Positions 1-37,033 of a stretch of 37,033 nucleotides of DNA are shown here, one piece after another. The position numbers and the translations under genes were made by a program. How positions within the stretch are numbered: the stretch's first letter is position 1; every line of letters begins with the position of its first letter. The DNA is from a virus. The stretch lies in IMG/VR virus record IMGVR_UViG_3300017786_000046, positions 1-37,033 of that record. One strand, written 5' to 3'. Under the pieces are notes generated by a model. It searched no databases and had not been told where the DNA came from. It worked only from the letters and a program-made list of their open reading frames with translations.

Positions 1-150
1 AGTAGTAGACTTTGCCGTGTCTTTGTTTTTTTCTTCAGCATCTTTCCATCCTTTTTTAATTGGATCCCACACAGCTCCTACTTCACTAGATTTTTTAAAG
101 CCGGTTTTGAAAGAATCTTTAAAGCCTTCGTCAATTTCATATATTTTCAT
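1..150 (-). CDS. Hypothetical protein, N-terminal part only (cut by window edge)
   Basis: The minus strand has an open frame starting with ATG at 150-148 and running off the left edge, giving 50 residues that begin MKIYEIDEGFKDSFKTGF. The peptide is highly charged and Lys-rich, with no recognisable motif and no hydrophobic segment in the visible part. Its ATG follows directly after the TAA of the upstream gene (151-153), with no intervening base, so the two are probably translated as a coupled pair on one transcript. I do not recognise the family. The right end is certain; the rest of the gene lies outside the window. Confidence 0.6.
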   Translation of the reverse strand, partial: MKIYEIDEGFKDSFKTGFKKSSEVGAVWDPIKKGWKDAEEKNKDTAKSTT

Positions 151-726
151 TTAATAATCATCCAATACTCGTATGTATTTATAATCAGGATCGCGCCGTT
201 GAGTCTGTCTTCCTAATCTTGTTTCTTCAACCGGAGAAGGCCAATGACACGTAAGTTCAAGTGCAATATACTTATCTAAATGTATATCATTCTGTGTGTT
301 AATTTTGTGATACCCTACCCATTTTCTATGTAGTACGCATAGTTGTTCGTGGAACCCTGTATAGACAATTGAAGTACAACCTTCAGGAATATATCTACAA
401 ATTATATTTTTTCTAAGGTATCGATGTTCAAGAATAGGCAAGTGTCTAAATCTAGAATCTATTGGTGTTGGAATATCTGTTTTAGTATCACTATCATAGT
501 ATCCAAGATCACCTATTACAAGCCAATTTCTAACTTTCGGTAGATAATCAGCTATTTTGTCAGCCCATTTTTTATTCCAGGAATCAATACTTACTCCTGG
601 TAATATTTTCACAGGAGGATCAGCTGTATGTATAAACTTTGACTGTGATTCCCATGGATCCATAATAACCCAAAGAGCCGTCTCACAAAGATTATATATT
701 TCAGTTTTACTAAGTTGTTGTAACAT
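151..726 (-). CDS. Hypothetical 191-residue protein, possibly isochorismatase-like cysteine hydrolase fold
   Basis: Complete ORF of 191 residues starting at ATG 726-724. Near the N-terminus is a hydrophobic strand ending in Asp (ALWVIMDPW, D23). Near residues 118-132 is a strand-plus-Cys segment (TSIVYTGFHEQLCVLHRKW, C130). A strand ending in an acidic residue, then a strand followed by G-x-x-x-x-x-C-V, is the layout of isochorismatase-family hydrolases (Asp and Cys of the Asp-Lys-Cys triad). The middle Lys cannot be placed with confidence and overall similarity is weak, so the assignment is an inference. The mid-region (WLVIGDLGYYD, about 68-78) could be another core strand. No clear Shine-Dalgarno precedes the start. 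The gene follows a 543-bp structured non-coding region and is directly abutted downstream by the partial gene at the left edge. Substrate and role are unknown. Confidence 0.6.
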   Translation of the reverse strand: MLQQLSKTEIYNLCETALWVIMDPWESQSKFIHTADPPVKILPGVSIDSWNKKWADKIADYLPKVRNWLVIGDLGYYDSDTKTDIPTPIDSRFRHLPILEHRYLRKNIICRYIPEGCTSIVYTGFHEQLCVLHRKWVGYHKINTQNDIHLDKYIALELTCHWPSPVEETRLGRQTQRRDPDYKYIRVLDDY

Positions 727-742
727 GTTAATATTTATTGCG

Positions 743-763
743 AATATCTACTTCGTAGATATT
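743..763. other. Perfect 9-bp hairpin with 3-nt loop
   Basis: AATATCTAC, loop TTC, GTAGATATT. It lies 17 bases upstream of the start codon of the 191-residue gene, so on the minus-strand transcript it sits in the 5' leader and could affect ribosome access. No U-tract follows on the minus strand, so it is not a convincing terminator for the upstream operon. On the plus strand it is followed by a weak T-rich run. Confidence 0.45.
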
Positions 764-830
764 TGTTTTCGCTTATCGCTCAAACTATACACTTCGTTTG
801 TAGATAGAAGTAATTAATAAGATACAAATG

Positions 831-852
831 CATTATTACGAATGTAATAATG
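831..852. other. Perfect 9-bp hairpin with 4-nt loop
   Basis: CATTATTAC, loop GAAT, GTAATAATG, a perfect inverted repeat within the non-coding block. It is AT-rich and without a strong U-tract on either side. It may be part of the structured leader or an RNA processing site; the function is not determined. Confidence 0.4.
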
Positions 853-881
853 TTTAAGTTTCATGTAGATTGTTTCAGTCA

Positions 882-1009
882 GACGGAACCTGTTACGGTC
901 CCATCTAATCTCAAAATGCGCTTCATGTGAGTCTGCACCAGCCGAGACATTGGAAGTAGGTAATTGTTTATATACAAAGTACAATGGGCTCTGACCTTTC
1001 CCAACCTAC
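882..1009 (-). ncRNA. Candidate structured RNA (hairpins plus three-way junction)
   Basis: Read on the minus strand, 1009-956 folds as a gap-free three-way junction. The outer stem is GUAGGU/ACCUAC (1009-1004 with 961-956). It encloses UGGG/CCCA (1003-1000 with 988-985) and UUGU/ACAA (984-981 with 967-964); only 2 nt (963-962) are unpaired at the junction. Hairpins follow at 948-931 (GUCU/AGAC), 931-910 (CUCA/UGAG with inner AUG/CAU) and 905-882. The last pairs GAUGGGACC with GGUUCCGUC around a GUAACA loop. It includes two G-U pairs that become A-C mismatches on the plus strand, so this stem favours a minus-strand RNA. No known RNA family is recognised. It could also be a processed leader or a degenerate intron. 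Confidence 0.35.
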
Positions 1010-1033
1010 GTCGACATATGTAACATAAAACGT

Positions 1034-1052
1034 ACATTAACTAGGTTAATGT
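1034..1052. other. Perfect 8-bp hairpin with 3-nt loop
   Basis: ACATTAAC, loop TAG, GTTAATGT, a perfect inverted repeat just right of the three-way junction. It may be a domain boundary of the structured RNA. No terminator-like U-tract follows it on the minus strand. Confidence 0.4.
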
Positions 1053-1269
1053 GTAGTTTATATAACATTACCTCTCGCTTCGTTCCTATTGCTAAAGAGT
1101 TTTTATGTACTGTGTTTGTGTTTTTCGACAGCCAACATGCTATCTATATCAACTAGTGAGCCCAATTTGTTTGATGGCTTCCACACTCTGGTGTGTCAAT
1201 CAATATGTTACGTGTGCTTCTATACGAGAGCTTTTTCCACAGCGGTATTTCTAATCTGGCCCGCCAACC

Positions 1270-1719
1270 TTAGGTGTTGGAATGTTTTGCCTGTATGTGA
1301 TGTTCTAGCAATGCCTGTTTGAGTTTGTCTGACCCGCCTACTCTAACATTGATGATACCGTTATAGTAATCATCAGTTTCAAGTACACGCCTGTCAAACT
1401 GTTCTCTTGCCTCTATGTAGGACATTTCGCCCCTACCTTTACATAGGTATAATATTTCTCTTGTAAACTTATTTTCGCCTAGTGCGGCTACATCTGCGTT
1501 TAGTCTATCACTGGAACCCCAGTAAGTCTTCCAATCGCTTTCTTTAGTGCCGCGCCGTTTGTTTTTCTTGCCTTTGAGTGGTGGCTTGGTAGTTTTAAAT
1601 TTTGCTAGTTTCTTGCCTACGTATTTTTGATTTGTAATGGTATTAGTAATAAGATAAACAAAACCTTCGTACTCATCTGGTATTTGGTCAATTGTTTGTC
1701 CTTGGTAAGTCCATTGCAT
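1270..1719 (-). CDS. GIY-YIG nuclease-domain protein (Seg-like)
   Basis: A 149-residue protein with the signature of the GIY-YIG nuclease fold. FVYLITN (20-26) followed by KYVGKK (32-37) correspond to the GIY and YIG motifs. A Lys/Arg-rich insert comes next, then SDWKTYWGSS, a TREIL strand (about 86-90), an acidic helix YIEAREQF carrying the candidate catalytic Glu, and a YNGIINVR segment with the conserved Asn. The same order is found in Seg-type homing-like endonucleases of T4-related phages. The first motif is F-V-Y rather than G-I-Y, so full activity is uncertain. No DNA-binding C-terminal domain is visible at this length. The start is ATG 1719-1717, with only a weak purine stretch upstream and a 22-nt gap from the previous gene. 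It may be a free-standing mobile endonuclease or a domesticated nuclease acting in DNA metabolism. Confidence 0.75.
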   Translation of the reverse strand: MQWTYQGQTIDQIPDEYEGFVYLITNTITNQKYVGKKLAKFKTTKPPLKGKKNKRRGTKESDWKTYWGSSDRLNADVAALGENKFTREILYLCKGRGEMSYIEAREQFDRRVLETDDYYNGIINVRVGGSDKLKQALLEHHIQAKHSNT

Positions 1720-1741
1720 CTATTACTTACCGTTGCCTTAG

Positions 1742-1954
1742 TTATTCTTCGCCTGTTTTGGTTTTCCTTGTACTCATATGCAAATGATGAACTTCGTCTG
1801 AACGATCTTTTGCAAAAGTTCGAATATCTCTTAAACATTTACGCACTTCACGATGAGTGCGCACACTGTTTTGTCTTTCAAAGCGTTCGCTTGCTTCAAA
1901 ATATTTAAGATATGCTTGCACCAATTGATCATGAATATCATCTTCATCGTTCAT
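1742..1954 (-). CDS. Small conserved-type phage protein (70 aa)
   Basis: A 70-residue, strongly charged, mostly helical protein, MNDEDDIHDQLVQAYLKYF onward, with an Arg-rich helix (VRTHREVRKCLRDIRTFAKDR) and a basic C-terminus. Small proteins with the pattern AYLKYFEAxxxFE...SVRTxxxVRK.LR.IR..AK.R resemble those beside the recombination genes of marine T4-like phages; that comparison is from memory and the function is not known. It starts two bases after the gp46 stop codon, so it is surely co-translated with gp46/gp47. It has no membrane segment or metal-binding motif. A nucleic-acid or gp46/47 accessory role would fit its position and charge, but that is inference. Confidence 0.75.
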   Translation of the reverse strand: MNDEDDIHDQLVQAYLKYFEASERFERQNSVRTHREVRKCLRDIRTFAKDRSDEVHHLHMSTRKTKTGEE

Positions 1955-1956
1955 TA

Positions 1957-3726
1957 TTATTCCACGACATCTAAATCATTTGCATAACTTGTAAATCCGT
2001 TTTCTTTTACAACTCTTAGTACGTGATTAACACGACCAATAAGTTCATCCTTGTGCGAGATAAGATAAATGTTCTTTTCACGCTCACGTGCCATCTTTTT
2101 AAGAACTCCTAACGAGTTTTCAACTCCAGCAGTGTCCATACCACTGTCGATAAGTTCGTCAATAAACAATAAGTTTACACCTTGATACAAACTTTCCCAT
2201 ACATCGCGGAATGCAAAACTTAATCCTAAGATTAATCTATTACGTTCGCCTCTACTCAAGTTATCAAAGTCTAAGTCTTGTCCTAGTTGAGTAATCTCAA
2301 CATTCAAATCGTTTTGGAACAACACTTGATGAGGTAAACCTAGTTTGTCAAGATAATATGTAAGTCTGTTGTTCAAGTATGCTAAGTTTTGGTCAATAAT
2401 CTTTTTACGGATAAAGCTATCTTTGTTTGTTAATAACTTTAACAAGAACTCTTGATGTTCTTTAAAGTCTGTTAGCTCATTTACAACGTTCCAATCAATT
2501 TCTTGTATAGCACTGTTATTCAGTTCGTTAATTTGTGCTTGGTAAGGATCTTCCTCGTCCTTTTTTGACTCCCATGCTTGCTTTAAACTGTCTACATTTT
2601 GTCTATGTTCGTATGCTTCTTTAGCAGTTTCATAGTATGTTGTAGGTTTTCCGTTAATGTCACCAATCTCTTGAAGTGTTACTGTAACGTCTTTTACTTT
2701 TACAGTAATTTCTGTTTGATATGCTAGTGCATCTTCTAATTCTTTACTTTTACGTAAACTAATTTCTTCTTTTTTATCTGCATGAAGCTCTTGTCCGCAT
2801 GTATAACATGTTGCATCTTCTATTTCTAAGATGTCTTTATTAACTTTATCTACAGACTTGTCAGCACGTACTAGTGCAGGTTCTAACGTGCTTAATTCTT
2901 TTCTAAGAGCCAAAATAGCATTATTATGTTCATTCCAATTTTGTAATTTTTCATGAGCTTCAAGTTCGGTTTCAATGTCTAAGTGTTCTAATTCGCTGAT
3001 TGCTTCTTGTAATCGCATAGTGTCGGCAGTACGTTTAGATAACCATGCTTTCTGATTACTTTGCAAACTACTAATAGTAGTTTCAATTTTACTATTTGCA
3101 GTTTGTATTGCTTCAATCTTCAGTGTTTCCGAAGTAATTGCTTCCTTAGTTTGTCTAACTTGGTCTTTAAGAGTATCTGCCTTCTCTGAAAGTATAGTAA
3201 TCCCCAACAATTGCTCAATAATAGCACGTTGATCATTAGTACGCATACTCAAAAACGGTTCTGTATAAGTGTTTAGTGCAACAATGTGCTTAAACATGTC
3301 ATGACTCATACCTAACAGTGTGTTTACATCGTCTTGTGTCTGTCTACTATCGCCTTGCGACTCGTCTATTAATGATTCTTGATTGTTAACGTAAAATTTA
3401 AAGAAATTAGGACCGCGCCCACGTTCAATGCGGTACTCGTTATTATTTTTCTCAAATTGCAGTGTAACTAACATGCCTTTTGAATTAGTCTTATTAATTA
3501 AGTTGTTAGCTCTGATATTTGTAAGGGCTTTTCCGTACAATGCATAACTTAGTGCGTTAATAATAGTAGTTTTACCAGTACCATTACGTGATCCACTGTC
3601 GTCACCGCCTTGATCTAAGTTTTCACCTAGCACAAGAGTTAGTTGTTCCTTGTCAAAGTCAACAGCTTGAGTCTGGTTACCCACACTCATAAAGTTTTTT
3701 ACGGTTAGGTCTTTAATTCGTATCAT
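1957..3726 (-). CDS. 46: gp46-like recombination endonuclease subunit (Rad50/SbcC-type ATPase)
   Basis: 589 residues (T4 gp46 is 560). The ABC-ATPase parts are all present. Walker A is GSRNGTGKTT at 45-54 (K52). Long heptad-like coiled coils flank a zinc hook at C307-x-x-C310 (CYTCG). The signature motif LSRGERNR is near 489-496, Walker B LLFIDELIDSG near 517-527, and the switch His is in YLISHKDEL near 550. In T4 the gp46/gp47 complex resects DNA ends for recombination-dependent replication and degrades host DNA. Here gp46 follows gp47 by two bases (TAA-AC-ATG), the usual pairing for a stoichiometric complex. The start ATG 3726-3724 is well supported by the conserved N-terminal strand MIRIKDLTVKNF. 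No truncation or frameshift is seen. Confidence 0.95.
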   Translation of the reverse strand: MIRIKDLTVKNFMSVGNQTQAVDFDKEQLTLVLGENLDQGGDDSGSRNGTGKTTIINALSYALYGKALTNIRANNLINKTNSKGMLVTLQFEKNNNEYRIERGRGPNFFKFYVNNQESLIDESQGDSRQTQDDVNTLLGMSHDMFKHIVALNTYTEPFLSMRTNDQRAIIEQLLGITILSEKADTLKDQVRQTKEAITSETLKIEAIQTANSKIETTISSLQSNQKAWLSKRTADTMRLQEAISELEHLDIETELEAHEKLQNWNEHNNAILALRKELSTLEPALVRADKSVDKVNKDILEIEDATCYTCGQELHADKKEEISLRKSKELEDALAYQTEITVKVKDVTVTLQEIGDINGKPTTYYETAKEAYEHRQNVDSLKQAWESKKDEEDPYQAQINELNNSAIQEIDWNVVNELTDFKEHQEFLLKLLTNKDSFIRKKIIDQNLAYLNNRLTYYLDKLGLPHQVLFQNDLNVEITQLGQDLDFDNLSRGERNRLILGLSFAFRDVWESLYQGVNLLFIDELIDSGMDTAGVENSLGVLKKMAREREKNIYLISHKDELIGRVNHVLRVVKENGFTSYANDLDVVE

Positions 3727-3728
3727 GT

Positions 3729-4745
3729 TTAGTGTTCTATTCCATTATAGATGTCTAACAACATTTTTTTGTTGAAGTTTTCTGTGTCAAGTGCAGCAAT
3801 TTCTTTAGATACTATTTCATCTACGCTTTCAAAAGTAGAAATATCTAAGTCTGTTGTAATTTCTTCTATCTGCTTCTGCGGTATTAGCGTTAGTTCTCTC
3901 ACATTATACTGTGTAATGAATGTTTCTTTAATAAAATTAGCTTCTTCATAACTAATAGGCAAGTCTAATGTAACACGTAGATACATTTTAGGTTTTATAA
4001 GTTCATCTGTGTTGTCTAATAGCTTTGATAAGGTAACAGTACGGTACTTAGGACAATCTGGCCAGTTGATATATTCTGGTTCTGCATTGTTTTCACGGTC
4101 TAGTATCATCATACCACGATCGTCATCACCTACATCGGCATAATTGTGCGGAAATGCATTACCAATGTAATGAATAGCACCTTGCTTCTGTCTTTTATGA
4201 AAATGTCCACTAAAGACGTACTCTTGATGCTTAAAATGCTCAGGCTTTAGGTCACCGTGGTCGGGCATACGTACTAAAGCATTCATATAAAAGCTAGGAA
4301 GTTCAAAATGACCAAACAAATACTTTGCTTTGATGTTGCTCATCTTCTTCCATTCGTCTCCTACTAACCAAGGTACGAGCGCAACGTCTTCTTCTTCGTA
4401 AATTTCATCTACAAAAGTAATACCGTCGATGTGTTTACCAAATATAGTTGAACTTACATCGCGTTTGTCCTTGTAATATAGATCATGATTGCCTACAAAC
4501 ATGTAAAACTTGTCAAATGCTTTACCAAGTTTCTCTAAACTACGTATAGTAGCATCCATAGTTGTAAGATTGAGACTATTTCTATTATGATGCCAATCTC
4601 CGCAGAAAATACCAGTTTCGCAACCGGCAGTTTTTGCTTGATCAATATACCAGTCGATAAAGTCTTCACAGTCGTCGTTGTGAATACGACTGTTTCCTTT
4701 TAATCCAAAGTGGATATCGGTGAACACAGCGGCTTTCTTAAACAA
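3729..4745 (-). CDS. 47: gp47-like recombination endonuclease subunit (Mre11/SbcD-type nuclease), TTG start
   Basis: 338 residues (T4 gp47 is 339). Calcineurin-like phosphoesterase motifs occur in order: FTDIHFG (D10, H12), a CGDWHHNRN segment near 49-57, FVGNHDLYY near 79-87, and two metal-binding His motifs, LFGHFE and VFSGHFHKRQ. These would form the two-Mn active site of the nuclease partner of gp46. The initiation codon is TTG (4745-4743), preceded by GGAG at 4759-4756 with a 10-nt spacer. The ATG further upstream (4761-4759) runs straight into a stop, and the protein already begins right before the first strand (FKKAAVFTDIHFG), so no longer start is needed. A consensus promoter lies upstream at 4775-4803. 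It is followed by gp46 after two bases. Confidence 0.93.
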   Translation of the reverse strand: MFKKAAVFTDIHFGLKGNSRIHNDDCEDFIDWYIDQAKTAGCETGIFCGDWHHNRNSLNLTTMDATIRSLEKLGKAFDKFYMFVGNHDLYYKDKRDVSSTIFGKHIDGITFVDEIYEEEDVALVPWLVGDEWKKMSNIKAKYLFGHFELPSFYMNALVRMPDHGDLKPEHFKHQEYVFSGHFHKRQKQGAIHYIGNAFPHNYADVGDDDRGMMILDRENNAEPEYINWPDCPKYRTVTLSKLLDNTDELIKPKMYLRVTLDLPISYEEANFIKETFITQYNVRELTLIPQKQIEEITTDLDISTFESVDEIVSKEIAALDTENFNKKMLLDIYNGIEH

Positions 4746-4755
4746 ATTTTAGTTA

Positions 4756-4759
4756 CTCC
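4756..4759 (-). promoter_or_regulatory. Ribosome binding site that decides the gp47 TTG start
   Basis: GGAG on the minus strand, 10 bases before a TTG codon that opens the gp47 frame. It is the only good Shine-Dalgarno match here. The overlapping ATG (ATG GAG TAA) gives a two-codon dead end. Confidence 0.6.
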
Positions 4760-4774
4760 ATGATTAACTATTAT

Positions 4775-4803
4775 ATTGTACTACAAATAGTGATAGATGT
4801 CAA
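4775..4803 (-). promoter_or_regulatory. Sigma70-type early promoter for gp47-gp46 operon
   Basis: On the minus strand TTGACA (4803-4798) is followed by exactly 17 bases and then TACAAT (4780-4775): a perfect -35 and a one-mismatch -10 for host housekeeping sigma. The -35 overlaps the gp55 stop codon (TGA at 4802-4800). Transcription would start about 4768, giving a leader of about 23 nt to the gp47 TTG start. A second TATAAT-like hexamer just downstream has poor spacing. This promoter would raise gp47/gp46 expression independently of gp55. Confidence 0.8.
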
Positions 4804-5645
4804 CCTTTATCGGCAAAACTAGTTTGTCCTGCTTGCTCGTTACGCTTAACACTTGCTTCCCATTCACCTTCATTTTGTCTAGTATAACTAGGCGTTAACT
4901 CATTCATTTCTAAAATGTCATCACGAATATTTTGGTTACGTTTTTCAATGTTAATTACTCTTACAAAGGAATTTGTTACAGCCGCAGTGTAGTATGCAAA
5001 AGGATTATCTGACTTTGACTCGTCAAACTGCAAGCCAATCTGCGCAAGTTGCAGTATTGCTTGTCCCTTCATTTCGTCATTGTATGTGTATCCACGTACA
5101 TTACCTCTTGTTGCGTATCTATCAACAAGTTTTAACCACATCATTGCAAGTGTATTAGTTGCTTTACCGTGTTTGTGGTTAAAGTGTCCGTTTTCCATGC
5201 CGCCTTCCCAATGTGACTTGCCAACTAGTTGTAAATTTCCTTCGTCATCAAATTTATAATGCTTAAATGGAGGAAAATTTAATTTTACTTTAGTATCTGC
5301 AACAGTTTTTGGATTTTTCTTCCTTCCGGGCTCTTCTGGAATGTGATCAAACGTCATAACACGGAAGATTAATTCTTCTTTAGTAATTGAAGTATACGGA
5401 ACTTCACATTCTGCTTGTTTTACTTTTTCACCTGCCATTTTTCTACGTTCATACTCCGCACTTGACATTTTTTTTGCTTTATTTCGTTTAGCTTCAGCAA
5501 TTGTACGAATATTAATTTTTTCTACGTCAGGAAGAATAATATCATACTGTCCGTGACTAGGTTCTACGTAGCTGTTGTATGTATTTTTTGATTTATGTAT
5601 CTCTTTTAAGATATCTTTGTTATTTAAATAGTTCTTTTTGCGCAT
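4800..5645 (-). CDS. 55: gp55-like late-transcription sigma factor
   Basis: 281 residues from the chosen start (MRKKNYLNNKDIL). The C-terminal half has the gp55 sigma region-2-like signature: LVDRYATRGNVRGYTYNDEM, then GLQFDESKSDNPFAYYTAAVTN and a helix SFVRVINIEKRNQNIRDDIL. These match T4 gp55 segments (GNWRSYTYREDM, FDPEKSNNPFGYFSQC) in order. gp55 redirects host RNA polymerase to T4-type late promoters. It is longer than T4 gp55 (185 residues) because of an N-terminal Lys-rich extension and a SHWEGGMENGHFNHKHGK insert. The same frame is open to 5693, but that ATG lies between the -35 and -10 of its own promoter and cannot be in the mRNA; the ATG at 5645-5643 is therefore chosen. GGAG lies 12 bases upstream, slightly far. 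The C-terminus (QTSFADKG) could be a clamp-binding tail, which is speculative. Confidence 0.9.
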   Translation of the reverse strand: MRKKNYLNNKDILKEIHKSKNTYNSYVEPSHGQYDIILPDVEKINIRTIAEAKRNKAKKMSSAEYERRKMAGEKVKQAECEVPYTSITKEELIFRVMTFDHIPEEPGRKKNPKTVADTKVKLNFPPFKHYKFDDEGNLQLVGKSHWEGGMENGHFNHKHGKATNTLAMMWLKLVDRYATRGNVRGYTYNDEMKGQAILQLAQIGLQFDESKSDNPFAYYTAAVTNSFVRVINIEKRNQNIRDDILEMNELTPSYTRQNEGEWEASVKRNEQAGQTSFADKG

Positions 5646-5675
5646 AATTACAATAGTCTCCAGTTTATTATACTT

Positions 5676-5704
5676 ATTATAATATACATACATAATTTTG
5701 TCAA
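5676..5704 (-). promoter_or_regulatory. Perfect-consensus sigma70 early promoter for gp55
   Basis: On the minus strand TTGACA (5704-5699), a 17-base spacer, and TATAAT (5681-5676). Both hexamers and the spacing are perfect consensus. Predicted start of transcription is about 5668-5669, 24 bases before the ATG at 5645. It rules out the ATG at 5693-5691 as the gp55 start. It is divergent from, and touches, the candidate late promoter at 5704-5711. Confidence 0.88.
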
Positions 5705-5711
5705 CTAAATA
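5704..5711 (+). promoter_or_regulatory. Candidate T4-type late promoter of the structural operon
   Basis: ACTAAATA on the plus strand, 22 bases before the ATG at 5734. T4 late promoters consist of a TATAAATA -10 element without a -35, and the match here is six of eight (xxTAAATA). It sits at the head of the whole late block and is followed by a strong Shine-Dalgarno (AGGAG, 5721-5725, 8 bases before the ATG). The site is by eye; transcription start mapping would confirm it. Confidence 0.6.
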
Positions 5712-5733
5712 CTAGTGATTAGGAGAAAAATAA

Positions 5734-6558
5734 ATGCCAGAATTTAACGCAGCAAATTTTGCGAGTAGTTTGATTGATGACGGGATAGATGCAATAAAAG
5801 ATGCAGCAGTAGACTCTGCCCAACAAGCATTAGGCGATCTAGGACCACTTGGCGGCTTAGTTGCGAAGTTTGTATTTGATACTGTTATTGAAGACAGGCC
5901 TTATACTAGAGCAATTATATCCTCTGACATAAGCACTAGGAATGATAGCGACTGGCGAGTCAGTATTAGTGTGCCAGAAATATTACTAAAAGGCGATATA
6001 CTTGGACCACTAAAGGCAAACGACGGCGCCGCAGCATTTAACACAGGAAATAGAATGGTATTTCCGTTTAATCCGTCAGTGTTGTTTAGTCACACAGCTA
6101 ATTATGCACAAGTTCAGCCAACACATACAAATTATGCATATAATGCATATGAAAGTAGTCAAGTTGATGCTATTACAATTACAGGCGAGTTTTTCCAAGA
6201 AAATGAAAATGATGCAAAGTATTGGATTGCATGTTTACATTTCCTAAGAACTGCTACAAAAATGTTTTACGGAGAAAGCGATCCTTTAGGAAATCCTCCA
6301 CCAGTTTGTAGATTAAACGGATATGGAGATCATGTTCTAAATAATATTCCTGTTGTTGTAACAAACTTTACAACAGATTTACCACAAGATAGTGATTATA
6401 TTGAATGTACCGTTAACGGAATTAAAAACTTTGTCCCAGTACAAAGCACAATTACAGTAACATTACAGCCGCAGTACGCAAGACGTTCGCAAGCAAGATT
6501 TAGTCTAAATCAATATGCTGCTGGCGGCCACGTCCAAGGTGACGAAGGATTTATCTAA
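5734..6558 (+). CDS. gp54-like baseplate/tail-tube junction protein
   Basis: 274 residues. The N-terminal part has an amphipathic Ala-rich stretch (about 5-50). The body carries a block ITITGEFFQENENDAKYWI, then HFLRTATKMFYG, PPPVCRLNGYGDHV and VVVTNFTTDLPQDSDYI, and the C-terminus ends in a GDEGFI tail. This arrangement is typical of the tail-tube initiator or tube-cap class of marine T4-like phages (gp54 or gp48 in T4). It would sit between the baseplate hub and the tail tube, templating tube polymerisation. Deciding between gp54 and gp48 by eye is not safe. It is the first gene of the late operon, with a strong Shine-Dalgarno and late-type promoter, and it overlaps the next start by one base (TAATG). 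Confidence 0.6.
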   Translation: MPEFNAANFASSLIDDGIDAIKDAAVDSAQQALGDLGPLGGLVAKFVFDTVIEDRPYTRAIISSDISTRNDSDWRVSISVPEILLKGDILGPLKANDGAAAFNTGNRMVFPFNPSVLFSHTANYAQVQPTHTNYAYNAYESSQVDAITITGEFFQENENDAKYWIACLHFLRTATKMFYGESDPLGNPPPVCRLNGYGDHVLNNIPVVVTNFTTDLPQDSDYIECTVNGIKNFVPVQSTITVTLQPQYARRSQARFSLNQYAAGGHVQGDEGFI

Positions 6559-6860
6559 TGTCTTTTCAAAAAAACTTATCACCGTACGGAAATACACCAG
6601 TAACTAAATCAGGATACTTAGATATTTTACGTCCTAGACCAGTGCCAGTGCATCCGAACGATGTCCTTTATGAATTAAAACCAGAATATACTTACCGCCC
6701 AGACCTGTTAGCATATGTTGCATACGGATCAAAAGATCTATGGTGGGTATTTGCACAACGTAATATGGATATAATTAAAGATCCTGTATTTGATTTTGTT
6801 GCAGGTGTCGAGATTTACTTACCACAACAAGGTTTACTACGAACTAATTTAGGAATTTAA
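6558..6860 (+). CDS. 53: gp53-like baseplate wedge subunit (short, LysM-like)
   Basis: 100 residues. The segment YRPDLLAYVAYGSKDLWWVF (46-65), followed by RNMDIIKDPVFDFVAGVEIYLP, is the hallmark of gp53, whose T4 member contains a LysM-like fold and joins neighbouring baseplate wedges around the hub. T4 gp53 is 196 residues, so this is close to a minimal core and could be a shortened version. The start overlaps the preceding stop (TAATG), with AAGGA 8 bases upstream. The next gene starts two bases after the stop, so all three are translationally linked. Confidence 0.85.
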   Translation: MSFQKNLSPYGNTPVTKSGYLDILRPRPVPVHPNDVLYELKPEYTYRPDLLAYVAYGSKDLWWVFAQRNMDIIKDPVFDFVAGVEIYLPQQGLLRTNLGI

Positions 6861-6862
6861 AA

Positions 6863-9800
6863 ATGCCTGCAATTAATTTAAATGCAGCTGTAAATACAGT
6901 AACATCTACAGCAACTAACGTTGCTACTTCTACAGTATCTAATGCTGTAGGAAATGCTGTAGGAACAGTTACCAATGGTATAAATTCAACAGCAAATACA
7001 GCATTAAATAATGTATCTGGATCTCTTAACACTAATCTTGGAGATCTAGCAGGAGATTTAGCAGGCGGACTTGTAGGAGGCGCAATAGGCAATGCTCTTG
7101 GAGGCACAGCAGGAGGTCTTATTGGAGGAGCAATAGGTAGTGTTGTTGGAGATTTAATAGAAGGTGATGAAACATTTCAAAGTATATTAGCTGACCCTAT
7201 AAGAATAGTTGAAAGAGGCGCAGCAGAGTTGCTTGGATTAACTGGCGGAAATTTTGATTCAGTAGTTCAAAGCTATAATGATCTTAAAGATAGAACAGGA
7301 TTCGGCGATGACTTTGTTGACTCTGGTTGGAAAAGCCCGTTTTCTGCATCTGGTAAATCTGCAAGCAGAATACCAAACCCGTTAAGAAACCATAATAGTT
7401 ACAACTATATTATTACACTAGGAGTTTTATCTGCTGAAGAATATAATAATCCTAATTCTTATAGATCTAGCTCAGGCGGCTTTAAAAAAATAATTTTAAA
7501 AGGCGCCGGCGGCTCCTTAGACAAACGCTATCAAGTATTTGACGAAGTCGGCGCCGACGGTAGTGTAAGCGAACATGCAGAATATTATATTGATGATATT
7601 GATTTAGAAGCAGTCATTGCACCAAATCCAAATACTGGTGTAGCAATGGGGACAAATTTATCATTTACAGTAACAGAACCTTTCTCAATGGGAAATTTTG
7701 TTGAAGCAATTATAGGTATAGCACGAGAAACAGGTTACCAAAATTATTTAGATGCTCCTTTTTGCCTAAAGTTTGATTTTGTAGGCTGGAACGAAGGTGG
7801 TCAAAATGCAGCTAACTTCTTACAACGTCCTATTTTTATTCCGATTAAATTTACAATGATCGACTTTGCTGTATCGGGCACAGGCAGTGTTTATAGTGTT
7901 AGAGCAGTTCCAATGAGCGAGTCAGGATTGTCAGACAACATATCTAAAATTAAAACTCCAATTAAAGCTACCGGAACTCTTGTTCATGAAGTATTAGAAA
8001 CTTCAGTTTCTTCGGTTACAGGAGGAATGAATGCTCAAATTGAAGCACTAGAAGAATCAGAAGCAATTAGTGGATATGACCGGTATGTAATCACATTTCC
8101 AAAAACAAGGAGATCTCTTGTTGAAGCATTAGGTGCTAATGTAGTTGAAGAATCTGCATTTACAACTACTGTTGAAGAAGCAATTGCACAACAAAAAGGA
8201 TCTACTCAGCCGTTAGATGGCAGTACATATCAAGCTGATAAATTGAATAATGTATCTGTGAGCCCTGCAAATTCTACATATGCAATTTTAAAAACATATG
8301 CAGAAGATGAAGAGCAAATGAATGAAATTGGTCTAAGTCCTATTAATACAAGCACTAATGTAGGCGGAGCACAGCAAGAAGCAGAACCTGCAGCAGCAAT
8401 AGATCCCGATACAGGAAAAGTTGATGCATCGTCACAGGCAGCACAAGCAGCAGATAAAGCAAGAGACTATCAATTTGGCCAAGGCGAAAAAATTACTAAA
8501 ATTATTGAAAAAATAGTTAACCAAAGTGATTATGCAGCAGAAAAGTCAACTGAGGGTTCTAAAAACGGATTAAACAAATGGTACAAAATTGATACACAAG
8601 TTTTTATAGACGACAACGCAGATACTGAATTTCAAATGGGGCGCCCACCTAAAGTCTATGTTTATTGTGTAGTACCATACGAAGTTGACGAAGCACACGT
8701 ATTATCAACTAACCAAAAACCTGCAAATACAGAAGGTCTAAAAAAAGCTGCTGCAAAAGAATATAATTATATCTACACCGGCAAGAATGAAGATGTGTTA
8801 AATTTTGATATTAATTTTAATCAAGCGTTCATGCAGACAGCATTATCTAATTTTGGTATGAACAAAGGTGGAATGCAAACCGACAACCATAAAACTAGTA
8901 CTGCTATTACAGATGTTGAAACAGGCGCGACTCCGCCCAAAGAAACAGACATTTCTCAAAAAACTGAAGCTGGCGCACCTGTTGAACAAGCAGCAACATT
9001 GGCTACAGAAAGCGGAGGAACAGTAAATCCGGATATTAGAAGACAAATTGCTGAAATGTTCCATGATAGAATTACTAATATGCCACTAGACATGGTTACT
9101 GCTGAAATGGAAATTATAGGAGATCCTTTCTTTATCCCACAAGAAACGGGCAACTATGTAGCGGAGCAAGGTAGTCTACCAAATGCAACTGATGACGGCA
9201 CAATGACATATCAGCAAGCAGAAGTATTTTGTGTTGTTAATTTTAAAACTCCTTTCGATTACCAAGTTAAAGGAGCAACTATGGAAATGCCACAAATTGT
9301 TGCAGGGTTTAGTGGACTATTTTCAGTATGGGCAGTTACTAATAGATTCTCAAGAGGTCAGTTTACCCAAACACTAAAATTAATAAGGCGTAGAGGACAA
9401 GACGATCCAGCAACTACAAATAATAAAGGATTTATAGAAACTAATCCTGATGCAAACATTAAGGAAAAACCAATAACACTTGAAGGCGACCCAGGAAATC
9501 CAAACCCGCCAATTCTTCCAGAAGGTGATGCATATGATAATGCAGTTTGTAAAAGTAGTGAAAAAAGAACATTTGGATTTGATGATATAACTAAATTAAT
9601 TCCGGCATTAGATTTTGATATACCTGAAATACCAATAGACATTATTCCTAGTAACTTACTAGATATAGAAATACCAGACTTGTCTGCATTTGGAGCTAAT
9701 TTACCTAACTTTGATGAAATTGCATCACAAGTGACAGCATTTGATGTTAGTGCATTAGCACCTGCTGTTCCTGCTGTTCCAGCTGTTCCTAGCATACCAG

Positions 9801-10318
9801 GACTTCCTACACCTTCTATTCCAGCAACAGTCGCAGATGCAATAGATACTGCTATTTCGTCTGTTAGTAGTTCCGTAGGCTCTGGCAGCATTACCGGTCC
9901 TATTGGAGCTACCGGATTTGGCGGCGTATGGCAAGGCGGAGCTAACCCTGTTACTTCAGGCGCCACTGGCGCAAGCACTTCATTAACTCAAAATACTGAT
10001 GGATCAGTAACAGTATCGTCTACAAACGCAGCTGGACAAACAATAGGCTTTACTGGTAACTCTGCTAATTTTCAAATTAACGGCCAGCCGCTAGAACCTC
10101 CTGCTGTATCGTTTGGTCCTGCTAATCCTAATACAACAAATCTAGTGTCAGTACCCGGCGGCGGCAGCATTACTGGCTCACCGCCAGACCCAGTATCGGA
10201 GATTCCTAACCCAGCAGAAATTGCTAATCCAGCTCTAGAAGAAACTGAATCAAACGACGGATTGACCTTCGGAGGTATCGGGTCAATCAGCGGCCTATAC
10301 GGCCCCACCACCAGATAA
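6863..10318 (+). CDS. Large virion structural protein (1151 aa), hub-associated
   Basis: The N-terminus (1-55) is an Ala/Thr/Val/Asn-rich low-complexity helix. Residues about 56-101 form a dense glycine-zipper-like stretch (repeated GG-x-x-GG-A-x-G). A folded block from about 178 (YNYIITLGVLS) to 390 contains EPFSMGNFVEAI and NYLDAPFCLKFDFVGW, a pattern seen in myovirus baseplate or tail structural proteins. Later parts contain Gln/Ala-rich linkers, a second structured block (about 570-860), three PAV repeats near 966-975, and a Gly/Ser-rich collagen-like tail. It lies between gp53 and the gp5-type spike. No separate gp27 is visible, so this protein may supply part of the hub; that is inference. 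The exact T4 counterpart is not recognised. Confidence 0.75.
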   Translation: MPAINLNAAVNTVTSTATNVATSTVSNAVGNAVGTVTNGINSTANTALNNVSGSLNTNLGDLAGDLAGGLVGGAIGNALGGTAGGLIGGAIGSVVGDLIEGDETFQSILADPIRIVERGAAELLGLTGGNFDSVVQSYNDLKDRTGFGDDFVDSGWKSPFSASGKSASRIPNPLRNHNSYNYIITLGVLSAEEYNNPNSYRSSSGGFKKIILKGAGGSLDKRYQVFDEVGADGSVSEHAEYYIDDIDLEAVIAPNPNTGVAMGTNLSFTVTEPFSMGNFVEAIIGIARETGYQNYLDAPFCLKFDFVGWNEGGQNAANFLQRPIFIPIKFTMIDFAVSGTGSVYSVRAVPMSESGLSDNISKIKTPIKATGTLVHEVLETSVSSVTGGMNAQIEALEESEAISGYDRYVITFPKTRRSLVEALGANVVEESAFTTTVEEAIAQQKGSTQPLDGSTYQADKLNNVSVSPANSTYAILKTYAEDEEQMNEIGLSPINTSTNVGGAQQEAEPAAAIDPDTGKVDASSQAAQAADKARDYQFGQGEKITKIIEKIVNQSDYAAEKSTEGSKNGLNKWYKIDTQVFIDDNADTEFQMGRPPKVYVYCVVPYEVDEAHVLSTNQKPANTEGLKKAAAKEYNYIYTGKNEDVLNFDINFNQAFMQTALSNFGMNKGGMQTDNHKTSTAITDVETGATPPKETDISQKTEAGAPVEQAATLATESGGTVNPDIRRQIAEMFHDRITNMPLDMVTAEMEIIGDPFFIPQETGNYVAEQGSLPNATDDGTMTYQQAEVFCVVNFKTPFDYQVKGATMEMPQIVAGFSGLFSVWAVTNRFSRGQFTQTLKLIRRRGQDDPATTNNKGFIETNPDANIKEKPITLEGDPGNPNPPILPEGDAYDNAVCKSSEKRTFGFDDITKLIPALDFDIPEIPIDIIPSNLLDIEIPDLSAFGANLPNFDEIASQVTAFDVSALAPAVPAVPAVPSIPGLPTPSIPATVADAIDTAISSVSSSVGSGSITGPIGATGFGGVWQGGANPVTSGATGASTSLTQNTDGSVTVSSTNAAGQTIGFTGNSANFQINGQPLEPPAVSFGPANPNTTNLVSVPGGGSITGSPPDPVSEIPNPAEIANPALEETESNDGLTFGGIGSISGLYGPTTR
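9761..9787 (+). repeat. Three 9-bp direct repeats encoding Pro-Ala-Val
   Basis: CCTGCTGTT twice, then CCAGCTGTT, in frame within the 1151-residue protein, followed by more Pro-rich sequence (PSIPGLPTPSIP). It probably encodes a stiff linker between a structured domain and the Gly/Ser-rich tail. Confidence 0.7.
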
Positions 10319-10337
10319 GTATAAAAAAGGAATATTA

Positions 10338-11126
10338 ATGCCATACCAAGATTTAGCTTATGATGCAGTACAGGACGAAGACGTTCAACAAAAAGGTGCT
10401 TCGGCTCCTGCAGAAAATTTCTCTAACGAAGGTCAGTATTGGCGCGACGAAAATAATATTATTACATATCTAACCTATGACGAATTTATTGCAGATGCTG
10501 ACAGTGTTGCAATACCCCTAACACCAGATACAGTACCACCGATTATAAGGGTTGTAAATGGTGAACCGTATTTTAAAATGAAAAATAGATTTTTTGTAGC
10601 ATTTGGCTCTACAAACGGAAATACTATTCGTACTTTGTATGAATTTAATGCAGACAGATATTTTAACGAAGGCGGTCAGTTACCTATTCAACCGCTTAAC
10701 TCTGTAAAATGCGGTGAGTATAAAGGTATTCCAATATTTGAAGCAGATCCAACGTCTAGTAACGAACGACCCTCCGAAGTAGTTGCTATGACAACAAGTG
10801 AAAACGGTACAGAAACTACAACAACTACTAGTGATACCGGCGTAACAGAATCTAGTACCAGTAACGCTACTGAGACACCAGACGCATCAAATACTAGTAC
10901 CGAAGATGCAGGTGGATCAGTGTCCCCAGAAACTGTAAGCACCGATCCTCTCCCAGTAGAAGCAACTGGTAGTAGCTACACTTATGAAATAATGAGGGCT
11001 GGATATGATCGATACGATTTTAACACTGGAAAAAAGGTAGTTGATTCTAAAACATATGCGTCTCCTGACCCAGGAGCGTCATTACCAACTCCAGTACCAG
11101 ACATTCCACCAGCAGGGCCACAATAA
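10338..11126 (+). CDS. Virion-region protein with Ser/Thr-rich linker (262 aa)
   Basis: Unrecognised family. Residues 1-145 look folded, with Tyr/Phe-rich strands such as QYWRDENNIITYLTYDEF and FVAFGSTNGNTIRTLYEF. Residues about 150-215 are an extreme Thr/Ser/Glu-rich linker, and then comes a short ordered segment (YTYEIMRAGYDRYDFNTG). The chain ends in a Pro-rich tail finishing PPAGPQ. The hub protein encoded next ends in nearly the same peptide (PPIGPQ). AAGGA lies 6 bases before the ATG. The stop overlaps the next ATG by one base, so it is translationally coupled to the gp5-like spike. Position suggests a baseplate hub or spike accessory protein, which is inference. Confidence 0.7.
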   Translation: MPYQDLAYDAVQDEDVQQKGASAPAENFSNEGQYWRDENNIITYLTYDEFIADADSVAIPLTPDTVPPIIRVVNGEPYFKMKNRFFVAFGSTNGNTIRTLYEFNADRYFNEGGQLPIQPLNSVKCGEYKGIPIFEADPTSSNERPSEVVAMTTSENGTETTTTTSDTGVTESSTSNATETPDASNTSTEDAGGSVSPETVSTDPLPVEATGSSYTYEIMRAGYDRYDFNTGKKVVDSKTYASPDPGASLPTPVPDIPPAGPQ

Positions 11127-13624
11127 TGGCAGCAAGTTATAAAAGATCTCGACATACTGACAGTAAGTTTTCAGATTCTGGACCATACGAAGCAATAGTA
11201 GTTAATAACTTAGACACTAAGTATATGGGCGGATTAACCGTTGAATTACTAAAATACACTAGTGCTGGCGGCACTCCTGAAAGAACAGGACAACTATTAA
11301 ACGTAAAATATCTTAGCCCGTTTTACGGAATAACACCAAATACTGCACTTACGCCAAACGAAGGATACCAACATACACAAAAAAGTTATGGTATGTGGAT
11401 GGTACCTCCTGATGTAGGAACAAGAGTCCTAGTAATATTTGCTGAAGGAAATCCTAATTTTGGATATTGGATAGGCTGTATTCCAGCAGACTATATGAAT
11501 TTCATGGTACCGGATGGCAGAGCGTCAACAGAAAAAACAACACAGCCCGATCTTCCTGACAATTTAAAAGGACGCAAACTCCCAGTTGGCGAATATAATA
11601 AACTAATTGAAGACGGTAGTTTAATCGATCCGACTCTTTTTAACAAACCGTATAATAAGGATTTTACTGAAACATTAGAAGTTCAAGGATTGTTAAACGA
11701 CGAAGCTCGCGGCACAACAACTACTAGTGCAAGGCGAGAAATTCCTAGTATGGTGTTTGGTATAAGTACACCTGGTCCTAAAGATTATAGAGACGGTTCT
11801 CCAACGTCTGCAATTGGTTCTGCAAAACAAAAGATCTCAGTTCCTTCTAATAGATTAGGCGGAAGTTCGTTTGTAATGGATGACGGTGATGACAGATTTG
11901 TACGTGCAACACACGCCGAAGAAGGTCCTCCTATTTACAAAAATGTAAAAGAAACCACAGAAGGAGATCCTACAATACCACAAAACGAATTACTTCGTTT
12001 GAGGACTAGAACAGGCCATCAAATATTGATGCATAATAGTGAAGACTTAATTTACATTGGCAATGCTCGCGGTACTACTTGGATAGAAATGACTAGTGAC
12101 GGTAAAATTGATATTCATGCACAAGATAGTGTTAGTATTATGACTGAGAATGATCTTAACGTTACTGCTGAACGTGATATTAATTTAGAAGCTGGAAGAA
12201 ATGTTAACATAAAAGCTACAGGCCGGTACAATGATGGTAGTGCAACTGATAAAAATAGTTTTGATAATGGCAGGGTGCAAATAGAATCAGCATATAATTA
12301 TAATTTACATGTTGGCGCTGACAGTAAAGTTACTGTTGGCAAAAATCACAACATTAAAGTTAAGAAAGAACAGTATATTGAAACAGGTAGTAACTTACAT
12401 CTTAAAACAGATCAAGATAATAGACTATCTGCAGGAGCTTACACACATATTAATAGCGTCAAAGAACATAGGGAAACCGCAACATATATCCATATGAATG
12501 GTCCTACAGCGGCAATAGCAAATCCTGCTTCAGAAGTTGTTGTTTTAGGAACAGTTGCATTACCTAGAATTAAGCCCGGCGGCGTAATTGAAGAATATGA
12601 AAGTATATTAGCAAGATCTCCACAACACGAACCTTGGCCGCATCACGAAAACATGGATCCTTTATCATTTAAAAAATCAGAAACTGATAGGGAATCACCA
12701 GGAGGATTACCTTCTGCTAATAGGATTTTAACACCTGACACATTCTTTAAAAATATTGGAGGAAGAAAATCAAGTGCATATGTTGCAGGCTCAGGAGGAC
12801 AAATAACTACAGGAGTTACAGCAAATGCATTATCAACAAATGTTGATGGAGAGCCTATAGGGTTTGTCGGTAGTGATGATTATGCCGAAAGTCCAGACTT
12901 TACTGGCGTTTATGATTATGACGGATTTTCAGGATTAGGTAAACTAAGCAGCAAATACGAATCAAAAGACGAACCAGCCGCAATTGGGTACGACAGAACC
13001 GGCGGATGGAGTTATGGTACATATCAAATAGCTTCAGCAACAGGTGCTATGGGCAACTTTATTAAATTCTGTCAAGCAGGCAGTTTTAGTGACCTAGGAA
13101 AATCACTAATGACTATAGGCGGCGAAAACGCAGCACGAGCAGGCAGTGATACATTTAAACAAGGTTGGGTAGCAATTATGGCCGATAGTGCCAATGTCGA
13201 AGCCCAACATGCATTTGGGGTTGAATTATATTTTCAACCATCTGCTAAACGTATAAAACGTGCAACTGGAGTTGATGTAATAAAAAGATCTAAAACATTA
13301 ATGGATGTTGTGTGGTCTACAGCAATACAACACGGCGAAGGCGGCTGTCAAAGAATATTTGAAAGAGCAATTAGAAATACAGGAGCAGAGAATCCGTCAG
13401 ATAGAGGTATAATCAAAGCAGTATACTTAGAAAGAGCCGCAGGAAACGGAATGAAATATTTTGGAAAAAGTAATTCTGGAGTAAGAAAGTCCGTTGTAAA
13501 CAGATTCCGCAACGAAATGGCAGATGCATTTAAGAGTCTACAAGACGAAGTAGAAGCAATAGGGTCACCAACATTATCGCCAGGCGATAATCTTTCAACA
13601 ACACCGCCAATTGGCCCACAATAA
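11126..13624 (+). CDS. 5: gp5-like baseplate hub/spike with C-terminal lysozyme-like domain
   Basis: 832 residues (T4 gp5 is 575). Residues about 15-140 form the OB-fold-type domain (YEAIVVNNLDTKYMGGLTVE, MWMVPPDVGTRVLVIF, FGYWIGCIP) seen in gp5 and VgrG proteins. Residues about 320-405 have short alternating beta repeats (DIHAQDSVSIMTENDLNV, then ERDINLEAGRNVNIKATG) of the triple-stranded needle. From about 605 to 815 a separate domain starts YESKDEPAAIGYD and continues GGWSYGTYQIASATGAMGNF, a lysozyme-superfamily-like pattern with a candidate catalytic Glu near 611. T4 gp5 carries its lysozyme between OB-fold and needle; here the hydrolase-like domain follows the needle. It would pierce the outer membrane and cut peptidoglycan during injection. 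It starts at TAATG, with AGGG 8 bases upstream. Confidence 0.82.
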   Translation: MAASYKRSRHTDSKFSDSGPYEAIVVNNLDTKYMGGLTVELLKYTSAGGTPERTGQLLNVKYLSPFYGITPNTALTPNEGYQHTQKSYGMWMVPPDVGTRVLVIFAEGNPNFGYWIGCIPADYMNFMVPDGRASTEKTTQPDLPDNLKGRKLPVGEYNKLIEDGSLIDPTLFNKPYNKDFTETLEVQGLLNDEARGTTTTSARREIPSMVFGISTPGPKDYRDGSPTSAIGSAKQKISVPSNRLGGSSFVMDDGDDRFVRATHAEEGPPIYKNVKETTEGDPTIPQNELLRLRTRTGHQILMHNSEDLIYIGNARGTTWIEMTSDGKIDIHAQDSVSIMTENDLNVTAERDINLEAGRNVNIKATGRYNDGSATDKNSFDNGRVQIESAYNYNLHVGADSKVTVGKNHNIKVKKEQYIETGSNLHLKTDQDNRLSAGAYTHINSVKEHRETATYIHMNGPTAAIANPASEVVVLGTVALPRIKPGGVIEEYESILARSPQHEPWPHHENMDPLSFKKSETDRESPGGLPSANRILTPDTFFKNIGGRKSSAYVAGSGGQITTGVTANALSTNVDGEPIGFVGSDDYAESPDFTGVYDYDGFSGLGKLSSKYESKDEPAAIGYDRTGGWSYGTYQIASATGAMGNFIKFCQAGSFSDLGKSLMTIGGENAARAGSDTFKQGWVAIMADSANVEAQHAFGVELYFQPSAKRIKRATGVDVIKRSKTLMDVVWSTAIQHGEGGCQRIFERAIRNTGAENPSDRGIIKAVYLERAAGNGMKYFGKSNSGVRKSVVNRFRNEMADAFKSLQDEVEAIGSPTLSPGDNLSTTPPIGPQ

Positions 13625-13639
13625 TAGGGTAAATACAAT

Positions 13640-14080
13640 ATGAGCCAATTAGAAAAAAACTTATATAAACGTGTAGTAGTTCAACCTAACTTAAAAAAGT
13701 CTGCAGACGGTAGATCTTATCGAGGATTTTCTACTACTTCTAATAATCCAAAAAACTTTGGTTTATACGACTACGATTTAATTAAACAAGATTTAATAAA
13801 TCATTTTCATATTCGTCAAACAGAAAAGTTGAGTGACCCAACATTTGGAACAATTATATGGGATATTTTATTTGAACCATTTACTAGAGAAGTGCAAGAA
13901 GCAGTAGTTAACGATGTAACACGAATAGTAAACTATGACCCAAGAACAAAGATAGATAAAATTCTAGTAGATACATTTGATCAAGGTATTCAAGTTGATA
14001 TAACACTTACGTTTTTACCGTATAAAATACAGGATCAGTTACGTTTTAAGTTTGATAAAGAGAATGGATTATTAAGCTAA
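13640..14080 (+). CDS. 25: gp25-like baseplate wedge subunit
   Basis: 146 residues (T4 gp25 is 132). The conserved core LSDPTFGTIIWDILFEPF (about 56-73), followed by VVNDVTRIVNYDPRTKI and a C-terminal strand pair (VDITLTFLPYKIQ), is characteristic of the gp25/gpW family shared with type VI secretion baseplates (TssE). It binds gp6 and triggers sheath assembly at the baseplate. The start ATG has AGGG 10 bases upstream. It is placed directly before gp6, its binding partner, after a 58-base gap that carries a late-type promoter element. The TAAATA just before its start (13630-13635) is too close to serve as a promoter with a leader. Confidence 0.93.
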   Translation: MSQLEKNLYKRVVVQPNLKKSADGRSYRGFSTTSNNPKNFGLYDYDLIKQDLINHFHIRQTEKLSDPTFGTIIWDILFEPFTREVQEAVVNDVTRIVNYDPRTKIDKILVDTFDQGIQVDITLTFLPYKIQDQLRFKFDKENGLLS

Positions 14081-14106
14081 AATAATATACGCACTTTTTT
14101 CATTCA

Positions 14107-14114
14107 GATAAATA
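14107..14114 (+). promoter_or_regulatory. Candidate T4-type late promoter before gp6
   Basis: GATAAATA in the 58-base gap between gp25 and gp6, seven of eight matches to TATAAATA, 25 bases before the gp6 ATG. A Shine-Dalgarno (AAGGA, 14127-14131) lies 7 bases before the start. Position and spacing fit a promoter reinforcing gp6 and the giant gene downstream. Confidence 0.6.
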
Positions 14115-14138
14115 TCATTAGTAAACAAGGAAACGTAC

Positions 14139-17100
14139 ATGTCTGCAACTGATAGGCAGTCAAGGCTACTAGTAGCTGAAGACTGGAAAAGAATTTATCA
14201 ATCATACCGTAACGCTGATTTCCAAAGCTATGACTTTGATAATCTTCGTCGCACAATGATTAATTACCTGCGCCAAAATTATCCAGAAGATTTTAACGAC
14301 TATATCGAGTCAAGTGAATACCTTGCACTGATTGATATGATTGCTTTCCTTGGGCAAAACTTATCATTCCGCATTGATTTAAATGCTCGTGAAAACTTCC
14401 TTGAAACAGCAGAACGTAGAGAAAGTATACTACGTCTTGCACGTATGCTTTCATATAATCCAAAACGTAATCAAGCAGCAAGCGGATTATTAAAAATTAA
14501 CACAATTAAAACCACAGAAAATGTACTAGATAGTAATAGATTAAATCTAGCAGGTATTACTGTTAAGTGGAATGATCAAACTAACTCAAATTACTTTGAG
14601 CAATTTTTAAAAATCTTAAATTCTGCATTACCATTACAAAATGCAATTGGAAATCCACTAAAAACTGAAACTATTGCTGGAGTAGTAACACAAAAATATA
14701 AATTTAACGGAACATCAACAGCATCTGCAATATACCCGTTTACCAAAAGAATTGAAGGGGTAAACACACGTTTTGAAGTTGTAAGTAGTGATATTGTAGG
14801 AGAAAATATTATTGAAGAAGCACCGCTTCCCGGCAATAGTCCGTCAATGTTATTTAGAGATGACGGCCAAGGCGCAGGCAGTGCTAATACAGGTTTCTTT
14901 ATGTCGTTTGTTCAAGGAAGATTAGACGCCGGAAAATTTAATGTTAGTAATCCAACACCTAATCAATCAATTGCTATTGATGCAGAAAATATTAATAATA
15001 GTGATGTTTGGTTATTTGGTTTAAATTCATCAGGATTTGAAAATCAAGCATGGACTAAAATAGACTCTGTTGAAGGCAATAATGTTGTATATAATAGTTT
15101 ATTCAATAAAACAAAAGATGTTTTTGCAGTAACTACTAGGATCGGCGACAGAATCAATTTAGTCTTTAGTGACGGTGTGTTTGGAAACTTACCATCAGGA
15201 GACTTTAAAGTTTATTATAGAACAAGCTCAGGACTAAGAGCTGTAATAACACCTGCAAGTCTTGGCACAATTCAAATAGAAATACCTTACCAAACTAAAA
15301 AAGGTACTAAAGAAACATTAACAATTGGTTTAAAACTAACATATACAGTTAGCAACGGTACTGCTACCGAATCGAACGAAGAAATTAAAGCAAATGCTCC
15401 TGCAACATATTATACACAGGATAGACTAATTACAGGCGAAGATTACAACATTGGTCCACTTGCAGTAAGTCAGGAAATTATTAAAACTAAAAGTACTAAC
15501 AGAATATCTAGTGGCATAAGTAGGTATTTTGACTTAAAAGATGCAAGTGGAAAATACTCAAATACTAGTTTATTTGTAGATGATGGTATTATTTACAAAG
15601 AAGAATATCAAGAAAAACAATCTTTTACCTTTGCAACCCAAACAGATATCGAAGGTGCAATTTATAATACTATTGAAGAGATAATAAAGTATTCAAATAG
15701 TAAAAACTTTTACTTGTCAAAGTATCCAAAAATTATTGTTAGTGACTTAAATGCTTCTTGGAATGCTAAAACTTCACAAACTAACAATTACACTGGTATT
15801 TTTCAAGACACAAGCTCAACGCCATATCCTGTAGGAGAATTTACTGCTAATAGTCTAAGATTAATAGAACCAGGAACAGTAATAAAATTTGTACCACCTT
15901 TAGGTAAACATTTTATGGCAGATGGTACATTAATGGACGATACCGGCGCTGATCATTTTGGAAAAACTATGTACAAGTGGGTTAAGGTGTTATCAGTAGA
16001 CGGTGACGGAACATCGTTGTCAATAGATGCAGACTCAAATGATTATAGCAGAGCAAGTATTGCGCTAAATGACTTTATTCCAACAGGTGCATTAATTGAA
16101 CAAATTATACCAAAATATTCTCAAGCATTAATTAACGATATTAAGACACAACTTATTGATCAAGCATTTGAATTTAGAAACTTTGCTTTACGATATGATA
16201 ATTATGATCGCCAATGGAAAATTGTATTAGCAGAAGATGTTAACACAATTAATGATTTTGCAATAGGTAAAGCCGGCGACACTTCTGGCGAAAATCTTGA
16301 TGCTAGTTGGATGATGTATTTTAAAACAGACGGACAAAAATATACTATTACTTATAGACAAATGCGTTATGTAATGGAAAGCGAAAATGAAATACGTTTC
16401 TTTTTTGATGGAGCAGATAAAATTTATGATCCTGCTATAGGAGAAGTTATTCGTGATAAAATTGATATTTTAAATATTAACCGTAAGCCCGGAGAATTAA
16501 CTCCGTTTACAAGAGATTTTTCTTGGACAATTACAGATCAGTATAAAGATGCTGAGGGTTATTTAGATAGTCGTAAAATACAAATACAATTTATTGATCT
16601 AGATGACGACGGAGTATTTGATGATCCAGATATATTTGAACAAATAGTCGGAGAATCTGATACGTCAGTCCCGATCACTGAAAAGGTTGTATTTCAAAAA
16701 ATATATACTACGTCGGATGGTGTACAAGATTTTAAATTTTTTAATAATTTAAATAATGAAATAATCATTGTCCAGAACGAGTCAGCAATAGCTCCGTATA
16801 GCGCCCGACTAGAGGGACAAATATTCTATTTACAAGATGAGCAAATATTTAGAAAATTAAATAAAACTTTAAATAATACTGAAATTAATACCGATTACAA
16901 AGCATTCTTTGGCCGTTCAAATTTAAAATTTCATTATATACATGTTGCAGATAGTAATTACAGAATTGATCCAAGTTCGAGTAATATTATTGACACTTAT
17001 CTATTAACTAAAACATATGATAGAGAACTAAAACAATATATTGCAGGACAATTACTAGTTGAACCTAGACCGCCGAGCAATGACCAATTACTTAGGAATT

Positions 17101-17726
17101 ACGGCGGCGAAATTGCTAAAGTTAAAAGTATAAGTGATGATATCATTTATCATCCTGTACGTTATAAAATATTGTTTGGGCCAAAGGCTCCAGCAGATTT
17201 ACAAGTTAAATTTAAAATAGTTAGAAATAAAAACTTAGTTATTAATGACAACGAACTAAAAGCAGATATTATTGACGAAATAAACAAATTTTTTGATATT
17301 GAAAATTGGGACTTTGGAGAAACATTTTATTTCCAAGAACTTAGTGCATATATTATGAACAAACTATCTCCAAGATTAGTTAGTTTTTTAATAGTTCCTC
17401 GACAAACTACGCAAACATTTGGTAGTCTTTTTGAAATAAAAAGTGAAGCAGACGAAATATTTACAAGTGCAGCAACAGTAAGTGATATTGAAACCATAGA
17501 TGAAATTACAGCAACACAAATACAAGCATCAGGAAATGTAATTAGTTCTGTTCCAAACCCAGTAACAACAGGAATTGTATCAAGCAATTCAATTAGCAAT
17601 AACAGTAGCTCAAGTAGTAGCTCAAGTAGTAGCTCAAGTAGTAGCTCAAGTAGTAGCTCAAGTAGTAGCTCAGGCAGCGGTAGCTCGAGCAGCGGTAGTA
17701 GTAGCGGCGGAGGATATAGTTACTAA
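14139..17726 (+). CDS. 6: gp6-like baseplate wedge subunit, enlarged, with poly-Ser tail
   Basis: 1195 residues (T4 gp6 is 660). The N-terminal block has the gp6 signature: YDFDNLRRTMINYLRQNYPE, SSEYLALIDMIAFLGQNLSF, then RENFLETAERRESILRLARM and LSYNPKR (about 27-110). gp6 forms the dimer ring that holds the six baseplate wedges around the hub and rearranges when the tail contracts. The middle is longer than in T4, with several extra beta-rich segments (e.g. GDRINLVFSDGVFGNLPSGD near 334-353). The C-terminal core ends near 1115 (FQELSAYIMNKLSPRLVSFL). The last 45 residues are almost pure Ser, then Gly/Ser, ending GGGYSY, encoded by a 12-bp tandem repeat (17604-17675). The stop overlaps the start of the giant gene (TAATG). 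Confidence 0.93.
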   Translation: MSATDRQSRLLVAEDWKRIYQSYRNADFQSYDFDNLRRTMINYLRQNYPEDFNDYIESSEYLALIDMIAFLGQNLSFRIDLNARENFLETAERRESILRLARMLSYNPKRNQAASGLLKINTIKTTENVLDSNRLNLAGITVKWNDQTNSNYFEQFLKILNSALPLQNAIGNPLKTETIAGVVTQKYKFNGTSTASAIYPFTKRIEGVNTRFEVVSSDIVGENIIEEAPLPGNSPSMLFRDDGQGAGSANTGFFMSFVQGRLDAGKFNVSNPTPNQSIAIDAENINNSDVWLFGLNSSGFENQAWTKIDSVEGNNVVYNSLFNKTKDVFAVTTRIGDRINLVFSDGVFGNLPSGDFKVYYRTSSGLRAVITPASLGTIQIEIPYQTKKGTKETLTIGLKLTYTVSNGTATESNEEIKANAPATYYTQDRLITGEDYNIGPLAVSQEIIKTKSTNRISSGISRYFDLKDASGKYSNTSLFVDDGIIYKEEYQEKQSFTFATQTDIEGAIYNTIEEIIKYSNSKNFYLSKYPKIIVSDLNASWNAKTSQTNNYTGIFQDTSSTPYPVGEFTANSLRLIEPGTVIKFVPPLGKHFMADGTLMDDTGADHFGKTMYKWVKVLSVDGDGTSLSIDADSNDYSRASIALNDFIPTGALIEQIIPKYSQALINDIKTQLIDQAFEFRNFALRYDNYDRQWKIVLAEDVNTINDFAIGKAGDTSGENLDASWMMYFKTDGQKYTITYRQMRYVMESENEIRFFFDGADKIYDPAIGEVIRDKIDILNINRKPGELTPFTRDFSWTITDQYKDAEGYLDSRKIQIQFIDLDDDGVFDDPDIFEQIVGESDTSVPITEKVVFQKIYTTSDGVQDFKFFNNLNNEIIIVQNESAIAPYSARLEGQIFYLQDEQIFRKLNKTLNNTEINTDYKAFFGRSNLKFHYIHVADSNYRIDPSSSNIIDTYLLTKTYDRELKQYIAGQLLVEPRPPSNDQLLRNYGGEIAKVKSISDDIIYHPVRYKILFGPKAPADLQVKFKIVRNKNLVINDNELKADIIDEINKFFDIENWDFGETFYFQELSAYIMNKLSPRLVSFLIVPRQTTQTFGSLFEIKSEADEIFTSAATVSDIETIDEITATQIQASGNVISSVPNPVTTGIVSSNSISNNSSSSSSSSSSSSSSSSSSSSSSSGSGSSSSGSSSGGGYSY
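17604..17675 (+). repeat. 12-bp tandem repeat encoding poly-Ser at the gp6 C-terminus
   Basis: Five exact copies of AGTAGCTCAAGT (17604-17663) and a sixth diverged copy (AGTAGCTCAGGC, to 17675). The repeats are in frame, and each unit encodes four Ser using three different codons (AGT, AGC, TCA, AGT). A looser Ser/Gly stretch follows. The exact identity between units points to recent slippage or unequal recombination, so copy number probably varies between relatives. Because the unit is a multiple of three, copy changes keep gp6 in frame. Confidence 0.92.
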
Positions 17727-20700
17727 TGGCATACAATGATGATCAAAATGCGTCTCCACTTCCGGTGCCGGGACAAGATAAAAACATTACAGCAAGTGAT
17801 TTTTTACCTTCTTTCTTTAGAACAGCAGCTAACAAAAAGTTCTTACAGGCAACACTAGATCAGTTAATACAACCGGGTGTTGCAGAAAAAATAAATGGCT
17901 ATTTTGGTAGAACAACTGCTAAAGCATTTAAGCCTACTGACAATTATATGGACGATGTTAGTAGCGAAAGGAAAAATTATCAATTAGAACCAGCAGCTGT
18001 TATTAAAGATAATTACGACAATGTAGAATTTTATAAAGATTATAATGATTATATTGGCCAACTTGGTGTCTTTGGCGGCAACACACAAAACCATAGTCGT
18101 TTGAACACACAAGAAACATATGGATGGAACCCAAATATTGATTGGGATAAATTTGTAAATTTCCGTGAATATTATTGGATGCCAAATGGTCCTATTAGTA
18201 TTCCTGTAAGAGGACAAAGTAGAGAAGTTGTTAGTACATATACTGTTACAACCGAAGATCAAGGCGATAATGTCGCTTATGTATTTAATGACGGATTAAC
18301 AAGAAATCCAACACTTAAATTATATCGAGGACAAACATATCGTTTTGAAATTGATACTCCTGGACACCCTATTGCATTTTCGATCTCAAGAACATTTACT
18401 CCTGGTAGCTCAATATTAACAGCTGGTACAGAAGGTATTAGAAACGAAGGTTTATTTGATGCTGCATTATACGGTAATGAATACGACCAAGGTGATTTTT
18501 TAGTATTACCAAGCAGCGGATCTGTAACGTTTGAAGATGATGATAATGTTTCAACATTATACCCAGATGGGATTCGTAAGTTAGGCGAAGAAGGCGAAGA
18601 AGTAGCAGTTGCTTATATTGAAAAAGGAACTATAGAGTTTACTATTCCTGCAAATTCTCCTGAAAGATTATATTATATTAGTAAAAATGAAATCGATACT
18701 AGTGGATTAATTAAAATTTATGATATCGAAGAAAATAGCTTTTTAAATGTTACTGATGAAATTCTCGGTAAAAAATACTATAAAAGTGCTAACGGTGTTG
18801 AGTTATCAAATGGAATGCAAATTAGATTTCAAGGTGACACTGATAATAGTGTATACAAAGAAAATAATTGGTATGTAGAAGGTGTTGGCGACAAAATTAA
18901 ATTAGTTAAAGATCAAGACTTAATTATTCCGGCTGTTTATAGTGAAAACAAAGTTGTTCCTTTTGACTCTGAAAAATTTGATAGTTTACCTTTTTCAAAT
19001 GCAGGCAATTATGCTTCACAAAAAGATTATATTGTCATTAATAGAGCTAGTCCAGATAGAAATGCATGGAGCAGATATAATTGTTGGCATCATAGAGATG
19101 TAATTTTAAAAAGTTTTAGTTTTAACAAGTTAGCAGAAAATTTAGATGAATCTAAAAGAGCCTCTCGTCCTATTATTGAATTTGAAGCCGGACTAAAATT
19201 AAACAATTTTGGTGCATATGCTAAACAAGATGTAGATTTAATTGATACGTATACTACAGATGCATTTAGTATGATAGAAGGTCAACTTGGATACAATATA
19301 GACGGCGTTGATTTAGCTGACGGAATGAGAATTTTATTTACTGCTGATACAGATGTGCTTGTTAATGGAAAAATATTTCAAGTAAAATTTGTTAGAATTG
19401 GAAACGATAGACAGATTTCGTTAATTGAAACAGCAGATACTACACCGTTAGATCTTGAAACTATTTTAATTACACAAGGTCAAGTAAATGCAGGTAAAAG
19501 CTATCACTATCACAATAATACATGGGTAAAGGCACAAGGAAAAACAAAAACAAACCAGCAGCCACTTTTTGAAGTATGCGATGCTAATGGTAATAGTTTT
19601 TCGTCTACAACATATTATCCGCAAACAAATTTTCAAGGAACTAAACTATTTTCATACTTAGAAGGTGAAGGAACATCTGATACTGAATTAGGATTTCCAT
19701 TATCTTATAGAAATATTGACAATTCCGGCGATATATTGTTTAGTTTTAATTTATTAAGTGATACATTCGAATACGAAGTAGAAAACACAGTGCAAACTAG
19801 TGCAATCAGCTCTGGGTATTTAAAGAAGTATAAAAATTTAACAACTTTTAGTTATGCTAACGGTTTTAGTAATACTCCGCAAAAATCAAAACAATTTGTT
19901 GTTAGAGAATATGCAGCAACTGATACACAAAAAAATAATTTTAATATTGATGTATATGACAATCCATTTAAAATTACTGATTTAAAAGTAGTAGTATTTG
20001 TAAACAATAAAATACAATTATTAACTACAGATTATAATATCAATAAAACAGATCCTGTTGTACAAATACAATTCGTTAACGATTTAAATGTAGGCGATGT
20101 TATTAAGGTAAAAACTGATACTAAAACAATAAAAAATCAAAACGGATATTATGAATTTCCCTACAACTTGGAACGCAATCCATTAAATGATGACATTGTG
20201 CAATTTACTTTAGGCGAAGTAATTGATCATGTAGATAGTATGTTAGAAGATTTACCAAACTTTACTGGTAAGTTCTTAGGTGCAAATAATCTACGTGACC
20301 TTGGAGATTTGGATCAATTCGGCAAACGCTTTGTGAAGCATAGTGGCCCAATTAATCTTCCTTTATATCATATAACAAACAAAGAATATAATATTATCAA
20401 AGCATTGAAATATGCTAAAAATGAATATGCACGTTTTAAAAGAACCTTTATCGATACTGCTACAAATTTAGGCTATGACGGAGCAACAAAAACTCATGTA
20501 GATTTAATATTAGCTGAATTAAACAAAGATAAAATAAAATCACAACCGTTTTATTTCTCTGATATGATACCTTATGGTTCTTTTAACAGGATTGAATATG
20601 CGGTATTAGATCGTAGAACACTAGACTACCCGTTAACTGAAACTTTTACACTAAAAGATTTAACCCCAAAAGGTTTATTAGTTTATCTTAATGGTACTCA

Positions 20701-23700
20701 AATAACATATAACAAAGATTATAACTTTGATAATGCTGGCTACATAACTATTGATGCAGGACAGTTAGAAAATGATATTATTGAAATTTATGAATATGAG
20801 TCATCTGATGGGTCATTTATTTCACCAACACCTACTAAGTTAGGTTTATATCCTAAGTATAATCCAATGTTAACAATTGATGATACTGTACAGCCCACAG
20901 TACCTGTTGATGATTCTACCGGACCATTTAAAGTTTATGGACAAATTGAAACTAGTACTAAGTCTATTTTAGGCATTGATCAAGGACTTGTAGGTTGGAC
21001 ATATCCGTTATATACGTCTAGGGCGGCTGCAAAAGAAGCATCTACAGATTCTACTGCTAAGACTATAACATTTGAAGGATTGAATAAATTATTTTATATT
21101 CCTAATACAAATGATACAGCAGTAATAGCTGGCAATGACGATGTTGAAGTAACTGAATACTATTACGGAGTTGCATTTATTATAGGGCACGATGGTAGTC
21201 GTATAAAGGCATATAAAGATTTTAGAGATAATTTATTAATCGAATTAGAAAAACGCATTTTCAACAATATTAAAGTTGACTATTCTAATTCAAGACTAGA
21301 TATAGATCAGTTTATTGGCGGCGAATTCAAAACGACTGATTTTACAAAACAAGAAATAGATAAAACATTACTACCAGATTTTCAACAATGGATACAATCA
21401 AATCTAAATAATCAAAATTATACTAATAACACGTTTTATAATAGGAATAACGATTGGACTTTTAATTATGCAGATACACTATCTCCAAACGGAAATATAA
21501 ATCCCGGATTTTGGAGAGGGGTTTATCAACATGCATATGATACAGATCGTCCGCATAGTCATCCTTGGGAAATACAGGGATTTAGATTAAAGCCAACTTG
21601 GTGGAACACAGTGTATGGACCTTCTCCGTATACTAGTGATAATTTAGTACTTTGGAAAAATATTGAAGAAGGAAAAATTGCAGATCCTTCTAATGTTACA
21701 TTTGATCTAAATTATGCTAGGCCAGGCATAACTACACATTTGCCAGTTGATTCACAAGGAAAATTAGTATCTCCATTAGCATCAGGATACGCAAATGATT
21801 TTATATTAAATCGTGCAACAAGAAATTTTAAATTTGGTGATTTTGCACCTATCGAAAATGCATGGCGCAATAGTTCAGAATATCCCTTTGCTGTTATGAT
21901 AGCAATGTTAGTAAACCAGCCAGCCAAAACCATGGGTCTTGGGTTTGATGTATCGAGAATAAAAACAAATTTAAGCGGGCAATGGACATATACAGAAACT
22001 AACAAACAGATAGTTTTAAAAGATCTTGTATTACCTAATACTACTAGTTCCACTACACGAGTTATGACATCTGGATTTGTAAACTACATTTACAATTTAG
22101 TTGCTAGTGATGTGTTAACAGTTTACAATGACTATAAAACTAATTTGAAAAATTTAACAAATCAAATTGGTATCAAAATTTCAGGATTTACGAGCAAAGA
22201 AAACTTTAATTTAATTTTAGACAGCAGATCTCCAACACAATCTCTTTCCCGTGACGGCATATTTGTGCCACAGGAAAATTACAAAGTATTTTTGAATACT
22301 AGTAGTCCAAAGACATTGTTAACATACAGTGGTATATTAGTAGAAAAAGTTACAAACGGGTATGTACTCAGTGGATATAGTTTGCAACAACCTTATTTTG
22401 AATATTACAAAACAATTAATGGCGCTGCCTTTATAGAAGTTACTGTAGGCGGAAAAAGCGAAAAGGCTTCGTTGTATGCTAACAACACCCAATATTACAC
22501 TGGCGAGATAATATCTGCTACTAATAGTTTCTTTAAGGTTACAAATGATTTTAAGTCTACTGCCGGTGAAGAAGGCCAAAAACTATTTGATAATAACACA
22601 GTAAAACTTCCAAAATTACCAACTACCGGCGGCAGAACAGCAAAATTTAAAAAGAATTTTGCAACAGAAGTTTCAATATTACAATACGGAGCAAGATTTA
22701 ATACAGTACAAGAAACTGTTGACTTTATATTAGGATACGCACAAAGACAAACAGATTTAGGATTTGAATTTAATAAATTTGACAAAGAAGCTAATGTTGT
22801 TGAAGATTGGAGGCAGTCAGCTAAAGAGTTTATGTATTGGACTACACAGGGTTGGGCTCCTGGCGCATTACTAGCAATAAGTCCATCAGCTAATCAGTTG
22901 CGAGCTAAACTAGATTATGGCATAATTGATAGTCTAACAGATGAGTTTTATGGGTATAGTTTACTCAAAGCATCTGGAGACTTTTTGGACTCGTCCTTTA
23001 GTAGTTTAATAAGAGACAAAAACTCATTTGGTATTTCAATACAAGGTACTGATGACGGGTTATATCATGCGTCATTGCCAGTAATACAAAAAGAACATGT
23101 TGTATTACTTGATAATAAAACAATATTCAACGATTTAATATATAATCCAAGTACTGGTTATAGACAAGAAAGAATCCGTGTTAACGGATATAGATCAGAT
23201 AACTGGAACGGCGGATTAAACATTCCTGGATTTGTTTATGATGATGCAACTTATGGCGACTGGGTACAATGGAAAGATTATAGAATTGGAGATCTTGTAA
23301 AATATAAACAGTACTACTACGTAGCACTACGAAATGTTATTGGTACTGAAACATTTAATTCTAACTTTTGGTATAAATTAAATGAAAAACCAGAGTCAGA
23401 ATTAGTACCAAACTTTGATTATAAAATCAACCAATTTGCAGATTTTTATGATTTAGATACTGATAATTTTGATAGCGAACAACAACGAATGGCTCAGCAT
23501 TTAATTGGTTTTCAAAAACGACAATATCTTGCTAATATTATTAATGACGATGTAAGTCAGTATAAATTTTATAGAGGTGCAATAGCAGACAAAGGCACAA
23601 TGAACGTGTTTACTAAACTGTTTAGTGCATTGGGTAATACAACAGATACATTAGAATTGTACGAAGAATGGGCAATACAGTCTGGTAGATTTGGCGCTAT

Positions 23701-26700
23701 TGAAGATATTCAACAAATTGAATTCCAACTTGATGATAAAAAAATGCAAGAATCTCCACAGGCATTTGAGCTTGTTAACACATTGCCTAGCAGTAACCTA
23801 AACAATATATATAGGATATTGCCAAACGAAGTGTATAGTAAACCTGTAGATTATGCAAGCGAACCATTTCCAATTAAAGTATTAAGTGAAGAATTTGTTA
23901 AAACAGCTGGTTATGTAAGCGAAGAAGATGTTGATTTTGTTGCAGGAGATGTTACTACACTATACAATGTAAATATAAATCAAATTGGATTAGGTCAAAC
24001 AATATGGGTTACAAACACAGTTAATAACTCCTGGGGAGTTGCACAACTAAGATCAAAGAACGTACATATAACAGAGTTAAGTAAAGTAATTACGATTACT
24101 AATAAGACACCAGCAGCTAATTTTACATTTTTAGAAGTTACTACTGATAAATGGATAGACGATATTTACGAGGTAGATAATTATATTGGATTTAAGGCTG
24201 CCGGTGAGCATGGGTTACTGGGATTATACAGAATTAGAGAAAGAAGCTTTAACAAAATTGTAGTCGAAACCCCACTTAACAACGATATTACAGCATTTTC
24301 TGGAGAAGGCCCTTATCTTATAGTTAATCTTAGTAACAGCAGGGTTGCTTCAGTTCCAGAGATTAGCGAAAAAATTGGACAAGATATAGTTAAAAATCAA
24401 AAAGTGTGGGTTGACAAGTACCAAGATGATTGGGCAGTACTACAAAATAATCCAGTTTATAGTATGCAAGAAACTTTAGAAAATCCTGCAGACTATGATA
24501 GTACTGATCAAGGATTTACTGATAGTATTGCTGTAACTAAAAATAATAATAATTTGTTTATCTCAGCACCAGGTGCCGGCAACGGAGAAATATCTGTTTA
24601 TAAAAGATCAAGAGATGTAGCAAATTTAAATTTTGCACAAAAAATAACTATTGACGAAACGCAAATGTTCACACCAACTAATAGCGACTTTGGTAAAAGT
24701 ATTGATGTTTCACCAGACGGAGAATACTTGGCAGTTGGTATTCCAAAAGCCAGTAATGTTAAAACTAAGTTAGCATATAAAACTAATGGAGATGGAGAAT
24801 TAACATTTGATTATCAAACAGATGCTACATACGTTAAAGGAGATATAGTACGTTACCGAGAAAGTTTATGGAAAGCTAATAGAGAAATTTTACCACAAAT
24901 TGGCGCCCAACCGTTTTCAACATTTGATTCTTACACTAATTTAGCAAATGCTGCTGATGCTGACAGTACTACACTAAATTTACTAGTTGCAGGTAATCCC
25001 GGATTACCAAATTATCCTAATACAGATCATATGTTAATACGTGCTCCAAAAGACATGTACTTAGGTACTGCAATTGGTGATAATATTAATCTATTTTGGA
25101 ATCAACGTAGCTTCACATACCCTACAACAGATAATTATATCCCGTTTGACGGAGAAATACCAGAACTTAGTATAGGATTTATTACAGCAGAACATGCTAT
25201 TTTAGAAAAAATTGATCATATTATGTATGTTGATACATTTGTGACATTGCCCGCAGTTGGACAAAGAATAACTACAGATACAGGTAGTGCTGAAGTAGAT
25301 TACGTTGCATTTAAATCCGACAGTGCAGTAATATACCTTAAAAATTCAAATGGTATTTTTGATATTGGTGGCGAATTATACATTAATGATACAGACTTTG
25401 TAGGATTTTATACTGAAGAAGATACATATTCTATATCATCATCAGTTGCAGGCTATTGGAAAATTGCAACTCCGCCATATAACAATAATTCTCGGTATTA
25501 CGATGTAGGTAGAGGATTAGTGTATGCTGATATTAAGAAACAAAATTCTGTACGTGACACTAATTTATATTATAATGTACAAGCTACAGTGGGCGATATT
25601 GGTGTATATGTAACAAATAAAAATAGAGTAAGTTTTCTAAGTCACTTATCATATAGAGGAGATCCGTCACCGGCAGATGCACAAGACGGTGTTGAAGCAG
25701 ATCAGCCTAGTAACAAATGGGTAGTAAGAGTTGGTAAACAATATTCCGATAGTCTTAGTATTGGAGCAACACCTAATTTTGATCTATATCAACTTGACAA
25801 TAGGGTAATTGACGTTGAAGGCGCAGGACTATCTTACGATATTTTAAATAAACAGCATACTATTATTGATATATGGGACGGTTATATTGACATGGCCCTT
25901 AGTGAATTTGATTTTAATGGGTTTGCCTTCCAACCGCAAGTTGGTGATGTAATTGAAGATGTACAAGTGCCTGCAGACGGCCAAGGCGGATTGGCTTTAA
26001 CAACTATTAGTACAAGTACTGCACAAGTTGTTTTTGTACAACGTAACTTTAACAACGTCCGAGTATATGTAAAAGTGTTAACTGGAGATTTTGTTGAACA
26101 GTCTAACATTGGCAAATATGATATTAGAAGAAAAGCAAATACACTTCTTCGAGGACAAACAGATTCAGATCGCGTTATTGCTACAATAGATGATACAAAC
26201 AATAATATTGTATTACAAACTAGTTTAGTTGGAAAATTACTAGTATTTGAACATACTAGTAATTTTGATATAGTTGAAAATCCTGAAATTATTGATGAAG
26301 AATATGCATTTTTTACTGAAATATTTGAATCAGGAATTGAACGAGCAGCAAATTCTCCTTATAGCTTAAACAAGGATTATACACAAGTTTATAATATTCC
26401 TGCGCTGGATCAAGGAACTACTAACAGTTTAACAAACGAAGGCGCTGTTGCAATTTATAGAAGATTAAATAACGGAGGATATAGATTTCAAAATCTATTC
26501 GTATCTGAACATAGAAAAAACAATAAACAATTTGGTAACAAAGTCAGACTAGTCCAATCAGGCAATTATTATACGTTGTTAGTAGGCAGTAAAAGTCAAA
26601 GCGGCAATCCCGGGTCAATTGAAATATTTAGACACGGTGTGTCACCGCAAGAGTCATTTGCCGGAGTTTATAGAAGGCAAGTATATAGTAAAGGTGATAT

Positions 26701-29700
26701 TATCCTTTATAAAGATGACTTTTATATTGCAATAAAAGATGTACCAGAAACAATGAATGATGTATTAAATTCTATATACTGGAACAAAATTAGCTGGCGC
26801 TACGGAAAAGATACTGAGTTCATGGGAGAATTTGATAATACAGATTCTTACAGAACAGGTAATGTTGTTTCCTATAATAGTAATTTGTGGAAAGCAGTAA
26901 CTAATATTGATATTGGAGCAAATAATCCTTCAGATACAAATAACTCTTGGATATTAGTAAGTACTAAAATTGATTACTTGGGCTATCTGCCAAATATTAC
27001 AGCAAACAATTTTTATGGCGAAGAAACATTTAATCCACAAGAAGAATTATTAGAATTTAGTGAAAACTTTGACGTAAGTGACGATTCAAATGTATTAGTA
27101 GTAACAGCAAAAGTAAATGGACAAGATAGTACTACAAATGCTAGAATAGTTGTTTATAGAGAAGTTGATAACAAGTATGTAGTTTCACAAGTTATTTCAG
27201 CACCAAATACAAACATTGAAAATAACGGAATTGTGTTTAATGATGAAGCTTGGGCAAAAGCTGTGTCGTTAAGTCCAGACGGAACCCAACTAGCAATTGG
27301 CTCTCCGTTAAATGATAATGCTAAAACTAACCAAGGTGAAGTTTATATTTGGACACAAAACAATGCTGGCGTATTTGAGATGACACAAACACTTACTCCG
27401 CCTAGTAACGAGGAAAGTGAAAAGTTTGGATTTAGTATAGATTTTGGACAAGACGATTTACTTATTTCAAGTCTAAATGGCGATCAAAAAATCCCAACTT
27501 CGTTTGATATAACAAATAATGTTCCAACTACATTTGATAAAAACTTTACTAGTTTTAGAAATACAAAACTGGATAAAGGTATAGTTTATGTTTACGAAAA
27601 TATTAACAACACATTAGTATATGGTGAACAATTTGTATATCCACTAACTCAAACTATGTTCGGAGAAAATGTATATTCAGTAGGCAATCATGCATATATT
27701 GGCGTTCCTCAGCAATATGTTGACGGACGTGATCATCGAGGAATATTAATTGATTATAGAAAACCTCCTAATACAAAATCTTGGAATGTAATAAGTCAAG
27801 GTAGTACGCCGACAAATGTTAAACAATTTGCAGGAGCATTTATATATAATAAGCGTTCAAATAGAATTATTTCTTATATAGACTATATTGATCCTATACA
27901 AGGTAAAATTGCTGGACCAGCAGATCAAGAAATTTCATATAAATTACCTACAGATCCTGCATTATATAATACAGGATTAACAAGCGATCCACTTGTTGAT
28001 GCAGATTTAGGTTGGACAAACAAACACATTGGAAAAGTTTGGTGGGATTTAAGTAAAGCTAAATTTGTTAATCCTTATCAAGGTACAACTACTTTTCAAA
28101 AAAATAACTGGAATAAACTAACGCCCGGTGCAACAATACTTATTTGTGAATGGGTTGAATCAGTATATTTGCCAGACACTTGGGACCAGTTATCCGGTAC
28201 TCCAGAAGGATACACTAATGGTGTAAGTGGTACTTCGTTATATGGTAACACTAGGTATTCAACAAAAATTGTATATGACGAAACAAGTAAAACATTTGGC
28301 AGATTATATTATTTCTGGGTTACTAACAAAAGAACTGTTCCAAATGGCAGAAATATTAATACTATTGGTATTGCCGAGTTAATTGCTAATCCTAGAACCA
28401 ATGGATATAAATTTATAAGTTTCTTAGGAAAAGATAAATTTGTTCTTAATAATTGTGATGATTTAATCAACGGTACTGATAGTGTACTTCAAATTAAATA
28501 TCATACTACTGATAAACCTACCCAAAACTATCATAATCAATATAAGTTGTTTGCTGACGGCTCACCTGATAGTGTTCCAGAGCAAGATTTAGAACGTAAG
28601 TGGTTTGATAGTTTGATTGGTTTTGATATAGCAGAAAGAGCAATACCAGATCCTAATATTCCATTAAGTATGCGATACGGTATACAATCAAGACCGCGTC
28701 AGAGTATGTTTGTTAATAGAATAGAAGCATTAAAACAAACTATTGAACGAATTAATTTAGTGTTAAAACAAAACTTAATTACTGACGAATATAATCTAAC
28801 AAACTTGTTAAAGAAAGATGACATACCTACATCTGTTTCACAGCTATGGGATCTAAGTGTTGATAGCATAGATGAATTAGAGTATATTAGTACTAACAAA
28901 ATACTTAATGCACAATTAACACCGATTATTGTTAACGGTAGACTTGCAAGAGTTAGAATAGATAATCCGGGTCGTGGATATAAGTCTGCACCAAAAGTTG
29001 TAATTAACGGCACAGGCAAAGATGCAATTATTGACGTTACAATTAATAATTTAGGGCAAGTTACTGAAGCACAAGTAATTGATGATGGATCTGAATATAA
29101 TGATCAAACAACAATTAATGTTAGACCATTTACTGTACTAGTAACTTCAGATATTGAAATTAATGGCAAATGGGCTCTGTATTCTTTTAATAACACAACT
29201 AATACATGGTATAGAAAAGCCCTACAAAGTTATGATACAACAGCTTACTGGGAGTATATTGACTGGTATGCAGACGGATTTAATCAATTTACTCCAATTA
29301 CAACTAGCATTGAAGGATCGTATCAACTATTTCCATTAGAAGTAAACATTAATGATGTTGTTAAAATTAATAATGTTGGATCAGGCGGTTGGTTATTATT
29401 AAGAAAAGTTGCCGATGAAGATACAGAAGACTATACGGTTAATTATGAAACTATAGGTAGACAAAACGGTACAATACAGTTTAAAGAAAACTTGTATAAC
29501 TATAATCTAAACTCTGTTGGATTTGACAATAGACGATTTGATAATACTTTTTATGATATTAATCCCTCTACAGAAATAAGAAATATTTTAGAAGCTATTA
29601 GAGATAATATTTTTATAGGTAGCTTAAAAGTTGAATATAACCAGTTGTTTATGTCAACAATAAGATATGTATTGGCTGAACAATCTAATGCAGATTGGTT

Positions 29701-32700
29701 GTTTAAAACTAGTTTTGTAAAAGCCAAACATATTAAAGGAACACTTAATCAAAATGACATAACGTTTAACAACGATAACTTACAAAGTTATCAAGATTTT
29801 GTAGAAGAATTTAAACCATATAAAACTAAACTAAGAGAATTTGTAAGTAATTACGATGTACTTGATAATACTAGTTCGTTAACAACAGATTTTGATTTAA
29901 GTCCGGCATATAGCACTGAAACAAAGCGTATTGAATCAAGTGTTGCAAGAATACAAGATGGTGTTATCGTTGAACAAAATCTTGATACAGATATTAATCC
30001 ACGTCAAAATTGGAAGAATAATATTGGACAACAAATTGTTGAAATTAAAATTGGTGACGGAGGCAGTGGCTGGACATTTGAACCAATTGTTAAAATACAA
30101 GGCGGCGGCGGAACAGGTGCTGAAGCAAAAGCATATCTTGGCTACGGAAAAATAACACATATTAAAGTTACTGAACCCGGTAGCGGATATACAAGTGCGC
30201 CTACTGTTATAATTGAAGGCTCACAGACTGATAATAGTACTCCTGCAAAAGTAACAGCAGTATTAGGTGGTGGACTAGTAAGGTCAACTAAAGTAGCAAT
30301 GAAGTTTGATAGAAATGCTGGATCTTATACTTTTGACACACTTGACGAAACAGAAACGTTTACAGGTACAGGAGCTAGAGTAAGGTATGATCTAGGCTGG
30401 CCTATGGACCTTGATATAAAGAAGGTTGAAGTTTACATAGACAATGTACTACAGTTACGTAGTAAATATACCTTTACTAATATTGAAGATACAACTAAAA
30501 CATATGACAGAGAAAGAGGTAGAATTACATTTACTAAACCGCCTGCATTGAATGCGGCAATTCAAGTCAAATATAAAAAGCCTATAAGTTTATTAAGTGC
30601 TGAAGATAGAATTAAATTTGCATATCAGCCAGGTGCAAATATGTTTGGTAAAGAGTTGTCGCAGTTATTAGACGGAATTGACTATGGCGGAGTAGAAATA
30701 CGTAGTTTTGATTTTTCCGGACCATCAGGTTGGGATACACAAGGCTGGTATACTGATAATTGGGATGTATTTGAAAATACTTTTGAAGATGAAGTATTTA
30801 CAGCAGACGGATCAACAATTGCAGTACAATTAAGTGCTCCTCTTGAAGCTAACGTTGTGTACAACTTGTACAAAAACGGTGTGAGAATTGACGCACCTGA
30901 TTTTGTAGCAGGGACAGATGAAATTCCTGGAACATCGGCTACTAATGTAAACGCTATTACATCTAGTATTACCGGTGACGGCATAACAGATACAATTTTG
31001 GTACAAGATTTGGGTATAAGTCTATTAGACGGAGATGTATTTGTTGTAAGAAAATCGTCAAGTGATGGATCAATAGGTCTAGACCCAACAAGTTATGATA
31101 CACAAATTAACGGCGGAGATTTAGTATATTCAACAGCCACTGGTTTAAATGCCGAAGATATTGTTGTAGACGGCGACGGATTTGTTACACCTACAACATC
31201 CAAAGGCCCAGAAGAATTAGTTCCAGGACAAGTAATAGATACTTTAGATATTAAAGTTTATACTAGAGATAGTGACGGACAAGGTCAAATCTTTAGCCAA
31301 AGCTATATTATGGATAGCACATTAACTTATAGTCTTGGTGTACTGCCAAGCACAAGTGATGCAGTATTTGTAAAATTAAACAACCAATTATTGCCAAACA
31401 CAGATTATACAGTTAATTGGACAGATAAAACTATTACGTTTGCTAGTGCAACAGTAGGTGCTGAACTTAATATAATAGCAGTAGCACAAGGAATACAAAG
31501 CATATTAGATTTTGGAACGTTAATTACTGACGGAACGTCAGAAGAATACACACTTCCTGTCAAATATGTAGAAGGAATGCAAGTTTCTGTTACAGTTGAC
31601 GGTACTCCTAAAACTGTAGATGTTTTAGAAACAGAAACAGTAGGATTATTTGCAGCTATTAGATTTGATGAAGTACAAGATGCAAATAAAACTATCCACT
31701 TTACAGCATTTGGTAATTCAGATACTGTAAATTATAGTCAAATTACTAAAGATACATTTACCGGTGACGGCACGTTAGCTGATTTTGAATTACTACAATC
31801 TCCGTTTTACTCAATTCCAACAGAACACAACTTAATTGTAAAAGTAAATAATACAATTTTAAAAGCAGGATACAATGTTGAATTTGTAATTCCGCAAACA
31901 GGACAAAAAGAATTTGCTGTTGAAACATTCCAACATCCTTCGGGAAGCCTCGAAGTGAACGATATTAAAGTTTTCTTAAATGGCGTTGAAAAAACAACTC
32001 CAATTGACTGGAGATTTGAAATTTCAAATAGTAGTATTATATTAGCAGATGATGTAGGTACTCCTGGCGATGTTGTTGATGTATTTGTAATCACCGACGG
32101 TGATTATAGAGTATCAGGTAAAACAGTTACATTTGACACACCTCCTGCATTAAATGATACTATTGAAATATACCAATTTTCAAATCATAACTTGTTAGAC
32201 ATTGATAGAATTAACTATGATGTTGTATCTAGAAAACTAATGTCTCCAGATGAATTAGATTATGTAAATTACATTAGATTAACAACTGGTGAAATTAGTT
32301 TACGTTCGCCTGCTCCTGATGCACAGTATGTTTGGGTATCTGTAAACAACGAATTGTTAACACCTAGTGTTGATTACTATGTTACTAATGACGGAATGAA
32401 AGTAAGATTAATTAGACAACCATCAACAAATGATAAAATTGATGTAATACATTTTACTGCTCCTGTAAGTAGAACTAAGTTTGCATTTAGACAATTTAAA
32501 GATATGTTAAATAGAACACACTTTAAACGTTTAGATAAATCAGCAACTACATTAGCAAATAATTTAAATTACCATGATTTAAGGATTGAAGTAGAAGATG
32601 CAAGTAATTTATCTGAGCCAAATAAAGGACAAAATTTGCCAGGTATTATCTTTATTGACGGCGAACGTATTGAATATTTTGTAAAAGAAAATAATACATT

Positions 32701-33175
32701 GCGTCAACTACGAAGAGGAACACTCGGTACAGGAGTTAAAAATGTACACACTGCTGGATCAAAAGTGTTTGATCAAAATATAGCTAAAACAGTTCCTTAT
32801 GCAGATGCTACAATGACACATACGTTTAGGGAAGAAGTTGACGGTGTGCAAACAACGTTTGCTATACCATTTACAGTTGATTCAGTTAACGAAGTTGAAG
32901 TATTTGTTGGCGGAATTAGACAAAGAAAAAATACATTGGATGTGTTTGATCCAACAATAGCACTTGATAGTCCGGAAGGCAATGTTACACATGCTGCTGA
33001 ATTTACTGTTAATGCTAATGCTCTAGTACTTTCTACAGCACCAGCAGACGGAATATCAGTAACAGTAACTAAAAAACAAGGAAGAAGCTGGACAGAAAAC
33101 GGTATATCCCTAGGAGATACAGAAAATTCAATTGCTAGATTCTTACGTGCCGGAACAACAGAGCTACCTGAATAA
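17726..33175 (+). CDS. Giant virion/baseplate protein (5149 aa), gp7-like position
   Basis: One uninterrupted 15.4-kb frame. By position after gp6 it replaces T4 gp7 (1032 residues), but homology is not provable by eye. Modules in order: N-terminal structural block (1-190, FVNFREYYWMPNGP); a cupredoxin-like motif LYRGQTYRFEIDTPGHPIAF (about 198-217); dYxV/gDxI beta modules near 750-800 and 980-1025; a block with DRPHSHPWEIQGF and KPTWWNTVYGP (about 1273-1295); CBM-like Y-x-x-G-D-x-V-x-Y modules near 1851, 2368, 2986 and 3041; SPDGxxLAxGxP propeller-like repeats near 2321 and 3180; GxGYxSAPxVxIxG modules near 3748 and 4108-4180; then further beta modules from 4230 to the end (GIIFIDGERIEYF, LRRGTLGTG). 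It probably forms baseplate arms or adhesive projections. Start at TAATG with GGAGG 12 bases upstream. Confidence 0.85.
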   Translation: MAYNDDQNASPLPVPGQDKNITASDFLPSFFRTAANKKFLQATLDQLIQPGVAEKINGYFGRTTAKAFKPTDNYMDDVSSERKNYQLEPAAVIKDNYDNVEFYKDYNDYIGQLGVFGGNTQNHSRLNTQETYGWNPNIDWDKFVNFREYYWMPNGPISIPVRGQSREVVSTYTVTTEDQGDNVAYVFNDGLTRNPTLKLYRGQTYRFEIDTPGHPIAFSISRTFTPGSSILTAGTEGIRNEGLFDAALYGNEYDQGDFLVLPSSGSVTFEDDDNVSTLYPDGIRKLGEEGEEVAVAYIEKGTIEFTIPANSPERLYYISKNEIDTSGLIKIYDIEENSFLNVTDEILGKKYYKSANGVELSNGMQIRFQGDTDNSVYKENNWYVEGVGDKIKLVKDQDLIIPAVYSENKVVPFDSEKFDSLPFSNAGNYASQKDYIVINRASPDRNAWSRYNCWHHRDVILKSFSFNKLAENLDESKRASRPIIEFEAGLKLNNFGAYAKQDVDLIDTYTTDAFSMIEGQLGYNIDGVDLADGMRILFTADTDVLVNGKIFQVKFVRIGNDRQISLIETADTTPLDLETILITQGQVNAGKSYHYHNNTWVKAQGKTKTNQQPLFEVCDANGNSFSSTTYYPQTNFQGTKLFSYLEGEGTSDTELGFPLSYRNIDNSGDILFSFNLLSDTFEYEVENTVQTSAISSGYLKKYKNLTTFSYANGFSNTPQKSKQFVVREYAATDTQKNNFNIDVYDNPFKITDLKVVVFVNNKIQLLTTDYNINKTDPVVQIQFVNDLNVGDVIKVKTDTKTIKNQNGYYEFPYNLERNPLNDDIVQFTLGEVIDHVDSMLEDLPNFTGKFLGANNLRDLGDLDQFGKRFVKHSGPINLPLYHITNKEYNIIKALKYAKNEYARFKRTFIDTATNLGYDGATKTHVDLILAELNKDKIKSQPFYFSDMIPYGSFNRIEYAVLDRRTLDYPLTETFTLKDLTPKGLLVYLNGTQITYNKDYNFDNAGYITIDAGQLENDIIEIYEYESSDGSFISPTPTKLGLYPKYNPMLTIDDTVQPTVPVDDSTGPFKVYGQIETSTKSILGIDQGLVGWTYPLYTSRAAAKEASTDSTAKTITFEGLNKLFYIPNTNDTAVIAGNDDVEVTEYYYGVAFIIGHDGSRIKAYKDFRDNLLIELEKRIFNNIKVDYSNSRLDIDQFIGGEFKTTDFTKQEIDKTLLPDFQQWIQSNLNNQNYTNNTFYNRNNDWTFNYADTLSPNGNINPGFWRGVYQHAYDTDRPHSHPWEIQGFRLKPTWWNTVYGPSPYTSDNLVLWKNIEEGKIADPSNVTFDLNYARPGITTHLPVDSQGKLVSPLASGYANDFILNRATRNFKFGDFAPIENAWRNSSEYPFAVMIAMLVNQPAKTMGLGFDVSRIKTNLSGQWTYTETNKQIVLKDLVLPNTTSSTTRVMTSGFVNYIYNLVASDVLTVYNDYKTNLKNLTNQIGIKISGFTSKENFNLILDSRSPTQSLSRDGIFVPQENYKVFLNTSSPKTLLTYSGILVEKVTNGYVLSGYSLQQPYFEYYKTINGAAFIEVTVGGKSEKASLYANNTQYYTGEIISATNSFFKVTNDFKSTAGEEGQKLFDNNTVKLPKLPTTGGRTAKFKKNFATEVSILQYGARFNTVQETVDFILGYAQRQTDLGFEFNKFDKEANVVEDWRQSAKEFMYWTTQGWAPGALLAISPSANQLRAKLDYGIIDSLTDEFYGYSLLKASGDFLDSSFSSLIRDKNSFGISIQGTDDGLYHASLPVIQKEHVVLLDNKTIFNDLIYNPSTGYRQERIRVNGYRSDNWNGGLNIPGFVYDDATYGDWVQWKDYRIGDLVKYKQYYYVALRNVIGTETFNSNFWYKLNEKPESELVPNFDYKINQFADFYDLDTDNFDSEQQRMAQHLIGFQKRQYLANIINDDVSQYKFYRGAIADKGTMNVFTKLFSALGNTTDTLELYEEWAIQSGRFGAIEDIQQIEFQLDDKKMQESPQAFELVNTLPSSNLNNIYRILPNEVYSKPVDYASEPFPIKVLSEEFVKTAGYVSEEDVDFVAGDVTTLYNVNINQIGLGQTIWVTNTVNNSWGVAQLRSKNVHITELSKVITITNKTPAANFTFLEVTTDKWIDDIYEVDNYIGFKAAGEHGLLGLYRIRERSFNKIVVETPLNNDITAFSGEGPYLIVNLSNSRVASVPEISEKIGQDIVKNQKVWVDKYQDDWAVLQNNPVYSMQETLENPADYDSTDQGFTDSIAVTKNNNNLFISAPGAGNGEISVYKRSRDVANLNFAQKITIDETQMFTPTNSDFGKSIDVSPDGEYLAVGIPKASNVKTKLAYKTNGDGELTFDYQTDATYVKGDIVRYRESLWKANREILPQIGAQPFSTFDSYTNLANAADADSTTLNLLVAGNPGLPNYPNTDHMLIRAPKDMYLGTAIGDNINLFWNQRSFTYPTTDNYIPFDGEIPELSIGFITAEHAILEKIDHIMYVDTFVTLPAVGQRITTDTGSAEVDYVAFKSDSAVIYLKNSNGIFDIGGELYINDTDFVGFYTEEDTYSISSSVAGYWKIATPPYNNNSRYYDVGRGLVYADIKKQNSVRDTNLYYNVQATVGDIGVYVTNKNRVSFLSHLSYRGDPSPADAQDGVEADQPSNKWVVRVGKQYSDSLSIGATPNFDLYQLDNRVIDVEGAGLSYDILNKQHTIIDIWDGYIDMALSEFDFNGFAFQPQVGDVIEDVQVPADGQGGLALTTISTSTAQVVFVQRNFNNVRVYVKVLTGDFVEQSNIGKYDIRRKANTLLRGQTDSDRVIATIDDTNNNIVLQTSLVGKLLVFEHTSNFDIVENPEIIDEEYAFFTEIFESGIERAANSPYSLNKDYTQVYNIPALDQGTTNSLTNEGAVAIYRRLNNGGYRFQNLFVSEHRKNNKQFGNKVRLVQSGNYYTLLVGSKSQSGNPGSIEIFRHGVSPQESFAGVYRRQVYSKGDIILYKDDFYIAIKDVPETMNDVLNSIYWNKISWRYGKDTEFMGEFDNTDSYRTGNVVSYNSNLWKAVTNIDIGANNPSDTNNSWILVSTKIDYLGYLPNITANNFYGEETFNPQEELLEFSENFDVSDDSNVLVVTAKVNGQDSTTNARIVVYREVDNKYVVSQVISAPNTNIENNGIVFNDEAWAKAVSLSPDGTQLAIGSPLNDNAKTNQGEVYIWTQNNAGVFEMTQTLTPPSNEESEKFGFSIDFGQDDLLISSLNGDQKIPTSFDITNNVPTTFDKNFTSFRNTKLDKGIVYVYENINNTLVYGEQFVYPLTQTMFGENVYSVGNHAYIGVPQQYVDGRDHRGILIDYRKPPNTKSWNVISQGSTPTNVKQFAGAFIYNKRSNRIISYIDYIDPIQGKIAGPADQEISYKLPTDPALYNTGLTSDPLVDADLGWTNKHIGKVWWDLSKAKFVNPYQGTTTFQKNNWNKLTPGATILICEWVESVYLPDTWDQLSGTPEGYTNGVSGTSLYGNTRYSTKIVYDETSKTFGRLYYFWVTNKRTVPNGRNINTIGIAELIANPRTNGYKFISFLGKDKFVLNNCDDLINGTDSVLQIKYHTTDKPTQNYHNQYKLFADGSPDSVPEQDLERKWFDSLIGFDIAERAIPDPNIPLSMRYGIQSRPRQSMFVNRIEALKQTIERINLVLKQNLITDEYNLTNLLKKDDIPTSVSQLWDLSVDSIDELEYISTNKILNAQLTPIIVNGRLARVRIDNPGRGYKSAPKVVINGTGKDAIIDVTINNLGQVTEAQVIDDGSEYNDQTTINVRPFTVLVTSDIEINGKWALYSFNNTTNTWYRKALQSYDTTAYWEYIDWYADGFNQFTPITTSIEGSYQLFPLEVNINDVVKINNVGSGGWLLLRKVADEDTEDYTVNYETIGRQNGTIQFKENLYNYNLNSVGFDNRRFDNTFYDINPSTEIRNILEAIRDNIFIGSLKVEYNQLFMSTIRYVLAEQSNADWLFKTSFVKAKHIKGTLNQNDITFNNDNLQSYQDFVEEFKPYKTKLREFVSNYDVLDNTSSLTTDFDLSPAYSTETKRIESSVARIQDGVIVEQNLDTDINPRQNWKNNIGQQIVEIKIGDGGSGWTFEPIVKIQGGGGTGAEAKAYLGYGKITHIKVTEPGSGYTSAPTVIIEGSQTDNSTPAKVTAVLGGGLVRSTKVAMKFDRNAGSYTFDTLDETETFTGTGARVRYDLGWPMDLDIKKVEVYIDNVLQLRSKYTFTNIEDTTKTYDRERGRITFTKPPALNAAIQVKYKKPISLLSAEDRIKFAYQPGANMFGKELSQLLDGIDYGGVEIRSFDFSGPSGWDTQGWYTDNWDVFENTFEDEVFTADGSTIAVQLSAPLEANVVYNLYKNGVRIDAPDFVAGTDEIPGTSATNVNAITSSITGDGITDTILVQDLGISLLDGDVFVVRKSSSDGSIGLDPTSYDTQINGGDLVYSTATGLNAEDIVVDGDGFVTPTTSKGPEELVPGQVIDTLDIKVYTRDSDGQGQIFSQSYIMDSTLTYSLGVLPSTSDAVFVKLNNQLLPNTDYTVNWTDKTITFASATVGAELNIIAVAQGIQSILDFGTLITDGTSEEYTLPVKYVEGMQVSVTVDGTPKTVDVLETETVGLFAAIRFDEVQDANKTIHFTAFGNSDTVNYSQITKDTFTGDGTLADFELLQSPFYSIPTEHNLIVKVNNTILKAGYNVEFVIPQTGQKEFAVETFQHPSGSLEVNDIKVFLNGVEKTTPIDWRFEISNSSIILADDVGTPGDVVDVFVITDGDYRVSGKTVTFDTPPALNDTIEIYQFSNHNLLDIDRINYDVVSRKLMSPDELDYVNYIRLTTGEISLRSPAPDAQYVWVSVNNELLTPSVDYYVTNDGMKVRLIRQPSTNDKIDVIHFTAPVSRTKFAFRQFKDMLNRTHFKRLDKSATTLANNLNYHDLRIEVEDASNLSEPNKGQNLPGIIFIDGERIEYFVKENNTLRQLRRGTLGTGVKNVHTAGSKVFDQNIAKTVPYADATMTHTFREEVDGVQTTFAIPFTVDSVNEVEVFVGGIRQRKNTLDVFDPTIALDSPEGNVTHAAEFTVNANALVLSTAPADGISVTVTKKQGRSWTENGISLGDTENSIARFLRAGTTELPE

Positions 33176-33178
33176 ATA
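33171..33178 (+). promoter_or_regulatory. Candidate T4-type late promoter before the 200-residue gene
   Basis: AATAAATA overlapping the stop codon of the giant gene (TAA at 33173-33175), seven of eight matches to TATAAATA and 17 bases before the next ATG. AGGA (33185-33188) is the Shine-Dalgarno. If active, it would let the fiber genes be expressed at a level independent of the 15-kb gene upstream. Confidence 0.5.
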
Positions 33179-33195
33179 CAGTATAGGAAAAATAA

Positions 33196-33798
33196 ATGAG
33201 CGATAACATGAAAGATACAAACGGAGTAGTAGTGCAAGGTCATATCAAGATATATGATCCGGAAACTAACAAAGTTTACATTGACAAGCGCAATGCAATT
33301 CACTATGAAAACATGAGTATTGCACTTGCAGAAAGTCTAGCTAACGCCGGCGAAGGATTTATTAATAAATTAAGCCTTGGCAACGGTGGAACTAGTGTTG
33401 ACCCTACTGGAGTAATTACGTACCTAACACCAAACAGTACAGGTACAAATGCAGGATTGTATAACGAAACATATTCAAAAGTTGTAGACGACAGAAGCGT
33501 TAACAACACAGATCCTGCTAGAAATAAATTAGAAACTAGACACGTTGCTGGTACAAACTATACTGATATTATTGTAACTTGTTTACTTGATTACGGTGAA
33601 CCAAACGGCCAAGATGCTTTTGATACTGCGGCGTCAACTGATAGTCCGTACGTATTTGATGAATTAGGATTGCGCAGTTATAGCGCATCCGGCGAAGGAA
33701 GATTAATAACACATGTAATTTTCCATCCAGTACAAAAGAGTTTGAATAGATTAGTTCAAATTGATTATACTGTTCGCATACAGAGCTTGGCAGGGTAA
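33196..33798 (+). CDS. Virion structural protein (200 aa)
   Basis: 200 residues, mostly beta. The N-terminus (GVVVQGHIKIYDPETNKVYI, then RNAIHYENMSIALAESLANAG) leads into FINKLSLGNGGTSVDPTGVI. The C-terminal half has YVFDELGLRS and a final strand LVQIDYTVRIQS. The wording is like that of a structural protein that commonly sits between the large baseplate gene and the fiber genes in marine T4-like phages; a direct T4 counterpart (gp8 is the positional candidate at 334 residues) is not recognised. It may cap or connect baseplate periphery and fibers. AGGA lies 7 bases before the ATG. No signal peptide or membrane segment is present. Confidence 0.7.
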   Translation: MSDNMKDTNGVVVQGHIKIYDPETNKVYIDKRNAIHYENMSIALAESLANAGEGFINKLSLGNGGTSVDPTGVITYLTPNSTGTNAGLYNETYSKVVDDRSVNNTDPARNKLETRHVAGTNYTDIIVTCLLDYGEPNGQDAFDTAASTDSPYVFDELGLRSYSASGEGRLITHVIFHPVQKSLNRLVQIDYTVRIQSLAG

Positions 33799-33810
33799 GG
33801 GAGTATATAG

Positions 33811-35865
33811 ATGCCATATACAGTAAATTACACTGACACAATTAATAAAGGATCAATTGTTGTTGAGGATAATACATTAAACGACGAAACTAGTTTGATG
33901 CTACCTGGACGCAATACAACAGCGTACGGACAAGCAATCGCAGAAGACTTATTACATTTACTAGAAAATTTTGCAAGTCCTAATGCTCCTGAAAGACCAG
34001 TAGAAGGTCAACTTTGGTATGATACTACACAAAATGTTGATCAACTAAAAGTTTATGACGGAACTAATTGGGTAGCTAGTGGCGGACTAAAAAAGGCAAG
34101 TGCAGAACCGGCAGTAGTAAATTCAAATGCAGGCGACTTATGGGTAAACACAGAAAGTCAGCAGCTATATTTGTTTACAGGTAGTACTTGGGTATTAGTT
34201 GGTCCAGACTTTAGTGACGGATTATTAACAGGTGCGGCTGCACAATCTATTGTTGGCACTAACGACATTACTTACAGTGTACTATCAATTAAAGTAAAAG
34301 ATAAACCAGTTGCTATTGTTAGTAGTCAAGCATTTACTCCTAAGACATCTATTGCAGGATACAGACAGGGAATACAAGCAGGTATTAATCTTGCTGACGA
34401 AGCTATTGTAGGAACAGAAACGCTAAAGTTCCGAGGTATTTCTGAAAAAGCAGAAAACTTAATTGTCGGCGGCGACATAATTCCTGCAACCAATTTTTTA
34501 AGAGGAAATGCAGCAAGTAGCACAGATTTTCAACTAAGTGTTAAAAGCAATGATGGTATAAAAATTGGTACCGGCGGACAAGTTGCACTAGGAATTGACG
34601 GCGAAACAGGAATTATACAACATAATACCAGCGGATCAAGTATTGATTTTAGACTACGTAGTGGTAATTTAACACCAACAGTAATGAGTATTAATAGTTC
34701 AGGTAATATTGGTATTAATACATCAGCTCCTGAAGAATCACTTGATGTCAAGGGCAATGTTAAAGTTGCTCCTAAAACAGGTGAAGCAGAAACTGGAGTA
34801 ATAACAGTTGCTACCCCGATTGATTCAACGTCAATAGGCACAGGTAGTATTGTTACATCAGGCGGCATTGGTGTTGCTCTTAATGCATATATCGGCGGCG
34901 ATGTTGATATAGGAGGCATATTACAAACAGGAAATATTGTACCAGATGCACCTAGTTCAAGAAATATTGGTACAGTCAACAACAAATACGACCAAGTATA
35001 TGCTACTACATTCTTTGGAAATATACAAGGTAATGTAAGCGGCACAGTTAGCGGACGAGCAGGATCTGCAGACAGACTTGCTAGTGCTACAACATTTGCA
35101 CTAAGTGGCGATGTTAATCCTACTAGTTTTGAATTTGACGGACAGACAGGTGGCAGCACAAAAACATTTGCGGTAAGTATTGCAAACAGTTTTATTAGCA
35201 ATAAAGAAACAGTTTTTGAAGCTGAAAATGCCGACGAAATACTAATAAACAGAACTACTGGCGTTACAGGTGCATATAAAATATCTAAACGCAATTTCTT
35301 AAAAGATATTCCGTTAGTACCAGCAGGCGCAATTATGCCATATGGTGGAGAAGAAGCGCCCGCAGGTTGGTTATTATGTGACGGCACTGAAGTATTAAAG
35401 TCAGACTATAACCAATTGTGGTTAGCAATACAATATAATTTTAAAGATCCTTCATTGTTAACTAACAACGGTGTTAGTTCGTTTGCACTACCAGATTTTA
35501 GAGGTAGATTTCCATTAGGTCTTGATAATATGGGAGGTCCAAGTGCAAACAGAGTAACTGATATTGCTGCTGATGCTATTGGCGGAAACGCTGGTGCAGA
35601 ATCTAAAATAATTAATACTGATAATCTACCAGAACATGAACATGACTTAGAAGGTGATTCGGGTACACAGTTTTATGGTGTACGTGTTGGCGCAGGCGAA
35701 CCTGTAGACGACAATGCAATTGAACTTCCGGTAGCACCTGGACTAGGCGGAACACAAGGTATAGCATCAAGCGGAGGCATTAAAACTGACGCAACAGTTG
35801 GAAATGCAATTGATGTTATGAACCCGTTCTTAGCATTAAACTATATAATTTATACGGGGCAATAA
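33811..35865 (+). CDS. Tail fiber-type protein with C-terminal tail-collar domain
   Basis: 684 residues. The N-terminal module (about 1-130) has LLENFASPNAPERPVEGQLW, a KVYDGTNW strand, GDLWVNTESQQLYLF and LVGPDFSDG. The shaft (about 230-500) has short beta repeats such as SGNIGINTSAPEESLDVKGN and RNIGTVNNKYDQVYATTFFG. Residues about 503-575 form a phage tail-collar domain (GAIMPYGGEEAPAGWLLCDG, ALPDFRGRFPLGLD), followed by LPEHEHD (about 606), the H-x-H motif of short-tail-fiber tips where T4 gp12 binds metal. A receptor-binding or fiber-attachment role follows. The N-terminal module is shared with the next gene, so the two are paralogues at that end. AAGGGAG precedes the ATG by 7 bases. It ends with a double stop, TAA TAA. 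Confidence 0.85.
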   Translation: MPYTVNYTDTINKGSIVVEDNTLNDETSLMLPGRNTTAYGQAIAEDLLHLLENFASPNAPERPVEGQLWYDTTQNVDQLKVYDGTNWVASGGLKKASAEPAVVNSNAGDLWVNTESQQLYLFTGSTWVLVGPDFSDGLLTGAAAQSIVGTNDITYSVLSIKVKDKPVAIVSSQAFTPKTSIAGYRQGIQAGINLADEAIVGTETLKFRGISEKAENLIVGGDIIPATNFLRGNAASSTDFQLSVKSNDGIKIGTGGQVALGIDGETGIIQHNTSGSSIDFRLRSGNLTPTVMSINSSGNIGINTSAPEESLDVKGNVKVAPKTGEAETGVITVATPIDSTSIGTGSIVTSGGIGVALNAYIGGDVDIGGILQTGNIVPDAPSSRNIGTVNNKYDQVYATTFFGNIQGNVSGTVSGRAGSADRLASATTFALSGDVNPTSFEFDGQTGGSTKTFAVSIANSFISNKETVFEAENADEILINRTTGVTGAYKISKRNFLKDIPLVPAGAIMPYGGEEAPAGWLLCDGTEVLKSDYNQLWLAIQYNFKDPSLLTNNGVSSFALPDFRGRFPLGLDNMGGPSANRVTDIAADAIGGNAGAESKIINTDNLPEHEHDLEGDSGTQFYGVRVGAGEPVDDNAIELPVAPGLGGTQGIASSGGIKTDATVGNAIDVMNPFLALNYIIYTGQ

Positions 35866-35868
35866 TAA

Positions 35869-37033
35869 ATGAGCTATCAACTAAACAAAACAGACGGAAC
35901 ATTACTTACAGATTTAATTGACGGACAGATTGATACGAGTAGTACTAATCTTGTGTTAGTTGGTAGAAATTATAGCGGATATGGTGAGTATTTTAACGAA
36001 AACTTTATAAAATTATTAGAAAATTTTAGTAATACTGCTGCGCCTAGTAACCCACTAAAAGGACAAATTTGGTGGGATAGTGCAGAACAGAGATTAAAAG
36101 TTTATGACGGAACAGTATGGAAATCAAGTGGTGGCCCATTTGTAGATGATACTAGGCCACAAATGGTTGCAGGTGATCTATGGATTGATAACGAAAATAA
36201 CCAAATGCATGCCTATGACGGGACTGATTTAATATTAGTTGGCCCGCAATATACAAAGAACCAGGGCACTAGTGGCTTCCAAATAAGTAGCATACTTGAT
36301 ACACAAAGTAGATCACGTACAGTTGCAAATCTATATGTAGGCGGCACACTATCAGCAGTAATTAGTAACATTCAATTTACACCAATCTATGCACAAAGGG
36401 TTTTAGGACTTGTCACAGCAGATAATCCAGACGGAATAATTTATCCAGGATTTAATTTAATAGATCCAGGTAATTTTAAATGGAGGGGAACAGCAGAATC
36501 TGCAAATGCTCTAGTTACATCTAGCGGACAAGTTAGAACAGCTGACTCGTTTTTGCCTTCTACTACTGACGGAGTTACAGTTGGTACATTAACCATACAA
36601 AACTCAGGTGGATTAACAATTGGACTTGGACAAAATCATGTGCAAAAAGTTGTTGGACCGAGATTTTATTTTGAAAACCAACTAACTGATCACGATATTA
36701 GTATGCGTGTAAAATCATCATCTCTCGGATCTGTTAGTGTTGACGCAATATACGTTGATGCAAGTACAGCTAGAGTAGGTATTTTTAACAGAACAGACGC
36801 AGGCGACTTTAGACTTCCTGAATATACTTTTGACATTGATGGTGATCTAAGAGTTACAGGTAATATGGTAATTGAAGGTGACACAACAAGTATTGATGTT
36901 GCTACATTACGGGTAGAAGATAAAAATATTGAAATTGCTAAAACAGCAGACGGAACAACACTAACAGGTGCAGAGGCCAACAATGCTGGCCTTGTATTAG
37001 ACACAAGTGATGTAGGACAAAAATTATGGACAT
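35869..37033 (+). CDS. Fiber-type virion protein, N-terminal 388 residues (cut by window edge)
   Basis: Starts at ATG 35869, directly after a tandem TAA TAA ending the previous gene, and is open to the right edge. Residues about 1-135 repeat the N-terminal module of the upstream protein: VLVGRNYSGYG, FIKLLENFSNTAAPSNPLKG, QIWWDSAEQRLKVYDGTVW, GDLWIDNENNQM, LVGPQYTKNQG. Then come a GFQISSILDTQSRSR block and a beta-rich shaft (FDIDGDLRVTGNMVIEGDTT near 323-342). Such proteins are common virion components in marine T4-like phages and probably form fibers or fiber connectors. The paralogy with the neighbour suggests hetero-assembly or a shared docking site on the baseplate. The C-terminal tip is outside the window. 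Confidence 0.8.
   Translation, partial: MSYQLNKTDGTLLTDLIDGQIDTSSTNLVLVGRNYSGYGEYFNENFIKLLENFSNTAAPSNPLKGQIWWDSAEQRLKVYDGTVWKSSGGPFVDDTRPQMVAGDLWIDNENNQMHAYDGTDLILVGPQYTKNQGTSGFQISSILDTQSRSRTVANLYVGGTLSAVISNIQFTPIYAQRVLGLVTADNPDGIIYPGFNLIDPGNFKWRGTAESANALVTSSGQVRTADSFLPSTTDGVTVGTLTIQNSGGLTIGLGQNHVQKVVGPRFYFENQLTDHDISMRVKSSSLGSVSVDAIYVDASTARVGIFNRTDAGDFRLPEYTFDIDGDLRVTGNMVIEGDTTSIDVATLRVEDKNIEIAKTADGTTLTGAEANNAGLVLDTSDVGQKLWT

Follow-up and report, generated by a model that had tools for sequence, protein, structure and literature searches.

A predicted pseudoknotted RNA of about 500 nt downstream of a segE-like GIY-YIG endonuclease gene in uncultured marine phages

The window analysed here is a 37,033-nt stretch of viral DNA (positions 1 to 37,033 of the IMG/VR record IMGVR_UViG_3300017786_000046), near whose start two complete minus-strand open reading frames, at 151-726 and 1270-1719, bound a gap at exactly 727-1269 (543 nt). 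The initial annotation had singled out this gap within an otherwise tightly packed minus-strand block, and it is real; the other gaps downstream of gp47 measure 2, 2 and 22 nt. The neighbouring gene had been read as one for a GIY-YIG protein, and the product of 1270-1719 indeed matches PF19835 (E 8.9e-35), with conserved GIY-YIG and catalytic Glu regions; the motif residues are invariant across 23 aligned homologues. Upstream of this segE-like gene and on the same strand lie a 70-aa gene, gp46, gp47 and the gene for the late sigma factor, and the order gp55-gp47-gp46-p70-segE-RNA is fixed across loci. The elements that flank the gap are the following:

1742-1954, minus strand: p70, a conserved 70-aa gene upstream of segE with no assigned function, adjacent in 156 of the 176 main-clade loci.
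1270-1719, minus strand: segE-like GIY-YIG endonuclease gene (149 aa), found directly 5' of the RNA in all 116 unique loci with enough upstream sequence.
731-738, minus strand: the motif AATAAATA, which resembles a T4-type late promoter and precedes gene 151-726; also found 3' of the RNA in relatives.

The gene at 151-726, which follows the RNA, encodes 191 aa without a Pfam or PHROG match, and a pattern search gave relatives in three viral contigs only. Elsewhere in the window, positions 17726-33175 hold one 5149-aa open reading frame among plus-strand structural genes. ARAGORN found no tRNA in the window.

The gap almost certainly holds a conserved structured RNA. About 75 of the 80 viral-contig loci with the closest segE retain this region downstream of that gene, usually at 80-97% identity; the similarity in these loci stops near the terminal hairpin and the next gene varies, the downstream side of the RNA being freely reshuffled between phages. 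More than 130 distinct viral loci carry the RNA, its core motif has matches in at least 119 stretches, and the motif is present as a single copy in 21 of the 27 contigs searched (up to 236 kb), the other six being without it. The RNA was previously undescribed and is carried by a large group of uncultured marine phages: isolate phages searched at the DNA level gave no match to the window RNA or to three divergent RNAs, and the open-access literature yielded no report of this RNA or of an RNA-associated GIY-YIG nuclease. What looked like an 'empty' gap is thus a widespread large phage RNA.

Open reading frames inside the gap are not conserved, each staying open in frame in only 4-14 of 86 homologues, and 52-58 of these 86 carry length changes within them that are not multiples of three. 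Since the internal frames are not kept, the gap is noncoding; a conserved coding frame, which the initial annotation had raised as the counter-reading, is not found among the 86 homologues. Among the three identities it had offered, that of a phage non-coding RNA is borne out by the covarying hairpins, the strand signal of the G-U pairs (both described below) and the lost frames. A regulatory leader is unlikely, since the downstream gene differs between phages, and a decayed mobile element finds no support at a syntenic locus whose SegE is free of internal stops in 265 of 267 cases.

On the minus strand, the same as that of segE, the RNA is predicted to extend over about 500 nt and to fold into a pseudoknotted structure with the following elements:

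744-1269, minus strand: structured RNA core, from GGTTGGCGGGCC (1269) to the terminal hairpin (744); conserved, covarying, noncoding.
1241-1265, minus strand: hairpin P1 (1265-1261/1245-1241), nearly invariant, with variation limited to an A/G-U pair.
1212-1240, minus strand: hairpin P2 (1240-1238/1214-1212; inner 1231-1230/1218-1217), with U-A to A-U, G-C to C-G and C-G to U-A changes.
1146-1206, minus strand: stem P3 (1206-1200/1152-1146) around hairpin P3a (1195-1191/1186-1182), with compensatory changes in 3 and 4 pairs.
1127-1144, minus strand: hairpin P4 (1144-1140/1131-1127), helix 6 of the covariation set.
978-1111, minus strand: long-range pseudoknot helix PK (1111-1106/983-978), crossing P7 and P8; 100% paired, double changes in 5 of 6 pairs.
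1072-1099, minus strand: hairpin P6 (1099-1096/1075-1072; 1092-1091/1079-1078), in the covariation set; swap test 0/5000.
1019-1069, minus strand: exchangeable peripheral hairpin between P6 and the core (columns 203-273 of alignment A1; a gap in blastn).
941-1015, minus strand: core helices P7 (1015-1011/946-941), P8 (1009-1005/961-957) and P8a (1002-1000/990-988), in the covariation set.
882-905, minus strand: GC-rich hairpin P9, flanked by both copies of a repeated unit, in the covariation set; swap test 9/5000.
832-851, minus strand: hairpin P10, double changes in 5 of 5 pairs; swap test 0/5000.
744-783, minus strand: conserved GTTTGAGCG..AGCGAAAAC element (P11) and terminal hairpin, whose pairs show double changes in 8 of 8; swap test 0/5000.

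The two perfect 9-bp stems reported earlier, AATATCTAC-TTC-GTAGATATT and CATTATTAC-GAAT-GTAATAATG, were both found; one is P10 and the other the terminal hairpin. Some 30 nt of upstream conservation overlap the 3' end of segE, and the true 5' end of the RNA may therefore lie within or upstream of that gene. The peripheral hairpin (1019-1069) is exchanged for unrelated forms, either tetraloop stems or one of several long AT-rich stems, among RNAs that are otherwise similar.

When folded on its own, the minus strand performs modestly better than its shuffles (z -2.25; 2 of 100 shuffles as good) and the plus strand no better (z -0.5). The comparative evidence comes from alignment A1, which was built from 37 sequences with MAFFT and without reference to structure. 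RNAalifold recovers 76 pairs from it, 30 of them with double changes; in the curated structure, whose helices were taken from RNAalifold and mutual information, 98.8% of cells are paired and 36 of the 76 pairs carry double changes. The covariation score of the curated structure is 0.299, compared with 0.129 for shuffles, none of which reached it (0/500), and the signal collapses when the partners are slid by 1-3 columns. Part of this structure came from the same sequences, which is why helix strands were also compared in an alignment-free swap test; its permutations ignore relatedness, and its counts are hence not exact probabilities. The strands of PK bind their own partner at -10.7 kcal/mol and foreign partners at -7.2 kcal/mol (0/5000), and P8, which has two pairs with double changes, gives 12/5000. 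P1, P7 and P8a are nearly invariant, and covariation speaks neither for nor against these three helices. The initial annotation had proposed conservation and covariation of its hairpins as checks; the hairpins are kept in relatives, and the named helices covary far beyond shuffles. A-U/G-U and G-C/G-U variants are seen on the minus strand, and such G-U intermediates identify it as the RNA strand.

The earlier statement that no known RNA family could be recognized holds for the window, which has no real match in Rfam at gathering or relaxed thresholds (a snoR07 match with E 4.7 is due to chance), but it does not hold for close syntenic relatives, which carry RF01718. This family (Polynucleobacter-1) was tabled as a motif of Burkholderiales and of fresh-water/estuary samples by Weinberg et al. 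2010 (PMC2864571). In the relatives L245, L247, L265/L270 and L372-L380, the RNA that follows segE starts with RF01718 (up to 107.8 bits), which accounts for its first ~141 nt; segE precedes the motif in all nine motif-bearing contigs, and gp46 lies within the fetched DNA in eight of them. RF01718 hence occupies the same genomic place as the window RNA and is followed by sequence apparently related to the 3' domain of the latter, although the window RNA itself stays below the gathering cut-off of the RF01718 model (37 bits), with nothing up to E 5. Signs of this relationship were obtained by nhmmer with the 3' domain (L247, E 3e-8; L265, E 9e-11) and by a covariance model of this domain, R2, which matches L260 (1e-11), L282 (5e-6), L374 (0.003), L375 (0.004) and L265 (0.04). 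Every R2 match lies 3' of segE and the isolate controls gave none, the matches to RF01718 RNAs being modest (E 0.003-0.04). The corresponding model of the 5' domain, R1, reaches only L260 (0.011) and so gives no direct demonstration that the 5' domain is homologous to RF01718. On these weak matches through its 3' domain, the window RNA is predicted to form a new branch of a larger RNA superfamily, with RF01718 among its members. The latter, an orphan family whose model covers only about the 5' quarter of the RNA, thereby gains a context as the opening portion of a ~500-nt RNA encoded after a phage GIY-YIG nuclease gene. Two further divergent groups of RNAs at the same place fold with compensatory changes of their own; their homology to the window family rests on position and on the repeated unit, and sequence models do not join them.

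This unit, 7-8 nt long and differing between phages, is present twice, on either side of P9; its two copies change together across phages:

921-928, minus strand: unit copy 1, ACATGAAG.
859-866, minus strand: unit copy 2, ACATGAAA.

In 83 of 86 aligned sequences, the two copies agree at all six aligned columns (shuffle maximum 59), and 20 of the 23 rows that depart from the majority are changed identically in both. A varying position of one copy mostly has its counterpart in the other as top mutual-information partner. Distant RNAs carry other units, again twice and about 50-70 nt apart (AGATAAT, GTATGAA, TCGTGAT, GGTGAAG, TGTCAAG, GGGTAAT, TGGTAAA). The claim of co-change rests on the aligned-column test, because block shuffles in the divergent loci are unusable for significance: these loci were picked for their units, and chance alone would give 6.6 of 22.

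Most simply, the two copies would both contact one and the same partner in trans. A complement of the unit was sought in cis and none was consistent or co-varying, the flanks hold no palindromic or repeated unit copies, and the unit is not avoided in the phage's own genome; a depletion of its complement near the locus (22 versus 41 expected) was gone in long contigs with a Markov control. The SegE proteins of L226 and L227 differ at one residue, yet the unit has changed, a contrast that points away from SegE side chains as the partner; a direct reading of the unit by SegE was rejected on this ground. Avoidance of CATG was likewise rejected as a full account of how the unit varies: only three loci show strong CATG loss, and loci with CATG units resemble those with non-CATG units in overall CATG ratio.

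Further observations on CATG may be recorded here. The fetched sequences of L008 and L185 are without any CATG (0 versus about 9-12 expected upstream), and both unit copies in these two loci read ACGTGAA in place of ACATGAA. In the contig of L140 (G009, 103,879 bases; L362-L365, L140), the first 80 kb are without CATG (204 expected), the two unit copies are the first two CATG sites of L140, and CATG is frequent only past the RNA. This contig may be an assembly chimera or a natural recombinant with its junction within the RNA; alternatively, the RNA may be exempt from the CATG loss.

We suggest that the RNA would be transcribed together with the gp47-gp46-segE unit and would end near its terminal hairpin, ahead of a late-type promoter. 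An ATAAATA late-promoter-like motif lies 3' of the RNA in 63 of 100 loci, compared with 3 of 1463 control windows, and the copy at 738-731 is a putative late promoter. The RNA may then act in trans, with its two matching variable units as contacts for a nucleic-acid partner, and its most likely, if tentative, protein partner would be the neighbouring SegE-type GIY-YIG nuclease, with which it would form a ribonucleoprotein. We put the probability of this reading as a whole at about 0.35. HEARO RNAs work with IsrB/IscB-type proteins, and this precedent, together with the strict linkage to segE, favours the SegE partnership. Like the HEARO/OMEGA RNAs of IsrB/IscB, the window RNA is a large structured RNA consistently found beside an endonuclease gene. 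It differs from them in that the nuclease is of the GIY-YIG (PF19835) and not of the HNH/RuvC type, its neighbour not being an IscB-, IsrB- or TnpB-type protein, and in that the RNA lies 3' of the open reading frame, has no known flanking guide and has no Rfam match.

The gene is syntenic in nearly all RNA-bearing loci, recent mobility is not seen, and gp46 is in range in 174 of the 176 main-clade loci with room. As regards the protein, the gene directly 5' of the RNA clearly belongs with the PF19835 SegE endonucleases, from which it departs in being fixed, syntenic and followed by an RNA. The isolates Melnitz, ACP17, phiN3, RHph_I1_18 and S-SRM01 have no such RNA after segE, and RNA-less SegE is located elsewhere in other phages. 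RNA-bearing and RNA-less SegE proteins share 61-75% identity, and the former have no extra domain; there is, consequently, no protein mark of an RNA partnership, and this similarity speaks against SegE as the partner. A PDB sequence search with SegE gave no match. The closest isolate gp46 is that of the jumbo phage PA5oct (51%); a segE-RNA module is not annotated after gp46 in PA5oct, Sinorhizobium phage Phosso or Agrobacterium phage Atu_ph07, and the 3'-domain model has no match at these loci. The cis partner not found for the unit, and its lack of avoidance in the own genome, also count against our preferred explanation, as do the modest E values of the R2 matches to RF01718 RNAs. A stronger form of it, in which the RNA guides the GIY-YIG nuclease and the two units pair with a nucleic-acid target for a dimeric cutter, appears improbable; if true, it would add to the RNA-guided nucleases a fold for which the literature searched gave no such case, and RF01718 would gain a function. 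Should SegE prove to be the partner even in the broader sense, it would add a new nuclease class to the RNA-associated nucleases, and the co-changing paired units open a direct experiment, namely finding what they touch.

It is nearly as probable that the RNA is an independent trans-acting phage molecule (a regulator, a sponge, a packaging RNA or an RNA-only assembly such as GOLLD and ROOL) and that segE is a mere co-inherited neighbour. The gp55-gp47-gp46-segE block is wholly syntenic, so that the linkage of segE and RNA could be simple co-inheritance and need not be functional, and SegE occurs without the RNA in other phages. In six relatives (L071, L073, L077, L081, L083, L084), segE ends earlier and a sigma70-type promoter of the RNA's own, TTGACA-N17-TATACT, sits between the segE stop and the RNA. 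GOLLD and ROOL are large pseudoknotted phage or prophage RNAs whose function is not known, and they show that large phage RNAs without a known protein partner exist (PMC12286853); the window RNA is likewise large, pseudoknotted and phage-encoded, but it has no Rfam match to either, lies in a window without a tRNA and is tied to segE. Against independence stands the finding that the RNA occurs without segE in none of the 116 loci, despite its freely reshuffling downstream side.

An unlikely alternative is a cis-acting 3' element of the gp46-segE transcript that protects or terminates the message and insulates the late promoter that follows. It would accord with an RNA always found at the 3' end of the gp46-segE unit, with a strong final hairpin and then a late-promoter-like motif; however, one hairpin suffices for a 3' end, a pseudoknotted fold of ~500 nt with invariant unpaired stretches would be excessive, and the matching variable units are left unexplained. 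We give very little credence to a self-processing RNA, either a ribozyme or what is left of a group I-type intron with its endonuclease. Phage introns do combine a GIY-YIG gene with an adjacent large, pseudoknotted RNA, and a hairpin flanked by two identical sites would suit it as well, but neither the window nor its divergent relatives match an Rfam intron or ribozyme (group I introns included), both neighbours of the gap are complete open reading frames with no split gene, the position is fixed, and there is no cis guide complementary to the unit. A replication origin or a recombination site with direct repeats, acting as DNA and not as functional RNA, would suit the adjoining recombination genes gp46/gp47, the varying downstream genes and the one contig whose CATG content changes at the RNA as if junctions fall there, but is hardly credible given one-strand helix covariation with G-U intermediates, an RNA signature.

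Two observations concern the databases. SegE-type GIY-YIG proteins are labelled 'NAD synthetase' in phrog_447 and in many GenBank records (e.g., those of H5, H15 and H60), which looks like a propagated error. The phage locus also turns up in two contigs assigned to a Candidatus Neomarinimicrobiota MAG, PBPT01000016.1 (L366, 335 kb) and PBPT01000082.1 (L367, 153 kb); L367 has gp55, gp47, gp46, segE and the RNA, and both contigs look like mis-binned phage.
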